From positions 1 through 64,000 of the forward strand of contig JAFWFO010000011.1 of the NCBI GenBank assembly GCA_017515635.1: a DNA stretch of 64,000 nucleotides, written 5' to 3'. The position numbers and the translations under genes were made by a program. This stretch comes from Selenomonadaceae bacterium (GTDB taxonomy: Bacteria > Bacillota > Negativicutes > Selenomonadales > Selenomonadaceae). Below, piece by piece: positions 1 to 64,000 of the stretch. The notes under the pieces were generated by a model. It did no database searches and was not told where the DNA came from. It saw nothing but the letters and a program-made list of their open reading frames with translations. The first letter of the stretch is position 1. The number at the start of each line of letters is the position of its first letter.

Positions 1-735
1 CCACAGCCTTAAAGTGTTGACAGTCTTATTATGATAACCGACGATCGGCACATCATACGGCACCGCCATCACCGTCATCGCATTCTCATGCACCAGCTTC
101 AGGGAGCCGTCGGGTTGTTTCTGCATGTAAGCGTTTCCGTTGAACTTGACGTTGATGGATTTGTCAGGCTTGCGGTACTCCCACGCGAAGCCGTCGCGCA
201 ACCAGTTATCGGGAATTTCGACCTGTTGACCGCGAATAATTTTTTGCTCAAACAGCCCGTATTGATAACGGATACTGCAACCGTGACCGGGCAGACGGTG
301 CGCCGCCAACGAATCGATAAAGCACGCCGCCAGACGTCCCAAGCCGCCGTTGCCCAAACCTGCATCGGGTTCCTCTTCGTAAATTTCGTCGAGGTTCAAG
401 TCGAGATCTTCGAGTACTTCGCGGAATGCATCGACAATTCCCAAGTTGATGAGATTCGATTTGAGGAGGCGTCCCATCAAAAATTCGATCGAGAAATAAT
501 AAACTTGTTTCACTTGACGTTCCATGTAAGCGCGATTGGTCTTAATCCAGTTTTCGGAAATGACCTGTTTGGCAACCGCCGCAACGGTTTTATAAATTTC
601 GTTCATCGGCAGTTCGTGGATGTCACGCCCGAACATGATGTGCGCCGAGCTGATAAAGCGCGATTTGAGTGACTCCTTGAGTTTTTCGTACTCCTTGCTG
701 TAAGCAATTTTTCTGTCGGATGTATCCTTTGGCAA
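1..735 (-). CDS. glgP: Glycogen phosphorylase, N-terminal part (cut by window edge)
   Basis: The first 245 codons of a glycogen/maltodextrin phosphorylase, which releases glucose 1-phosphate from glycogen using phosphate and PLP. The TTG start at 735 follows an AGGAGG site by 7 nt. Recognisable family blocks are YYFSIEFLMGR at about residues 80-90, the glycine-rich DAGLGNGGLGRLAACFIDS block, and GCSIRYQYGLFEQKII. The catalytic and PLP-lysine regions lie beyond position 1. It follows glgC and glgD in the same direction, so synthesis and breakdown of glycogen are encoded together. The 217-bp gap before it holds an inverted repeat, so it may have its own transcription control. Confidence 0.95.
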   Translation of the reverse strand, partial: MPKDTSDRKIAYSKEYEKLKESLKSRFISSAHIMFGRDIHELPMNEIYKTVAAVAKQVISENWIKTNRAYMERQVKQVYYFSIEFLMGRLLKSNLINLGIVDAFREVLEDLDLNLDEIYEEEPDAGLGNGGLGRLAACFIDSLAAHRLPGHGCSIRYQYGLFEQKIIRGQQVEIPDNWLRDGFAWEYRKPDKSINVKFNGNAYMQKQPDGSLKLVHENAMTVMAVPYDVPIVGYHNKTVNTLRLW

Positions 736-866
736 GTGAATTCCTCCTTTTACCGCGTGATTTTTTGTGATGGATTAACTTGCATTTTCGACCGCCATTT
801 TATCAGAAAGAAAAATTTTTGGCAACAAACCTGCGCCCGTCGTCAAAACCTTCAGTCAAAACAAAC

Positions 867-917
867 GGCGAATTTTTACGTCGAGGCTTGATGTGTTCCT
901 GTCGGTAAAAATTCGCC
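867..917. terminator. Inverted repeat between glgD and glgP
   Basis: Two 13-bp arms (867-879 and 905-917, GGCGAATTTTTAC and its complement) are separated by 25 nt, just downstream of the glgD stop. It may be a terminator or processing hairpin between glgD and glgP. There is no clean T-run, so termination is inferred. The rest of the 736-952 gap is A/T-rich with no gene. Confidence 0.5.
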
Positions 918-952
918 GCTTCAGTCAGTGATGTTTCAAAGCTTCGACGCCG

Positions 953-2068
953 TTAGATTCTTGATTTTTTCTTGACGATGTAAGGATAATTTTCCACGCC
1001 TTTGAGCCAGCGATTTTTGGTGATGATGACTTCTTTGTCGCAGATAACGGCTTCGACGCGTGCGCCCTCTTGAACGTCGCAACGTTGCATAAGAATCGAG
1101 TCTTTGACGATCGCGCCTTTGCCGACAGTGACGCCGCGGAAAAGAATCGAATTCTCAACCGTGCCGCTGATTTCACAGCCGTTGGCGATAAGCGAATTTT
1201 TGACGCTTGCGGTCTCTTTGTACTGGACGGGAACTTCGTCTTTGACTTTGGTGAAAATCGGGCGTTCGGGATTCATGAAAAGTTCTTCCCAAACTTCGGG
1301 CTTGAGACAGTCGCGGTTTGCTTCGTAATATTCCGCCGTGGAATTGATGTGCGCGACGTAGCCTTGATGTTCGTATGCGCTGATTTTGAATTCGCCCGCG
1401 TGACGAATCAGAGCGTCGAGCAAGAAATCTTGTCCGCCGCGTTCGTAGGTTGTGCGAACGAGATAAGCGAACGTCGGGACGGGCATGAGATACGCGCCCA
1501 TAACGTCTTTTTGTCCGGCTTTGATACCGGGAACTTCCGCCAAGTCGGTGACAACGCCGTTATCCGCAGTTTCGATAACGACGCCTTTGCCGTCGGTGTC
1601 AACTTTCGCCACGGAGTAAACCATGGTAATATCTGCGCCGCCGCCGCCGTTGATGTGGAAGTCGAGAACTTTTTCAAAGTCAATGTTGTAAATATAGCTT
1701 GCGTTCGTCAACAGGACATATTGCTTGCCGCTGAGTTCGGCGAAATCCAAGTTGGCGTAAATGTCTTTGAGGTCGCCTTTGCGCGAATCGTTGTCGGGCA
1801 GAGCGGCGGGCAGGTACGTCAAGCCTTCGCGGCGACGAGCCAAATCCCAATCTTTACCCGAACGAATGTGATCGAGAACTGCACGGGAATAATCGGGGAG
1901 CATGAGCCCGACTGCGCTTATGCCGGAATTGACCATGTTGGAAATGGCGAAGTCCACGAGGCGATAGCGTCCCGCGAACGGCAGAGCTTCGACCGCACGA
2001 GTTGCCGCGAGTTCACGAATAAGACTGTTGTCTTCTTGAAGATTTATAATCCCCACTACTTGTTTCAA
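953..2068 (-). CDS. glgD: Glucose-1-phosphate adenylyltransferase, GlgD regulatory subunit
   Basis: A 371-residue homologue of GlgC, the usual partner subunit in Firmicutes. It keeps the nucleotidyltransferase fold (RYRLVDFAISNMVNSGI near residue 35) and a C-terminal left-handed beta-helix. However, the LAGGQGSRL nucleotide loop of GlgC is replaced by NLQEDNSLIREL, and GTADAIYQN is replaced by GDLKDIYAN. This is why it is taken as the non-catalytic modulator of the GlgC/GlgD ADP-glucose synthase. TTG start at 2068 behind GGAGG. A heptamer repeat array fills the gap after glgC. Confidence 0.93.
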   Translation of the reverse strand: MKQVVGIINLQEDNSLIRELAATRAVEALPFAGRYRLVDFAISNMVNSGISAVGLMLPDYSRAVLDHIRSGKDWDLARRREGLTYLPAALPDNDSRKGDLKDIYANLDFAELSGKQYVLLTNASYIYNIDFEKVLDFHINGGGGADITMVYSVAKVDTDGKGVVIETADNGVVTDLAEVPGIKAGQKDVMGAYLMPVPTFAYLVRTTYERGGQDFLLDALIRHAGEFKISAYEHQGYVAHINSTAEYYEANRDCLKPEVWEELFMNPERPIFTKVKDEVPVQYKETASVKNSLIANGCEISGTVENSILFRGVTVGKGAIVKDSILMQRCDVQEGARVEAVICDKEVIITKNRWLKGVENYPYIVKKKSRI

Positions 2069-2088
2069 TTCAAAGCACCTCCGATATT

Positions 2089-2165
2089 AGGTGTCAGGTG
2101 TCGGGTGTCAGGGGTCAGTTTCCCTAAATCCCAAAACCTAAATCCTGAATCCTGAATCCTCTAAT
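2089..2165. repeat. Heptamer repeat array between glgC and glgD
   Basis: A run of 7-bp units in strict phase. Read on the plus strand it has four units like AGGTGTC, a central AGTTTCC, then units like CTAAATC and CTGAATC. In the direction of transcription it begins at the last base of the glgC stop codon and ends about 7 nt before the GGAGG of glgD. The AGGTGTC unit is the same as the one found inside copA at 18491-18518. See the matching arrays near ileS, yvcK, rpoB/rpoC, sucC and 63.15 kb. Confidence 0.9.
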
Positions 2166-3298
2166 CACGCTTCGACGACGGAGCCTTCGGGAATGACGGC
2201 AATTTCGCCTTCTTTGCCGATGACCTTCGCGCCCGCTTTGATGACGACATCTTGAGCGACAATCGCGTAGTCAACAACTGCGCCGTCTTCGATAACCGCC
2301 GACGGAAGAATAACCGAGTTGGTGACTTTCGCGCCTTTGCCGACACGTACGCCTTGGAAGATGACGCATTTATCGACTTCGCCTTCAATTCTCGCGCCTT
2401 CGTTAATCATGGATTTTTTGACGGACGCTTCGGGGCCTACGTAGTGCGGCGGCATTGACGGATTGGACGAGAAAACTTTTTGGTCGCCTTTGAGGTCGAA
2501 CGGCGGCTGATCTTGCAAAAGATCCATGTTAGCCTGCCACAAGCTTTCAATCGTGCCGACATCTTTCCAATAGCCGTCGAACGCGTAGGAGAACATGCGC
2601 GCATTGTCAGCCAACATTTTCGGAATCAAGTCGTTGCCGAAATCGTGCGTGGAATCTTCTTTGACGCCGTCTTCTTCGAGGTACTTTTTGAGGAAGGGTT
2701 TCGAGAAAATGTAAATGCCCATCGAGGCGAGATTTGATTTGGGTTCTTTCGGTTTTTCTTGGAATTGAGTAATGCGGCCGGTTTCGGGGTCGGTGACCAT
2801 GATGCCGAAGCGCGGAGCCTCTTCCCACGGAACTTCAAAGACGCCGATTGTCACGTCAGCATTGTTCGCTTTGTGAGCTTTAAGCATCCAGTGATAGTTC
2901 ATCGTGTAGATGTGGTCGCCCGAAAGAATCAAAACGTAATCGGGGTCGGTCAGGTCGATGAAATTGAGATTCTGATAAATCGCGTCCGCAGTGCCACGAT
3001 ACCAGTCCGCGCCCTTTTCGCGAGCATACGGAGGAAGAATGAACACGCCGCCGCCTGTGCGGTCGAGATCCCAAGAGCTGCCGCTTCCGAGGTAGTTGTG
3101 CAATTCGAGCGGCTTATACTGAGTGAGCACGCCAACTTTCTCGATGCCCGAGTTTGCGCAATTTGAGAGCGGGAAGTCGATAATGCGATACTTTCCGCCG
3201 AACGGTACTGCCGGCTTCGCAACGGTTTTCGTCAAGGCCTTCAGGCGGCTACCCTGCCCGCCGGCCAGTATCATTGCCAAGCACTCTGTCTTTCTCAT
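2165..3298 (-). CDS. glgC: Glucose-1-phosphate adenylyltransferase, catalytic subunit
   Basis: Makes ADP-glucose from glucose 1-phosphate and ATP, the committed step of glycogen synthesis. The 377-residue protein has the intact N-terminal [15 protein letters not shown] loop (about residues 9-23), GTADAIYQN near 105-113, LILSGDHIY near 122-130, and a C-terminal hexapeptide beta-helix from about residue 290. ATG start behind a G-rich site. First gene of glgC-glgD-glgP. Length is normal for the family. Confidence 0.97.
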
Positions 3299-3572
3299 AA
3301 AATAATCCCCCCTGAACGAAATACAATCACCATGCCTCTAAACTTCCGAAGCAACGGTCGGTTACTTCATTGAAGTTAAGTTTCTACGCGGCGTTGGTTT
3401 TTCCTGCCTAAAATTTCAGAAAAAAATTTTTTGGCGCATGTAAATTAGCTGAAAATTTTTGCGATATTTGAGCGGGCTTTTCGAGGCAAATTTTTTGTCG
3501 CTTCGATTCGGCGCGTTGTGGTTTTGAATTTTGGTATCTTACTTTTACATCAAATGCAACGTGACGACATCT
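3299..3572. other. Intergenic region upstream of glgC
   Basis: No gene is seen in these 274 bp between glgC and the unknown gene at 3573. The stretch is A/T-rich with several AAATTTTTT tracts. It contains, at 3449-3485, a 37-bp sequence repeated with few changes at 5283-5319 just after galE (shared core GAAAATTTTTGCGATA, then GCGGGCTTTTCG or ACGGGCTTTTCG). The glgC promoter must lie here but no convincing -35/-10 pair was found. Confidence 0.6.
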
Positions 3573-4157
3573 TTAATGTTCGGCAGTGTCGAAAAATCTT
3601 TGCAGTTTGAGATTTTGGAGCGTGCCGACTTGCCGGAAAATTTCCTGCGTCAAAAAATTTTCCCGTGAAGTTCTCAGGCGGCGAATCAAACTTTTATTGC
3701 CGTTGTAAATGTAATTATCTACGTCAAAGCGCAGGTTTGCAAGTTGCACGTCCTCGGTCGAAACGACGCGACAATTTTCCTCGTCGGCCTCGATGTAACG
3801 AACTTTCATTTCGCCGCGTGAATAAAGTCCCTGCAGCTGATTGGGCGTTGCTCGTTCGTGCGCGATTTGCGACAAAATTTTTTCGGCATAATCGGAATCG
3901 GATTGAAGTTTTTTCCAGGCGGCGGCACTTATGCGAATCAATTCAACGTCCTCACTGCGCGTTTTGTCGAAAGGAATTTCCGTTAAACGTTGCGCGAAAT
4001 AATTTTTGTATTCGTCAAGCGTCATGTCGGACGGATTTTTTTCGACGGTCTGCGACAAAATTTCGTCGTAAGCAGTTTTCGTTTTGACGCGGGACGAAAA
4101 AATATTTTGGACGCCGTTTGAAGTTTTGCCCGTGTTGTAAATCGTCGTAGTGTTCAT
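3573..4157 (-). CDS. Protein of unknown function, 194 aa
   Basis: Not recognised. The start is placed at the ATG at 4157, 8 nt after AAGGGAG, rather than at upstream in-frame codons. The protein is soluble-looking and charged, with no signal peptide or membrane segment. It begins MNTTTIYNTGKTSNGVQNIF and has a middle block, DMTLDEYKNYFAQRLTEIPF, that resembles a helical protein-interaction domain. It is a single gene, divergent from galE. Codon use matches its neighbours, so it looks native. Confidence 0.75.
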   Translation of the reverse strand: MNTTTIYNTGKTSNGVQNIFSSRVKTKTAYDEILSQTVEKNPSDMTLDEYKNYFAQRLTEIPFDKTRSEDVELIRISAAAWKKLQSDSDYAEKILSQIAHERATPNQLQGLYSRGEMKVRYIEADEENCRVVSTEDVQLANLRFDVDNYIYNGNKSLIRRLRTSRENFLTQEIFRQVGTLQNLKLQRFFDTAEH

Positions 4158-4296
4158 GTTATCAACTCCCTTGCAAAAATTATCGTCGTTCAAGAAAAAA
4201 AATAAACTCCCCACGCTTAAATTTGTCGACGTTGACAAAAATCGTTGCGGGAAATAAATTAGGCACGAAAATTTTTCGAGAGGAGATTTTTACCAA

Positions 4297-5286
4297 ATGG
4301 CGATACTTATTTGCGGCGGCGCGGGTTATATCGGCTCACACACCGTGCGTTTGCTCGTTGAAAGCGGCGAAGACGTGATTATTGCCGACAATTTGAGCAC
4401 GGGGCACCGCTCGGCGATTAATCCCGCCGTCAAGTTTTACGATTGCGATATTCGCGACAAAATTGCGCTCCAAAAAATTTTTGCCGAAAACAAAATCGAG
4501 GCGGTCTTTCATTTCGCGGCGTTCATTGAAGCGGGCGAAAGCGTCGTTCTTCCGCTGAAATATTTCAGCAACAACGTCGTCGGCATGGAAATTTTGCTTG
4601 AGGCGATGACTGAAGCCGGCGTCGACAAAATTATTTTCAGCTCAAGTGCGGCGGTTTACGGCGAGCCCGAAAAAATTCCCGTCGACGAACTTGCCGCGAA
4701 AAATCCCGTCAATCCCTACGGCGACTCGAAATTTATCATGGAAATAATGATGCGGCGCGTCAGTGCGGCTCACGGCGTGCGTTTCGTCAGCTTGCGATAT
4801 TTTAATGCGTGCGGCGCGATTGAGGACGCGTCAATCGGCGAAGACCATCACCCCGAAAGTCATTTGATTCCGCTGATTTTGCAAGTTCCGCTCGGAAAAC
4901 GCGAACATATTACGATTTTCGGCGACGATTATCCCACGGACGACGGAACTTGCATTCGCGACTACATTCACGTTTTGGATTTGGCGGCGGCTCATCAAAA
5001 TGCGTTGAATTACCTGCGCAACGGCGGCGAATCAGATTTTTTCAATCTCGGCAACGGGCAAGGTTTTTCGGTCAAAGAAATTATTTCGACGGCGGGAAAA
5101 GTCACCGCGCAGAAAATAAAAACCGTGATTGGTGCGCGACGGGCGGGCGACCCTGCGCGTTTGATTGCCTCAAGCGACAAAGCACGAAAAATTTTGGGCT
5201 GGCAACCGCGCTTCGACGACATTGAAAAAATTATTTCGACGGCGTGGAAATGGCACAGCACACATCCCAACGGCTTCAACGACTGA
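4297..5286 (+). CDS. galE: UDP-glucose 4-epimerase
   Basis: Interconverts UDP-glucose and UDP-galactose with bound NAD. The 329-residue extended short-chain dehydrogenase has the NAD loop GGAGYIGSHT at residues 6-15, the SSSAAVYGEP block near 123-132 and the catalytic YxxxK in NPYGDSKFIMEIM. The C-terminal GARRAGDPARLIASS block is typical of bacterial GalE. The ATG follows GAGAGGAG. It links central metabolism to LPS and capsule sugars, like ugd and hldD elsewhere in the window. A terminator follows. Confidence 0.96.
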   Translation: MAILICGGAGYIGSHTVRLLVESGEDVIIADNLSTGHRSAINPAVKFYDCDIRDKIALQKIFAENKIEAVFHFAAFIEAGESVVLPLKYFSNNVVGMEILLEAMTEAGVDKIIFSSSAAVYGEPEKIPVDELAAKNPVNPYGDSKFIMEIMMRRVSAAHGVRFVSLRYFNACGAIEDASIGEDHHPESHLIPLILQVPLGKREHITIFGDDYPTDDGTCIRDYIHVLDLAAAHQNALNYLRNGGESDFFNLGNGQGFSVKEIISTAGKVTAQKIKTVIGARRAGDPARLIASSDKARKILGWQPRFDDIEKIISTAWKWHSTHPNGFND

Positions 5287-5321
5287 AAATTTTTGCGATA
5301 AATGAACGGGCTTTTCGGGAC

Positions 5322-5350
5322 GAGGTCGTCATCCTTGACGGCCTCTTTTG
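5322..5350. terminator. Terminator after galE
   Basis: A 10-bp stem (GAGGTCGTCA and TGACGGCCTC, loop TCCT) at 5322-5345 followed by TTTTG, between the convergent galE and activase genes. Almost the same stem-loop recurs at 29398-29421 upstream of whiA. Confidence 0.8.
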
Positions 5351-5365
5351 TTCGGTTGAGTTTGT

Positions 5366-6283
5366 TTAAAAATATGCGTCAATGCCCGCGTCGACGAAAA
5401 CTTTTCGGAAATTTTCCAAGTCGTCGGGGTGCAGTCCTTTGACGTGTGAAAATTCGTAGTCGCGTCCGAGCATTGAATATTTATTTTCGCCGAACTGATG
5501 GAAAGGCAACAGCTGCACACAATTTGCGCCGACTTCTTTCAACCTGCGGACGAAACCTTTTGCGTCGTCAATCGAGTCGTTGTAATTCGGAATGACGGGC
5601 AAGCGCGGCAAAACGTCTTTGCCCGCGTCAATCGCGTATTTCATGTTTTGCAAAATCGGCACGTTCGACACGCCCGTTTTTTCGCGGTGACGCGTTTCAT
5701 CCCAGTGTTTAATGTCGAACAGCAACAAGTCAATATATTTAATAATTCGGCGGAAAATCGCGGGCGAGGCAAATCCTGTCGTTTCAATCGCCGTGTGAAT
5801 ATTTTTCGCCTTGAGAGCCTTTAAAAGTTCGATGGCGAATTCGGGTTGCATTGTCGCTTCGCCGCCGCTCAACGTCACGCCGCCGCCGCTTTCTTCGTAA
5901 AACGCTAAATCTTGCATGACGACTTCCAAAATTTCCGCAACGGTTTTTCTTTCACCTTCGGGCTTGAGCGCGTGAGCGGGACATTTTTCGATACAAATGC
6001 CGCGTTCGGAGCAAACGCCTGCGCCCGAACATTTTTTATGGTCGACGAAAATTTTTCCGTCAATATTTTTCACGGCGAGCGTCGGACAACTTTTAACGCA
6101 ATTCCCGCAGTGCAGACATTTTTTCGCATCCCAAAGAATTTGCAGGCGCGGTTCCTGACTTTCGGGATTGGCGCACCACGTGCATTTGAGCGGGCAACCT
6201 TTGAAAAAAACAACCGTCCGAATACCGGGGCCGTCGTTTATGCTGAATTTTTGTATGTTGAAAATCATGCCGTAAGCGTCCAT
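5366..6283 (-). CDS. Glycyl-radical enzyme activating protein (radical SAM)
   Basis: Generates the glycyl radical on a partner enzyme using S-adenosylmethionine and a 4Fe-4S cluster. The 305-residue protein has FSINDGPGIRTVVFFKGCP near the N-terminus with the CPLKCTWC (CX3CX2C) cluster motif. It then carries a two-cluster ferredoxin insert (CLHCGNCVKSCP and ICIEKCP), as in activases of dehydratase-type glycyl radical enzymes. The ATG at 6283 follows GGGAGG and replaces a longer upstream in-frame start. The obvious partner is the enzyme at 7435-9843, transcribed divergently. Confidence 0.93.
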   Translation of the reverse strand: MDAYGMIFNIQKFSINDGPGIRTVVFFKGCPLKCTWCANPESQEPRLQILWDAKKCLHCGNCVKSCPTLAVKNIDGKIFVDHKKCSGAGVCSERGICIEKCPAHALKPEGERKTVAEILEVVMQDLAFYEESGGGVTLSGGEATMQPEFAIELLKALKAKNIHTAIETTGFASPAIFRRIIKYIDLLLFDIKHWDETRHREKTGVSNVPILQNMKYAIDAGKDVLPRLPVIPNYNDSIDDAKGFVRRLKEVGANCVQLLPFHQFGENKYSMLGRDYEFSHVKGLHPDDLENFRKVFVDAGIDAYF

Positions 6284-6317
6284 AAAATTTCCTCCCGCAC
6301 GAAAAATTTTTCTTTGC

Positions 6318-6346
6318 ATGATACTATGTGCCGCCGAAAATGTAAA
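6318..6346 (-). promoter_or_regulatory. Sigma-70 promoter for the activase
   Basis: Reading on the minus strand, TTTACA (6346-6341), a 17-bp spacer, then TATCAT (6323-6318), about 35 bp upstream of the activase ATG. Confidence 0.75.
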
Positions 6347-6387
6347 TGGTTTGTTCGCAAACGAAACAAAAATTTTTGCGAAAACGA

Positions 6388-6416
6388 TTGACTTGTTGCG
6401 GCAAGCGTAATATCAT
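6388..6416 (+). promoter_or_regulatory. Sigma-70 promoter for the ROK gene
   Basis: TTGACT at 6388-6393, 17-bp spacer, TATCAT at 6411-6416, 29 bp before the ROK ATG. It is back to back with the activase promoter, so both units share about 40 bp of control DNA. Confidence 0.8.
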
Positions 6417-6445
6417 GCAATAAAATTTCGACGGAGGTTGACGAT

Positions 6446-7336
6446 ATGAAAATTTTGACGGTCGACATTGACGGGACTTTTCTAAGTTACGCCTGCATGG
6501 ATGAACTCATGAACATTTCGCGGCGCGGAAAAATTTTTACTCCGCAGGACGGGCGCGAACAACTGATTGAAGCTGTCGGCAGAATTTTTGACGCGGTCGA
6601 CGGTGCTCAAGGAATTGCCGTGTCGATGCCGGGCATTATCGATTCGGAACGCGGTTATTGTGCAATGGGCGGCGCGCTCCGCTACAACGACGATTTTAAT
6701 TTTCGTGACGCGCTACAAAAACGTTGCGAAACGAAAATTCACGTTGAAAACAACGCAAAATGCGCGGCAATGGCTGAAGCGGCTGTCGGAAGTTTGGCGG
6801 GCGTGGCTGACGGTTTTGTTTTGATTTTCAGCACGATGATCGGCGGCGCGTTGATTCGTGACCACAAACTTTTCAAGGGCAAACATTTCGCGGCGGGTGA
6901 AGTTTCCTACATAATTTTGAACAGCGCGAACAATCTCGGCGATGAAAACCTTTTCGGCAGAAGTTTCGGCGTCCCGAAATTTTTGCAACGCTATTCGGAA
7001 ATCAAAGGCGCGGACATTGAGACCGTTGACTTGCTGACGATTTTCGACGCGGTAAATCACGGCGAGCCGGAAGCTCAAAATTGTTTGTCATGGTACACAA
7101 AAGAAATTGCCGTACGGATTTTCAATTTGCAGACAGTGCTTGACGTGGAAACTTTTTCAATCGGCGGCGAACCCGCGAAGTTCCCCGCGTTTATGACGAA
7201 TCTGCGCGGCGAGTTGCAAAAACTTTACGATTCATGCCCGTTCCGCCTGCCGCAAGCCGAAATTGTTTCAAGCAAATTTTTCAACGACGCGAACTTAATC
7301 GGTGCGTTGCAGTGTTGGTTGTCGGAAAAGTTTTAG
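6446..7336 (+). CDS. ROK-family protein (sugar kinase-like)
   Basis: A 296-residue protein of the ROK family, whose members phosphorylate sugars or act as sugar-sensing repressors. There is no N-terminal helix-turn-helix, so a kinase-type role is favoured. Family features: phosphate-1 loop KILTVDIDGTFLSY, the SMPGIID block, HVENNAKCAAMAEA near residue 100, and GEVSYIIL. Oddities: the usual DIGGT is DIDGT, the phosphate-2 GTGxGGG is replaced by STMIGGALI, and the ROK zinc-binding CxCG cysteines are not seen. Catalytic ability is therefore uncertain. ATG behind GGAGG. It precedes the glycyl radical enzyme. Confidence 0.8.
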   Translation: MKILTVDIDGTFLSYACMDELMNISRRGKIFTPQDGREQLIEAVGRIFDAVDGAQGIAVSMPGIIDSERGYCAMGGALRYNDDFNFRDALQKRCETKIHVENNAKCAAMAEAAVGSLAGVADGFVLIFSTMIGGALIRDHKLFKGKHFAAGEVSYIILNSANNLGDENLFGRSFGVPKFLQRYSEIKGADIETVDLLTIFDAVNHGEPEAQNCLSWYTKEIAVRIFNLQTVLDVETFSIGGEPAKFPAFMTNLRGELQKLYDSCPFRLPQAEIVSSKFFNDANLIGALQCWLSEKF

Positions 7337-7356
7337 TTACGAACGAAAATTTACCG

Positions 7357-7385
7357 TTGACATCTCAAAAAACTTGATATATACT
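7357..7385 (+). promoter_or_regulatory. Strong promoter for the glycyl radical enzyme
   Basis: TTGACA at 7357-7362, exactly 17 bp, TATACT at 7380-7385. It lies in the 98-bp gap between the ROK gene and the glycyl radical enzyme. The enzyme can therefore be expressed apart from the ROK gene. Confidence 0.88.
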
Positions 7386-7434
7386 TTCGCACAAACAAAA
7401 GAAAAATTTTTTCAAACGTAAGGAGTTGACGCTT

Positions 7435-9843
7435 GTGGAGAACAAAGAACATTTCGGCGAATTGACGGAGCGCATGAAGCAATTCCGCGAAGAGACGCTT
7501 GACCAAAAACCCTTCATTGACGCGGAAAGAGCCGTAATTGTTACGGAAGTTTACAAGGCGAATCAAAATCAACCGCCCGTCATGAAACGTGCGCTCGGCT
7601 TGAAAAACATCCTCGAAAAAATGACGATTTACATTGAGGACAAAACGCTTATCGTCGGCAATCAGGCAACGAAAAATTGCAACGCGCCGATTTTCCCCGA
7701 ATACACGATGGGTTTCGTGATTGACGAACTCGACAAGTTTGAAAAGCGCGACGGCGACGTTTTTTACATCACGGAAGAAACAAAGCGTCAACTCCGCGAA
7801 ATCGCGCCGTTCTGGAAAAATAATTGTCTGCACGATCGCGGCATGGCTCTTTTGCCCGAAGAAGTTTTGGACGTGTTGCCCAGTCTCGGCATGGAAGGCA
7901 AACTCAATGCGGGCGACGCTCATCTTGCCGTTAATTATGAACGCGTCATCAACGAAGGTTTAATCGACTACGAAAACCGCGTGCGCGATTTGAAGGCGAA
8001 ACTTGATTTGACCGACCCCGATTCAATCGACAAAAATATTTTTTACAAAGCCGTGCTGATTGTCCTTGACGCCGTGAAAAATTTTGCGTTGCGTTACTCG
8101 AAACTTGCCAAAGAACTTGCCGCCCGGGAACAAAATCCGAAACGTAAAGCCGAACTCGAAGAAATTGCCCGCGTCTGCGAAAAAGTTCCGTATTATCCCG
8201 CTGAATCGTTCCGCGAAGCCGTGCAAGCCGTCTGGTTTATCCACGTCATTTTGCAAATCGAAAGCAACGGGCATTCGCTCAGCTACGGCAGATTTGATCA
8301 ATACATGTTCCCGCTTTACAACAAAGATATTCAATCGGGCAAGCTCACTCGCGAAGAGGCTTTGGAAATTTTGACGTGCCTTTGGATTAAAACTTTGACC
8401 GTGCAAAAAATTCGTTCGCAGTCGCACACGTTGAGCAGCGCGGGTTCGCCGATGTATCAAAACGTGACTGTCGGCGGACAAACCGTCGACAAAAAAGATG
8501 CCGTCAACGAATTAAGTTTCGTCGTCCTGCAGTCGATTGCCCAAACGCGCTTGACTCAGCCGAATTTCACCGTGCGCTATCACGCGAACATTGACAAAAA
8601 ATTTATGGACGAATGTGTCGAAGTCATGAAACTCGGCTTCGGAATGCCCGCGCTCAACAACGACGAAATTATTATCCCGTCATTTATCAACTGGGGCGTC
8701 AAGGAAGAGGACGCTTACAATTACAGCGCGATTGGTTGCGTCGAAACCGCCGTGCCCGGCAAGTGGGGCTATCGTTGCACCGGCATGAGCTACATAAATT
8801 TCCCGCGTGTCCTGCTGTGCGCAATGAATGACGGCGTCGACATGACAAGCGGCAAACGTTTTACAAAAGGCTACGGCTATTTCAAAGACTGGACGAGTTA
8901 CGAACAGTTGATGGACGTTTGGGACAAGACCGTCCGCGAAATGACAAAATACAGCGCGATTGTCGAGAACGCCATTGATAAGGCCTCGGAACGCGACGTG
9001 CCGGATATTTTGTGCAGTGCGTTGACGGACGATTGTATTGCTCGCGGCAAGACGATTAAAGAAGGCGGTGCAGTTTACGATTTCATCAGCGGTTTGCAAG
9101 TCGGCATTGCGGATATGGCGGATTCACTAGCGGCGATTAAAAAACTTGTCTTCGACGAGAAAAAAATTTCCCCCGCCGAACTTTGGGACGCGATTCAAGA
9201 CAACTTCACGTCGCCCGAAAGTCAACGCGTGCAAGACATGCTTATCAACGACGCGCCAAAATACGGCAACGATATTGATTACGTCGATGAATTGATTGTT
9301 GAGGCTTACGATTCTTATCTTGACGAAATTAAAAAATATCCGAACACTCGTTATCAACGCGGCCCGATAGGCGGAATTCGTTACGGCGGTACTTCTTCAA
9401 TTAGCGCGAACGTCGGGCAAGGCATGGGAACAATGGCGACGCCCAACGGCCGCAAAGCGCATGAACCGCTTGCCGAAGGTTGTTCGCCCGCACACAACGC
9501 CGACAAAAACGGCCCGACTGCAGTTTTTAAATCCGTGTCGAAATTGCGCACTGAAAAAATTACCGGCGGCGTCTTGTTAAATCAAAAAATGACTCCGCAA
9601 CTTTTGTCGAAGGAAGAAAACAAACAGAAACTCATCATGCTGATTCGGACGTTTTTCAATCGACTGCACGGCTATCACGTTCAATACAACATCGTTTCGC
9701 GTGAAACTTTAATCGACGCGCAGATTCACCCCGAAAAGCACAAAGATTTAATCGTTCGCGTGGCGGGCTACAGTGCATTTTTCAACGCGCTCAGCAAGGC
9801 GACGCAGGACGACATTATTGACCGAACCGAACAGACGTTGTGA
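7435..9843 (+). CDS. Glycyl radical enzyme (PflD/YbiW/dehydratase group)
   Basis: An oxygen-sensitive radical enzyme of about 802 residues. The GTG at 7435 is preferred because AAGGAG ends 9 nt before it; the in-frame TTG at 7426 abuts that site. The thiyl Cys lies in SAIGCVETAVPGKWGYR (Cys435, Glu437), and the glycyl radical is in VRVAGYSAFF (Gly778). The single Cys followed by VE is the pattern of C-O/C-N lyases and dehydratases, not of pyruvate formate-lyase, which has two adjacent Cys. With an FSA-type aldolase directly downstream it resembles the E. coli ybiW-fsaA and pflD-fsaB arrangements. Substrate not settled by sequence. Confidence 0.93.
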   Translation: MENKEHFGELTERMKQFREETLDQKPFIDAERAVIVTEVYKANQNQPPVMKRALGLKNILEKMTIYIEDKTLIVGNQATKNCNAPIFPEYTMGFVIDELDKFEKRDGDVFYITEETKRQLREIAPFWKNNCLHDRGMALLPEEVLDVLPSLGMEGKLNAGDAHLAVNYERVINEGLIDYENRVRDLKAKLDLTDPDSIDKNIFYKAVLIVLDAVKNFALRYSKLAKELAAREQNPKRKAELEEIARVCEKVPYYPAESFREAVQAVWFIHVILQIESNGHSLSYGRFDQYMFPLYNKDIQSGKLTREEALEILTCLWIKTLTVQKIRSQSHTLSSAGSPMYQNVTVGGQTVDKKDAVNELSFVVLQSIAQTRLTQPNFTVRYHANIDKKFMDECVEVMKLGFGMPALNNDEIIIPSFINWGVKEEDAYNYSAIGCVETAVPGKWGYRCTGMSYINFPRVLLCAMNDGVDMTSGKRFTKGYGYFKDWTSYEQLMDVWDKTVREMTKYSAIVENAIDKASERDVPDILCSALTDDCIARGKTIKEGGAVYDFISGLQVGIADMADSLAAIKKLVFDEKKISPAELWDAIQDNFTSPESQRVQDMLINDAPKYGNDIDYVDELIVEAYDSYLDEIKKYPNTRYQRGPIGGIRYGGTSSISANVGQGMGTMATPNGRKAHEPLAEGCSPAHNADKNGPTAVFKSVSKLRTEKITGGVLLNQKMTPQLLSKEENKQKLIMLIRTFFNRLHGYHVQYNIVSRETLIDAQIHPEKHKDLIVRVAGYSAFFNALSKATQDDIIDRTEQTL

Positions 9844-9882
9844 AAATTTTTGACCGAACAAATTTTACAAGGAGCGATTGAC

Positions 9883-10560
9883 ATGAAACTTATCATTGAC
9901 GACGCGCACATTGACCAAATCAAACGCATTTACAAATTTTATCCCGTCGACGGCGTGACGACAAACCCGACGATTTTGGCGGCGAGCGGGCGCAAACCTT
10001 ATGACGTGCTCAAAGAGATTCGCGAATTCATCGGCGCGGATGCAGAGTTGCACGTTCAAGTTGTCGCCCAAACCGCAGACGACATGGTTGCCGACGCTCA
10101 CAGAATTCAGCAGGAACTCGGCGCGAATACTTACGTCAAAATTCCGTCCGTCGAAGAAGGTTTTCGCGCAATGAAAATTCTTAAAGCGGAAGGCGCGAAC
10201 ATCACGGCGACGGCAATTTATACTCCCATGCAAGCTTTTTTGGCGGCGAAGGCCGGCGCAAGTTACGCGGCTCCTTACATCAACCGAATTGACAACATGG
10301 GCTTTGACGGCGTGTCAATCGCGCAACACATTCACGACATTTTCCGCAACAACAATTTGAACGCGAATGTTTTGGCGGCGAGTTTCAAAAATTCTCAGCA
10401 ACTGCTTGAGCTTGCCGAATACGGTATCGGCGCGGCGACGGCTTCCCCCGACGTGATCTTTTCGCTCGTCAAAAACGACGCAATTACTTCCGCGATTAAT
10501 GCTTTCGTCCGCGACTTTGAAAAACTCGTCGGCGAAGGTAAGACCATGAAAGATTGCTAA
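9883..10560 (+). CDS. fsa: Fructose-6-phosphate aldolase / transaldolase-like protein
   Basis: A 225-residue single-domain transaldolase of the FSA/MipB type. It cleaves or joins ketose phosphates, using dihydroxyacetone or hydroxyacetone as donor. The Schiff-base lysine is Lys86 in NTYVKIPSVEEG. VDGVTTNPTILAASGR near residue 22 and TAIYTPMQAFLAAKAGASY are family blocks. The ATG at 9883 follows AAGGAG; an upstream in-frame start lacks a site. It lies 39 bp after the glycyl radical enzyme, so it is probably co-transcribed. Its last 68 bp are duplicated downstream at 10657-10724. Confidence 0.93.
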   Translation: MKLIIDDAHIDQIKRIYKFYPVDGVTTNPTILAASGRKPYDVLKEIREFIGADAELHVQVVAQTADDMVADAHRIQQELGANTYVKIPSVEEGFRAMKILKAEGANITATAIYTPMQAFLAAKAGASYAAPYINRIDNMGFDGVSIAQHIHDIFRNNNLNANVLAASFKNSQQLLELAEYGIGAATASPDVIFSLVKNDAITSAINAFVRDFEKLVGEGKTMKDC

Positions 10561-10584
10561 GCCCGAATAAAAAATTTTTCCGCT

Positions 10585-10611
10585 CCCGTCAAGTCGACGG
10601 GAATTTTTTTG
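10585..10611 (+). terminator. Terminator after fsa
   Basis: Short stem CCCGTC/GACGGG with a 5-nt loop followed by AATTTTTTTG. A related terminator follows the duplicated gene tail. Confidence 0.8.
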
Positions 10612-10656
10612 TGATAAAGTCACGAGTTATACAAATTGGATGCAACGTCACGTTGC

Positions 10657-10724
10657 CGATTAATGCTTTCGTCCGCGACTTTGAAAAACTCGTCGGCGAA
10701 GGTAAAACCATGAAAGATTGCTAA
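10657..10724 (+). pseudogene. Duplicated 3' end of fsa
   Basis: Sixty-eight bases here repeat the last 68 bases of fsa (10493-10560), including the stop codon, with a single change (GGTAAGACC to GGTAAAACC). It is followed, like the original, by an A/T-rich stretch and its own terminator. No start or 5' portion is present. It is either the scar of a tandem fsa copy lost by recombination or a local copying event. Confidence 0.9.
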
Positions 10725-10743
10725 ACTACATAAAAAATTTTTC

Positions 10744-10776
10744 TGCCCGTCGAAAATTCGGCGGGATTTTTTGTTG
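10744..10776 (+). terminator. Terminator after the duplicated fsa tail
   Basis: Stem of about 9 bp (CCCGTCGAA with TTCGGCGGG, one G-T pair) followed by ATTTTTTG. It is similar in place and sequence to the terminator at 10585, suggesting the duplication included it and it later diverged. Confidence 0.75.
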
Positions 10777-10825
10777 TCCGCAAAATATGTTACAATGTCC
10801 AAAAAAATTTAAAGGAGCAGTCCAC

Positions 10826-11569
10826 ATGCGCAAAAGAGATACTCAAATTTTGAACGCCTTGGGCGTGCGGAAAAAAATTTCGGTGCAAGAACTGGCGGAT
10901 CTGTTGCGAGTGACCGACGTGACGATACGAAAAGATTTGTCCGTGCTCGAAGAAAAAGGCATGATTAAGCGCGAACACGGTTTTGCGGTTTTGCCGACAA
11001 GCGACGACGTAAGCACGCGGCTACTGTTCAATTACGAGACGAAACGTCGAATCGCACGCAAGGCCGCCGAATCCGTCCACGACGGCGAAACGATTATGAT
11101 TGAATCCGGCTCGTGTTGTGCGCTTTTGGCGGAAGAAATTGTTACACTGCGGCGCGACGTGACGTTGATAACTAATTCGGTTTTTATCGCGACGTTTTTG
11201 CGCAGTCACGATTCGGCACGGATAATTTTGCTCGGCGGCGAATTCCAAAAAGAATCTCAAGTTATGGTCGGGCCGCTCGTCAAAAAGTGCACGGAAAATT
11301 TCTCCGTCGAAAAATTTTTCATGGGCACGGACGGTTTCAACGAACGCGGAGCAATGTCGGGCGACATGATGCGTGCCGAAGCCGTTCGCGATATGGCGGA
11401 ATCTGCGCGGCGTGCGATAATCTTGACGGAGTCGAAAAAATTTTCTCAAGTCGGCGTGGTGCAACTTTTGCCGTATGAAAAAATCAGCATGGTTTACACC
11501 GACGAAGAAATTTCCGAAGACGCGTCCAAACTTTTCGAGACAAAAGGCGTGGAAATTTCCCGCGCTTGA
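10826..11569 (+). CDS. DeoR-family transcriptional regulator
   Basis: A 247-residue repressor of the DeoR/GlpR type. N-terminal winged helix: MRKRDTQILNALG, then SVQELADLLRVTDVTIRKDL (residues about 16-35). The C-terminal sugar-phosphate sensor domain has IESGSCCALLAEEI, TLITNSVFIA, LLGGEFQ and MGTDGFNERGAMS. The ATG at 10826 follows AAAGGAG. Its position after the ROK/glycyl-radical/FSA genes makes it the likely regulator of that module. The DSCS and TD.F motifs match phosphosugar-binding family members. Confidence 0.9.
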   Translation: MRKRDTQILNALGVRKKISVQELADLLRVTDVTIRKDLSVLEEKGMIKREHGFAVLPTSDDVSTRLLFNYETKRRIARKAAESVHDGETIMIESGSCCALLAEEIVTLRRDVTLITNSVFIATFLRSHDSARIILLGGEFQKESQVMVGPLVKKCTENFSVEKFFMGTDGFNERGAMSGDMMRAEAVRDMAESARRAIILTESKKFSQVGVVQLLPYEKISMVYTDEEISEDASKLFETKGVEISRA

Positions 11570-11594
11570 TAAAGTTACGAAATTGAATTACAAT
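11566..11594 (+). promoter_or_regulatory. Promoter for ileS
   Basis: TTGATA at 11566-11571 overlaps the deoR stop codon. After 17 bp comes TACAAT at 11589-11594. Transcription would start near 11600, immediately before the heptamer array, so that array would be the ileS leader. No T-box is visible. Confidence 0.75.
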
Positions 11595-11605
11595 CGCCGA
11601 GTTAC

Positions 11606-11689
11606 AGTTTTCAGCTTTAAGCTGTAAGCTTTGAGCTTTAAGAGGAGAAAATTTTTCCTTAAAGCTTAAAGCTCAAAGCTCAAAGCTCC
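11606..11689. repeat. Heptamer hairpin array upstream of ileS
   Basis: Twelve consecutive 7-bp units in perfect phase. Units like AGCTTTA/AGCTTTG are on the left, a central AGAGGAG-AAAATTT-TTCCTTA, then AAGCTTA/AAGCTCA units on the right. The two halves are complementary, so the RNA would fold into a long hairpin. It ends about 5 nt before the GAGGAGG of ileS. It is the same unit family as at 27784, 33244 and 50193. Confidence 0.92.
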
Positions 11690-11708
11690 ACACGAGGAGG
11701 CAAGAATT

Positions 11709-14700
11709 TTGTTATATCGCAAGGTAGACACCAATTTGAATTTCGCGAGCCGTGAAAAGGAAGTCGAAAATTTTTGGGCGGAAAACAACATCGCGCAAAA
11801 GGCAATCGACAATCGCGAAGGTTGCGAAGATTATACGTTTTATGACGGCCCGCCGACTGCAAACGGTCAGCCGCACATCGGGCACGTTTTGACGCGTGTC
11901 ATTAAAGATTTGTTTCCGCGCTATCACTCAATGAAGGGTCAAAAAGTTTTGCGCAAAGCCGGTTGGGACACGCACGGTCTGCCCGTCGAGTTGGAAGTCG
12001 AAAAACTCATCGGCATTAACGGCAAAGAACAAATCGAAGCTTACGGCATGGAACCGTTCATCAAAAAATGTCGCGAATCCGTCTGGAAATATAAAACCAT
12101 GTGGGAAGAATTTTCGGGCGTCGTCGGTTTTTGGGCGGACATGGAGCATCCCTACATCACTTACGAAAATTATTATATCGAGTCGGAGTGGTGGGCACTC
12201 AAGCAAATTTGGGATAAAGGCTTGCTCTACAAAGGTCACAAAGTCGTTCCGTATTGCCCGCGCTGTGGCACGCCGCTTTCAAGTCACGAAGTCGCTTTGG
12301 GCTACAAAGACGTTAAAGAACGTTCGGCGGTCGTGAAATTCAAAGTTGCGGACGACGACGCATATTTTCTTGCGTGGACGACGACGCCTTGGACTTTGCC
12401 GTCTAACTTGTGCCTGTGCGTCAACGCGAAAGTCGATTACGTGAAAATTCAAGTCGGCGACACGAAATATATTTTGGCTCAAGCTTTGGTCGAAAAAGTT
12501 TTTGACGGTGTCGAAGGCGAACGAAAAATTTTGGCGACGTTCAAAGGTTCCGAACTTGAATATAAATCTTACGAGCCGTTGTATCCTTTCGCGGACGAAA
12601 TTGTTGCGCGTTCCGGCAAGCGTGCCCATTACGTCACCTGCGACGATTATGTCACGACGGAAGACGGCACGGGCATTGTTCACTGCGCGCCGGCTTTCGG
12701 TGAGGACGACAATCGCGTCTGCCGCAAATATGATATTCCATTCGTGCAATTCGTCGACGGCAAGGGCAACATGACTGCCGAAACTTACTGGGCGGGAACT
12801 TTCGTCAAGGACGCCGACCCGTTGATTCTCAAAGACTTGAAGACTTCGGGCAAGCTGTTCAAAGCTCCGCCGTTCGAGCACAGTTACCCGCATTGCTGGC
12901 GTTGCGACACGCCGTTGATTTACTACGCCCGTGAATCGTGGTTTATCAAGATGACGGCCGTCAAAGATGATTTGCTTAAAAACAACGCGAAAGTCAACTG
13001 GATTCCCCCGACAATCGGCAAAGGTCGTTTCGGCGATTGGCTTGAACACGTGCAGGACTGGGGCATTTCCCGCAACCGTTATTGGGGCACGCCGCTTAAC
13101 ATTTGGGAATGCAAATGCGGACATCAACATTCAATCGGCTCAATCGAGGAGCTGAAAAAACTTTCGCCGAATTGTCCCGACGAAATTGAATTGCACCGCC
13201 CGTATATCGACGCGGTAACTTTCCCGTGCGAAAAATGCGGCGGCGAAATGCATCGCGTGCCGGAAGTCATTGACTGCTGGTTTGATTCGGGCGCAATGCC
13301 GTTCGCGCAGTGGCATTACCCGTTCGAGAACAAAGAAATTTTCGAAGAACATTTCCCCGCAGATTTCATCAGCGAAGCCGTCGACCAAACACGCGGCTGG
13401 TTTTATTCGTTGATGGCAATTTCCACGCTGATTTTCGACGACACGCCGTTTAAAAATTGTATCGTCCTCGGTCTGGTTTTGGACAAAGACGGACAAAAAA
13501 TGTCGAAGTCCAAAGGCAATGCCGTTGCGCCTATGGAAACTTTGCACAAACACGGTGCCGACGCAATTCGTTGGTACTTTTACGAAAACTCCGCGCCGTG
13601 GTTGCCGAATCGTTTTCACGACGACGCGGTTGTAGAAGGGCAAAGAAAATTCCTCGGCACGCTGTGGAACACTTACGCCTTTTTCGTGCTGTACGCGAAC
13701 ATTGACGATTTCGACGCGACGAAATACGCGCTTGACTACGAAAAACTTTCCGTCATGGACAAATGGCTTTTGTCGCGGCTGAACACGATGGTTAAGACCG
13801 TTGACGACGCGTTGACGAATTACAAAGTTCCCGAATCTGCGCGGGCGTTACAAGATTTTGTTGATGAGCTGTCGAATTGGTACGTTCGCCGCAGTCGTGC
13901 GCGTTTCTGGGCGAAGGGCATGGAGCAAGACAAAATCAACGCTTACATGACGCTGTACACCGCGCTTGTGACTTTGGCGAAGGCCGCCGCGCCGATGGTT
14001 CCGTTTATCACCGAAAATATTTATCGCAACTTGGTTTGCTCAATCGACAAGACTGCGCCCGAAAGTGTTCACCTGTGCGATTACCCGCAAGCCGACGAAA
14101 AATTTATCGACGCCGAACTCGAACGCAACATGGACGCCGTGTTGAAAATCGTTGTACTCGGTCGTGCGGCTCGCAATGCGGCAAATATCAAAAACCGTCA
14201 GCCTGTCGCGAATATGTTCGTCAACGCCGCGCAGATTCTGCCGAAATTTTTCGTTGAGATTGTCGAAGACGAATTGAACGTTAAGCGCGTCGAATTCCGC
14301 AACGATATGAGCGAATTTATTCGTTACAACCTCAAGCCGAATTTCCGCGTGCTCGGCAAAAAAGTCGGCAAGCAAATGGGCGCAGTTAAAGCCGCGCTCG
14401 AAAAAGTTGACGGGCTTGCCGCGAAAACCGAACTCGACAAGACGGGCGAATTTAAACTTGCGCTTGCTGACGGCGAAGTTATCTTGACGGCGGAAGATGT
14501 TGAAGTCACAATCACGCAAACCGAATGTTTCAACTGCCAGAGCGACGGCGACTTTTCAATCGCGCTCGACACGACGTTGACGCCCGCGCTCGTCGAAGAA
14601 GGTTACGTCCGCGAAATTATCAGCAAGATTCAAGTCATGCGCCGCGAAAGTAATTTTGAAGTCACCGACAGAATAAAAATTTTCGCGTCCGAAAGCGACA

Positions 14701-14843
14701 AACTTGCCGAAGTTATGACGGGCAACGCGCAAGAAATTATGGCGGTCACGCTCGCCGACGAAATTGTTTTCGACGCTCACGACGGCGCGAAAGATTGGGA
14801 CATCAACGGCGAAAAAATTACTTTGGCGGTCGAGAGGATCTAA
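11709..14843 (+). CDS. ileS: Isoleucyl-tRNA synthetase, IleS2 type
   Basis: Charges tRNA-Ile with isoleucine. The 1044-residue class I synthetase has PHIGHV (the HIGH motif) near residue 57 and KMSKS in DKDGQKMSKSKGN near residue 600. An editing domain follows WTTTPWTLPSN. Sequence features such as YDGPPTANGQPHIGH and GWDTHGLPVELEVEKL, and the length, resemble the eukaryotic-like IleS2 group, which in other bacteria tolerates mupirocin. A TTG start follows AGGAGG. The downstream DUF1919 gene starts 2 nt after its stop. Confidence 0.94.
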   Translation: MLYRKVDTNLNFASREKEVENFWAENNIAQKAIDNREGCEDYTFYDGPPTANGQPHIGHVLTRVIKDLFPRYHSMKGQKVLRKAGWDTHGLPVELEVEKLIGINGKEQIEAYGMEPFIKKCRESVWKYKTMWEEFSGVVGFWADMEHPYITYENYYIESEWWALKQIWDKGLLYKGHKVVPYCPRCGTPLSSHEVALGYKDVKERSAVVKFKVADDDAYFLAWTTTPWTLPSNLCLCVNAKVDYVKIQVGDTKYILAQALVEKVFDGVEGERKILATFKGSELEYKSYEPLYPFADEIVARSGKRAHYVTCDDYVTTEDGTGIVHCAPAFGEDDNRVCRKYDIPFVQFVDGKGNMTAETYWAGTFVKDADPLILKDLKTSGKLFKAPPFEHSYPHCWRCDTPLIYYARESWFIKMTAVKDDLLKNNAKVNWIPPTIGKGRFGDWLEHVQDWGISRNRYWGTPLNIWECKCGHQHSIGSIEELKKLSPNCPDEIELHRPYIDAVTFPCEKCGGEMHRVPEVIDCWFDSGAMPFAQWHYPFENKEIFEEHFPADFISEAVDQTRGWFYSLMAISTLIFDDTPFKNCIVLGLVLDKDGQKMSKSKGNAVAPMETLHKHGADAIRWYFYENSAPWLPNRFHDDAVVEGQRKFLGTLWNTYAFFVLYANIDDFDATKYALDYEKLSVMDKWLLSRLNTMVKTVDDALTNYKVPESARALQDFVDELSNWYVRRSRARFWAKGMEQDKINAYMTLYTALVTLAKAAAPMVPFITENIYRNLVCSIDKTAPESVHLCDYPQADEKFIDAELERNMDAVLKIVVLGRAARNAANIKNRQPVANMFVNAAQILPKFFVEIVEDELNVKRVEFRNDMSEFIRYNLKPNFRVLGKKVGKQMGAVKAALEKVDGLAAKTELDKTGEFKLALADGEVILTAEDVEVTITQTECFNCQSDGDFSIALDTTLTPALVEEGYVREIISKIQVMRRESNFEVTDRIKIFASESDKLAEVMTGNAQEIMAVTLADEIVFDAHDGAKDWDINGEKITLAVERI

Positions 14844-14845
14844 AC

Positions 14846-15748
14846 ATGAAAAAAGTTTTGCTCTGGTTCTTTTCCTACGACGGCAAATTTTTAAACAGCG
14901 CGGCAGAAATTTTGGAACGTCAACACAACGGTCTTGAAGTTATCGGCGTGACGGCAAGCGTTCCTATCTCGCTTCAACGATACGGCAAAAATGTTTCCTT
15001 CATTCCGCTCGACAAAGTCACGGCGATTGAATTTGATATTTTGCTTGTCGTCGGCGCGAAAAATATCGGCATGAGTAAAGTGACGAAAGTCGCCGGTCAA
15101 CTGAAATTTCCCGAAGAAAAACTTTTGGGCGACTGGATTGTCTGCATCCCCGGTTTTACGCTCGAAAAATATCGCAAGCTTCAACGGTCGCGCCTGTCGA
15201 TTTTTTCTGTGAACTGTTTCGGCGGATTTATAAGCAATACATTTGCTTTGCCGTTTCGTTCACCGTTTGTCAATCTCTATTTAAACGATGAAGATTTTAT
15301 CAAGTTCCTGCGCGCCCCGCATGTTTACATGGAGGAAAAACCGGCTTATCAGTGTCAAAAATTGGACAGTACGGGAACCATTGAATTTCCTGTTGCCTCT
15401 ATTGGAAACATTTCTTTGAACATGCTACATTACAAAATTTTCGAAGAAGCGTTCGAAGTATGGGAGCGCAGAAAATCGCGAATCAACTGGTACAACCTTT
15501 TTGTCGTGATGTGGACGGAGAATGCAGAAATCGCGCAGGAGTTTGATTCGTTGCCCTACGGCAAAAAAATTTGTTTCGTGCCTTTTAAGTCGGATTTAGA
15601 TTCGGCGTGGTATATAAATCCCGAAATAAACAAAAACTGGTCTCGCTTTGTAGATAAGTTCAATGATTTTGCCAAGGGAATTCCATTTTATTACGACCCA
15701 TTTGATATGTTGCTTTACGGCAAGAAAACGCCGCTGATTGAAATGTGA
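14846..15748 (+). CDS. DUF1919 family protein, copy 1
   Basis: A 300-residue protein of the DUF1919 family, usually found in capsule/LPS or exopolysaccharide clusters and thought to be glycosyl- or acyl-transferase-related. The core is SRLSIFSVNCFGGFISNTF followed by PFRSPFVNLYLNDEDFIKFL (about residues 115-155). The C-terminal half has RKSRINWYNLFVVMWT and KICFVPFKSDL. It starts with ATG 2 nt after the ileS stop. The N-terminal 100 residues look like a separate nucleotide-binding-like segment (MKKVLLWFFSYDGKFL). The exact reaction is unknown. Confidence 0.82.
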   Translation: MKKVLLWFFSYDGKFLNSAAEILERQHNGLEVIGVTASVPISLQRYGKNVSFIPLDKVTAIEFDILLVVGAKNIGMSKVTKVAGQLKFPEEKLLGDWIVCIPGFTLEKYRKLQRSRLSIFSVNCFGGFISNTFALPFRSPFVNLYLNDEDFIKFLRAPHVYMEEKPAYQCQKLDSTGTIEFPVASIGNISLNMLHYKIFEEAFEVWERRKSRINWYNLFVVMWTENAEIAQEFDSLPYGKKICFVPFKSDLDSAWYINPEINKNWSRFVDKFNDFAKGIPFYYDPFDMLLYGKKTPLIEM

Positions 15749-15799
15749 TTCGGCGAACGAAAAATCTTTTGATACTCAAAACTTACTTGAGGTACCGTT

Positions 15800-16696
15800 A
15801 TGAAAAAAGTTTTACTTTGCTTTGTATCGGACGACACAAAATTTCTTGAAACTGCGCTGGAAACTTTGGATCGTCAACAAAACGGAATTGAACTCGTCGA
15901 TTCTGTGGCGATTTCGGATATTCCCAAAGTTGATGTGGAGGCGTGCGACATTATCCTTGCCGTCGGCGCAAAAGAAGTCGGCATGAGCGAAGTGACGGAA
16001 GCTTTCCAACAAATGAACTTGCCCGCTGAAAAATTTTTGGGCGATTGGATTGTCTGCATTCCCGGTTTCACGCTCGAAAAATATCGGAAACTGCAACGTT
16101 CGCGCCTGTCGATTTTCTCCCGGAATTGTTTTGCCGGAGTTATCAGCAACGCGCTGGGCTTGCCGTTTCGTTCGCCGACCGTCAACCTTACAATCAGCGA
16201 CGAGGATTTTATTCGCTTCATGCGTGCGCCGCGTGTCTACATGGAGGAGGAACTAATTTTTTCCTCCAAAAAGTTCAACGCTTACGACGGTCATGACATA
16301 GCAACGTTCATTTGCGGAAATATACCCGTGGTGATGAATCACTATCCGAACTTTGACTTGGCGAAACAAGCTTGGGAGCGCCGCAAAACTCGAATCAACT
16401 GGTACAATCTTTTCGTAACGATGACGACGAACAATCCCGACGTTTTGCAAAAGTTTGATGAGTTGCCGTTCGGGAAAAAAATTTGTTTCGTGCCGTTTAA
16501 GTCGGATTTGGATTCAGCTTACTATGTCAACACCGAAAAAGGTTTTCAGTCGAATCCAAATATAAAAAGAGAAACCGTAGATCCCGAATATTTTACTTGG
16601 GAAATTGTCAATCGTTCTGCACTGGATCTCAAATTTTTCTACGACCCGTTTGACATGTTGATTTACGGCAAGAAAACTCCGGTTATTGAAATGTAA
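15800..16696 (+). CDS. DUF1919 family protein, copy 2
   Basis: A 298-residue tandem paralogue of the gene just upstream. The same blocks occur in the same order: LGDWIVCIPGFTLEKYRKLQ, SRLSIFSRNCFAGVISNA, PFRSPTVNLTISDEDFIRFM, RRKTRINWYNLFVTMT and YDPFDMLIYGKKTPVIEM. Both genes also share sequence beyond the stop (ATTCGGCGAAC), so the duplication included the 3' flank. The middle region (about residues 150-190) differs most and could set specificity. ATG behind TTGAGGT. A terminator follows. Confidence 0.82.
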   Translation: MKKVLLCFVSDDTKFLETALETLDRQQNGIELVDSVAISDIPKVDVEACDIILAVGAKEVGMSEVTEAFQQMNLPAEKFLGDWIVCIPGFTLEKYRKLQRSRLSIFSRNCFAGVISNALGLPFRSPTVNLTISDEDFIRFMRAPRVYMEEELIFSSKKFNAYDGHDIATFICGNIPVVMNHYPNFDLAKQAWERRKTRINWYNLFVTMTTNNPDVLQKFDELPFGKKICFVPFKSDLDSAYYVNTEKGFQSNPNIKRETVDPEYFTWEIVNRSALDLKFFYDPFDMLIYGKKTPVIEM

Positions 16697-16717
16697 TTCG
16701 GCGAACAAAATTTTACG

Positions 16718-16749
16718 GCGGTTGCGGAACGTTCGCAATCGCTTTTTTT
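16718..16749 (+). terminator. Terminator after the DUF1919 pair
   Basis: A 9-bp stem (GCGGTTGCG/CGCAATCGC, one G-T pair) followed by TTTTTTT, just before the ribosome site of the next gene. Confidence 0.8.
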
Positions 16750-16764
16750 GAACGGAGGAATTTT

Positions 16765-18282
16765 ATGCAATACGAAAACTATATTCCGCGAATTATGCTT
16801 TGCGGCGACGAGTCGGAATTTCTGGCGCGTGTCGACAATCGCCCGTACAAAATCATCGGGCAGTTAAAAATTTCGGGCGAAGTCGACGGACAGCAATTCA
16901 ACGTCATCCAAGATAAAAAAGTTTTTTTCAACGACGAACTTCAAGACTTCGACGCGCTGAAAAATTTTTTGCTCGGCGGCGAGATTGATTATCTGGTTTT
17001 CGCGACGCGTGAATTGTTTTTGAATTATCACCGCGTTGCAGTTGAGCACTACGGACTTGTTTCGCCCAAAGCCGTCACGGTCGAACAGTTTAACCTTTTG
17101 CCACGCGAATTTTTTTACGACGCGAATATCGGCTTGCGCATGTTGGAATGGCTGAAAATTTTTTCCGTCAAAACTTTGCTCGACGTGGACGGCTTTTTTG
17201 CGACGGCGAAAGTTTTCACAAAACCCGGCAACGAATCAATCGAAATTGATTGCGTCACGGAAAAAAATCTGCCGCCGATTGCCGAAAATGTTTATCGCCG
17301 CGTCTACAAAAATCTTGCCGAAGTCGGGCTAAAAAAATATGACGCCGTACTTTTGCCCGAACTTTCGCCGACAGATTTTGACGCTACGTTTTCTTTGACG
17401 GAAAGTTTTTCGGATTATGTCTTTACGTTCGGGCGCACGGACGGCGAATTGAAAAATTACCTGCTCAGTCGTGCACAAGATTTTGCCGAAGCACGAGGTT
17501 TTCATTTGCCGACGGGCGATCTGTTTTATCTCAAGCGTCGTAAGCTGCCCGAAAGTTTTCGCATGTTCGTCGTCACGCACAAAAAAACTCCGCACGCGGG
17601 CAAGCTCCCCGACGGCTACGAAATTGTTCACGCAGGACACGCGCAAGCGACGGAGGATTTCGGCTACGCGGGCGACGACACGGGCGACAACATCAGCGAA
17701 CTCAACCTGTACTTGAACGAATTGACCGCGCTGTACTGGTTTTGGAAAAACACTTCGGATTCGATTGTCGGGCTGTGTCATTACCGCAGATTTTTCACGA
17801 CGGGCAACGAAACTTTCGCGTACGAAAAAATTTTGTCGCGGGACGACGCCTTGAAAATTTTGGAGACGCACGACATGATTGTTTCGCGATTGTTTTACGG
17901 CGTGATGACTCAGCGCGAATTTGTCGAAAACGATTGCGGTAAGCAACTTGCCAAAATCGGCGAGGCAATTTTGCGCAAACACTTGTTGCGAGTTCACCCA
18001 GATTATGTCGACGCGCTTGATTTTGTTCTTGACTCGAAGGCGGTTTATAAATGCAACATGTTCGTCACACGCCGCGAAATTTTGGACGCCTATTGCAAGT
18101 GGCTGTTCGCGTTTATCCTTGATGCGACGCGAGAAGTTTTGCTGACGACGAATCTTGAAAATCTTTCTTGGACGCCGCGAAGATTGATGTCATTTTTGGG
18201 CGAGCGCATGTTACATGTTTGGCTGTTCAAACAGCGTTTGCGGCTCAAGGAACTTAATTTCATGTTCATCGAGGGGATTTGA
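16765..18282 (+). CDS. DUF4422 glycosyltransferase-like protein with unknown N-terminal domain
   Basis: A 505-residue protein. The C-terminal half (from about residue 255) is a DUF4422 domain, found in capsule and LPS glycosyltransferases. Its signs are FVVTHKKTP, GDDTGDNISELN, LNELTALYWFWKN and IVGLCHYRRFF. The N-terminal 250 residues (IPRIMLCGDESEFLARV, DYLVFATRELFLNY, SLTESFSDYVFTFGRTDGEL) are not recognised; they may be a second, Rossmann-like sugar-nucleotide domain. ATG behind ACGGAGG. Its stop overlaps the copA start codon by one base. With the DUF1919 pair it forms a surface-glycan unit. Confidence 0.8.
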   Translation: MQYENYIPRIMLCGDESEFLARVDNRPYKIIGQLKISGEVDGQQFNVIQDKKVFFNDELQDFDALKNFLLGGEIDYLVFATRELFLNYHRVAVEHYGLVSPKAVTVEQFNLLPREFFYDANIGLRMLEWLKIFSVKTLLDVDGFFATAKVFTKPGNESIEIDCVTEKNLPPIAENVYRRVYKNLAEVGLKKYDAVLLPELSPTDFDATFSLTESFSDYVFTFGRTDGELKNYLLSRAQDFAEARGFHLPTGDLFYLKRRKLPESFRMFVVTHKKTPHAGKLPDGYEIVHAGHAQATEDFGYAGDDTGDNISELNLYLNELTALYWFWKNTSDSIVGLCHYRRFFTTGNETFAYEKILSRDDALKILETHDMIVSRLFYGVMTQREFVENDCGKQLAKIGEAILRKHLLRVHPDYVDALDFVLDSKAVYKCNMFVTRREILDAYCKWLFAFILDATREVLLTTNLENLSWTPRRLMSFLGERMLHVWLFKQRLRLKELNFMFIEGI

Positions 18283-20846
18283 TGACGAAAGAAACTTTTG
18301 ACGTGACGGGCATGACTTGTTCGGCGTGTTCGGCGCGTGTCGAAAAGGCCGTTGCCAAGGTCGTCGGCGCAGAAAATGTCAGCGTCAATCTTTTGACGAA
18401 TTCAATGCAGGTCAAGTTCGACGACAAAAAAATTTCTGCCGCGCAGATCGTCGACGCCGTTGTTGATGCGGGCTACGGAGCTTCGGTTAAAGGTGTCAGC
18501 GGTCAGGTGTCAGGTGTCAGGGAAGAACGCACGATTGACAAAGAAATTTCCGAAATGCGGACGCGTTTGTTGTGGTCGATAATTTTTCTGTTGCCGACGG
18601 TTTATATCGCAATGCATTCGATGTTGCCGTTGCCCGTGCCGCCGATTGTCGCGGAACTTTTCGACGGTCGACAAAACGCCGTGACTTTCGCATTCGCACA
18701 ATTTTTGCTCGTCCTGCCGATTATGTACCTCAACCGAAAATATTACGTCAACGGCTTCAAAACTTTATTCGCGGGCGCGCCGAACATGGACAGTTTGGTC
18801 GGTCTCGGTTCAATGGCGGCGGCGTTTTTCGGAGCATTTGCACTGTTCAGAATCGGTCAAGGTCTCGGCACCGGAAATTTCGCGCTCGTCGACGAATACA
18901 GCCGAAATTTATATTTCGAGTCGGCGGGCATGATTGTCACGCTGATAACCGTCGGGAAATTTTTCGAGGCGCGTGCCAAAGGCAAAACTTCTCAAGCCGT
19001 CGAAAAATTAATTAACCTTGCCCCGAAAACTGCGACGGTTTTGCGCAGCGGCGAAGAAATTACAATTCCCGTTGAAGAATTGATTATCGGCGATGAAATT
19101 CTTGTAAAGCCCGGCGAAAGTTTTGCGGCGGACGGAATTGTTGTTGACGGCTCAACGACGGTCGACGAAAGCGCGATAACCGGCGAAAGTTTGCCCGTTG
19201 AAAAAATTATCGGCGACAAAGTCACAAGCGGCACGCTCAACAAAAGCGGCTTCGTGAAATTTCGGGCGGCTAAAGTCGGCGGCGACACGACAATCAGTCA
19301 AATTATTTCGTTGGTCGAAGAGGCAAGCGCATCGAAAGCTCCGATTGCGAAGTTGGCGGACAAAATCGCAGGAATTTTCGTGCCTGCCGTGATTTTGATT
19401 TCGCTGGCGGCGGGAAGTTTCTGGCTTTTGAACGGCGCAAGCGTCGAGTTTGCATTTTCAATCGCCGTGTCAATTTTGGTGATAAGTTGCCCGTGCGCGT
19501 TGGGACTTGCCACGCCCGTCGCGATTATGGTCGGAACCGGCAAAGGCGCGGAGCACGGAATTTTAATCAAGTCGGGCGAATCACTCGAAACGGCGCACTC
19601 GGTCGATACAATCGTCGTCGACAAAACCGGCACGCTCACCGAAGGAAAACCTTTCGTCACGGACATTTTGCTTTGCGGCGTCGACGAAAAAAATTTTTTG
19701 CAAATCGCGGCTTCACTTGAGCGCGGCAGTGAACATCCGCTTGCCGAAGCCGTCACGAAATTTGTTGCGGGAAAAAATATTTCTGTGCCCGTCGCAGAAA
19801 ATTTTCAAGCTGTCTTTGGGCGCGGTGTTCGTGCAAAAATTGGCGGCGTCGAACATTTTGCGGGCAACGAAAATTTTTTGACTGAACTCGGCTTTAACTT
19901 GAATGGGTTGCGCGAAAAAATTTCCGAACTTGCCGACGCGGGTAAGACGCCGTTAATTTTCGCCGACGACAAAAAAATTCTCGGCATTATCGCCGCCGCT
20001 GACGTGCCGAAAAAAACTTCCGCGCAGGCCGTCAAGGAGTTTCAAAATCTCGGCGCGAATGTTATCATGTTGACGGGCGACAACGAACGCACGGCGCAGG
20101 CTGTCGGCAAAAGTTTGGGCGTCGATAAAATCATTGCGGGCGTCCTTCCCGAAAACAAAGCCGCCGAAGTCGAAAAACTTCAAGCGACGGGGCGCAAAGT
20201 TGCAATGATCGGCGACGGAATCAACGACGCTCCGGCACTTGCGCGGGCTGATGTCGGCATTGCGATTGGCGCGGGCACCGACGTTGCGATTGAGAGCGCG
20301 GGCGCGGTTCTCGTCCGAAACGATTTACTTGACGCGGTCGCCGCAATCAAACTCAGTCGCGCCGTAATGACGAACATTCGGCAAAATTTATTCTGGGCGT
20401 TTTTCTACAACGTCGTTTGCATACCGCTTGCGGCAGGAATTTTTTATCCCGCGTTCGGAGTAAAATTATCGCCGATGATTGGCGCGGCGGCAATGAGTAT
20501 GTCGAGCGTGTGTGTCGTGCTGAATGCGTTGCGGCTGAGATTTTTTAACGTCGAACGTGCCGAAACTTTTAACGAGACGGCGCGTAACGTTGAAGTCCGC
20601 GTCGAAAAAATTCAGCAACAAATTTTCAAGGAGGCAACTCAAATGCAGACAACTTTTAAGGTCGAAGGCATGATGTGCAAACACTGTCAAAAACACGTTC
20701 ATGACGCGTTGGCGAAAATGGACGGCGTGACGGCGGTCGAAGTCAGTTTGGAAAATAATTCCGCAACCGTCACCGCGACGAAAGAAATTTCCACGGACGA
20801 ATTCGCCAAAGTTATCGAAGATGCCGGCTATGAACTTGTGCGATAA
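18282..20846 (+). CDS. copA: Copper-exporting P-type ATPase with C-terminal CopZ-like domain
   Basis: Exports Cu(I) across the cytoplasmic membrane. The 854-residue protein has an N-terminal metal-binding domain (GMTCSACSARVEK, residues 8-20) and membrane segments from about residue 88. It has the transport motif SCPCALGLATP, the phosphorylation site DKTGTLTEGKP and the hinge GDGINDAPALARADVG. After residue 787 a second, complete CopZ-like domain follows (VEGMMCKHCQKHVHDAL). A copy of the AGGTGTC heptamer repeat is read in frame as GVSGQVSGV just after the first metal domain. Start at 18282, overlapping the stop of the gene before. Confidence 0.95.
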   Translation: MTKETFDVTGMTCSACSARVEKAVAKVVGAENVSVNLLTNSMQVKFDDKKISAAQIVDAVVDAGYGASVKGVSGQVSGVREERTIDKEISEMRTRLLWSIIFLLPTVYIAMHSMLPLPVPPIVAELFDGRQNAVTFAFAQFLLVLPIMYLNRKYYVNGFKTLFAGAPNMDSLVGLGSMAAAFFGAFALFRIGQGLGTGNFALVDEYSRNLYFESAGMIVTLITVGKFFEARAKGKTSQAVEKLINLAPKTATVLRSGEEITIPVEELIIGDEILVKPGESFAADGIVVDGSTTVDESAITGESLPVEKIIGDKVTSGTLNKSGFVKFRAAKVGGDTTISQIISLVEEASASKAPIAKLADKIAGIFVPAVILISLAAGSFWLLNGASVEFAFSIAVSILVISCPCALGLATPVAIMVGTGKGAEHGILIKSGESLETAHSVDTIVVDKTGTLTEGKPFVTDILLCGVDEKNFLQIAASLERGSEHPLAEAVTKFVAGKNISVPVAENFQAVFGRGVRAKIGGVEHFAGNENFLTELGFNLNGLREKISELADAGKTPLIFADDKKILGIIAAADVPKKTSAQAVKEFQNLGANVIMLTGDNERTAQAVGKSLGVDKIIAGVLPENKAAEVEKLQATGRKVAMIGDGINDAPALARADVGIAIGAGTDVAIESAGAVLVRNDLLDAVAAIKLSRAVMTNIRQNLFWAFFYNVVCIPLAAGIFYPAFGVKLSPMIGAAAMSMSSVCVVLNALRLRFFNVERAETFNETARNVEVRVEKIQQQIFKEATQMQTTFKVEGMMCKHCQKHVHDALAKMDGVTAVEVSLENNSATVTATKEISTDEFAKVIEDAGYELVR
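18491..18518. repeat. Heptamer array inside copA
   Basis: Four 7-bp units in phase (AGGTGTC, AGCGGTC, AGGTGTC, AGGTGTC), translated in frame between the first metal-binding domain and the first membrane helix of CopA. The unit is the one in the glgC-glgD gap. The site is a flexible linker, where an insertion would be tolerated. Confidence 0.88.
20628..20846 (+). promoter_or_regulatory. Internal ribosome site and start for a free CopZ-like chaperone
   Basis: Within copA, AAGGAGG at 20628-20634 is followed after 8 nt by an in-frame ATG at 20643. From there the remaining 67 codons form a complete CopZ-like metallochaperone (MQTTFKVEGMMCKHCQ start, stop at 20846). The upstream reading frame is open, so the same DNA could give both a CopA-CopZ fusion and free CopZ. 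The separate product is an inference from the ribosome site. Confidence 0.7.
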
Positions 20847-20857
20847 ATTTTTTGTTA

Positions 20858-20873
20858 TGTGACTTCAGTCACG
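20858..20873. promoter_or_regulatory. CRP/FNR-like palindrome
   Basis: TGTGACTTCAGTCACG matches the TGTGA-N6-TCACA operator form of the CRP/FNR superfamily at nine of ten positions. It lies 7 bp upstream of the -35 box of the next promoter. It could instead be a short terminator stem for copA. No regulator gene is nearby. Confidence 0.4.
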
Positions 20874-20880
20874 GCGATTT

Positions 20881-20909
20881 TTGACAAGGCAACTGCGCTG
20901 TGATAGAAT
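20881..20909 (+). promoter_or_regulatory. Strong sigma-70 promoter for the polyprenyl synthase/SCIFF unit
   Basis: TTGACA at 20881-20886, exactly 17 bp, TAGAAT at 20904-20909. The expected start site is near 20916, giving a very short leader. Confidence 0.85.
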
Positions 20910-20939
20910 TGCCGAAAAATTTTTGAGCGGGTGAGACTT

Positions 20940-21908
20940 TTGAATTTCGTGGCGGCACTGAGCGAGAAGGCGTCAAAAAATATTAGCGAACTTGAAGAAA
21001 ACATCAGACAGGCAATTTCCGATGACCCGTTCATTTTCGAGGCGTGCGAACCGCTGATTCGCGGCGGCAAAAGACTTCGCCCGATGCTCATGCTCCTTTG
21101 CGCGAATGCAAAAAATTCTTGCCCGAATTCGCGGACAATGCCGCTTGCCACGGCGTTGGAACTGATTCATACGGCAAGCCTCGTGCACGACGACATTATC
21201 GACACGTCGAAGAAGCGGCGCGGCGTCGAAACGGCCAACTCAAAATACGGCGCACAAATCGCGGTGCTTATCGGCGATTATCTTTTCGCCAAAGCTTTTC
21301 AGCTCGTCGCGGAAAATAATTACGGCGCGGAAGTTCAGCTGATTTTGTCGAAGCTCGTCAAGCAACTTTGTATCGGCGAAATCATGCAAGATCGTTCGTT
21401 GTTCGTCGTGCCGACCATGAGCGAATATTATCGGCGAATCAACTTGAAGACGGCAATTTTTCTGTCAAGTTGCTGTCGACTCGGCGCGATTGTTGCTCAG
21501 CTCGACGACAGCGAAATCGAACGGCTTGCGGCTTACGGCACGAGTTTGGGGCTTGCGTTCCAAATTATCGACGACCTTTTGGATTTTTGCGGCGACGAAA
21601 AAGTTACGGGCAAACCACGCGGCGGCGATCTCAAAAGCGGCGTGATAACTCTTCCCGTAGTTCGTGCCTTGTCGACGAGTGACGAAGCTCCCGCGTTGAA
21701 AAAAATCGTCACAAGCGAAACCGTCACTTGCACGGACATTGACGCGGCGATAAAAATTATTTGTGCCACGGACGCCGTCGACTACTGCAAGACGCGGGCT
21801 GAAGCGCATATCGAATCGGCGCGGGTAAATCTTCCGGCGTCGCTGAAAATTTCCGTTGCGCTTGCTCTCGAACAAATTGCCGAATTCGTCGTCGACCGCA
21901 CGAGATAA
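20940..21908 (+). CDS. Polyprenyl diphosphate synthase (trans-isoprenyl)
   Basis: Extends farnesyl-type diphosphates to a long-chain prenyl diphosphate, probably for menaquinone or a related quinone side chain. The 322-residue protein has the first Asp-rich motif in LVHDDIIDTSKKRRG (about residue 83), GGKRLRPMLMLL near 40, and the second motif DDLLDFCGDEKVTGKP near 210. The length fits hepta- or octaprenyl synthases. The start is uncertain: GTG at 20931 or TTG at 20940; the latter is better spaced from GGGTGAG. It is the first gene of a unit that also contains the SCIFF peptide. Confidence 0.9.
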   Translation: MNFVAALSEKASKNISELEENIRQAISDDPFIFEACEPLIRGGKRLRPMLMLLCANAKNSCPNSRTMPLATALELIHTASLVHDDIIDTSKKRRGVETANSKYGAQIAVLIGDYLFAKAFQLVAENNYGAEVQLILSKLVKQLCIGEIMQDRSLFVVPTMSEYYRRINLKTAIFLSSCCRLGAIVAQLDDSEIERLAAYGTSLGLAFQIIDDLLDFCGDEKVTGKPRGGDLKSGVITLPVVRALSTSDEAPALKKIVTSETVTCTDIDAAIKIICATDAVDYCKTRAEAHIESARVNLPASLKISVALALEQIAEFVVDRTR

Positions 21909-21928
21909 ATTTTTTGGAGGTAATCGAA

Positions 21929-22075
21929 ATGAAACACATCAAAACCGTCAACAAACCGAATCTTCAAGACACGCTCAACAAGGGCGGCTGCGGCGAATGT
22001 CAGGCGTCGTGCCAGAGCGCGTGCAAAACTTCCTGCACCGTCGGCAACCAAGTCTGCGAACGCCGTAAAAAATAA
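21929..22075 (+). CDS. SCIFF-type six-cysteine ranthipeptide precursor
   Basis: A 48-residue peptide starting MKHIKTVNKPNLQD, with six Cys at residues 21, 24, 28, 32, 36 and 43 in GGCGECQASCQSACKTSC and NQVC. This is the pattern of SCIFF (six cysteines in forty-five), a radical-SAM-modified peptide nearly universal in Clostridia, in which a maturase forms thioether bonds from Cys. GGAGG precedes the ATG by 8 nt. It lies 20 bp after the polyprenyl synthase stop and is followed by a terminator. The usual dedicated maturase gene is not adjacent. The role of SCIFF is unknown. Confidence 0.92.
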   Translation: MKHIKTVNKPNLQDTLNKGGCGECQASCQSACKTSCTVGNQVCERRKK

Positions 22076-22096
22076 TTCACGAACGTCAACAAAAAA

Positions 22097-22129
22097 ACTC
22101 CTCGTCAAACGCGACGGGGAGTTTTGATT
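22097..22129. terminator. Bidirectional terminator after the SCIFF gene
   Basis: Stem ACTCCTCGTC/GACGGGGAGT with loop AAACGC, flanked by A-run and T-run, between the convergent SCIFF and radical SAM genes. Confidence 0.85.
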
Positions 22130-23254
22130 TTAGAAATTTTTCAATTCGTCGGGGTCGGCCAGCCAATCTTCAAGTTTAGGATTGCCGGCAACATCCCACG
22201 GAATTTTTCGCACGCATTCACTGCACCAATGGCATAATTCCACGGGCGAAACGTCAAGTGTCGAAAGCATGTCGGAAACGTTCGGGGCATAGAGATCAAC
22301 GCCGGTTGATTCAGGAAAATTTTCTATGCCGAATTTTTCCGCAAATCTGTAGCTCAAAGCGTCCACGGGGCATTTGTAAATTTTCCCGTCGCGTAAGAAA
22401 CGACAATTCTTGTTTATACAAACTTGTTGCGACTTTATCGGATCGTTATCGCCATGAAGCGACATGATGACGGTGAAATTTCCTTGACCTTCGTCGATAG
22501 AATGAAAATGAGACAAAATTTTGTTTGCCCTGCAAACTGCTTTTATCTTGTCGACGATTTTCACAGTCGGGCGGTAAAGCGTAATGTCGACGATGACATT
22601 GTTCTCGCGAATGGCGTCAAGAATTTTTGGCGGCAAAGACGGAATTAACAAACCGTTTGTCACAATGTGCAAGTTTGTTTTCGGCAGATATTGGCGAGCA
22701 ATGTTTATGTACTCATCCAAATTTTTCAAAATCAACGGTTCACCGCCGAGTAAACGGAAAGTGATGATGTCACAGCATTGAGACAGCCTATGAATATCGT
22801 GCCGAAAATTTTCAATGGGATAAATTTCGTTACTCTTGAACAGCGGCGCGAAATGCATACAAGATTTGCAGTTCAAATTGCAACCATCAACGATGTTTGT
22901 TTCCAAGTAAGTGAAAAAATTTTTTTCGAAATTTGCCCAATAAATTTCGCCGCCATAATTCAAATCCACAAGCCCCAGTTTCGGAATTCGATAGAACTTG
23001 CAAGTTTGGACGACGGATTTGGTAAAATTTTCGCGCCCGTCTTCGGCGACAAGTAAACCGTCAAGTTCACCTGCTGACACGAGCCGCCGAAACTCAAAAA
23101 AAGTTATCAACGGTAATTCTGTTACAAAGTCAGTGTCCTTGTTACGGTCGTTTACAAAGTCGCCGATAAAAAATTTGACATCCATAGTGGTGTCTTTCAG
23201 GTTGTTTAGAAACATTTGAGCGAGAGGAGGATAACCGCAAATCGCAACTTTCAT
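22130..23254 (-). CDS. Radical SAM protein with Rossmann-like N-terminus and Cys-rich C-terminus
   Basis: A 374-residue protein. The N-terminal 115 residues begin MKVAICGYPPLAQMFLNNL, resembling the nucleotide-binding domains seen in surface-polysaccharide proteins. The radical SAM core has DGCNLNCKSCMHFAPLF (CX3CX2C, about residues 121-137) and RLLGGEPLI near 169. The C-terminal cysteines (CINKNCRF, YKCPVDAL, LCHWCSECV) suggest an extra cluster, as in SPASM/twitch domains. It is convergent with the SCIFF gene, but its CNLNCKSC core does not look like the known SCIFF maturase. More likely it modifies a glycan or peptide substrate not identified here. Confidence 0.85.
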   Translation of the reverse strand: MKVAICGYPPLAQMFLNNLKDTTMDVKFFIGDFVNDRNKDTDFVTELPLITFFEFRRLVSAGELDGLLVAEDGRENFTKSVVQTCKFYRIPKLGLVDLNYGGEIYWANFEKNFFTYLETNIVDGCNLNCKSCMHFAPLFKSNEIYPIENFRHDIHRLSQCCDIITFRLLGGEPLILKNLDEYINIARQYLPKTNLHIVTNGLLIPSLPPKILDAIRENNVIVDITLYRPTVKIVDKIKAVCRANKILSHFHSIDEGQGNFTVIMSLHGDNDPIKSQQVCINKNCRFLRDGKIYKCPVDALSYRFAEKFGIENFPESTGVDLYAPNVSDMLSTLDVSPVELCHWCSECVRKIPWDVAGNPKLEDWLADPDELKNF

Positions 23255-23265
23255 TGTACAACCTC

Positions 23266-23988
23266 CTACAAAATTTTCGACAGGAATAATTTCGTGCGTT
23301 CTTCCTTCGGGTGCTCAAAAACTTCTTTGGGCTTGCCCTCTTCGACGATATAGCCGCCGTCGACGAAAAGCAAGCGCGTGCCGACTTCGCGGGCAAAACC
23401 CATTTCGTGCGTGACGATAACCATCGTCATTCCGGTTTCCGCCAGCCGTTGCATAACGTCCAAAACTTCGCCGACCATTTCGGGATCAAGTGCGCTCGTC
23501 GGCTCGTCGAATAACATAACTTTCGGTTGCATTGCCAAAGCGCGGGCGATTGCGACGCGTTGTTGTTGTCCGCCCGAAAGTTGATTCGGATAAGCGTCCG
23601 CCTTGTCGCCCAAACCCACGCGGTCAAGTAAATCCTGCGCGGTCTGTTCGGCACGGTTGCGGTCAATTTTGCGAACTTTCATCGGCGCAAGCGTGATGTT
23701 ATCCAAAACGGTCATGTGCGGGAACAAATTAAAGCGTTGAAAAACCATGCCGACTTCTTCGCGAACTTTGTTGATATTTGATTCGCTGTCCATTGGAATT
23801 CCGTCGACGGTGACTGTGCCGCCCGTCGGCTCTTCCAAAAAATTTATGCAACGCAACAAAGTTGATTTGCCCGAACCCGAAGGCCCGATAATAACGACAA
23901 CTTCGCGCTCATCAATGCTCAGGTCGATGCCCTTGAGGACGTGCAACTCGCCGAAAGATTTTTTCAGGTTTTTAATTTCAATCATCAT
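23266..23988 (-). CDS. Polar amino acid ABC transporter ATP-binding protein (lone)
   Basis: A 240-residue ATPase of the GlnQ/ArtP/HisP type that would energise amino-acid uptake. Walker A is GPSGSGKST (about residues 34-42), the signature is [15 protein letters not shown] (133-147), Walker B is VMLFDEP, and the switch His lies in [32 protein letters not shown] is the usual Q-loop block. No permease or binding-protein gene is adjacent: flgF lies upstream and a radical SAM gene downstream. It must work with transporter parts encoded elsewhere. An ATGATG start leaves the choice of codon open. Confidence 0.92.
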
Positions 23989-24003
23989 GATTAAAAATTT
24001 CCT

Positions 24004-25005
24004 TTACTGCGTACTGCCGATTTGATTAACCGCATTATCAAGCGCAGAGTCTTGCGTTTGAACGGCTTTGGCGTTTGCCTCGTAAAGTCGGTGATTGTGA
24101 ATAAGTTCAACCATTTCGGTGACGATTGCCGTATTTGATTTTTCCAGCGCGCCTTGAAGAATTTCGCCTGAAGCGGGTCGCGGCTGAGCGTTGGGATTCA
24201 TGATACGTGGCCGAACGTTTTGCCCGACAGCGTTTGCGGCGGGCGGATTGCCTTCGTTGTTGTTGACGAGATAAAAAAGATTGTCGCCCTGTTTTTGCGT
24301 GGCAAGTCTGTCGCCGAATTCCACAAGCTGAATTTGCGCGATTCGTTGCGAAGCGTCCATGTTGCCCGTTGATTCAAGTCTGTTGGTCGCGGGATTAAGC
24401 ACTGTCTGATTTCCCGGGACGTAAACAATTCCGTCGCCCGTGACTAAAACTCTCGAATCGGGAACATTTGCGGGAATGCGAATCGGATTGCCAGTCGTGT
24501 CCAAAAGATTGTAGCCGCGAATGTCTTGAATAAAACCTTGCTGATTTTTGAAAAACGCGCCGTTGCGAGTGTAGCGCACGCCTTCGGGAGTTTGTACGGC
24601 AAAAAATCCGTTGCCGACAATCGCCAAGTCGAAAGCGTTGCCCGTAGATTCAAGCGCGCCCTGCTGATAGTCCACGGCAACTTCGTCAATGTAGTCGCCG
24701 AGTCCGAGCGTGCCGATACCGGGGCGATAAAACGGATCCGCGCTGAATCCTTTGATTTGCGTAACGTCCTCTTTCGACGTGCCGAGTTCCGCCAGCGAAT
24801 TGAACGGCGCAACATCCACGCCGAGAGAGCCGGCATTTTCGTAGTCGTTGACGCGTCGAATCAGCATTTGATGAAATTCTTTATGAATGGTCACGTCGCG
24901 CTTGTAACCGGTCGTTGCGGCGTTGGCAATGTTCGATGCGATAACGTCGGTGCGTTTCTGTTCGCTTATCATGCCGGTTGCCGCCGTGTAAAGTCCGCGC
25001 CACAT
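24004..25005 (-). CDS. flgF: Flagellar basal-body rod protein FlgF/FlgG family
   Basis: A structural rod protein of the flagellum, exported by the flagellar type III apparatus. The 333-residue protein has MWRGLYTAATGMISEQKRTD and ASNIANAATTGYKRD at the N-terminus, the STGNAFDLAIVGNGFFAVQ block near residue 115, and a C-terminal coiled-coil (EMVELIHNHRLYEANAKAVQ) typical of the family. The shape fits FlgF (also called FlhO in Bacilli) better than FlgG, but the distinction is not certain. There is no second rod gene in the window. It has its own promoter overlapping the gene upstream. Confidence 0.88.
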   Translation of the reverse strand: MWRGLYTAATGMISEQKRTDVIASNIANAATTGYKRDVTIHKEFHQMLIRRVNDYENAGSLGVDVAPFNSLAELGTSKEDVTQIKGFSADPFYRPGIGTLGLGDYIDEVAVDYQQGALESTGNAFDLAIVGNGFFAVQTPEGVRYTRNGAFFKNQQGFIQDIRGYNLLDTTGNPIRIPANVPDSRVLVTGDGIVYVPGNQTVLNPATNRLESTGNMDASQRIAQIQLVEFGDRLATQKQGDNLFYLVNNNEGNPPAANAVGQNVRPRIMNPNAQPRPASGEILQGALEKSNTAIVTEMVELIHNHRLYEANAKAVQTQDSALDNAVNQIGSTQ

Positions 25006-25036
25006 TTAATTATCACTTCCTCAGGAAATTTTTTTT

Positions 25037-25065
25037 ATGATACCTTCAACCGCCGACAAAGTCAA
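25037..25065 (-). promoter_or_regulatory. Sigma-70 promoter for flgF
   Basis: On the minus strand, TTGACT (25065-25060), a 17-bp spacer, then TATCAT (25042-25037). The -35 box overlaps the last codons of the gene at 25062-25853. A housekeeping rather than sigma-28 form is notable for a flagellar gene. Confidence 0.75.
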
Positions 25066-25853
25066 ATTTCAATCGTCGCGCCCGTCGACAATCTTTCGGG
25101 AAAATGTTGCATGAATTCTTCGCCCGAACAATGACACGGCAAAATTTTTTCGACACCGAAATTTTTCAGTTCAATCAACGTGCGGTTGATTCGTTCAGCC
25201 GTCGCGCCCGTCAAATGCAGACCGCCAATCACCGTGCGTATCGGGAGCGAAAATCTTTCGGCAACGTCCGCGACAATATTCAAAACGCCGACATGTGCGC
25301 ACGCCGTCACGACAGCAAGCCCGTCGCCGTCACGCAAAACCAAAATTATTTCGTCCGAAAAATCGTCGGGCAATTTTTTTTCTCCGCGAACAAATTTTTT
25401 CGGGATTGTCTCGAAATCGTAACGCCGCGTAAAATTTCCGACAAGCCACGCGCCCGAATCAATTTCGACAACGTCACGGCAAATTTTTTGTTCGACGTTG
25501 TGAGCCGCCAAAAAATTTCCGTCGAAGCCGCAACCGCGATATTTGTATTCGTCGCCGTCACGAGAAAATTTTTCGTCCCAAAAATTTTCGCCCGTGTAAA
25601 CAGTTTCAATCGGCGCAACGTCCAAAAGTTTCGGGAAGCCGCCCGCGTGGTCGTAATGCTCATGACTGAGCACGGCAAATTTTATCGTCGACAAATCTTC
25701 GCCCAAAGTTTTCGCGTTATCAAAAGCCGCGCCGGTGTGCCCGCAGTCAAAAATAAATTTCGTGTGCGGCGTCGTCACCAAAAAACTCAAGCCGTGTTCG
25801 GCAACGAGTCCGTCGGGTGCCGTGTTTTCAATCAAAATTCGCAATGCCGTCAA
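25062..25853 (-). CDS. Metallo-beta-lactamase-fold hydrolase (COG1237-like)
   Basis: A 263-residue metal-dependent hydrolase. The metal ligands are in LSHEHYDHAGG (about residues 62-72). Further family features are a His in TACAHVGV, GGLHL near 210, and a C-terminal PCHCSGEE. The pattern resembles COG1237, annotated by homology to archaeal 7,8-dihydropterin-6-methyl-4-(beta-D-ribofuranosyl)-aminobenzene-5'-phosphate synthase. In bacteria the true substrate is not known. TTG start after GGAGAG. Single gene between flgF and the divergent HAD gene. Confidence 0.82.
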   Translation of the reverse strand: MTALRILIENTAPDGLVAEHGLSFLVTTPHTKFIFDCGHTGAAFDNAKTLGEDLSTIKFAVLSHEHYDHAGGFPKLLDVAPIETVYTGENFWDEKFSRDGDEYKYRGCGFDGNFLAAHNVEQKICRDVVEIDSGAWLVGNFTRRYDFETIPKKFVRGEKKLPDDFSDEIILVLRDGDGLAVVTACAHVGVLNIVADVAERFSLPIRTVIGGLHLTGATAERINRTLIELKNFGVEKILPCHCSGEEFMQHFPERLSTGATIEI

Positions 25854-25948
25854 AAATGGTCACTCTCCAAAAAATTTTCGCGCAGATTTTTTCGATAAAA
25901 TATATTCGACATGGCGCAATCAATTCGCGAAGGCGCGCTAAATTTCCT

Positions 25949-25977
25949 TTGTGTAAATGAAAAATACCTGCTATAAT
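25949..25977 (+). promoter_or_regulatory. Promoter for the HAD-rapZ unit
   Basis: TTGTGT at 25949-25954, 17 bp, TATAAT at 25972-25977, 40 bp before the HAD start codon. Confidence 0.8.
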
Positions 25978-26017
25978 CTGCGCGGATAATTCAAACTTGA
26001 TTAACGGAGTGATTGTG

Positions 26018-26821
26018 ATGAATGTAAAGTTGTTTGTGACGGATCTTGACGGCACGTTGGTGCCCGAAAGCGGCCGTGTTTCAAAGACGAACATCAAGGC
26101 GATTCATGACCTTGAAAGCGCGGGCATCAAAGTCGTTTTGGCGACGGGCAGAATGTACAAAGCCGCCTTGCCGATAGCCGAACAACTCGGCGTGCACGTC
26201 CCGATTATCGCTTACAACGGCGCGTTGATAAAATCTTCTGCGGGCGAAATTCTTCACACGCAATTTATGAATGAAACCATTGTCAAAAGAATCCTGACGT
26301 TTTTCGAGCAACGCAACTGGCACCTGCAAAGCTACAGCGACGACGAACTTTATTTCCCGAAACGCGATCGCTACGTCCAATACTACGAAGACATGCAAAA
26401 AGTCACGGGCAACGAAGTCGGCTGGGACGGAATGCAACAACACATCAAGAACGTCACGAAGCTTTTGAGCATTTCGGGCAAAAACGAAGAACTCATCAAC
26501 AGAATGCGCGAGATTAAAAAATTTTTCGGCGCACAAGTCGAAGTCACGCGCTCAAATGATTTGTTCGCGGAATTTTTGGCGGGCGGTTGCACGAAAGCCG
26601 GCGCGGTGAAAATTATCGCGGACAAACTCAAAATTGACCGCACGGAAATTATGGCGATTGGCGACAGCGAAAACGATTTGCCGATGTTGCGTTCGGTCGG
26701 CAGAAGTATCGCAATGGGCAACGCAATTCCCGCCGTCAAAAAATCTTGTTTCTATCGCACGGATCTTTGCGAAAACGACGGCTTTGCCAAAGCGGTCTAC
26801 GAATATGTTTTAGTCGGCTGA
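26018..26821 (+). CDS. Cof-type HAD phosphatase
   Basis: A 267-residue haloacid-dehalogenase-family hydrolase of the Cof/IIB group, which dephosphorylates sugar phosphates or related metabolites. Motif I is FVTDLDGTLVPESGR at the N-terminus, motif II is in VLATGRMYKAAL, and motif IV is AIGDSENDLPMLRSVG near residue 220. The cap domain lies between about residues 85 and 190. The ATG at 26018 follows GGAG by 8 nt; longer in-frame starts lack a site. It precedes rapZ by 33 bp and may be co-transcribed with it. Confidence 0.9.
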   Translation: MNVKLFVTDLDGTLVPESGRVSKTNIKAIHDLESAGIKVVLATGRMYKAALPIAEQLGVHVPIIAYNGALIKSSAGEILHTQFMNETIVKRILTFFEQRNWHLQSYSDDELYFPKRDRYVQYYEDMQKVTGNEVGWDGMQQHIKNVTKLLSISGKNEELINRMREIKKFFGAQVEVTRSNDLFAEFLAGGCTKAGAVKIIADKLKIDRTEIMAIGDSENDLPMLRSVGRSIAMGNAIPAVKKSCFYRTDLCENDGFAKAVYEYVLVG

Positions 26822-26854
26822 AATCGGACGACGGGCGCGGCAAGGAGATTTTTT

Positions 26855-27784
26855 ATGGAAGCTGAAACTCTCGACATTCAAAACGAAATCAAGACAGGCG
26901 AATTCGCCGACAAGTCGCGGATTATAATCGTCACGGGCATGAGCGGCAGCGGCAAAACGCAGGCTTGCCGATACCTTGAAGACCTGGGCTATTTTTGCGT
27001 GGACAATTTGCCGCCCGTTTTTATCCCGAAATTCGTCGAACTTTGCACGCACGCCATGGGACATTTCAACAAGATGGTTTTCGTCGTCGACACGCGCAGC
27101 CGCGAATTTTTCGACGACCTTGTTCAAGTTCTCGACGACATGGACAAAGATAACCAAGATTACGAAATGTTGTTTATGGATGCTTCGGACGACGTGATTA
27201 TTCGCCGCTACAAAGAGACTCGCCGCCGCCACCCGATGGCTCCCGCAACAAGAATTTCCGACGGAGTTTTCAAGGAACGCACGCGGCTTGAAAGTGTTCG
27301 GGCAAAATCGACTTACATTATCGACACGTCGAACTTGTCGAAAGTTGAGTTGCGCGAAAAAATTCAGCGGCTTTTCGGTAATTCCGACAGCGAAATAATG
27401 AACATTTCGGTTTTGTCGTTCGGCTTCAAGTACGGAATGCCGCTTGATGCCGACATGGTGCTTGACGTGCGATTTTTGCCGAATCCGTTTTACATTTCGG
27501 AACTGCGCCACAAAAGCGGGAGTGTGCCCGAAGTCGCCGCGTATATCGAAGAAAAGCCCGTTACGCAGGAATATCTCAAGAAACTCGACGCGTTCATTGA
27601 TTTTCTCGTCCCGCAATACATTCGCGAAGGGAAAAGCCAACTCGTTATCGCAATCGGTTGCACGGGCGGAATGCACCGCAGTGTTTTCATTGCCAAACAT
27701 GTTTACGATCTGTTGGCGAAAAAAGGTTACGCCGTGAATCTGGAGCACCGCGACTTGATGAAAAACGACGTGTGGGAAGTTTGA
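26855..27784 (+). CDS. rapZ: RNase adapter / nucleotide-binding protein RapZ (YvcJ)
   Basis: A 309-residue P-loop protein of the RapZ/YvcJ family. It binds nucleotides and in E. coli senses glucosamine 6-phosphate to steer small-RNA decay. Walker A is VTGMSGSGKTQACR (about residues 27-40). VDNLPPVFIPKF and the C-terminal GCTGGMHRSVFIAKHVYD plus LEHRD are conserved. It has an N-terminal extension of about 20 residues. First of the Gram-positive-type rapZ-yvcK-whiA series. A heptamer array starts at the last base of its stop codon. Confidence 0.95.
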   Translation: MEAETLDIQNEIKTGEFADKSRIIIVTGMSGSGKTQACRYLEDLGYFCVDNLPPVFIPKFVELCTHAMGHFNKMVFVVDTRSREFFDDLVQVLDDMDKDNQDYEMLFMDASDDVIIRRYKETRRRHPMAPATRISDGVFKERTRLESVRAKSTYIIDTSNLSKVELREKIQRLFGNSDSEIMNISVLSFGFKYGMPLDADMVLDVRFLPNPFYISELRHKSGSVPEVAAYIEEKPVTQEYLKKLDAFIDFLVPQYIREGKSQLVIAIGCTGGMHRSVFIAKHVYDLLAKKGYAVNLEHRDLMKNDVWEV

Positions 27785-27895
27785 GCTTTCAGCTGTCAGC
27801 TTTTAGCTTTTAGCCGATAAATTCAATCCTCAAAGCTTAAAGCTCAAAGCTTAAAGCTCAAAGCTTAAAGCTCAAAGCTTAAAGCTCAAAGCTCA
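27784..27895. repeat. Heptamer hairpin array between rapZ and yvcK
   Basis: Sixteen 7-bp units in perfect phase. The left part has AGCTTTC, AGCTGTC and AGCTTTT; the right part alternates AAGCTTA and AAGCTCA. It begins on the last base of the rapZ stop and ends 3 nt before the CGGAGG of yvcK. It is the longest and most regular array in the window, and its halves can pair. Confidence 0.93.
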
Positions 27896-27910
27896 ACTCG
27901 GAGGCTGTAA

Positions 27911-29200
27911 ATGTTTCATCTTTTGAAATGGCTTTACCCCGGCATGAAACTGAAACGCTGGTTATTTCTTTTCGCAATCGGCGTCATGATGTTCAGTTTC
28001 GGCGGCGCGCTTGCCATTAACTCCGAATATCTCGGTCGCGCCAAAGAAGAAATTTTCATGTTCGTATATCGCACGGTCGGCAGTTACGATTATACGGTAA
28101 TAATGTTCGTCGGGCTGATAATTTTGCTCCTCGGCTCGTGTCTTATGCTTTGGTCAACGCGCTCGCTGATTCGTTCGATAATCGCCGTGCTTATTCCCGA
28201 CCGTTCGGAAAAAATTGTCGACTTGATTTATCAGGAACGAAAACTTGGACGCGGCCCGTCGGTTACGGTTATCGGCGGCGGACACGGTTTGAGCGTTCTT
28301 TTGCGCGGAATAAAATCTTCGACGAATAATGTTTCGGCGGTTGTGACGGTTGCGGACGACGGCGGAAGTTCGGGACGTTTGCGCGAAGAACTCGGAATAA
28401 TTCCGCCCGGCGATTTGCGAAATTGTCTGGTTGCACTGGCGGACACGGAACCGCTTATGGAAAAACTTTTCCAATATCGTTTCGAGGGCAACACCGCGCT
28501 TGCAGGTCACAGCTTCGGAAATTTGTTTATCGCGGCGATGAATGAAGTCACGGGCGACATGGAGACTGCGCTTAAAGAATCGTCGAAAGTTTTGGCAGTC
28601 AAAGGGCGTGTCATTCCCGCGAGCAAGGAACACGTGCGACTTGATGCGATTATGACGGACGGCACAGTTGTCGAGGGCGAATCACAAATTCCCGAAGCGC
28701 ATAAAAAAATTCGTCGCGTGCAGTTGTTCCCGAAAAATGTTCCCGCCGTGCCCGCCGCGATTGACGCAATAGAATCAGCCGACGCAATTATTCTCGGCCC
28801 CGGAAGTCTGTACACAAGCATAATGCCGAATCTTTTGGTTGACGGTGTTGCTCACGCGCTGAAAAAATCCAAAGCCGTTAAGATTTACATTTGCAACGTT
28901 TTGACGCAACCGGGCGAAACTGACGGTTACACTGCCGCGCAACACGCAAAGGCGATTCTCGACCACACGGGACACGGCGCGATTGATTATGTGCTGGTGA
29001 ATTCCACGCCGATACCGGAGGAAATGTGGCACGGCACGGGTGCGACGCCCGTCGAGATTGACGAAGACAAAATTAACGCGCTGGGTTGCGGCTTGATTAA
29101 GGAAGATTTGATGAGCGCGACTGAGGCGGGACGCCACGACCCCGAAAAACTTTGCGCCGCTGTCATGAAGATTATTTACACGCTCGGCAACAGGCGGTAG
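27911..29200 (+). CDS. yvcK: Gluconeogenesis/morphogenesis factor YvcK with membrane anchor
   Basis: A 429-residue protein of the YvcK/CofD-like family, needed in Bacillus for growth on gluconeogenic carbon and for cell shape. It binds UDP-sugars there. Two membrane helices at about residues 19-37 and 61-82 precede the soluble domain, whose nucleotide loop is VIGGGHGLSVLLRG. ADDGGSSGRLR and PPGDLRNCLVALAD follow. The helices are absent from B. subtilis YvcK; a membrane-anchored form is inferred. ATG behind CGGAGG. Confidence 0.93.
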   Translation: MFHLLKWLYPGMKLKRWLFLFAIGVMMFSFGGALAINSEYLGRAKEEIFMFVYRTVGSYDYTVIMFVGLIILLLGSCLMLWSTRSLIRSIIAVLIPDRSEKIVDLIYQERKLGRGPSVTVIGGGHGLSVLLRGIKSSTNNVSAVVTVADDGGSSGRLREELGIIPPGDLRNCLVALADTEPLMEKLFQYRFEGNTALAGHSFGNLFIAAMNEVTGDMETALKESSKVLAVKGRVIPASKEHVRLDAIMTDGTVVEGESQIPEAHKKIRRVQLFPKNVPAVPAAIDAIESADAIILGPGSLYTSIMPNLLVDGVAHALKKSKAVKIYICNVLTQPGETDGYTAAQHAKAILDHTGHGAIDYVLVNSTPIPEEMWHGTGATPVEIDEDKINALGCGLIKEDLMSATEAGRHDPEKLCAAVMKIIYTLGNRR

Positions 29201-29466
29201 TTTTTTAGTTTTTTACTTCGATTAGGCACGTTCGTGAATTTGAGTTTTTGAATTTACTTTTTCTTTGCTTGCCCAAAGAAAAAGTAACAAAAAGAAAAGG
29301 CACCTCGCGGGGCGGATACTCGCTCGTAATTCAAAGTAATTGGCTACGGTCAAACTCGTGTGCCCGCAAGTGAAACATCCTGTTTCAGTTGCGGGCGGAG
29401 GCCGTCATCCGTGACGGCCTCTGAATTTCGGTTGCGTTTGTGAAGTTAAAATTTGCGGAGGTTTTT
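29201..29466. other. yvcK-whiA intergenic region with three hairpins
   Basis: No gene in these 266 bp. Three inverted repeats stand in a row. The first is a perfect 14-bp stem at 29254-29287 (TTACTTTTTCTTTG and complement). The second is CCCGCAA-G-TGAAACA with its complement at 29363-29395. The third is a perfect 10-bp stem at 29398-29421 (GAGGCCGTCA/TGACGGCCTC). The last repeats the galE terminator stem but lacks a T-run. Parts of the first hairpin region recur at 59298-59340. Confidence 0.8.
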
Positions 29467-30345
29467 ATGTCGTCTTACGCTCAAGATGTCAAAAACGAAT
29501 TGGCGCGAATTTTCGGCGACGAACCCGAAACTTTGCACGCAGAATTCGCCGCACTACTGTTTTGCGGGGCGAAAATTTTTGACGGACGTTTGGAATTCGC
29601 GACAACGAATGCCGCCGTCGCTCGAAAAGTTATTTCGCTGGCGAAAAAATATTTCCCCGCCGTCAAGCCGGAAGTTGCCGCCGTTCGCCGAAAAAAGTTG
29701 AATAAAGATATGAGTTACGCCGTGCGAATTTTTTTGACGGGTGACGTACAAAATTTTCTTGAGGAACTCGACGCGCCCGAATTGCTTAAACGTTCGCGAT
29801 TTAAGGTTGCGTGGTTGCGCGGCGCATTTTTGGCGAAAGGCACCGTCAATCGTCCCGAAGCGCAGTATTTATTGCAAATCGTGGTAAAATCGTTGCAGAC
29901 GGCGGAATTCGTGCGGAAAATTTTGGCGGCTCTGGACTTCAACGCGGGACTTTATCAGCGCAAAAAAAATTTCGTCGTGTGGTTGCGTGAAGCCGACACG
30001 ATTTGTGATTTTCTCGGCATGATCGGCGCGACGAATGCCGTCGAACGTTTTGAGGTTGCGCGCAATTTGAAGGAAGTTCGCCTGCAAGTCAATCGCCTCG
30101 TCAACATAGACACTTCCGCGCTGAATCGTGCCGCCGAAGCCTCTCAACGACAGATTGCCGACATAAAAATTTTGTTGGCAAGAAATTATCCCGTCACGAA
30201 AAAAATCCGCGAAGCAATGGAACTGCGGCTTGCAAATCCTTCGTGTAATATCAGCGAATTGGCGGAAAAAATTTCCTTGAGTAAAGCGGGAATGTGGTCG
30301 CGGTTCAAAAAAATTCAGCACTTGGCAAAAAGATTTAGGAAATAA
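29467..30345 (+). CDS. whiA: DNA-binding regulator WhiA
   Basis: A 292-residue WhiA protein: an N-terminal homing-endonuclease-like (LAGLIDADG fold) domain followed by a C-terminal helix-turn-helix. In Bacillus it affects cell division and in Streptomyces sporulation. SYAQDVKNELARI starts the protein. WLRGAFLAKGTVNRPEAQYLL near residue 117 and the C-terminal NISELAEKISLSKAGMWSRF helix-turn-helix block are diagnostic. The ATG at 29467 follows GGAGG; the longer in-frame start is rejected. It is the third member of the rapZ-yvcK-whiA series. Confidence 0.95.
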   Translation: MSSYAQDVKNELARIFGDEPETLHAEFAALLFCGAKIFDGRLEFATTNAAVARKVISLAKKYFPAVKPEVAAVRRKKLNKDMSYAVRIFLTGDVQNFLEELDAPELLKRSRFKVAWLRGAFLAKGTVNRPEAQYLLQIVVKSLQTAEFVRKILAALDFNAGLYQRKKNFVVWLREADTICDFLGMIGATNAVERFEVARNLKEVRLQVNRLVNIDTSALNRAAEASQRQIADIKILLARNYPVTKKIREAMELRLANPSCNISELAEKISLSKAGMWSRFKKIQHLAKRFRK

Positions 30346-30372
30346 TTTCCGGTTCCTACAGGAGGTTTTAAA

Positions 30373-30864
30373 ATGAGTGGTGCGTTCACGACGGATTTTA
30401 TAATCAATTTGGCGGGCGGATTGCTGATTTTGATTATGCTCGCTTTGATAATAAATTTGTACTCGGAGCTGTCGACGATAAAATCACGTTACAAGCGCAT
30501 GATGGAAGGTTCCGAAGGCGAAAGTATTGAACAGATGTTGGAGACGCACACGCGGGCATTTAACGACGTTGCCGACGAACGACAAAAAATGGAGCGAAAA
30601 CTTTCGGCACTGGAAGAATTGGTTAAAAGTTCGATAACTCGCGTCGCGGTGATTCATTTCGACGCCTTTGAAAAAACCGGTCAAGGTTTGAGCTGGTGCG
30701 TCGCCATGTTGGACAGGAACGACAACGGCGTAATTTTTTCGTCGATTTGCGGGCAAGAATCTTCGCGCAGTTACGTCAAGCCGATTGAAAATGGTCACGT
30801 TTCCTCAAACTACAAACTCACTCGCGAAGAAGAACAGGCACTTGCTCAAGCGAAACGACAATAA
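30373..30864 (+). CDS. DUF4446 membrane-anchored protein
   Basis: A 163-residue protein of the DUF4446 family, common in Firmicutes and of unknown function. An N-terminal membrane helix (residues about 8-27, INLAGGLLILIMLALIINL) is followed by a charged coiled coil. A conserved domain follows with HFDAFEKTGQGLSWCVAML, DRNDNGVIFSSI and SYVKPIENG. ATG behind AGGAGG, 27 bp after whiA, and probably in the same transcript. A terminator follows. Confidence 0.88.
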   Translation: MSGAFTTDFIINLAGGLLILIMLALIINLYSELSTIKSRYKRMMEGSEGESIEQMLETHTRAFNDVADERQKMERKLSALEELVKSSITRVAVIHFDAFEKTGQGLSWCVAMLDRNDNGVIFSSICGQESSRSYVKPIENGHVSSNYKLTREEEQALAQAKRQ

Positions 30865-30871
30865 TCGCACG

Positions 30872-30908
30872 AAAAAACTCCTCCCGAAACGAGAGGAGCT
30901 TTTTTTGT
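30872..30908. terminator. Bidirectional terminator between DUF4446 gene and rpoC
   Basis: Stem CTCCTC/GAGGAG flanked by AAAAAA and TTTTTTT, serving both convergent units. Confidence 0.85.
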
Positions 30909-30921
30909 TTGCAGTGAAATT

Positions 30922-33900
30922 TTATTCGGCGGCTGACTCTTCGTCAACTTCCTCATTGTCGATGACTTTCAAATCGCGATAATGCGACATGCCCGTTCCT
31001 GCGGGAATCAGCTTGCCGATAATGACGTTTTCTTTCAAGCCGATAAGCGGATCGATTTTGCCTTTAATCGCCGCGTCCGTCAAAACACGTGTAGTTTCTT
31101 GGAAACTTGCCGCGCTCAAGAAAGAATCCGTTGCCAAAGACGCCTTAGTTATGCCGAGCAGAATCGGTTTTGCGACGGCGGGAGCACGTTCTTCCTCAAT
31201 GGCTCTGGTGTTTTCCGCCTCGAAAATGTTCACATCGACGAACTCGCCCGGCAAAAATTCCGTGGAGCCGCTGTCTTCAATGCGTACCTTGTGCAACATT
31301 TGACGCACCATAACTTCGATGTGTTTGTCGTTGATTTCGACGCCCTGAGACTTGTAGACTTTTTGGACTTCTTTGACGAGATAACGGTGGGTTTCTTTCA
31401 GGCCGCAGATACGCATGATGTCGTGGGGATTCTTCGCGCCGTCGGTGATGTTCGTTCCGGCAACTATTTCGTCGCCCTCTTTTACTTTCGGTTGAATCCC
31501 ATATGGTATCACGTATTCGCGAGGCTGCTGGTTGTCTATGTCGTGAGGATTTATTATTACTGTCCGTAACCCAGTTTTTTCCTCAACCCCATAACTTATA
31601 ACGCCGTCTATCTCGGCGATTATCGCGTTGTTCTTCGGTTTCCGCGCTTCAAATAACTCCTCAACACGCGGTAAACCTTGCGTTATGTCGCCGCCCGCAA
31701 CGCCGCCTGTGTGGAATGTCCGCATCGTCAACTGTGTACCCGGTTCGCCGATACTCTGCGCCGCGATTATTCCGACCGCTTCGCCGACTTCAACTTCCGT
31801 CTGATTCGCCAAGTCGCGCCCGTAACATTTTTTGCACACTCCGAACGGCGATTTGCACGTCAACACGCTCCGTATCGATACTTTATCCCGCACCGCGCAG
31901 ATTTTTTTAACGTTCGATTCGTCAATCATCTCATTAATCCGCGCTATCAGTTCGCCGTTCTCGTCGTAAATATTTTCCGCCAAAACGCGCCCGATTATTC
32001 GATCTGCCAACGGTTCGATAACGCCCTTCGCCGCCTTGCCCGAATGCGTTTCTTCGGTTATCGCCTCGACTTCTATGCCGCGAATGTTGTTGTGACGGAT
32101 TCGGATTTCAGGCAGGTCGTCCGCGTCAAGTATCTGTTCCGCCAATTCCCTATCGATTTTCGCCGCATACGGCTCGACAAGCTCTTTCCCGATGATTTCA
32201 CGCAGGAAATTTTCCCGCAGTTCCTGACGTTCCGCCGCGTCCCGCGTGCCTAATTTTATCGTCTCCGACACCAGCGAATGACTTGCCGCGTTCGGTGCCG
32301 TCAAAGATTGTCCCCTTAGGCACACTTCCGGCGCGTTCAGTTCGATCAGCACTTCCAGCGCGTCTTCGTCCAGCGTCGAATCGTGCGGGATGACCACTTC
32401 GCCGCCCGCGTCTTTGATGTCCTCGGCGATTACTCTGTCCAATAACGCTTCGTTCAAAAGTTCCAGCGCGTCGCCCGTGTCCGCCGCCAATTTCGCCCGT
32501 ATCAGCGTTAAATTTATCGTTTCGATGTCGCAGTCGTCCTCGCGGACAATCACGTCTTGCGCCACGTCCACAAGTCGCCGCGTCAAATAGCCGCTGTCCG
32601 CCGTGCGCAACGCCGTATCCGCCAAACCTTTGCGCGCCCCGTGTGAACTTATGAAGTAGTCCGAAACGCTCAGCCCTTCGCGGAAGTTCGCGGTTATCGG
32701 CAAGTCAATCGTTTTGCCCGACGGGTCAGCCATAAGCCCGCGCATTCCCGCCAACTGGCGCATTTGTTGCTTGTTACCGCGTGCGCCGCTGTCCGCCATC
32801 ATGAATATCGGGTTGAATTCGTCCATGTTATCCATCATCGCATCTGCAACGCGATTCGTGGCGTCTTCCCACAGCGCGATAACTTTTTTGTAACGTTCCT
32901 GATCCGTCAACAGCCCGCGGTTGAAATTCGCCTCGACGCGTTTTACTTTGCCCGCCGTTTCCGCGATAATTTCTTTCTTCGCCGGCGGCGTGATAACGTC
33001 CGAAATTGCGACGGTCATACCGGCAATGCAGGCGAAATGATAGCCGAGGCGTTTGACTTCGTCGATGACTTCGGCGGTTTTGGTTGCTCCGAACATGTTA
33101 AAGCATTCGGCGACGAGTTTGCCGAGTTCTTTTTTGTTCATGAGCTTACCGAGCGTCAAATTTCCTTCGGCGTCGCGTTGGTAGTGGCGAAGTTCGGGCG
33201 GCAGTTTTTCGTTAAAAATCATTCGTCCGAGACTGGTTTTGACGAGCTTTGAGCTTTGAGTATCGTCACCCTTAAAGCTTAAAGCTTCAAGCTTAAAGCT
33301 GTCCTGAACGCGCACAAAGATTTCAGCTTGCAAATCCAAAAAGCCCGCGTTGTACGCCATTAACGCTTCATTGAACGACGCGAAATATTTATTTTCACCT
33401 TTGACGCTGTGTTTTTCCGACGACTTGCGCAGTTTCGTCAGATAATAAGTCCCCAAAACCATGTCTTGAGTCGGAACTATTATCGGCTTTCCGTCTTTCG
33501 GAGCCAAAATGTGATTCGCCGCCAACATCAAAACCCGCGCTTCTGCCTGCGCTTCCGCCGACAAGGGCAAATGTATCGCCATTTGGTCGCCGTCGAAGTC
33601 CGCATTGTACGCCGTGCACGCCAACGGGTGCAGTTTCAACGCCCGCCCTTCCGTCAACACCGGTTCAAACGCTTGTATTCCGAGTCGGTGCAACGTCGGT
33701 GCACGATTCAACAACACGGGGTGTTCTTTTATTACTTCTTCCAAAACGCCCCACACTTCCGCATTTGCTCGGTCGACTTTACGTTTCGCCGCTTTTATCG
33801 TCAAGTTCGCGTCCGCCGACAGCTTTTTCATCACAAACGGCTTGAACAGTTCCAACGCCATTTCTTTTGGCAACCCGCATTGATGCAATTTCAGTTCCGG

Positions 33901-34944
33901 CCCGACCACGATAACGGAGCGTCCCGAATAATCCACGCGCTTTCCCAACAGGTTTTGACGGAATCGCCCTTGCTTGCCTTTGAGCATATCCGACAGCGAC
34001 TTTAACGCTCGGTTGCCGGGGCCTGTTACGGGTCTGCCGCGTCGCCCGTTGTCTATCAACGCGTCCACTGCCTCTTGTAACATTCGCTTTTCGTTTCGCA
34101 CTATTATATCGGGCGCTTTCAAATTCAACAGCCGACGCAACCGGTTATTGCGGTTTATCACTCGCCTATATAAATCGTTTAAGTCACTTGTTGCGAATCG
34201 TCCGCCGTCCAGCTGTACCATCGGGCGTAGTTCCGGCGGTATCACCGGTATCACCGTCAAGATCATCCATTCGGGCTTGTTTCCGCTTTTTCTAAAGGCT
34301 TCGACCACTTCGAGACGCCGTATTGCTCTCAAGCGCTTTTGACCGTTCGACGAATTCAATTCTTCGCGCAGGCTCTCACTCATCGAATCCAAATCGAGTT
34401 CCGAGAGCAGTTTTTGAATCGCTTCGGCGCCCATTCCGACTTTGAAGGCATCGCGGCCGTAACTTTCTTTTGCCAGCCGATATTGTCCCTCGGTCAAGAT
34501 GTCCTTTTGTTTCAAATCGGTAGTGCCTGCGTCCAAAACGATATACGACGCGAAATACAGCACTCGTTCCAAAGCACGCGGCGACATATCCAAAAGCAAG
34601 CCCATTCGCGACGGGATTCCTTTGAAGTACCAGATATGTGACACGGGCGCGGCCAGTTCGATGTGCCCCATACGTTCGCGACGCACCTTGGCGCGGGTGA
34701 CTTCGACACCGCACCTGTCGCAGATTGTTCCTTTGTAGCGGATTCGTTTATATTTCCCGCAGTGGCATTCCCAATCTCTTGTCGGGCCAAAAATGCGTTC
34801 GCAAAAAAGTCCGTCGCGTTCGGGTTTTAAAGTTCGATAATTTATCGTTTCGGGCTTTTTTACTTCACCATGTGACCATTCGCGGATTTTTTCGGGCGAC
34901 GCAAGGCCGATTCGCATTGAGTCGAAAATATTTACGTCCAGCAA
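30922..34944 (-). CDS. rpoC: RNA polymerase beta' subunit
   Basis: The 1340-residue catalytic subunit of RNA polymerase. The zinc site [20 protein letters not shown] lies near residue 60. The active-site Mg loop is [12 protein letters not shown], and [20 protein letters not shown] is near residue 905. TTG start behind AAAAGGAGGAG. Unusual: a 56-bp heptamer hairpin array (33244-33299) is translated in frame as [18 protein letters not shown], between [10 protein letters not shown] and LVKTSLGRM, adding about 18 residues. Segments near 31.5-33.0 and 33.4-34.3 kb use many ATA codons, unlike the rest. Confidence 0.97.
33244..33299. repeat. Heptamer hairpin array inside rpoC
   Basis: Eight 7-bp units in phase: GAGCTTT twice, GAGTATC, GTCACCC, then TTAAAGC-type units four times. 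It is the same AAGCTTTA family as upstream of ileS, yvcK and sucC. It lies inside the rpoC reading frame, without a stop in the frame used, and the two halves could pair in the mRNA. Confidence 0.92.
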
Positions 34945-34960
34945 CGTTACTCCTCCTTTT

Positions 34961-35016
34961 TTAGGTGCTAGTAGCTGGTTGCTAGTAGCTGGTTGCCAGC
35001 TACTAGCTACTAGCGA
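34961..35016. repeat. Heptamer array between rpoB and rpoC
   Basis: Eight 7-bp units. In transcript sense they run TCGCTAG, TAGCTAG, TAGCTGG, CAACCAG, CTACTAG, CAACCAG, CTACTAG, CACCTAA. It begins immediately after the rpoB stop codon and ends 4 nt before the GGAGGAG of rpoC. It is self-complementary. The unit differs from the AAGCTTTA type but the 7-bp rule is the same. Confidence 0.92.
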
Positions 35017-38000
35017 CTAAAACTCGTCCTCAGCGTCAACATTGTCAACACCGTCAAGACCGTCGAGCGTCAAATCTTCGTTGGCAATATTTTCCAAGTC
35101 GCCCAAGTTTTCCAGTTGCGCGTCTATCTCTTCGTCTGTCAATTCGCGTTCCGGTTCCTCAATTTCTTCGGCAATGATGTCACCTTCGGGTTCCGGTTCT
35201 TCGGGCGGGGCATTTACGCTGTGATCGCCGTATGTGCCGACATCAACGCCAAGATCATTTGCATTTTTCTTAATGGCGTCCTCGTCTTCGTCGTCGCGGA
35301 TGATAATTTCTTTGGAATCGCCGCTCAAGACGCGAATATCAAGCCCGATTGATTGCAGCTCTTTAATGAGCACTTTAAATGATTCGGGCACGCCGGGTTC
35401 GGGGATATTCTGACCTTTGACGATAGCTTCATAGGCTTTGACACGACCAACAACGTCGTCACTTTTGACTGTCAAAATTTCTTGCAGGGTGTAAGACGCC
35501 CCGTAGGCTTCCAATGCCCAAACTTCCATTTCGCCGAAACGTTGACCGCCGAATTGAGCTTTGCCGCCCAACGGTTGTTGCGTCACGAGTGAATACGGGC
35601 CTGTGGAACGAGCGTGGATTTTATCGTCAACCAAATGATGCAATTTGAGCATGTAAACGCAACCGACAGTAACGCGATTTTCAAACGGCAAACCTGTGCG
35701 ACCGTCGTAAAGCACAGTTTTTCCGTCCGCGTCGAGTCCGGCCATTTCTATCGTTTGGAAAATATCTTCTTCGCGTGCGCCGTCGAAAACGGGCGTCGCA
35801 ATGCAAAAGTCGGAGGGAAACTCATTATTGGGATCAAGCCCTAATTGCCGCACTGCCATACCCAAATGCGTTTCGAGAATTTGACCGATATTCATGCGCG
35901 AAGGAACGCCGAGCGGATTAAGCACAATGTCAACGGGCGTGCCGTCCGGTAAGAACGGCATATCTTCAACGCGTCTGATTTCGGAGACGACGCCTTTATT
36001 ACCGTGACGACCGCTCATTTTGTCGCCGACGGAAATTTTTCGTTTCTGCGCGATATATACCCGAACTTGTTTAAGAACGCCCGGGGCCAATTCATCATTG
36101 TTTTCGCGAGTGAAGACGTTGACGGCAACAACTTTACCGGCTTCACCGTGCGGAACGCGCAAAGAAGTATCACGAACTTCGCGAGCTTTTTCGCCGAAAA
36201 TCGCACGCAAGAGACGTTCTTCTGCAGTTAATTCAGTTTCGCCCTTAGGAGTGACTTTGCCGACGAGAATATCGCCTGTGCGAACGTCAGCACCGATGGA
36301 GATAATACCGTCAGCGTCGAGCTGAGTCAGCGAATCTTCCGAGACGTTAGGAATGTCGCGAGTGACATCTTCCGCGCCGAGTTTGGTTTCGCGAGCATCG
36401 CACTGATATTCTTCGATGTGAATAGAAGTGAAGATATCGTGTTTGATGAGGTTTTCGCTGAGCAAGATGGCATCTTCGTAGTTGTAGCCCTCCCAAGGCA
36501 TGTAGGCGACGAGGATATTGTAACCGAGCGCGAGTTCGCCTTGACTGGTGGCAGGGCCGTCCGCGATAGGCTGACCTGCTTCGACGCGCTCGCCGACGTT
36601 GACGATAGGGATTTGGTTGATACAAGTGCCCTGATTCGATCTTTGGAATTTGGCAAGATTATAAATATCTTTGGTGGAATTATCACCAAGAACTTTAATG
36701 GAATTGGCGTCGACGTATTGAACAGTGCCGCTGTTTCGTGCTAAAGTCATAACGCCGGAGTCACAGGCGGCTTTGAATTCCATACCGGTACCGACGAGCG
36801 GGGCTTGGGTTTTGAGCAGCGGGACAGCTTGCCTTTGCATATTTGCGCCCATCAGAGCACGGTTAGCGTCGTCATTTTCGAGGAACGGAATCATCGCTGT
36901 AGCGATAGAGACGACTTGTTTGGGGCTAACGTCCATGAAGTCGACATCTTCGCGTTTGACTTTGGTAGTTTCTTCGCGCTTGCGAGCGGTGACGCGTTCG
37001 TTTAGGAACCAATCGCCCTCGAGCGGCTCATTTGCTTGAGCGATAATAAAAGCCTCTTCTTCATCGGCGGTAAGGTAGCGGACTTGGTTAGTGACAATGT
37101 GATTAAATTTGTCGACTTTACGGTAAGGGGTTTCCATGAAGCCGAATTTATTGACACGAGCGAAATTAGACAGCGAGCCGATCAGACCGATATTGGGACC
37201 TTCTGGGGTTTCGATGGGGCACATACGGCCGTAGTGGGAATTATGAACGTCGCGCACTTCAAAGCCGGCGCGTTCACGACTCAGCCCGCCGGGGCCAAGT
37301 GCTGAAAGTCTGCGTTTATGAGTGAGTTCCGAAAGCGGGTTATGTTGATCCATGAATTGGGAAAGTTGGCTGGAGCCGAAAAATTCTTTGATAGCGGCGA
37401 CGACCGGACGGATATTGATAAGATTTTGCGGAGTGACGATTTCGGCGTCTTGAGTAGTCATGCGTTCGCGAATGACGCGTTCCATACGGGTCATACCGAT
37501 ACGGAATTGATTTTGCAACAATTCACCGACGGCGCGGACTCTGCGATTGCCGAGGTGGTCAATATCATCGGTTAGGCCAAGAGTGGCGAACAGGTCGAAA
37601 GTGTAGCCGAGCGCGGTAGTGATGTCGGCAAGGCAGACAGTGCGATTATCGGCAATGGACAGAGTCGGAGCACAAAGCATAGTGAAGTTACCGTTGTCGG
37701 ATTTGATTTTGATATGAATGGGGTTGATAAAGCCGCGGCGAGCTTCGTCGGTTTTGAGGTTAAAAATCTCGGCTTCGCGCTCCGAGGGGAAATTGTCGAT
37801 AAGTTCTTGAGAGACGGGCACGTCGGCAGGGATAAGAATTTCACCGGTCTCAGGGTCGCTAATGGGTTCGGCGAGGATTTTACCTAAGACGCGGCGTTTC
37901 CATCCGAGCTTTTTGGTGAGTTTATAGCGACCGACCTGCGCAAGGTCATACCGTCGTGGATCAAAAAACAGCGAGTTCAGCATATTCAAGGCATTGTCTG

Positions 38001-38982
38001 CGCTGGGCGGTTCGCCGGGGCGGATGCGTGCGTACAATGCCAGAAGTGCTTTTTCTTTGTTATCTTCGGAATTTCGTTTATCGGCGTCGAGTTGGTCGAG
38101 CAACGCTTTATAACCGACGGCGAGTGAGTTTTTGGGATTGTTCAGAATAATTTTGTCGAGGAGATAACGGAAGTTGGTGAGCGAATCAAATTTTTCGTCG
38201 AGTTTGGCAAAGGCGTCAAGAAGTCTGTCAAAAGTTTCGTCGGAATGTTGCCCGTGTCGAATATAGCCGTCCAACAACGAATCGCGGGAATCGCCGCTGT
38301 CGGCAACTTCCAAATTCTCAATGGCACATTGCAAAAAGTATTTAACGTCAAACAATTCAAGAATTTGTTCGTTGTCAACAAAATCGAGTGCGCGCAACAG
38401 ATAAGTGACGGGCATTTTTCTCGTCCTATCAATGCGCACAGAAATAGCGTTCGTCGAATCCGTCTCAAGTTCGAGCCACGCGCCGCGATTTGGGATAAGT
38501 TGTGCGGTGTAAATGTTTTTGCCGCTCTGGTCGATGGAACCGGAATAATAAGCACCTGGCGAGCGAACGAGCTGAGAAACAATGACGCGTTCTGCGCCGT
38601 TGATAATGAAAGTGCCTGTGGAAGTCATGAGCGGAAAGTCGCCGAGAAAAACTTCTTGCTCTTTGACTTCGCCTTTAGCTTTGTTATGTAATTTGACTTT
38701 GACACGAATGGGAGCGGCAAAAGTACCGTCGCGCCGTTTGCATTCTTCGAGCGAGTATTTGGATTCGCCGAAAGAGAAACTTTCAAAGAACAGCTCCAAA
38801 TTACCGGTGAAATCGGAAATGGGCGAGATGTCCCTGAAAATTTCCGCCAGTCCCTCTTTTCGGAACCAGTCATAGGAGTTGCGCTGAATATCGAGCAAGT
38901 GGGGCATGGCCATCACTTCTTTGATTCGGGCGTAACTGTAGCGCTTTCGTTTGCCGACCTTAACGGGATGCAGATTTAACAA
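35017..38982 (-). CDS. rpoB: RNA polymerase beta subunit
   Basis: The 1321-residue beta subunit. Clear landmarks are the rifampicin region ([20 protein letters not shown] and [19 protein letters not shown]), [17 protein letters not shown], and the C-terminal [18 protein letters not shown]. The TTG at 38982 is favoured: AGGAG precedes it by 8 nt, while the in-frame GTG at 38991 directly abuts that site. A long acidic tail after about residue 1240 ([11 protein letters not shown]-like, ending EDEF) is not part of the core enzyme. rplJ/rplL are not upstream; ugd is. Confidence 0.97.
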
Positions 38983-39000
38983 AGCCGTCACTCCTTTTGT

Positions 39001-39056
39001 AGGAATTAGGAACTGGGAATTAGAAACTAGTTTCTAGTTCCTATTCACTCGTTCCT
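39001..39056. repeat. Heptamer hairpin array upstream of rpoB
   Basis: Eight 7-bp units in phase: AGGAATT, AGGAACT, GGGAATT, AGAAACT, AGTTTCT, AGTTCCT, ATTCACT, CGTTCCT. The first four are complementary to the last four, so the rpoB leader would form a long hairpin just before the ribosome site. A third unit sequence, same 7-bp rule. Confidence 0.92.
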
Positions 39057-39144
39057 AAATATAATGCGCGGCGTAACCAATCGGATTTGCCAAGCGGACA
39101 CGACGCGCATACTTTCTCCATCTTATGTCAATCAGTAGCTTTGA

Positions 39145-39173
39145 ATTGTATAGCTTAAAATAAAATTTGTCAA
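39145..39173 (-). promoter_or_regulatory. Promoter for rpoBC
   Basis: On the minus strand, TTGACA (39173-39168, overlapping the ugd stop), 17 bp, TACAAT (39150-39145). This gives a leader of about 150 nt carrying the heptamer hairpin. Confidence 0.8.
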
Positions 39174-40408
39174 TCGCGTTTGAATAAATCCCGCGTGTAA
39201 ACTTTTTCGCGCACGTCGTCCAAAGCACTTTCGTAGCGGTTGGCGATTATGCAACGGCTCAAGCGTTTAAATTCGGTCGGATCGTTGACGACGCGGCTGC
39301 CGAAAAATGTCGAGCCGTCGGGCAATGCGGGTTCGTAAATGATGACGGTTGCGCCCTTCGCTTTGATTCGCTTCATGATTCCTTGAATTGACGATTGGCG
39401 GAAATTGTCGCTGTCGGTTTTCATTGCAAGCCGCCACACGCCGACAATAACTTCGTGTTCGCGGTCGACGGAAAAATTTTCGCTGGCGGTGTATGCGCCC
39501 GAAATTTCCAAGACGCGGTCGGCGATAAAATCTTTTCGCGTGCGGTTACTGTTGACGATAGCTTCAATCAGATTTTCCGGCACGTCTTGATAATTCGCCA
39601 AAAGTTGTTTCGTGTCTTTGGGCAAGCAGTAACCGCCGTAGCCGAACGACGGATTGTTGTACATGTCGCCGATACGCGGGTCGAAACAAATTCCCTTGAT
39701 GATGTCGCGTGTCGAAAGATTTTTCATTTCGGCGTAAGTGTCCAGCTCGTTGAAGTAAGCGACGCGCAAGGCAAGGTAAGTGTTCGCGAAAAGTTTGACG
39801 GCCTCGGCTTCTGTCGTGCCCATGATTAACGTCGGGATATTTTCTTTAACCGCGCCTTCCCGCAAAAGTTCGGCGAAGTCACGGGCGGCGGCAGAATTTT
39901 TTTCATCCGAAAGATTTGCGCCGACGATGATTCGCGACGGGTGAAGATTGTCGTAGAGAGCTTTACTTTCGCGCAGAAATTCGGGGCTGAACAAAATTTT
40001 GTCCGTGGAAAAATTTTTGCGTGCACCTTCGACGAAACCGACGGGAATTGTGCTTTTGATGACGATGAACGCTTCGGAACCGCTCGACAAAACTTTTTCG
40101 ATGACGGCATTGACGGCGGACGTGTCGAAGAAATTTTTTTTCGGGTCGTAATTGGTCGGCACGGCGACAATGACGAAATCGGCGGACTTGTAAGCCGAAT
40201 CGGCGTCAGTTGTTGCGGTCAAATCAAGTTCGCGTTCGGCAAAAAATTTTTCGATATATTCGTCGCGAATTGGACTTTGACGATTGTTGACGGCATTGAC
40301 TTTTTCGGGCGAGATGTCGACGGCGAAAACTTTATTGTGTTGAGCCAAAAGCGTCGCCAGCGACAAACCGACATAGCCGAGACCTGCGATTGCGATTGTT
40401 TTATTCAA
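39170..40408 (-). CDS. ugd: UDP-glucose 6-dehydrogenase (nucleotide-sugar dehydrogenase)
   Basis: Oxidises UDP-glucose to UDP-glucuronate with two NAD, feeding capsule or LPS synthesis. It is 412 residues from the TTG at 40408, which follows AAAGGAG; a longer in-frame start has no site. N-terminal Rossmann loop [14 protein letters not shown], then [13 protein letters not shown], then [13 protein letters not shown]. The catalytic Cys is in [16 protein letters not shown] near residue 250. A related UDP-N-acetylhexosamine dehydrogenase cannot be excluded, but GGYCLPKD and the length favour the Ugd type. Confidence 0.9.
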
Positions 40409-40702
40409 AATAATCACTCCTTTTATAATCGAAAGGGTTTGGATATAATTTGTCTTGGTCAAGAGAAAATGTAACTCGACCATCAAAATTTTGTGCGTGC
40501 GACCTTTATAACTTTACCACAACAAATTGACTTTTGTCAGGGTTATTTTTTCACACAGGTCGTCGACCAAAATAAAATTTTTAAAAAACTGTCTGGCTAT
40601 GCTATACTCGGTTCCTACTGTTGTGTTGCCATTTGCAGTATAATTTTTTTGTCGCAATTTCTTACCGTCACAACGGTTTAAATTATCAAGGGAGGTCACG
40701 GC

Positions 40703-41224
40703 ATGACGGTTTACAAAGAAACGCTCAAGTTGCAGTCGACGGGCGGCGATCCGACTTTCATCAACATCACGCCCGAAGTTCGCAAGGCTATCGAAAACAG
40801 CGGCGTTCAAAACGGAATTTGTACGGTAATTTCTCCGCACACAACCTGCGCGGTTTTCTTCGAGGAATTCGCGCACGACATCGAATCAAACGGCATGGAA
40901 TCTTTGCAAGTCGATTTGAACAACGCGCTGAAAAAAATTATTCCCGACCATTTAACGAAGGAGCAATACATTTACCCCGGCGAAGAACATTACAAAGCCG
41001 TGGAGTCGTGGCCGGACGCCGAAACTTATTTGCCGAACGGTGACCGCACTGCGCTTTTCAACGGCGACGCGCACTTAAAGGCAAGCATTCTCGGTTCAAG
41101 TGAAACTTTTGAAGTTGACAACGGAAAACTCGGCGTCGGCACAACGGGCTACGTTTATTTCGTGGACTTCGACAGAACTCGCCCGCGTCAACGCAAATGC
41201 AAAATCATCATTATCGGCGAATAA
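40703..41224 (+). CDS. yjbQ: YjbQ family (UPF0047) protein
   Basis: A 173-residue protein of the UPF0047/YjbQ family, small enzymes with weak thiamine-phosphate synthase activity in E. coli and no settled role. Conserved blocks are CTVISPHTTCAVFFEEF near residue 40, the LNNALKKIIP helix and NGDAHLKASILGSSE near residue 112. It is longer than the usual 130-140 residues because of an insert around YKAVESWPDAETYLPNGD. ATG behind GGGAGG. Possible -10 boxes (TATACT 40603, TATAAT 40639) lie in the 294-bp gap upstream, with no clear -35. Terminator downstream. Confidence 0.88.
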   Translation: MTVYKETLKLQSTGGDPTFINITPEVRKAIENSGVQNGICTVISPHTTCAVFFEEFAHDIESNGMESLQVDLNNALKKIIPDHLTKEQYIYPGEEHYKAVESWPDAETYLPNGDRTALFNGDAHLKASILGSSETFEVDNGKLGVGTTGYVYFVDFDRTRPRQRKCKIIIIGE

Positions 41225-41243
41225 TTTTCGGACTGATTCAACG

Positions 41244-41276
41244 TCGCTCGTCTCAAAAGACGAACGATTTTTTTTG
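41244..41276 (+). terminator. Terminator after yjbQ
   Basis: Stem TCGCTCGTCT/AGACGAACGA with loop CAAA, followed by TTTTTTTT. Confidence 0.85.
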
Positions 41277-41290
41277 ACTTAAAGCGCGGC

Positions 41291-41320
41291 TTGTTACAAA
41301 GCCCCGATTTGTGCTATCAT
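41291..41320 (+). promoter_or_regulatory. Promoter for the PTS operon
   Basis: TTGTTA at 41291-41296, 18 bp, TATCAT at 41315-41320, 45 bp before srlA. No catabolite-repression site was recognised. Confidence 0.65.
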
Positions 41321-41365
41321 GCGTGCGCACATGCAACAAAACAATTTATCAGGAGGCTTGTATTT

Positions 41366-41881
41366 ATGGAAGCTATTGCTGCCGTGGCAAACGGTTTTAT
41401 GGACTTGTTCCGTGCCGGCTCGGAAACTTTTGTAAGCTGGGTAACGGGCATCATTCCGCTGGTCGTTATCATGATGACTGCGGTCAATTCGCTCATCAAA
41501 CTTATCGGCGAAGACAGAGTAAACGGCGTGGCGGAATTCGCGACGAAATACACAATCACGCGCTACACGATTCTGCCGGTTATTTCCGTCATTTTCCTCT
41601 GCAACCCGATGGCGTACACTTTCGGGCGTTTTGTAGAAGAAAAACACAAAGCGGCTTTTTACGACGCGGCTGTCAGTTTCGTTCACCCCGTCACGGGACT
41701 TTTCCCGCACGCGAACGGCGGCGAACTTTTTGTCTACATGGGCATTGCGGCGGGCATTACGCAACTCGGCTTGCCCTTGGGTGATTTGGCGGTCAGATAT
41801 TTTATCGTCGGCGTTATCGTCATTTTGATTCGCGGCATCGTCACCGACAGAATTTACGCGCACATGAGCGGCAAGAAGTAA
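41366..41881 (+). CDS. srlA: Glucitol/sorbitol-type PTS permease subunit IIC (GutA/SrlA-like)
   Basis: A 171-residue membrane protein of the glucitol PTS family (EIIC2). FRAGSETFVSWVTGIIPLVV, the RYTILPVISVIFLCNPMAYTFGRFVEE core and FPHANGGELFVYMGIAAG are typical. Several membrane helices are visible. The ATG follows AGGAGG. It is the first gene of a four-gene set with srlE, srlB and an oxidoreductase. The family is named for sorbitol, but the true substrate may be another polyol because no sorbitol-6-phosphate dehydrogenase is present. Confidence 0.92.
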   Translation: MEAIAAVANGFMDLFRAGSETFVSWVTGIIPLVVIMMTAVNSLIKLIGEDRVNGVAEFATKYTITRYTILPVISVIFLCNPMAYTFGRFVEEKHKAAFYDAAVSFVHPVTGLFPHANGGELFVYMGIAAGITQLGLPLGDLAVRYFIVGVIVILIRGIVTDRIYAHMSGKK

Positions 41882-41896
41882 CGGAGGGCGATGAAC

Positions 41897-42898
41897 ATGT
41901 CTTACAAAGCAGTAACGATTAAAGCGGGCAAAGGCGGCTTCGGCGGCCCTTTGACGTTGGTGCCGACAGATACACGAAATAAAGTCGTCAGCGTGACGGG
42001 CGGCGGAATTCATCCGATTGCGGCGAAGATCGCGGAAATGACGGGCTGCCCTGCGGTTGACGGATTTTCGACGGGCGTCCCCGACAATGAAATTCTTGTT
42101 GCGGTCGTCGATTGCGGCGGTACGGCTCGTTGCGGCGTCTATCCGAAAAAAAGAATTTTCACCGTCAACGTTTTGCCTGTCGGACAAACGGGACCGCTTG
42201 CAAGATTTATCACGGAAGATATTTACGTTTCCGCTGTCGACGCAAGTTGCATAAGTTTGGCGGACGAAAGCGCGATTTCCAAAGCGGGCACGCCGACTAA
42301 TCCGACAAGCGCGCCGAAAACCAAAGATCAAGCCAAAGCCGAAATTGCCAAAATGAACGAAGGAAAGCCGAAAAATTTGGCGACACGAATCGGCATTGCA
42401 ATCGGCGGCGTCGTCAACAAATTTTACGCGGCGGGGCGCGAAACGATTGACATCACAATAAAAACAATTTTGCCGTTTATGGCGTTCGTCTCAATGATTC
42501 TCGGCATAATCAGCGCGTCGGGGCTCGGCGACGTTATCGCCAATACAATCAGCCCGATAGCGTCGACGTTGCCCGGCATGTTGATTGTCTCGTTTATCTG
42601 CGCGATACCGTTTATTTCGCCCGTGCTCGGCCCCGGTGCAGTCATTGCGCAGGTTGTCGGAACTTTGCTCGGCGTGCAAATCGGTTTGGGCAATATTCCG
42701 CCGCAATACGCATTGCCCGCGCTGTTCGCCATTGACGCGCAGGTCGGTTGCGATTTTATTCCCGTCGGCATGAGTTTGGGTGAAGCGGAACCCGAAACGA
42801 TTGAGTTGGGCGTTCCCGCAATTCTTTATTCACGCGTTATCACGGGACCGATTGCCGTCCTTGTTGCTTATGTCTTCAGCATCGGTCTTTACAGCTGA
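41897..42898 (+). CDS. srlE: Glucitol/sorbitol-type PTS subunit IIBC (SrlE-like)
   Basis: A 333-residue protein with a cytoplasmic IIB part (VSVTGGGIHPIAAKIAEMTG, then CGGTARCGVYPKKRIFTVNV, holding candidate phosphorylated Cys). A linker rich in A, K and E follows, then a IIC membrane domain from about residue 185 with ISPVLGPGAVIAQVVGTLLG and CDFIPVGMSLGEAEPETIEL. The ATG at 41897 is favoured over 41891 because the GGAGGG lies 9 nt before it. It starts 16 bp after srlA. Confidence 0.92.
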   Translation: MSYKAVTIKAGKGGFGGPLTLVPTDTRNKVVSVTGGGIHPIAAKIAEMTGCPAVDGFSTGVPDNEILVAVVDCGGTARCGVYPKKRIFTVNVLPVGQTGPLARFITEDIYVSAVDASCISLADESAISKAGTPTNPTSAPKTKDQAKAEIAKMNEGKPKNLATRIGIAIGGVVNKFYAAGRETIDITIKTILPFMAFVSMILGIISASGLGDVIANTISPIASTLPGMLIVSFICAIPFISPVLGPGAVIAQVVGTLLGVQIGLGNIPPQYALPALFAIDAQVGCDFIPVGMSLGEAEPETIELGVPAILYSRVITGPIAVLVAYVFSIGLYS

Positions 42899-42919
42899 TT
42901 GCCTCACGGAGGTTTGAAC

Positions 42920-43291
42920 ATGAAATATCACGCCATGATAACGGGCTGGGGCGAATATGCGCTGGATTTTTTGAACGACCCAAAAGCGAATTGCATAATC
43001 ATTTTTAACAACGACGCGCCGCCCGATCTTGCCGAAATTTCCGTCCTGCACACAAAGGAGCAACTGCTTGCAATTCCTGCGGCGGGCGACACCGTCATTA
43101 TCGGCGAAAAAGTTTTCACGATAACGGCCGTCGGCGAAGAGGCGAAAAGTACTCTGCGCGAACTCGGTCATTGCACACTGTCATTTAAAGGCGGAAACGT
43201 TCCCGAACGCCCCGGCTGTATCATGCTTGAAGGCGACGAACCGTTGACGGCGGCGGATATTCAAGTTGAAAACATGATTGAAATTTACTGA
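42920..43291 (+). CDS. srlB: Glucitol/sorbitol-type PTS subunit IIA (SrlB-like)
   Basis: A 123-residue phosphocarrier of the glucitol IIA family, which passes phosphate from HPr to IIB. Blocks: YHAMITGWGEYALDFL, IFNNDAPPDLAEISVLH (with the probable phosphorylated His), VIIGEKVFTITAVGEEA, and LGHCTLSFKG. ATG behind ACGGAGG. It starts 21 bp after srlE. Confidence 0.9.
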   Translation: MKYHAMITGWGEYALDFLNDPKANCIIIFNNDAPPDLAEISVLHTKEQLLAIPAAGDTVIIGEKVFTITAVGEEAKSTLRELGHCTLSFKGGNVPERPGCIMLEGDEPLTAADIQVENMIEIY

Positions 43292-43325
43292 GCAGAATTC
43301 AATAATCGAAAGGAGCTTTGCAGTT

Positions 43326-44651
43326 ATGTTGAACATGGACAAAAAACTTGCACAGCGCGAGGCGGACGGCAAAATCATTCGCACGGGTCTTGTCGGCGCA
43401 GGTCAAATGGGTCGCGGCATGGTCAGCCAAATGGTCGGCATGAAAGGCATTATGCCCGCGATTGTCGCCGATATAAAACTTGAAAATGTCATCAACGCAT
43501 TTCATTACGCGGGTATCGGTGACGAAGACATTGCCAAAACCAATTCGCTTGCCGAAGCCAACAAATTTATGGAGATGGGCAAATACGTCGCAACCGAAAA
43601 TGCAGATTTAATTTCTTCGGCGAATCTTGTCGAGTGCGCGATTGACGTGACGGGCGTCCCCGAAATCGGCGTGCGCATTGCAACGGACGCGCTCAACAAT
43701 AAAAAACATGTCGTCATGATGGACGTTGAAACGGACGTGGTTATCGGCTCGTGGCTCAAAAAACTCGGCGATAAAAACGGCGTCATTTACACCGGCTCGG
43801 CTGGCGACGAACCCGGCGCGGTTATGGAACTTTATTGTTTCGCCAAAGCAATGGGAATGCAAGTCCGCGTTATGGGCAAAGGCAAAAATAATAAACTCGA
43901 TTACGACTGCAATCCCGACACCGTGCTTGAGGAGGCAACCCGCCGCAAGATGAGCCCGCGCATGTTGTGTTCGTTCAAAGACGGCACGAAAACCATGGTC
44001 GAAATGACGGCAATGAGCAACGCCACGGGTCTCGTCCCCGACGTTATCGGCGGCCACGGCGTCGCGACAAAACCGGGCACCGAAGGCGTCAAACAGCTCA
44101 ACGACCTTTTCAAGCTCAAAGCGGACGGCGGCATTTTGAACAAACACGGCGTTGTTGAATACGTCAACGGAATTGCGCCGGGCGTCTTCGTCACCGTGTC
44201 CACCGACAACCGGGAAATTGCTTATCAAATGCAGTATCACAGCATGGGCACGGGGCCGCTCTGGACGCTTTATCGCCCGTATCATCTGTGCAACCTCGAA
44301 ACGCCGCTCACCGTCGCAAAAATTGTTATCGACCACGAACCGACGATTATTCCGCTCGATGCGCCCGTCAGCGAATGTATCACCGTCGCGAAAATCGATC
44401 TCAAAGCGGGGCAGACGATTGACGGAATCGGCGGCTACACAACTTACGGCTCAATCGCCACCGCTGAGGAAACTTACAAAAAAGGCTACGTCGTTTACGG
44501 GCTTGTCAACAAGAAAACCAAAATGCTCCGCGACGTGCCGAAAGGTCAGCTCCTCACGCTCGACGACGTTGAACTTGATACGACAACGCAACTTTACAAG
44601 ACGCGCAAAGAGCAAGACGCAATGTACAACAACGGCTATGCGCTGAAGTAA
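43326..44651 (+). CDS. NAD(P)-dependent oxidoreductase with C-terminal SAF domain
   Basis: A 441-residue protein of the homoserine-dehydrogenase-like group (COG4091 type). N-terminal Rossmann loop RTGLVGAGQMGRGMVSQMVG at about residues 19-38, then ECAIDVTGVPEIG and HVVMMDVETDVVIG. The C-terminal SAF/AFP-like domain spans about residues 345-420 (ITVAKIDLKAGQTIDGIGGY). Its place directly after a glucitol-type PTS suggests it oxidises or epimerises the imported polyol phosphate. This is inference. ATG behind AAAGGAG. The last 18 bases are repeated 27 bp downstream. Confidence 0.85.
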   Translation: MLNMDKKLAQREADGKIIRTGLVGAGQMGRGMVSQMVGMKGIMPAIVADIKLENVINAFHYAGIGDEDIAKTNSLAEANKFMEMGKYVATENADLISSANLVECAIDVTGVPEIGVRIATDALNNKKHVVMMDVETDVVIGSWLKKLGDKNGVIYTGSAGDEPGAVMELYCFAKAMGMQVRVMGKGKNNKLDYDCNPDTVLEEATRRKMSPRMLCSFKDGTKTMVEMTAMSNATGLVPDVIGGHGVATKPGTEGVKQLNDLFKLKADGGILNKHGVVEYVNGIAPGVFVTVSTDNREIAYQMQYHSMGTGPLWTLYRPYHLCNLETPLTVAKIVIDHEPTIIPLDAPVSECITVAKIDLKAGQTIDGIGGYTTYGSIATAEETYKKGYVVYGLVNKKTKMLRDVPKGQLLTLDDVELDTTTQLYKTRKEQDAMYNNGYALK

Positions 44652-44678
44652 ATCCGTTCGACGAAAATTTTTGCCTGT

Positions 44679-44696
44679 GGCTATGCGCTGAAATAA
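44679..44696 (+). repeat. Duplicated last codons of the SAF oxidoreductase
   Basis: GGCTATGCGCTGAAATAA repeats the gene's last 18 bases (44634-44651, GGCTATGCGCTGAAGTAA) with one change. It is the same kind of 3'-end duplication as after fsa, though shorter. Confidence 0.75.
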
Positions 44697-44740
44697 AAAA
44701 CGCGCCGATTTCTCGACACGCTGATAATCGAAACTTTTCA

Positions 44741-44769
44741 CCCGTCTCAATGCGAGGCGGGATTATTTT
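44741..44769. terminator. Terminator between the PTS operon and licD
   Basis: Stem CCCGTCTC/GAGGCGGG with a 5-nt loop, followed by ATTATTTTTTC. It overlaps the last codons of the convergent LicD gene. Confidence 0.75.
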
Positions 44770-45647
44770 TTCAAAATCAAATTATAAATATCGAAGTGTT
44801 GCAAAAATTCTTTATAAGGAATGTCATCACTGTAAATATTCCCCAGCCTGTTTCTACCATCTCGAACGGGCGTGCGCCAATCGCCGTAGTAAGCCGTTAA
44901 AATTTCGTCGTAACCAATCGGCACGGGCAATTCAATCGTCTCGAACGGCAGATAAATTGTTTCGCTAAAACATTTCTTCTCGAAGGGGTTACCTATTTTG
45001 TTCAAAGTGTCTTGAATCCACGCGACGGCGGAGCTTTGTCTCCAAAGCTCGGCGGCATAAAACTCAAGGATTTCAAGTTTTTTGTCCTCGGAAGTTTTTG
45101 AGATTGCTTCCAGCACTTGCAAATCGTTGAGCAAGCGACCTCCGTTTTGCACGTAACGAATAATTTTCGGATAGTTGCAAGCAGCGGTAAGCAATTCATC
45201 CAACGCCTTGTAAGCCGAAGAACCTTCGGGAGTTTTGTCGTTGACGATATCCAACGCGAAAATATCAATCGCAATACCTTGGGGGCTGCCTTCAAGGTAA
45301 CCATAATCAATCATCGTTGTCTGTGAATGAGAAATTTTCATCATTCCGAAAAGTTTTTCTTTGAGTTCAAACGGCGCGTTAAGTTCATCGGCAAGCACGT
45401 CGCAGAAACGATTGTAATCGGGGCGCATCATCATCAAGTCAAAGTCTTCGTCCCAGGGAATGAAACCTTTGTGGCGTGCCGCGCCGAGCAAAGTCCCGGA
45501 ATTCGCCCAATAAGTTATGTTGTGCTTGCGACAAATCCTGTCGACTTCCTGCCAAATTTCCAGCTGGCGGTTCCAAACCTTTTTGATGTCTGACTTGACG
45601 AGCCAACCTTCCCGAATTTCGTCGCGGTACAAATCTTTGATAAACAA
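44763..45647 (-). CDS. LicD-family phosphotransferase
   Basis: A 294-residue protein of the LicD family, nucleotidyltransferase-fold enzymes that attach phosphocholine, phosphoethanolamine or other phospho groups to surface glycans. The diagnostic block is YWANSGTLLGAARHKG followed by IPWDEDFDLMMMR (metal-binding acids). FAAELWRQSSAVAW and LPFETIELPVPIGYDEIL follow. The TTG at 45647 fits the GAGGAGG 7 nt upstream better than the in-frame TTG at 45653. The ribosome site lies in the last codons of the MutS-like gene, so translation is coupled. Confidence 0.88.
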   Translation of the reverse strand: MFIKDLYRDEIREGWLVKSDIKKVWNRQLEIWQEVDRICRKHNITYWANSGTLLGAARHKGFIPWDEDFDLMMMRPDYNRFCDVLADELNAPFELKEKLFGMMKISHSQTTMIDYGYLEGSPQGIAIDIFALDIVNDKTPEGSSAYKALDELLTAACNYPKIIRYVQNGGRLLNDLQVLEAISKTSEDKKLEILEFYAAELWRQSSAVAWIQDTLNKIGNPFEKKCFSETIYLPFETIELPVPIGYDEILTAYYGDWRTPVRDGRNRLGNIYSDDIPYKEFLQHFDIYNLILKK

Positions 45648-45649
45648 AT

Positions 45650-47440
45650 TCAAGCCTCCTCGTCGGGCGGAAGAATGCCCGCCATCCGTAAAAGATATTT
45701 CGCGTTCGTGGTGTGCGTGCGTCCCTTGCGCAATTTGAAATCGAATTTTATTTCGTCGTCAACGTAATACTCCTCGAAATGCGCGTTGGAAATTTTTTCG
45801 TTTTCGTCGACCATGTCGCACAACTGGAAATCGTGCGTGGTGACAAGCGTAATCGAATGCTCATTCGTCAAGCGGCGAATTGCTTCCTTAGCGCCGATAA
45901 CGCGATCGTTGACGTTTGTGCCCTTGAAAATTTCGTCGATACAGGCAAGCATCGGGCGTTTCCGGTCGCTGTATTCAATCATCGATTTGATTCGCAAAAG
46001 TTCCGCGTAAAATGTCGAGACGCCCAAACTTATATCGTCATTGACGCGAATTGAAGTCATCACCGTCAAGCGACTGACGGCGAAACTTTTTGCACAGACG
46101 GGCGCGCCGGTGTAAGCAAACATGACGGCGGCGGCGAGCGTGCGAATCCATGTCGTTTTGCCGCTCATGTTTGCGCCGGTAATAATCGTCGTGCCGGCAG
46201 TCAATTCCGCATCGTTCGGAACGCCCTTTGCATCAGCGACAAGCAAACTCGTCAAGCCTTCAACTTTCAAATGCGGTGCGTCGTCCTCGTAAAAAGTCGG
46301 GAAACAGTAAGTCGTGCGCGTTTGACCTATTGACGCCAATGAAATTAAAACTTCCACTTCGGCGAACGCGTCCAGCCACGTGCGCAGGTGATTCGCCGCG
46401 TCTATTCGCCACTTCATGAACGCCGTCGCCAAAAAGAAATCCGACAGGAACAGTGCATTGCCGGGCACGAAGAATATCGGATTGTGCCGGGCGTTTGCAA
46501 AGTCCACCAAAAGCGAAAGTTCCTTCAACTTTTGCGAGGCGGAAACTTCGTCCGTCAAAAGATTTCGTATCGCGTTGAGTCGGTTTGAATTGAAATTCGT
46601 CGACTCCAGCCGCTCAAAAATCGCTCTGTATAATCGCAATTCTTTCGAGATGATTTTCAGCGGCGCGAGCAATTCGGAAATGGCGGGCATTGCGACAATC
46701 GACAATATCAGCGAAAAAAACATTACTGCAAGCGGCAACCACCAACCGACGTGCCCGAAAAATGTAAGTACGGCGGACACGAGCAACAGCGACGGCATGA
46801 TAAATCGCAACAGATAAATTTTTCCGAGCGGCGGAAGTTCTTCTTCCACGCTGACAATCAATTCGCTTGTGTCGTGATTGTTCGGCATCAATCGGGCGTA
46901 AGCTTCCAAATCCAGCGACAATCTTGGTCGTTGCAAAATTTCCGCGACGCCGCGTTGACGGTTGCGCACTTCATTAAAATCGGGCGGTTCCGGCGAAAAT
47001 GCTTCGGCAAGTCTGTCGCGTCCGCGTTTCGTTCGTGCCGCGCAAATGTACTGAAAAATTGAGCCTGCGCCGAAAATGTGCAAGTCAACATCTTGCGGCC
47101 TGCCGTTCTTGAGATAAACGCTGCCGTCATTGGAACGTTTGCGCCACGTGCCCTTCGTCCGCGAAATGTAGGAGCTAAGCACGCTCAGCCGGCTTTTCAA
47201 AAAATTTTTTCGCCGCTTCAAGTCGTCATGATGATTCACCAGCCGCACGAAAATCATAGCCAAAATCGCCGTGACAATGTACAGATGATGAATGTTGCAA
47301 TCCCAGCCGATGCCGAAACTTGCAACCGCCGCAAGAAAAATCGCCGTCCGCGCCATAACAATTTTTTTGTCGCGTTTGTACAAAGCTTTTTGTTCGGCAA
47401 GGTCTATTTCGCGTTCGTTGTCGTAAAATTGTCTGTTCAA
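45650..47440 (-). CDS. Membrane-associated MutS-like ATPase
   Basis: A 596-residue protein with the MutS ATPase domain at its C-terminus and membrane segments at its N-terminus. Walker A is ITGANMSGKTTWIRTLAAA (about residue 415), and a SIRVNDDISLGVSTFYAEL block follows. Walker B is ACIDEIFKGTNVNDR and the switch is LVTTHDFQLCD. Hydrophobic stretches near residues 28-65 and 225-265 suggest two helical hairpins. The MutS mismatch-recognition domain is absent, so a role in mismatch repair is unlikely. The function of this group is unknown. TTG start after AAAGGATA. Coupled to licD. Confidence 0.88.
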   Translation of the reverse strand: MNRQFYDNEREIDLAEQKALYKRDKKIVMARTAIFLAAVASFGIGWDCNIHHLYIVTAILAMIFVRLVNHHDDLKRRKNFLKSRLSVLSSYISRTKGTWRKRSNDGSVYLKNGRPQDVDLHIFGAGSIFQYICAARTKRGRDRLAEAFSPEPPDFNEVRNRQRGVAEILQRPRLSLDLEAYARLMPNNHDTSELIVSVEEELPPLGKIYLLRFIMPSLLLVSAVLTFFGHVGWWLPLAVMFFSLILSIVAMPAISELLAPLKIISKELRLYRAIFERLESTNFNSNRLNAIRNLLTDEVSASQKLKELSLLVDFANARHNPIFFVPGNALFLSDFFLATAFMKWRIDAANHLRTWLDAFAEVEVLISLASIGQTRTTYCFPTFYEDDAPHLKVEGLTSLLVADAKGVPNDAELTAGTTIITGANMSGKTTWIRTLAAAVMFAYTGAPVCAKSFAVSRLTVMTSIRVNDDISLGVSTFYAELLRIKSMIEYSDRKRPMLACIDEIFKGTNVNDRVIGAKEAIRRLTNEHSITLVTTHDFQLCDMVDENEKISNAHFEEYYVDDEIKFDFKLRKGRTHTTNAKYLLRMAGILPPDEEA

Positions 47441-47479
47441 CTTTAAAATATCCTTTTATCCTTGTGGTAATTGAAAATT

Positions 47480-47626
47480 TTATTTTCTTGTCTGCAAATT
47501 TTTATCAAAAATCACGGCGAAAACTTCTTGCATTTTTTGAGTGCCGTCAAGAGTTTTGCCCGCCGCGAAAATGTAGCTGAAAGTTTTGCCGCGCTTGCGT
47601 GTCCTTACCTGCGCCGCCACAATCAC
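47480..47626 (-). pseudogene. Fragment resembling a tyrosine integrase N-terminal domain
   Basis: A 48-codon open stretch from GTG 47626 to TAA 47480. VRTRKRGKTFSYIFAAGKTL resembles the arm-type DNA-binding domain at the start of phage and transposon integrases (form R-K-R-G-K-T-W-x-Y). The continuation expected of an integrase is absent, and no ribosome site is seen. It is read as the decayed end of a mobile element. The match is short, so confidence is limited. Confidence 0.45.
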
Positions 47627-47641
47627 CTGTCTAAAAAATTA

Positions 47642-47666
47642 CCCTCCGCCGAGGAGGGCTTTTTTA
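47642..47666 (+). terminator. Terminator in the 47.6 kb scar
   Basis: Stem CCCTCC/GGAGGG with a 5-nt loop, followed by CTTTTTTATT. It separates the integrase-like and GIY-YIG fragments. Confidence 0.75.
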
Positions 47667-47682
47667 TTCCCGAATTACACAT

Positions 47683-47827
47683 TTACAGTTCAAAGTTTTC
47701 AAGACCGCGCATGGCATTTCCAAGCGGCGTTTGTGCTTTCGAGTGCCGAGTAAAGCGATTTATCAATCGGTTGACGAGTCTGCCCAACGTAGAGTTTGTC
47801 GTTCAGCCGATTCGTTATTTTGTATCG
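47683..47827 (-). pseudogene. Decayed GIY-YIG endonuclease fragment
   Basis: In one frame, RYKITNRLNDKLYVGQTRQP (from 47827) is the opening of a GIY-YIG nuclease, followed by IDKSLYSAL and a stop at 47699. In a neighbouring frame the typical end of that block, AMRGLENFEL, follows to a stop at 47683. A stop codon lies directly upstream of the first frame. This is a frameshifted, truncated remnant of an element-borne nuclease, behind a still-recognisable promoter. Confidence 0.65.
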
Positions 47828-47859
47828 CTATCATTGCAATCACCCGAAAAATTTTTTTG

Positions 47860-47888
47860 AGTATATCACAAGCGAAAGTCTTTGACAA
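47860..47888 (-). promoter_or_regulatory. Promoter facing the GIY-YIG remnant
   Basis: On the minus strand, TTGTCA (47888-47883), 17 bp, TATACT (47865-47860). It is intact although the gene it served is broken. Confidence 0.7.
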
Positions 47889-48179
47889 CCGCCGCACGAC
47901 GGCAGAGGAGAAAACAACTGCAGGAGTTTGAAGCGTCAACGCGGAAAAAATAGACGGCTTGATTTTTTGTTCGGCAACGTAAAATATCGAAGGCAGTTTT
48001 TTAACGGTGTGCAAGCTGTATGTAACAACTTTACCGACGCGCTCAAAATTCAAGTTACAAAAAATTGACGCCGAAAATTTCAAGCAAATCACTTCGACTT
48101 TGAAGGGATTAGTTTTTTTGCGTTGAATAAGTCAAAAATTAATCGAAACACTCAGTTGCAACGAGGAGGTCGACTTGTT
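47889..48179. other. Gene-free stretch upstream of the EAL gene
   Basis: About 290 bp with no convincing gene. A minus-strand open frame to 48092 (start MICLKFSASIFCNLNFERVG) has no ribosome site and no recognisable motif, so it is not called. The GAGGAGG serving the EAL gene is at 48163-48169. It may include further scar DNA. Confidence 0.5.
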
Positions 48180-49493
48180 TTGAAAGCCGAAGGAATTTTG
48201 CCGATAATCGGAAGCAAACTGGATCAGTTGACGGGGCTTTACAATCGCGACGCGTTTTACAGAGAAGCGGTTTTGCTTTTGGGGGCGCGCTATGACACAA
48301 AATATTGCATTGTTTGCCTGGACATAAGTTGCTTCAAAATTATTAATGACCTGTTCCACGTGGACACGGGCAATTTGATTTTGCGGACGGCAGCAGAATA
48401 TTTCAAGGCATCACTAAATCCACGCACGTCGATAAGTTCACGCACGGACGCCGATCATTTTGTCTTGTGCGTGCCCGAAAGCGAATTGGACATCGAACGC
48501 CTGATTAAAGATTTGGACGAACGAATTCAGTCTCTGCACATCAGCCATAACATTTTATTTTTCGCGGGCGTCTATCCTATTGACAACACGCGCCTCCCGA
48601 TTGACCAAATGTGCGACCGTGCCGGCATGGCTTTGCGGCGAATCAAGGGCAGTTATCTGACGCGCTACGCCTATTACGATGACAAAATGCGCGAACAGAT
48701 GATTGAGGAACAACTTATCACGGGCAACATGGAAGCGGCGTTGCTGGAAAATCAATTTACGATTTACCTTCAGCCGATATTTAATCCCGTTAAAAATACC
48801 GTCGTCAGTGCCGAAGCTCTCGTGCGTTGGTTCCACCCCGTGCACGGCATGGTATCGCCGGGGAAATTTATTCCCGTGTTTGAACGCAACGGCTTTATCG
48901 TACGCCTTGACCGTTTCGTTTGGGAAGAGGCCTGCCGACTGCAACGAAAACTTTTGGACGCGGGCAAGCCGATTGTCCCGATTTCCGTGAACTTGTCGCG
49001 CCTGAATTTTTACAGCCCCGACTTGCCGGAATTCCTTTCGGGTTTGCTGAAAAAATACGAACTGAAACCGTGGATGCTTAAACTCGAAGTCACCGAAAGC
49101 GCGTACACCGACAATCAACAACAACTGCTTGCGATGATTGCCACGTTCAAAGAATTGGGATTCCCGATTTTGATGGACGATTTCGGCTCCGGCTATTCGT
49201 CGCTCAACATGCTCAAAGATATGCCGCTCGACACGCTCAAAGTCGACATGGCTTTTATTCGCGAACTGGAAAAATCCGACCGCGTGGCGGTGATTCTGAA
49301 ATTTATCGTCGAACTCGCCAAAGCTTTGGGCATGGACGTTGTCATTGAAGGCGTCGAAACTCAAGCGCAAGTCGATTACGTCAAGAGTCTCGGCGACGTG
49401 GCGATTCAGGGCTATTTCTTCTCGAAGCCGTTGCCCATTCCCGATTACGAAAATCTTTTGGATAAATATCTTTCAAATATGGAGGTCGATTGA
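48180..49493 (+). CDS. Cyclic-di-GMP phosphodiesterase with degenerate GGDEF and active EAL domain
   Basis: A 437-residue signalling protein. The GGDEF-like domain (DQLTGLYNRDAFYREAV near residue 20) has TDADHF in place of GGDEF, so it should not make c-di-GMP. The EAL domain is intact (VSAEALVRWFHP, LDEVTES-type LKLEVTES, MDDFGSGYSSLNML, LKVDMAFI, EGVETQAQVDYV) and should cleave c-di-GMP to pGpG. There is no membrane segment. The TTG at 48180 follows GAGGAGG by 10 nt. The next gene starts 1 nt after its stop. Confidence 0.9.
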   Translation: MKAEGILPIIGSKLDQLTGLYNRDAFYREAVLLLGARYDTKYCIVCLDISCFKIINDLFHVDTGNLILRTAAEYFKASLNPRTSISSRTDADHFVLCVPESELDIERLIKDLDERIQSLHISHNILFFAGVYPIDNTRLPIDQMCDRAGMALRRIKGSYLTRYAYYDDKMREQMIEEQLITGNMEAALLENQFTIYLQPIFNPVKNTVVSAEALVRWFHPVHGMVSPGKFIPVFERNGFIVRLDRFVWEEACRLQRKLLDAGKPIVPISVNLSRLNFYSPDLPEFLSGLLKKYELKPWMLKLEVTESAYTDNQQQLLAMIATFKELGFPILMDDFGSGYSSLNMLKDMPLDTLKVDMAFIRELEKSDRVAVILKFIVELAKALGMDVVIEGVETQAQVDYVKSLGDVAIQGYFFSKPLPIPDYENLLDKYLSNMEVD

Positions 49494-49494
49494 A

Positions 49495-50193
49495 ATGCCG
49501 TCAATCAAAAAAGAATCCGTCGACAATGCCGTCGTCTGGACGTTGCGCAACAACAAAGGCAATGAGCTGAAAATTTCCGACCGTGGAGCGCGAATCATTT
49601 CGATGCGTTTTTGCGACAAAAGTTACACGAATCGTTTTATCGTCAAAGATGACGCGGCAAGTGCAGTCAAAGTCGACGGCGGCGCGGATTTTGCCGAAAT
49701 TCCGTGGCAAGGCGAACAACTCGTTGAAGGCTTGAAACTTTCCGCGCAGGTCGGCGACAAATCCGTCAGCGTGATTTACAGCCTGTCAAACGACAACGAA
49801 ATCAGCATCAAATTCGAGTCGACGGGTGCAAGCGATATTTCCGTCATTCCGGTTTTCAGCGCGGACGCTCTGCCGGATGTAAATTTCCGTGCTTGTCAAG
49901 ACGGCGCGACGTGGGAAAAATTTGCCGACGAAAAAACTTATCCCGTCACCGAACCCGCCGAAGTCGAAATGGAATTGGGCATGTTCGGCTACGATCTCGG
50001 TTGCCCGATTGATTATCTTGACGCGGGATTAAAAAATGCGGCGGTTGTCTTTTGCGAAGAGGCAAGCATTGAAATTGTCGTGTACTCGACGCAAGACGAA
50101 GTTCATGCCAAAGCGGTTGACGGCGGCTTTTCGGTCGGAACGGTCGGCAATGCAAGCGGGCAAGTCGTTTACATGCTGAAGAACAGGAGATAA
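49495..50193 (+). CDS. Short aldose 1-epimerase-like protein
   Basis: A 232-residue protein. The N-terminus (VVWTLRNNKGNELKISDRGA then RIISMRF) resembles the opening beta-strands of galactose mutarotases (aldose 1-epimerases). The family is about 340 residues long, and the catalytic His pair and Glu are not evident. It may be a non-enzymatic carbohydrate-binding relative. The ATG at 49495 is behind ATGGAGGTCGAT. It lies immediately after the EAL gene, so is probably co-expressed. Only the fold-level assignment is proposed. Confidence 0.6.
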   Translation: MPSIKKESVDNAVVWTLRNNKGNELKISDRGARIISMRFCDKSYTNRFIVKDDAASAVKVDGGADFAEIPWQGEQLVEGLKLSAQVGDKSVSVIYSLSNDNEISIKFESTGASDISVIPVFSADALPDVNFRACQDGATWEKFADEKTYPVTEPAEVEMELGMFGYDLGCPIDYLDAGLKNAAVVFCEEASIEIVVYSTQDEVHAKAVDGGFSVGTVGNASGQVVYMLKNRR

Positions 50194-50269
50194 GCTTTGA
50201 GCTTCGAGCTTTAAGCTTGAAGGAGAATTCGTTATCCCTTAAAGCTCAAAGCTTACAGCTTACAGCTCA
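50193..50269. repeat. Heptamer hairpin array upstream of sucC
   Basis: Eleven 7-bp units in phase. AGCTTTG, AGCTTCG and AGCTTTA are on the left, a central AGGAGAA-TTCGTTA-TCCCTTA, then AAGCTCA, AAGCTTA, CAGCTTA and CAGCTCA. It begins on the last base of the upstream stop codon and ends 4 nt before CGGAGG, exactly as between rapZ and yvcK. Confidence 0.93.
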
Positions 50270-50286
50270 CAAACGGAGGCGATATT

Positions 50287-51471
50287 TTGAACATCCACGA
50301 ATACCAAAGCAAAGCAATTCTGCGCGGCTACGGCGTCAACGTACCGGACGGCGGCGCGGCGTTCACTGTTGAAGAGGCAGTCAAAAAAGCTCAAACTCTC
50401 GGCGCGGACGTGACTGTTGTCAAAGCACAAATTCACGCGGGCGGACGCGGAAAAGCCGGCGGCGTCAAACTCGCTCACAATCTCGACGAAGTCCGTCAAT
50501 ATGCCGAAGAACTTTTGGGCAAAACGCTTGTCACTCACCAAACCGGCAAAGCGGGCAAAGTCGTTCGTCGTCTGCTGATTGAGGCCGGCTCGAACATCAA
50601 AAAAGAATATTATCTCAGCTTCGTCGTCGACAGACAAAGTGCCCGCGTCGTTATGATGGGCTCGGAAGAAGGCGGCGTCGAAATCGAAAAAGTTGCCGCA
50701 GAATCGCCCGAAAAAATTATCAAAGAGTACATTGACCCCGCAATCGGTTTGGCTCCGTTCCAGGCGACGCGCATGGCTTACAAGATGAATTTCCCGAAAG
50801 AAGTCATCCGCAAAGTCACGAAGTTCATGATTAATTTGCACCGCGCTTTCGTGAAAAAAGATTGTTCGCTTGCCGAAATTAATCCGCTCGTCCTCACGGA
50901 AGAAGGCGACATCATCGCGCTTGACGCAAAATTGAACTTCGACGACAGTGCGCTTTATCGTCACCCCGACGTTGAAAGTATGCGCGACGAAACCGAAGAA
51001 GACCCGAAAGAACTTCACGCGGCGAAACTCGGCTTGAATTACGTCAATTTGGGCGGCGACGTGGCCTGCATGGTCAACGGCGCGGGATTGGCAATGGCGA
51101 CTGTCGACATCTTGAAACATTTCGGCGGCGAACCTGCGAACTTCCTTGACGTTGGCGGCGACTCCACGCCCGAAAAAATTGCCGAAGCATTTAAAATTAT
51201 GCTCGACGGCGGACAGTCGAAAGGAATTTTCGTCAACATTTTCGGCGGCATAAACAAATGTGACCTTGTTGCTCAAGGTATCGTCGACGCGGCAAAAATT
51301 ATTTCGCCCGACGGAAAATCACTGCCCGTGCCGGTTGTCGTGCGCCTCGAAGGTACGAACGTCGAACGCGGCAGAGAAATTCTCAAAGAATCGCCCATTG
51401 CCAACGTCATTATGGCGGAGACCATGGAAGGCGGCGCAGAAGAAATTGTCCGTCTCGTCAAATCTGCGTGA
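50287..51471 (+). CDS. sucC: Succinyl-CoA synthetase beta subunit
   Basis: The ATP-grasp subunit that, with SucD, interconverts succinate and succinyl-CoA. The 394-residue protein starts [17 protein letters not shown]. It has [17 protein letters not shown] near 45, [20 protein letters not shown] near 200, [11 protein letters not shown] near 260, and [20 protein letters not shown] near 315. TTG start behind CGGAGG. No sucD follows; the next gene is the methylmalonyl-CoA decarboxylase, so the alpha subunit must be elsewhere. Probably part of the succinate-propionate pathway. Confidence 0.94.
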
Positions 51472-51486
51472 ACGGGAGATTTTGCA

Positions 51487-52284
51487 ATGTTGGTAAGCAC
51501 CGAAATTAAAGATCGAATTTGTTACGTTGAAATGCAGAACGCCGACCGCTACAACTGCCTGAGCGAGGCAATGTGCACGGAGCTGATTGACGCGCTTCAA
51601 TTCGGTTACGATAACGAATGTGTCGGCATTGTCATCAAGGCACAGACGAAACGCGGCGTTTGGAGCGCGGGACACGACATTAAAGAATTGCCGACCGACG
51701 GCAGAGACCCGTTGTCGTTTTACTGCGCTATGGAAAAATTGTTGCGTAAAGTTCAAGACACGTTTATTCCCGTCATTGCTTGCGTCAGCGGAACCGTTTG
51801 GGGCGGCGCGTGCGACCTGTGCTTGTCGTGCGATATGATTGTCAGCTCGAAGGACGCGACCTTTGCAATCACGCCCGCGAAAATCGGCATTCCTTACAAC
51901 GCGTCGGGAATTCTGCATTTTATCAATCAACTCGGCATGAACAAAGCCCGCGAAATGTTTTTCCTCGGCACGCCAATCACTGCGGAAGATGCGCTCAACG
52001 TCGGATTAATTAATCGCGTCGCCGAATCGGACGAACTCGAAAAAGTTTTGGAAGAACAATTTCTCACGCCTTTACGTAGAAACAGCGTGCTTTCCGTCAG
52101 TGCAATCAAACGGCAGTTCAGGATTTTGAGCCGCGCCTCGACGGTTATCAGTGCGGAAAATTTTGAGCGAATCAACGCTTACCGTATGCGCGTTTTCAAA
52201 GGCGACGACTACAAGGAAGGCATCAAATCTTTCCTGGAGAAACGCCCGCCGCAATACAAGGGCAAAGCTTCCGATTTGGATTGA
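51487..52284 (+). CDS. scpB: Methylmalonyl-CoA decarboxylase (ScpB-like crotonase)
   Basis: A 265-residue crotonase-fold enzyme matching E. coli ScpB (YgfG), which decarboxylates methylmalonyl-CoA to propionyl-CoA. Shared blocks: VWSAGHDIKELPTDGRDPLS near residue 57, SGTVWGGACDLCLSCDMIVS near 97, KIGIPYNASG with the catalytic Tyr, GTPITAEDALNVGLINRV, and the C-terminal DYKEGIKSFLEKRPP. ATG behind GGGAG, 15 bp after sucC. The pair fits propionate formation from succinate. Confidence 0.93.
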   Translation: MLVSTEIKDRICYVEMQNADRYNCLSEAMCTELIDALQFGYDNECVGIVIKAQTKRGVWSAGHDIKELPTDGRDPLSFYCAMEKLLRKVQDTFIPVIACVSGTVWGGACDLCLSCDMIVSSKDATFAITPAKIGIPYNASGILHFINQLGMNKAREMFFLGTPITAEDALNVGLINRVAESDELEKVLEEQFLTPLRRNSVLSVSAIKRQFRILSRASTVISAENFERINAYRMRVFKGDDYKEGIKSFLEKRPPQYKGKASDLD

Positions 52285-52307
52285 ACGCGAAAAATTTCGT
52301 TGCACAA

Positions 52308-52340
52308 AAAAACCGCTCGACACATTATCGGGCGGTTTTA
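52308..52340. terminator. Bidirectional terminator after scpB
   Basis: Stem AACCGCTCGA/TCGGGCGGTT (one G-T pair) flanked by AAAAAAA and TTTAAATTT, between convergent genes. Confidence 0.85.
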
Positions 52341-52343
52341 AAT

Positions 52344-53069
52344 TTATTCGGCTGCCGGAACTTCTTCGGGCGGCGTGACGGGCTGATTGCGCATTGTGTC
52401 TTGCGACGTGGTTACTCGTCGTTGTGCGCCCGTGAAAAGCATTTCGGTTATTTGCGCGGCCTGTTCAGGATCCATTTTCGCCAAAATATTCGCGACGGAT
52501 TCTTCGCTCATGCGCTGGAAAATTAAAACGGTCGTGTCCCAATCGACGTTGACCAAAGCTTTTGCGGCACTTTCGGGCTTCATGCTCTCGTAAATTCGTG
52601 CCAGTCGCGTGACGCGTTTTTTCTCGGCGGCTTCGCGTTGCTTGCGCTGTTCGTCAATTTCTTTCTTGTCGATTTTGACTTCCTTGGGCTTTTCGTCTTT
52701 TTTGTCTTTGTCTTTTTTGTCCTTGTCTTTTTTGTCCTTGTCTTTATCCTTTTCGTCTTTCTTGTCTTTGTCGTCTTTATTTTCTTCGTCGTCTTTTTCT
52801 TCGGGCGGCGGCGGCGGCGGTTCCGGTTCGGGAATCGGTTCAATCGGCGGCCACTCCACGCCTTCGGGCACTTCAAAATATCTGCCGTTGCCGACGAAAG
52901 GCAGTCGATAAAGTCCGAGTTCTTCGTTGAGCATTGCGACATCTTCGGTGTCGAGCACTTCAAACTTGACGGCCGCCACGAAGCCCGCGATAACCAAAAT
53001 CGTCAGCACGATTGCGGTTATGATTAAGTTTCGTATTGTACGGAAAAAGCCCAATATCTTATCTTTCAA
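52344..53069 (-). CDS. MotE/MgtE-N-like membrane protein with charged linker
   Basis: A 241-residue protein. A membrane helix lies near residues 15-35 (LIITAIVLTILVIAGFVAAV). A proline stretch and a long lysine-aspartate spacer (about residues 85-130) follow. The C-terminal domain (MKPESAAKALVNVDWDTTVL, ILAKMDPEQAAQITEML) is of the MgtE-N type, as in flagellar MotE-like proteins. A periplasmic chaperone role for the motor is possible but not shown. The start is uncertain: TTG at 53069 after AAAGGTG, or a longer frame to 53120. No flagellar gene is adjacent. Confidence 0.72.
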   Translation of the reverse strand: MKDKILGFFRTIRNLIITAIVLTILVIAGFVAAVKFEVLDTEDVAMLNEELGLYRLPFVGNGRYFEVPEGVEWPPIEPIPEPEPPPPPPEEKDDEENKDDKDKKDEKDKDKDKKDKDKKDKDKKDEKPKEVKIDKKEIDEQRKQREAAEKKRVTRLARIYESMKPESAAKALVNVDWDTTVLIFQRMSEESVANILAKMDPEQAAQITEMLFTGAQRRVTTSQDTMRNQPVTPPEEVPAAE

Positions 53070-53303
53070 GAGAATCACCTTTGCCAAAAATTTTTCTGGT
53101 GATTGATTCTGCCGCCGCAAAAAATTTCCTGCAAGTGCTAAAATCTTTGTGAGGTGAGTTACTTTTAAAAAGTAACCAAACAGTTGGCGCGCCGCAACGT
53201 CATCACAGCTTAAACTCTATCGCCGCGCCGAAACTTTCTTGCCGGAGCCGTGTGCAAAAAATTTTTTCGCTGTGATAAAATCTTTGTGAGGTGAAAATTT
53301 TAT
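53070..53303. other. Intergenic region with a 19-bp direct repeat
   Basis: No gene. TAAAATCTTTGTGAGGTGA occurs twice, at 53139-53157 and 53276-53294; the second copy provides the ribosome site for the radical SAM gene. Between them is the perfect palindrome GTTACTTTTAAAAAGTAAC (53158-53176), related to the hairpin near 29.27 kb. A leader has apparently been duplicated or an element inserted between two copies. Confidence 0.75.
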
Positions 53304-54203
53304 ATGAAACCGTGTGAACTCTGTCCGCGAATGTGCCGCGTCGACCGCGTGAAAAATTTCGGATTCTGCAAGGCGGGCGAAAATTTGCGCGTGGCGTTGG
53401 TAAGTCTGCACAAATGGGAGGAACCGTGTCTGGTCGGCGAAAACGGCGCGGGCACAATTTTTTTCGCGAACTGCAATTTGAAATGCGTTTACTGCCAAAA
53501 TTTTTCAATCAGCTGCGAAGGTTACGGCGCGGAAATTTCCGTCGAACGTCTTGCCGAAATTTTTCTTGAGCAACAAAGTCGCGGGGCGGCGAATGTCGAA
53601 CTTGTCACGCCGACACATTACGCCGAAAAAATTTGCGCGGCGATTGACCTTGCCAAAGCTCGCGGCTTGACGTTGCCGATTGTCTGGAACTCGAACGCTT
53701 ACGAAAATTTGTCGACGCTGGAACTTTTGCGCGGACGTGTCGATATTTTTTTGCCAGACGTGAAATATTTTTCCGACGACGCAGCGAAAACTTTTTCTGC
53801 CGCTCCGAATTATTTTTCAATCGCAACCGCCGCCGTCAAAAAAATGTTTGAACTTGTCGGAGCCGCGCAGATTGTCAACGGGCAAATGATTCGCGGGGTG
53901 ATTGTCCGTCATTTGGTTTTGCCGAATTTTCGACGCGACGCGATGAAAATTGTCGATTGGCTTCACGAAAATTTCGGCGACGAAATTTTTATCAGCTTGA
54001 TGAATCAGTACACGCCGATTTTCCGCGCCGCCGAGTACAAAAAAATCAGCCGCACTTTGACGACGTTTGAATATCAATCCGTCGTCGACCACGCGGCCGA
54101 GTTGGGCATTAAAAATTGTTTCGTTCAAGTCGGTAAGACAGCCGACGAAAAATTTATTCCGAATTTCAATCTTGACGGCGTTCAGCCGAGGAAACTGTTG
54201 TAG
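53304..54203 (+). CDS. Radical SAM protein, PflA-like (COG1313 type)
   Basis: A 299-residue radical SAM protein annotated in many genomes as a putative pyruvate formate-lyase activase. N-terminal cysteines [12 protein letters not shown] and FGFCKAG could bind an extra cluster. The SAM cluster motif is [16 protein letters not shown] (CX3CX2C) near residue 60. [18 protein letters not shown] and [12 protein letters not shown] are family blocks. The physiological target is unknown. It is not adjacent to a glycyl radical enzyme. ATG behind GTGAGGTGA. It overlaps the convergent ald gene by 22 bp. Confidence 0.85.
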
Positions 54204-55303
54204 TCGACAAATTCGCGTCCGAGAGCTTCGGCGACATTTTTGTTGGTAAGTTTGCCGTCAATCGTGTTGAGACCTTTGGCAAGTCCCGCGTCTTCTTGGC
54301 AGGCGACTTTCCAACCTTTACCGGCGATTTTCAGCGCGTAAGGCAAGGTTGCGTTCGTCAATGCAAGCGTCGACGTTCTGGAAACCGCGCCGGGGATATT
54401 GGCAACGGAATAATGAATCACGCCGAATTTTTCAAACGTCGGGTTGTCGTGCGTGGTGACGCGGTCGCAAGTGGCAATCGAGCCGCCTTGATCAATCGCA
54501 ACGTCGATAATGACGGAGCCTTTTTTCATGTTTTTAACCATGTCTTCAGTGACGAGCTGCGGAGTTTTCGCGCCCGGTATCAAAACCGCGCCAACGAGCA
54601 AATCCGCCTGTTTCGTCCATTCGGCAATGTTATAACTGTTGCTCATGACGGTGCAAACTTTGCCGCCGAAAATGTCATCGAGATAACGGAGCCGCTCAAT
54701 CGACAGATCGATAATCGTGACGCGTGCACGCATACCGAGCGCAATTTTCGCCGCATTCGTGCCGACAACGCCGCCGCCGATAATGACGACTTGCCCCGCC
54801 GCAACGCCGCTCACGCCGCCGAGTAACACGCCGCGTCCGCCGTATTGACTTTCCAAAAATTGCGCGCCGAGTTGAATCGACATACGACCCGCAATTTCGC
54901 TCATGGGTGCAAGCAACGGCAGACTTTTGCCGTCACGCCCGACAACGGTTTCATACGCAATGCCCGTGACTTTTTTGTCGAGCAATGCTTTCGTCAACGC
55001 GGGTTCGGGCGCAAGGTGCAAATATGTAAACAGAATTTGTCCGTCGTGGAAAAGTTCGTATTCGGGCTCAAGCGGTTCTTTGACTTTAACAATCATTTCC
55101 GCGTCGTCGAAGATTTTTTTCTTGTCGGAAACAATCTGCGCGCCGACAGCCGTATAGTCAGCGTCCTCGAAGCCGGAGCCGATGCCCGCCGTTTGTTCAA
55201 TCAAAACCGTGTGACCTGCCTTGACGAGCGCATCAGCTCCCGCCGGTGTGAGACCAACGCGATTTTCGTTGTTCTTAATTTCTTTTGAAACGCCGATAAT
55301 CAT
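54182..55303 (-). CDS. ald: Alanine dehydrogenase
   Basis: Interconverts L-alanine with pyruvate and ammonia using NAD. The 373-residue protein starts [20 protein letters not shown]. It has [22 protein letters not shown]-type N-terminal blocks (Lys74-equivalent in [12 protein letters not shown]) and the [18 protein letters not shown] block. The NAD loop is [18 protein letters not shown] near residue 170, and [18 protein letters not shown] carries the active-site Asp. ATG behind TGGAGG. The length is standard. Confidence 0.95.
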
Positions 55304-55360
55304 TTCGCAAAACCTCCAAAATTTTAATCGGTTGCATGATACACCGCGACGGAAAATTTT

Positions 55361-57463
55361 TCAATCAAAGTCGGCGGAAGAAATTATCTGTTCAAAATCT
55401 GCGGGATTAAAATCGTCGGGCGTGTTAAATTTCGGCGAAGACAAAAATTTTTTCCCGTCGAAATCGGGCTTGCCGTCTTTGTCGTCGAAAGTTGTTCGGC
55501 AACGCGGAAAACTTTTGCAACCCCAAAATTCGCCGTTCTTGCCGCGACGTTTGACCATGACACTGCCGCAAGTCGGACATTTGAAAGAACCTTCGGGCAC
55601 GGAAAAATTTGCCGTCGTTGCCGCGTTGACAAGTTCGCGAGTGAAGTCAACTTGCCCGTCCAAAAAATTTTCTAACGTGCCGTCGCCGTCGCTCATCGAA
55701 TGCAGTTTATCTTCCCAAATTGCGGTAGCGTCGGGATAAGTCATTTCGTCGGGCAACGCGTCAATCAGCAGGTAAGCATACTCCGTCGGCTGAAGAATTT
55801 TTTTCTTGCCGACCGTCAAAAATTCTCGCTGAATCAAATCGTCGATAATCGCTGCCCGCGTCGCTTCCGTGCCGATTCCGTAAACGTCCTTCAACTGTTT
55901 TTGCGCGTCGGGATTTTTAACGTACTTGTGAATATCTTTCATGCCCTGCACGAGACTTGCGGCGGTGAACGGCGGCGGCGGTTTCGTCACGCCTTTTTTG
56001 AGTTCGGATTTTTTGTGCGTGACGGTGTCGCCCGCTTTCATCTGCGGCAACGGAGTTTCGCTTTCGTCTTCGTCACGGGGTTTTGATTTCGGATTTTTGG
56101 CGGCAGTTTTCGGCGCGGAATAAAATTCACGCCAACCGAGTTGCTTGACGACTTTGCCGCTCACGCGAAATTTTTCGCCTTTGTAGTCGACGACGATAAC
56201 AGTTTCGTCGTAAATGTGTAACTGATGAAATTGCACGGCGTAATTCTTCGCGATAAGGTTGTAAATGTTGAATTCGACGGCGGGCAGAGCTTGCGATAAT
56301 TTTTTTCGTGTCGGAATAATTGCGTGGTGCGCGGAAATTTTTTTGTCGTCCCATGCACGGCTTTTAATCGCGGCGTTGGAATTTGCGGCAAGTTTTTTCA
56401 AAGTTTCGTCAGTCGAGTTCGTCAGGTGCGACAAAATTGCCAATGCGTCTTTGAATTGATTCGTCGGCAAAAATTCGCAATCGGAACGCGGATAAGTCGT
56501 CAACTTCATTTCGTAAAGTTTCTGCGCGGCGTCCAAAACCTGTTGCGGCGAATACCCGAAAGCTTTGCCGGCGGCGATTTGCAATGTCGACAGCGAAAAC
56601 GGCAACGGCGGCGATTCTTTTTTCTCGGTCGTCTTGTACGAAGAAATTTTTCCGTCGATCGGCGCGGTCGAAAATTTTGCGATGAGTTCTTCCGCGAATT
56701 CTTTGCTGATTAAACGTCCTTCCGCGTCGAAAGCTTTTTGCTTGAGCATTTTTTTTGACGGCTTGAAAGTCGCGGTAAATTCCCCGTTTGCGTGAACGAA
56801 CGTAGCCCGAATCGTGAAGAAGTCGACGGGCTTGAAATTTTTTATTTCGCGTTCGCGGCGCACAACCAATGCAAGCGTCGGAGTTTTCACGCGTCCAATC
56901 GGCAAAGTTAAATCGTGCCCGTGGCGACGTGCCGCCAAAGTGTACGCCCGCGAAAGATTCATGCCGATTAACCAATCTGCGCGGCTTCGTGCAAGTGCCG
57001 ACTGCTTGAGATTGAAAAATTCGGCGTTGTCGCGCAGATTTTCATTCGCACGCAAAATACTTTCGGCGTCGAGCGCGTTGAGCAAAATTCTTTTGACGGG
57101 CTTCGTGTTGCCCAAAAAATCCAAAACTTCATCGACGAGCAGTTGACCTTCGCGATCGGGGTCGCCCGCGTGAACAATTTCGTCGGCCTTCGCAATTAGA
57201 TTTTTGACAACGTCGAATTGTTTGGCGGCGTCGGGACGAACTTGTAACTGCCAAACTTTCGGGACAATCGGCAAGTCTTCCGTGCGCCAAAATTTATATT
57301 TCGGGTCGTAAGCGGCGGGCTCAACCTGCTCCAAAACGTGCCCGAACAACCACGTTACAATTCCGGCGTCGGTTTGTATGTAACCGTTGCGCGGCACGGG
57401 ATTTTTCAGACACGCGGCAAGTTCTCGCGCCATTGACGGCTTTTCAGCTATGTAAAGTCTCAA
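55361..57463 (-). CDS. topB: DNA topoisomerase III
   Basis: A 700-residue type IA topoisomerase that decatenates DNA. The N-terminal Toprim domain has LYIAEKPSMARELAA and the HAGDPDREGQLLVDEVLDFL acid cluster. The catalytic Tyr is in MKLTTYPRSDCEFLPT near residue 330, and VGRVKTPTLALVVRREREI precedes it. The C-terminus carries one zinc ribbon (FKCPTCGSVMVKRRGKNGEF, then WGCKSFPRC). It extends to an acidic tail. TTG start behind GAGGTGA. Single gene. Confidence 0.94.
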   Translation of the reverse strand: MRLYIAEKPSMARELAACLKNPVPRNGYIQTDAGIVTWLFGHVLEQVEPAAYDPKYKFWRTEDLPIVPKVWQLQVRPDAAKQFDVVKNLIAKADEIVHAGDPDREGQLLVDEVLDFLGNTKPVKRILLNALDAESILRANENLRDNAEFFNLKQSALARSRADWLIGMNLSRAYTLAARRHGHDLTLPIGRVKTPTLALVVRREREIKNFKPVDFFTIRATFVHANGEFTATFKPSKKMLKQKAFDAEGRLISKEFAEELIAKFSTAPIDGKISSYKTTEKKESPPLPFSLSTLQIAAGKAFGYSPQQVLDAAQKLYEMKLTTYPRSDCEFLPTNQFKDALAILSHLTNSTDETLKKLAANSNAAIKSRAWDDKKISAHHAIIPTRKKLSQALPAVEFNIYNLIAKNYAVQFHQLHIYDETVIVVDYKGEKFRVSGKVVKQLGWREFYSAPKTAAKNPKSKPRDEDESETPLPQMKAGDTVTHKKSELKKGVTKPPPPFTAASLVQGMKDIHKYVKNPDAQKQLKDVYGIGTEATRAAIIDDLIQREFLTVGKKKILQPTEYAYLLIDALPDEMTYPDATAIWEDKLHSMSDGDGTLENFLDGQVDFTRELVNAATTANFSVPEGSFKCPTCGSVMVKRRGKNGEFWGCKSFPRCRTTFDDKDGKPDFDGKKFLSSPKFNTPDDFNPADFEQIISSADFD

Positions 57464-57530
57464 ATCGTTTCACCTCGCCGAAATTTTATTCAAACGTTCG
57501 CCCAACGTCAACGCCGCATTTTTGAATTCG

Positions 57531-57923
57531 TCACTCTGATTCTACCCGCGCCCCGCAGTGTGGACAATAATTTACAGGCGGCTCATAGTACTTGCCGCAA
57601 TTCGGACATAACCGCGACGTTCTTTCCGGCGGCTCCGGTAACGGCGGGCGTTTCATCAGATAAATCACGATCCCGATTATCGGGAAAGAAATCATGCCTG
57701 CACACCAAAGCCACGCATACGGCATTTTTCGTTTCACAGCGTCGATATAAAGCACCATGCAAAGCACGAAGTAAACAAGCAACGGCGTACCACGACCGCC
57801 GACAAAGCCATTAAGGATTTTCTGCACCAAAACATTTTCGCTATTGAGTGCCGCCAAAAACAAAAGAAATCCGCTACCCAAAATTATTATCGTGCCGAGG
57901 ATGTGAATCAGGATTTTCTTCAT
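57531..57923 (-). CDS. Small membrane protein with C-terminal zinc ribbon, copy 1
   Basis: A 130-residue protein with three predicted membrane helices (about residues 5-24, 45-62, 75-93), then a cytoplasmic zinc ribbon LCPNCGKYYEPPVNYCPHCG at the C-terminus. The function is not recognised. The same ribbon ends the next gene. ATG behind AGGAG. Possible roles (sensor, assembly factor) are not supported by sequence. Confidence 0.8.
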   Translation of the reverse strand: MKKILIHILGTIIILGSGFLLFLAALNSENVLVQKILNGFVGGRGTPLLVYFVLCMVLYIDAVKRKMPYAWLWCAGMISFPIIGIVIYLMKRPPLPEPPERTSRLCPNCGKYYEPPVNYCPHCGARVESE

Positions 57924-57989
57924 GACGCAATCGCTCCTGTCATTCCACTAAACATTAACCCCGCGTCAATAGGCACGGGGCTTTTTAAA

Positions 57990-58259
57990 TCAGACTTTGT
58001 TGCCGCAGTGTGGACAGTACGTCACGGGCGGTTCGTAATATTTACCGCAATGCGGACATAACTGCGGCGCGTTTTTGACGAGGGTTACATCCTTTTTTGA
58101 AGGACGCATTAACAAATAGGCGGGCAAGAAAATAATCAGTAACAAAAATACACCTATCGCCCACAGCACCGGCGCGGAACTGCCGCGACTTTTGGCGTCA
58201 TTGAAAACCCAAAGGCTTATCAAAAAAGCTATCCCCAGCCCAATCAGTGTACCGGTCAA
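57990..58259 (-). CDS. Small membrane protein with C-terminal zinc ribbon, copy 2
   Basis: An 89-residue relative of the gene at 57531: two membrane helices (about residues 3-20 and 31-50), a short basic linker, and LCPHCGKYYEPPVTYCPHCG at the end. The TTG at 58259 lies 9 nt after GGAGG, just past the hldD stop; longer in-frame starts would read back into hldD. Possibly co-transcribed with hldD. Function unknown. Confidence 0.78.
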   Translation of the reverse strand: MTGTLIGLGIAFLISLWVFNDAKSRGSSAPVLWAIGVFLLLIIFLPAYLLMRPSKKDVTLVKNAPQLCPHCGKYYEPPVTYCPHCGNKV

Positions 58260-58276
58260 CGTAAATCGCCTCCGAA

Positions 58277-59251
58277 TCATTTGCCCAACGAATAGTAGCC
58301 GCCGCCTTCGAGAAATTGCACGTATTCTTTGACCGCCGCAACAAAATTCGTGAAGCCGCCTTTGTAGCCCGCCGCCGCAAGTTTTTTCGTGTCTGCCTCG
58401 GTGAAACTTTGATATTTGCCGCGCAGTTCGTCGGGGAATTCGCAATAAGTAATTTTCATCTTCGAGCCCATCGCGTCAATCATGGTTTTGCCGACTTCGT
58501 TGAAGGTGTGCGCGTGCCCCGTGCCGCAGTTGTAAATTCCGTTGGCGACGGGATTGTCGAGGAACCACAGATTTATTTTTGCCACGTCCTTAACGTAAAT
58601 GAAGTCGCGTTTTTGTTCGCCGTCGCCGTAGCCGTCTGCGCCTTTGAAAAGTCTGGGGCCGCCGCCGAGTTTCATGCGCTTGTAAATTTGATAGAAAATC
58701 GACGCCATTTTTCCCTTGTGACTTTCCTGGTGACCGAAGACGTTAAAATATCTCAGCCCGATGATTTTGCTTTTGGATTCACCGATAAATTGACGGACGT
58801 AGCGATCGAACATCAGCTTTGAAAACGCGTAGGGGTTGAGCGCATTTTCGCACTCTTCGGACTCGCGGAAACCTTTTTTGCCGTTGCCGTAGACGGACGC
58901 ACTCGACGCGTAAATCAGCGGAATTTCCTTGTTGATACAGAACTTGAGAAGTTCCTTGCTGAAATCGTAATTCGTCTTCATCATGTAATTAACGTCGTAT
59001 TCCATTGTGTCGGAACACGCGCCTTGATGAAAAACTGCCTCAATGTCAAGCCCGAAAAAATCGCTGTACATGAACGTTTTGAAAAAGTCGTCCTTGTGCT
59101 GATAGTCGATGAATCGAAGCCCGACTAAATTTTTGAACTTGTCGCCGTTGCCGAGGTTGTCGACGATTAAAATGTCCGTGCGCCCGCGTTCGTTCAATGC
59201 GCGAACCAAATTACTGCCGATAAAACCTGCGCCGCCCGTTACGATAATCAT
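58277..59251 (-). CDS. hldD: ADP-L-glycero-D-manno-heptose 6-epimerase
   Basis: The last step in making ADP-heptose for the LPS inner core. The 324-residue epimerase has IIVTGGAGFIGSNLVRALNE at the N-terminus and FHQGACSDTMEYDVNYMMKT near residue 80. It also has ASSASVYGNGKKGFRESEEC near 115 and the catalytic NPYAFSKLMFD (YxxxK shifted as in HldD). Its presence shows an outer membrane with heptose-containing LPS. ATG behind AAAGGAG. Its nearest promoter is at 59469-59496, upstream of a truncated cinA leader. Confidence 0.95.
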   Translation of the reverse strand: MIIVTGGAGFIGSNLVRALNERGRTDILIVDNLGNGDKFKNLVGLRFIDYQHKDDFFKTFMYSDFFGLDIEAVFHQGACSDTMEYDVNYMMKTNYDFSKELLKFCINKEIPLIYASSASVYGNGKKGFRESEECENALNPYAFSKLMFDRYVRQFIGESKSKIIGLRYFNVFGHQESHKGKMASIFYQIYKRMKLGGGPRLFKGADGYGDGEQKRDFIYVKDVAKINLWFLDNPVANGIYNCGTGHAHTFNEVGKTMIDAMGSKMKITYCEFPDELRGKYQSFTEADTKKLAAAGYKGGFTNFVAAVKEYVQFLEGGGYYSLGK

Positions 59252-59318
59252 TTCGTTCAGCTCCTTTGTGTGAAAATTTTTATTGACGTTGCGTTGTTAC
59301 TTCGATGAGTTTTTTTAT

Positions 59319-59426
59319 CTACTTTCTTTGCTGATTAGCCGGCCGCCGCGAAAGATATTGCGCGTTCGTGTTGACGATATTGCCCATCAAAATTTCCGTG
59401 CCGACGCTGATAATTTCTACAACCAT
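59319..59426 (-). pseudogene. cinA: Truncated 5' end of cinA
   Basis: A 35-codon open frame from ATG 59426 to TAG 59319. The first 26 residues, with VVEIISVGTEILMGNIVNTN, are the opening of CinA (competence/damage-inducible protein, about 410 residues when intact). The frame then runs into unrelated sequence (RRPANQQRK) and stops. The DNA after the break, 59298-59340, resembles the repeat region between yvcK and whiA, so a repeat-linked deletion is likely. It now sits in the hldD leader. Confidence 0.8.
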
Positions 59427-59468
59427 TGCAAACACCGCCGAAAGTTTCTTAATCAAATTAACGTCGCG

Positions 59469-59496
59469 ATTATATCATGCGCAAATGAAATAACAA
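59469..59496 (-). promoter_or_regulatory. Promoter for the cinA stub and hldD
   Basis: On the minus strand, TTGTTA (59496-59491), 16 bp, TATAAT (59474-59469). It was presumably the cinA promoter and now probably drives hldD. Confidence 0.75.
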
Positions 59497-59553
59497 AGAA
59501 TTTTTCGGCGCAACAAAAAAATCCCCGTCGATTGTGGCGGAGAAAAATTTTCT

Positions 59554-60378
59554 TCAAGCGGCAAGAATCAGGAATTTCACTTTGTCGACAAGCCAATCAT
59601 CAATCGAGAAGCCGAAAATAATTTCAGCTTTTGGCGCGTGACGTTTCAGCAGTCGCGAAATTTTTTCCGCCTCTTCGAGCGAAATATTTGCTTTGGCGGC
59701 CGTCACGTTGAACAGAATTTTTTCGGCGGTATTGAAATTTTCTTCGTTGCCTTCGACGTGCTCAAGCGCGGCTTTGGCGGCTTTGACGACGGCATTTTTC
59801 CCGTCACGTTCGCCGTAACCGATACACGCCGCAGATTCCTTGACGAGATTGGCAATAAGTTTCACGTCGATTTTCGGTTGCCCCGGCAAAGTCAACACTT
59901 CGATAAAGTTTTGGACGACTTTGCAAGCGTCTTCGGCGAAATTTTTGCTCGGCAATTTAATCAGCGCGTCGAAGATTATTTCGCCTTCCGCGTCCTCGAA
60001 ATTCCCGCCGGCAATGAAAATCACGGGCACGCCGATTTTTTTCGCGCAGTGAGCGGTAATGGCGACGGTTTTGAGATTTTCCCAAACTTCGTCCGCGACA
60101 ACAAAAATTAAATCCGTCCCGCGCAGTTCGTTGACAAGATTATTTTCGTCTTTGGCGTTGAGCAGGCGGAATTTGCGATCGGGGATGACGTTGCACGCGT
60201 CAAGATTTTTCGTGTCGTTGCGGTCGACGGCGTAATAATTCACGCCCTGAAAATTTTTGCTCAACATAAAATTGACGGCACACAGTCCGCCCGAAATTTT
60301 TTCGTCGCCCGCAGTGTTGACGCCGACGACTTTGAATTTTATGTAACGATTGTCGAAATTTGTTTCAAACACGTTCAT
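59554..60378 (-). CDS. FtsZ-derived protein lacking the GTP-binding signature
   Basis: A 274-residue protein whose order of blocks follows FtsZ but with lost motifs. The start IKFKVVGVNTAGDEKISGG replaces [37 protein letters not shown] stands where FtsZ has the GGGTGTG tubulin signature. PKIDVKLI stands at the T7 loop. The C-terminal half (ESAACIGYGERDGKNAVVKA, ILFNVTAAKANISLEEAEKI, AEIIFGFSIDDWL) follows FtsZ closely. No Q-rich tail or C-terminal peptide. It should not bind GTP. It starts 26 nt after ftsZ, with which it is surely co-transcribed. Confidence 0.85.
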   Translation of the reverse strand: MNVFETNFDNRYIKFKVVGVNTAGDEKISGGLCAVNFMLSKNFQGVNYYAVDRNDTKNLDACNVIPDRKFRLLNAKDENNLVNELRGTDLIFVVADEVWENLKTVAITAHCAKKIGVPVIFIAGGNFEDAEGEIIFDALIKLPSKNFAEDACKVVQNFIEVLTLPGQPKIDVKLIANLVKESAACIGYGERDGKNAVVKAAKAALEHVEGNEENFNTAEKILFNVTAAKANISLEEAEKISRLLKRHAPKAEIIFGFSIDDWLVDKVKFLILAA

Positions 60379-60403
60379 CAAACCTCCGTGAAAATTACGG
60401 CGA

Positions 60404-61609
60404 TTATTGTCTGTTGCTCCAGTTGTTCAGAAAGTCGGGCAGTTGCAACTTAAACGGAGTTCCTTGTTGTTGTTGCGGCTGAGGTTGTTGCTGTTGCGTT
60501 CTGCGATACTGTTCCGGCTCCTGTGTCGGTTGTACGGGTTGTTGTTGCTGAGGTTGACGCGACTGTTGTTGACGCGCAGATTGTTGCTGAGGTCTTGCCT
60601 GCGTTTGATTCGGCGGCAAAATTTTCGTTGCGGGAATATTTTCTTCCTCGTTTTCACCGAAACGCGTTGCGATAATCGTGACGATAATTGTGTCGCCAAG
60701 TGAATCGTCGACGCTTGCACCCCAAATAATTTCCGCGTCGGGGTGAGCCGCCTCTTGCACGGTTGTCGACGCCTCGTTGACTTCCACCATCGACAGCGAA
60801 TTTTGCGCGCCCATGAAGTTCAAAAGAATTCCGCGAGCACTGTCGACGCTGGTTTCAAGCAACGGCGACGCAATGGCTTTCTTGACGGCTTCGACAGCCG
60901 CGTTGTCGCCGGACGCTTCGCCGACGCCCATCAATGCCGAACCCGCGTTGCTCATGATTGACTGCACGTCCGCGAAATCCAAATTGATGACACCTGGCAC
61001 GGCAATCAAATCCGAAATGCCCTTGACGCCTTGACGCAAAATATCATCGGCAATGGAGAACGCTTTTGTCATCGGAGTTTTTTTGTCGACGACCTGCAAC
61101 AATCTGTCGTTGGGAATTGTGATAATCGCGTCGACGTTACGTTTAAGATTTTCGATGCCGTAGTCGGCATTTTTTTTGCGTTTGGGGCCTTCAAAAGCAA
61201 ACGGACGAGTGACAACGGCGACCGTGAGCGCGTTGACTTCGCGAGCACATTCCGCCACGACCGGAGCCGCGCCGGTGCCCGTTCCGCCGCCCATGCCCGC
61301 AGTTATAAAAACCATGTCCGAGCCGCGAAGAGCTTCCAAAATATCATTGCGACTTTCCTGCGCGGCGCGTTCACCGATTTCGGGTCTGGCACCTGCGCCG
61401 AGACCGCGAGTAAGTTTTTCGCCGATCTGCATACGTTTGGGGGCTTTGCTCATAAGCAAGGCTTGCGAATCTGTATTGACCGCAATAAATTCCACGCCCT
61501 CCAAACCGGATTCAATCATGCGGTTCACGGCGTTCGAGCCGCCCCCGCCTATGCCGATAACTTTTATCTTCGCGAGTTGATCTAAAGTATTTTCATCGAA
61601 TTCAAACAT
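60404..61609 (-). CDS. ftsZ: Cell division protein FtsZ
   Basis: The tubulin-like GTPase that forms the division ring. The 401-residue protein has [20 protein letters not shown] at residues 15-34, the tubulin signature [12 protein letters not shown] at 105-116, and the T7 loop NLDFADVQ at 209-216. A glutamine-rich linker lies at about 325-385 and the conserved C-terminal peptide ends [11 protein letters not shown]. All catalytic parts are present. ATG behind GGAGGGA. It lies outside any dcw cluster in this window (no ftsA or mur genes nearby), between two FtsZ-like paralogues. Confidence 0.97.
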
Positions 61610-61698
61610 CAGCTGTCCCTCCGTGAAAAAATTTTCTACGCAAGCGCAGAAAGTTTAGCACAGCTTAATGAAAAAAGTTTGTAACGGAAAATTTTCGC

Positions 61699-62307
61699 TC
61701 AACAAAATTCGACGGGATTAATTTTAAATGCGTTTTGAAATACGCTCACCAAAGTTCTGACGGCGTGCAATAAAATTTCGTCGGCTATGTTGAACGCTTT
61801 TGCCAATGGAGTTTTCTTGTCGACGACCTGCAAAAGTTTATCGTTGCGAATTTTTATGATGGCGTCGGTACACGCGGATAATTTTTCCACGGCAACGTTT
61901 GCTCGTGCACTTCGTTTCGGTCCCTCGAATCTGTAAGGAAGTGTGACAACCGCAATCGTCAACGCGCCGAGTTCGCGGGCATACTGCGCGACAATAGGGG
62001 AGGCACCCGTGCCGCAGAAGCCGCCGAGTCCCGCGACGATAATAATCGCGTCCGCGCCGTCGAATGCCGACAAAATTTTGTCGCGACTTTTAATTGCCGC
62101 CTGTTCACTGCGCGAAACGGTACTGCCGTCAAGCCCGTGAATTATCCCGTCGTCGAGCCAAATATTATTTGCCGCTTTGGACATTTGCAAATCAAATTCG
62201 CAGGTACTGCACGCGATAAATTGCGCGCCCGTCAAGCCCGAATCAATCATGTGATTGACCGCGTTAAGTCCGCCGCCGCCGATACTGACGATTTTTAAAG
62301 TTTTCAT
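61699..62307 (-). CDS. N-terminal-half FtsZ paralogue
   Basis: A 202-residue protein equal to the GTP-binding domain of FtsZ alone. It has LKIVSIGGGGLNAVNHMIDS at residues 4-23, a modified signature GLGGFCGTGASPIVA at 93-107, and [20 protein letters not shown] at 155-174 (nearly identical to FtsZ). It ends KINPVEFC at the place of the T7 loop (FtsZ INLDFADV). It lacks the catalytic Asp loop, the C-terminal domain and the tail. ATG at 62307, with GGAGG inside the last codons of the amidohydrolase. The clean end and intact frame argue against simple decay. Confidence 0.88.
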   Translation of the reverse strand: MKTLKIVSIGGGGLNAVNHMIDSGLTGAQFIACSTCEFDLQMSKAANNIWLDDGIIHGLDGSTVSRSEQAAIKSRDKILSAFDGADAIIIVAGLGGFCGTGASPIVAQYARELGALTIAVVTLPYRFEGPKRSARANVAVEKLSACTDAIIKIRNDKLLQVVDKKTPLAKAFNIADEILLHAVRTLVSVFQNAFKINPVEFC

Positions 62308-62313
62308 CGGGCG

Positions 62314-63200
62314 TCATACCTCCAAAAGTTTCTTCGCGTTCAAGCCGAAAATTTTTTCTTTGTCGGCGTCATCAAGCGGCAAATTTTTTATGAAGTCAAT
62401 CGAAGTTTTCGCCGAAGACCACGGGCTGTCCGTGCCGAAAAGAATTCTGTCCGCGCCGAAAATTTTCACGAACGTCATAAACTGCGCGGCGTCCAAAAGT
62501 TTCAAGTCGTCGGAATTCCAAACGGTATCTTTTCGCGGAACAATTTCGCCCGTTGAAAATGACGTGTCAATAAAAATTTTCGTGTCGCCCAAAAGTTCCA
62601 AGACTTCGCGCCAATTTTTCCAGCCGCCCATGTGTGCCGCGACGAATTTGAAATTTCCAATCTCGTCGACGACGTGACGAATCATCTGCGGCGAACAGCG
62701 CACGACATTTGGAAAACCGATGTCAAGTCCTGCGTGCGTGACAACGATTAAATCCAATTCGGCGGCGCGGTCGAAGATTCGCAGAAACTTCACGTCGTCA
62801 AGATTTATATCTTGATAAACGGGGTGAATTTTGATACCCTTTAGCCCGCGATTTTTCACGCGGCTCAACTCGGCGCGAAAGTTTGTGAAGTCGGGGTGAA
62901 TGCAACCGAACGAAAAAATTCCCGCGTCCGAAAAATTTTCGTTGAGTTCGGCGGCGGAAGAATTTATTTTTTCGACTTGGTGAGTGTTCGTGGCGACGGG
63001 CAAAATCACCGACAAATTAATTTCGGCGTCGTCCATAGATTTTTTCAAGCCGTCGAGTGTTCCATTGGTGAAGGCGGGAATTCCTGCGACGCGGCTGAGT
63101 TTTTCGATAACGTCGGTGGCAATTTTGTCGGGAAAATGTGCGTGTGAAAATCAATGCGTAATGCGGAATTCGTAATGCGTAATGAATTTTTTTCTGCCAT
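62314..63200 (-). pseudogene. Amidohydrolase family gene with a frameshift near its 5' end
   Basis: A TIM-barrel amidohydrolase (PF04909-like). The ATG at 63200 follows AAAGGAG and opens MAEKNSLRITNSALRIDFHTHIFP, where FHTH is the metal-binding motif. The frame then shifts by one base near 63130, and the rest continues in another frame: DKIATDVIEKLSRVAGIPAF, then IHPVYQDINLDD, VVTHAGLDIGFP, AAHMGGWKNW and LFGTDSPWSS, to the stop at 62314. One base appears to be missing in a short T/C run. It may be a real mutation or a sequencing error. The first codons contain a heptamer repeat. Confidence 0.82.
63153..63180. repeat. Heptamer array at the start of the amidohydrolase
   Basis: Four 7-bp units in phase on the plus strand (AATGCGT, AATGCGG, AATTCGT, AATGCGT), translated on the minus strand as part of SLRITNSALRID. 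A fourth unit sequence obeying the same 7-bp rule. Confidence 0.85.
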
Positions 63201-63239
63201 GGGTTCAGTCTCCTTTGGTGAAATTTTGGAGGTTCGTTT

Positions 63240-64000
63240 ATGAAGCTTGTTTTATTGATTTTGTATTTCGCCGTGCTGATTGGCATTGGTCTTTACTGTC
63301 GCAAGCACGCCACGGACGTTGACGGATTTGTCCTCGGCGGGCGCAACGTCGGCGCGTGGTTGACGGCTTTTGCTTACGGCACAAGTTATTTTTCGGCGGT
63401 TGTCTTCGTCGGTTACGCGGGACAATTCGGCTGGAAGTACGGCATTGCGGCGACGTGGGCGGGTATCGGCAACGCGTTAATCGGCTCGTTGATGGCGTGG
63501 TTTATTTTGGGACGACGCACGCGAGTTATGACGCGTCACCTGAGCACGGCGACCATGCCGCAATTTTTCGAGAAACGTTTTGGCTCTCCGTCGCTGAAAA
63601 TCGGCGCGGCAATTATAATTTTCATTTTTATGATACCGTACACGGCGAGTCTTTACAACGGCTTGTCGCGCTTGTTCGGCATGGCGTTCAGCATCGATTA
63701 CGCCGTCTGCATTGCAATGATGGCGGTCTTGACGGCGATTTATGTTATTGCCGGCGGCTACATGGCGACGGCGATTAACGATTTTATTCAAGGCGTCGTT
63801 ATGCTCGTCGGAATTTCTGCGGTGATTTACGCGGTGTTGGAAACCAAAGGCGGATTCGTTGCGGCATTGGACGGTTTGGCGCGAATCACCGATCCGAAAG
63901 TTTCAGACACGCCCGGAATTTTCGCGTCGTTTTTCGGAACAGACCCGCTCAATTTGTTGTTCGTCGTGATTTTGACTTCGCTGGGCACGTGGGGACTTCC
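63240..64000 (+). CDS. Sodium:solute symporter (SSS family), N-terminal part
   Basis: The first 253 codons of a sodium-coupled transporter; the gene runs off the window. Membrane helices start at residue 2 (LVLLILYFAVLIGIGLY). The DGFVLGGRNVGAWLTAFAYG block and YIVAGGYMATAINDFIQGVV-type sequence near residue 175 are typical of the proline/pantothenate/glucose symporter family. The substrate cannot be told. ATG behind TTGGAGG. It diverges from the amidohydrolase with only 39 bp between start codons. Confidence 0.9.
   Translation, partial: MKLVLLILYFAVLIGIGLYCRKHATDVDGFVLGGRNVGAWLTAFAYGTSYFSAVVFVGYAGQFGWKYGIAATWAGIGNALIGSLMAWFILGRRTRVMTRHLSTATMPQFFEKRFGSPSLKIGAAIIIFIFMIPYTASLYNGLSRLFGMAFSIDYAVCIAMMAVLTAIYVIAGGYMATAINDFIQGVVMLVGISAVIYAVLETKGGFVAALDGLARITDPKVSDTPGIFASFFGTDPLNLLFVVILTSLGTWGL

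Follow-up and report, generated by a model that had tools for sequence, protein, structure and literature searches.

The open reading frame at 21929–22075 of the window, the whole 64,000-nucleotide stretch of DNA that was analysed, encodes a genuine and ordinary member of the SCIFF family, and only its genomic arrangement is new. Very probably, this standard precursor is co-transcribed behind a polyprenyl diphosphate synthase gene, which serves as its expression site, and is matured in trans by a maturase encoded on another contig of the genome, C61. Few modified peptides of anaerobic Firmicutes are as widespread as SCIFF. The window genome, designated G000, appears to belong to the rumen genus Quinella (Selenomonadales, Negativicutes). 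The features discussed are the following.

20881..20909, + strand: sigma-70-type promoter, TTGACA-N17-TAGAAT, with extended -10 (11/12 matches)
20940..21908, + strand: trans-polyprenyl diphosphate synthase, start TTG 20940 or GTG 20931 (PF00348, 222 bits)
21909..21928, + strand: intergenic junction of 20 nt with a GGAGG ribosome-binding site
21929..22075, + strand: SCIFF (six-cysteine ranthipeptide) precursor, ATG 21929, TAA 22075, 48 aa
22094..22125, + strand: intrinsic terminator-like hairpin, -20 kcal/mol, z = -5.6, tail TTTTGATTTT
22133..23254, - strand: convergent radical SAM protein, outside the SCIFF system (PF04055, 38 bits)
Contig C61:12590-13915 (G000), + strand: SCIFF maturase (TIGR03974, ScfB), 585 bits against a cut-off of 425

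The 48-residue translation is MKHIKTVNKPNLQDTLNKGGCGECQASCQSACKTSCTVGNQVCERRKK. It is composed of a leader (residues 1–18) and a conserved core (residues 19–43), and contains six cysteines within about 45 residues (Cys21, 24, 28, 32, 36, and 43) together with Thr34 and Thr37. In a comparison with the SCIFF equivalog model TIGR03973 (ScfA), the peptide scores 89.7 bits (cut-off 50, E 7.8e-26) over its full length, covering model positions 1–43 of 43, which is far beyond chance level. This comparison, suggested by an earlier sequence-only reading of the window, confirms the SCIFF precursor with six-cysteine layout that the reading had recognized. A profile search of the whole 2.5-Mb genome returns the window precursor as its single TIGR03973 match. 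The six cysteines lie at positions equal to those of CteA from Clostridium (Acetivibrio) thermocellum, the partner of CteB, and Tte1186a from Caldanaerobacter subterraneus. The linked residues of these two peptides, Cys32, Thr34, and Thr37 (PMC8326336), are all present in the window precursor, which is thus of the CteA type. Unlike in the CteA/CteB system, the precursor and maturase genes lie apart, and SCIFF is the second gene after a polyprenyl diphosphate synthase. The odd gene order provides no evidence of a new function.

The sequence-only reading had observed that the usual maturase does not adjoin the SCIFF gene, which is correct, and had supposed that it might be lacking, which is not. 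A TIGR03974 search of the rest of the genome, as the reading had proposed, finds one full maturase on C61. The match covers model positions 1–450, whereas the remaining radical SAM matches reach at most 74 bits, so that absence of a maturase from the genome is ruled out. The C61 protein aligns end to end with CteB (PDB 5WGG; 511 bits over residues 1–444), carries radical SAM and SPASM domains and a CNLRCKYC motif, and is encoded downstream of hisZ and an HD-domain gene. The SCIFF maturase is therefore present in the precursor's own genome but not within ~500 bp of it. The two genes reside on separate contigs of 146 and 67 kb, both far inside, which rules out a contig-end artefact for the separation in this genome. 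Proximity of the maturase, found in 140 of 142 genomes from other genera, is a usual but not a defining feature of SCIFF systems.

By analogy, the maturation mechanism of CteA/CteB can be transferred to the window peptide with good confidence. The leader (KHIKTVNK...) would be held by the RRE domain of the maturase, whose radical SAM/SPASM core would join Cys32 to a threonine, either 34 or 37, by a gamma-thioether bond. The reaction would occur in trans, catalysed by the single SCIFF maturase of the genome.

The radical SAM gene nearest to the precursor, at 22133–23254, is convergent and of another type, as had been noted before; the sequence-only reading is correct in everything it stated about the locus itself. 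Only 57 bp separate it from the peptide gene, and in a published training set each of the 234 radical SAM genes no farther than 500 bp from a SCIFF gene was a SCIFF maturase (PMC5300114), a precedent by which this gene would act on the window peptide. That assignment is extremely improbable. TIGR03974 is absent from the matches of the gene up to E 0.001, and its weak matches are to MoaA, HxsC, and other models. No homologue is found in the clustered other loci of the genus, including the close relative G050, and the gene is apparently limited to the window genome among the genomes examined. Moreover, the true SCIFF maturase is encoded on C61. The convergent gene is accordingly rejected as the SCIFF maturase on models and distribution. 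Judged by these matches, the window locus is a counterexample to the 500-bp rule of PMC5300114, and rules based on proximity would here miss the maturase or pick the wrong radical SAM gene. The protein contains a CNLNCKSC motif.

A two-gene mRNA, synthase then SCIFF, would start at the promoter at 20881–20909 and end at the hairpin at 22094–22125. The hairpin is probably common to the SCIFF unit and the convergent radical SAM gene. Both the two-gene unit and the strong promoter had been anticipated from the sequence, and they agree with the 20-nt gap, the 11/12 promoter match, and the recurrence of the pair described below. The product chain length of the synthase is not indicated by the models: the gene falls below every curated cut-off of the NCBIfam chain-length equivalogs and satisfies only the broad PF00348. 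The best equivalog, heptaprenyl synthase component II (TIGR02748), scores 230 bits against a cut-off of 456.55. A copper P-type ATPase encoded at 18279–20846 (+) of the window carries a C-terminal fusion to a second CopZ-like domain.

The pairing with the synthase, proposed earlier as a point to check in relatives, recurs within one clade of Quinella. A synthase at least 74% identical to that of the window is present in 32 genomes, and in 29 of them SCIFF follows on the same strand with an aligned gap of 18–474 nt. The gap is 18–26 nt including the stop codon in 20 of the 29, and the short junction, about 24 nt in the clade and 20 nt in the window, holds a ribosome-binding site of SCIFF's own. 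In two genomes, G078 and G015, the synthase locus is cut by a contig end; G015, where the synthase ends 182 bases before the end, is uninformative as a case of pair loss. The pair is thus present in 29 of 30 testable species. The sole real exception is G046, which has the synthase without SCIFF behind it. Of the 29 pair genomes, 27, the window genome among them, have a TTGNNN-N17-TANAAT element 31–35 bases ahead of the point where the aligned synthase begins, and a T-run with a similar inverted repeat is seen by eye after SCIFF in most relatives. In the maturase tree, the pair genomes fall into one supported group of 31 rows (SH-aLRT 96%) that also includes G046, making a single origin the simplest reading.

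The surroundings of the pair are less stable. Only 11 of the 32 genomes have copA no more than 500 bases ahead of the synthase, and in four of the others the upstream sequence is too short to judge. By this comparison, copA has been exchanged in about half of the pair-clade genomes. The two genes of the pair therefore travel together through changing surroundings. In two pair-clade species, G016 (L067, G016:C65) and G046 (L103, G046:C55), different arrangements have placed the maturase no more than 3 kb ahead of the synthase. Where the spacer between synthase and SCIFF is longer (L130, L115, L112, and L217), it holds short repeats rich in G and A, for example taggaactaggaactagg, which may be mobile or recombinogenic in the genus.

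The occurrence of SCIFF in a Negativicutes-like genome, considered informative in the sequence-only reading, turns out to be commonplace. Among 160 genomes of the class drawn evenly, 154 contain SCIFF and 155 contain the maturase, so SCIFF as a rarity of Negativicutes is ruled out. A 2026 survey of rumen isolates had already reported ranthipeptides mainly in Bacillota_A and Bacillota_C (PMC13289728). In the literature, no paper joining SCIFF, radical SAM, and Negativicutes, or ranthipeptide and Selenomonas, was found.

What distinguishes Quinella from the rest of the class is gene order. In the 140 genomes of other genera mentioned above, out of the 142 for which both places are listed, SCIFF directly precedes the maturase on the same strand with gaps of 72–501 bases. 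The two exceptions belong to one genus; the genes are 1.4 kb apart in G155 and on different contigs in G191. In Quinella, 48 of 66 genomes hold both genes. Their distance is below 1 kb in G075, 1.65 kb in G003, 4.5 kb in reverse order in G016, and 76 kb in G066, and the genes are on different contigs in 44. The Quinella genomes are fragmented draft MAGs, and contig ends could mimic separation in individual relatives, though not in the window genome. For relatives in which both flanks are sequenced, such an artefact is ruled out by the differing neighbour genes: where flanks exist, the maturase is preceded by an HD-domain gene or, in the argF group, by a GdpP-like one. The gene upstream of SCIFF elsewhere in Quinella is argF in six genomes and a PHP-family gene in four.

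In three of nine other genera examined in the same family (G094, G166, and G127), whose SCIFF core is the same as that of the window, SCIFF stands in one row between a PHP-family gene and the maturase. In most Quinella the row is broken, with SCIFF placed behind the synthase, argF, or other genes and the maturase behind hisZ-HD, GdpP-like, or other genes. Within Quinella, G075 retains the row, and in G003 it is interrupted. Its presence in the family relatives and in G075 indicates that the separation in Quinella is derived. The SCIFF gene would have moved behind the synthase once, in a forebear shared by about 30 species of Quinella, and the synthase would most likely be a mere expression site.

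In the genus of G155 (L237, G155:C22) and G191 (L238/L239, G191:C20 and C15), SCIFF and maturase have separated independently, the second such case in the class. Genes of 190 and 111 aa intervene in G155, the latter resembling an HxlR-type regulator.

The peptide itself is under strong purifying selection. Across the 29 pair species, none of the 25 residues of the core GGCGECQASCQSACKTSCTVGNQVC is variable, whereas 23 of its 25 codons vary silently. The mean pS of the core is 0.54, and its pN of 0.025 arises solely from the two serine codon families. An invariant core despite silent codon change implies selection on the product. In the leader, 10 of 18 positions are variable, with pS 0.56 and pN 0.12.

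Given this pattern, it is highly unlikely that the separated gene is decaying in Quinella as a relic that has lost its maturation or is on the way to losing it. Such decay might be read from the leader, which tolerates changes and, in a few species, a three-residue deletion, and from genomes with SCIFF but without a detected maturase (G061 and G013) or with only an N-terminal piece of it (G004). No full maturase is found in 4 of 14 high-quality genomes of the genus. The invariant core with abundant silent change contradicts decay, and an intact maturase occurs in 51 of the 66 genus genomes, most of which are incomplete; that of the window genome is full-length. The maturase piece of G041 is cut by a contig end. 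In G061, where SCIFF is present, neither the maturase nor its usual neighbour hisZ is found, so the gap probably stems from the assembly; it resembles a missing region and weakens the case for maturase loss there, although it could be a real loss.

The pairing had also been taken to point to quinone or isoprenoid synthesis. On that account the peptide or its precursor would act on, or be co-regulated with, polyprenyl/menaquinone synthesis, and the pair would have been selected for it. An isoprenoid role is conceivable because Quinella is thought to need menaquinone for a menaquinone-linked fumarate reductase (PMC9585023), and the synthase-SCIFF pair, with its conserved promoter and junction, has persisted in 29 of 30 testable species across rearrangements of the upstream neighbour. 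Retention of this kind is weakened as an argument by the 20-nt junction, within which a break is unlikely anyway, and by confinement of the pair to one clade, i.e., one event. The same invariant peptide is found behind argF, the PHP-family gene, or other genes elsewhere in Quinella; this synthase lies near SCIFF in none of the 28 loci examined outside the genus; and G046 keeps the synthase alone. The functional link is therefore very unlikely. Equally improbable is its narrower form, in which the ranthipeptide of the pair clade would be made in step with synthesis of the polyprenyl side chain of menaquinone and have a role in the anaerobic electron-transport membrane. Comparison of gene order lends no general support to an isoprenoid role of SCIFF.

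Since SCIFF stands behind argF or a PHP-family gene in other Quinella, the synthase looks like an acquired expression site rather than a functional partner. The most parsimonious interpretation is that SCIFF requires steady expression and is parked behind various housekeeping genes. Selection would keep the peptide and not the neighbour, with a functional isoprenoid link absent.

Quinella thus offers a natural experiment, in which SCIFF and its maturase persist unlinked across the genus; linkage is therefore not needed. SCIFF expression can be borrowed from unrelated housekeeping genes, and the peptide alone is strongly selected. The pattern argues against a narrow operon-encoded function, such as that of a bacteriocin with dedicated immunity, and favours a general cellular role. 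In Clostridium beijerinckii, disruption of SCIFF altered sporulation and agr expression (PMC8102284). A regulatory or quorum-sensing role has been reported in solventogenic clostridia (Chen et al. 2020, as cited in PMC8102284 and PMC8326336).

Several genomes show further variations. In G013 (L079, G013:C146), where the SCIFF maturase is undetected, a different radical SAM gene of the SPASM type lies ~2.6 kb upstream of SCIFF. G008 has two SCIFF copies on two contigs (C139 and C64). In G020 (L063, 1347–1472) and G006 (L076, 9919–10045), a duplicate of the last ~40 codons of the SCIFF maturase follows shortly after the gene.
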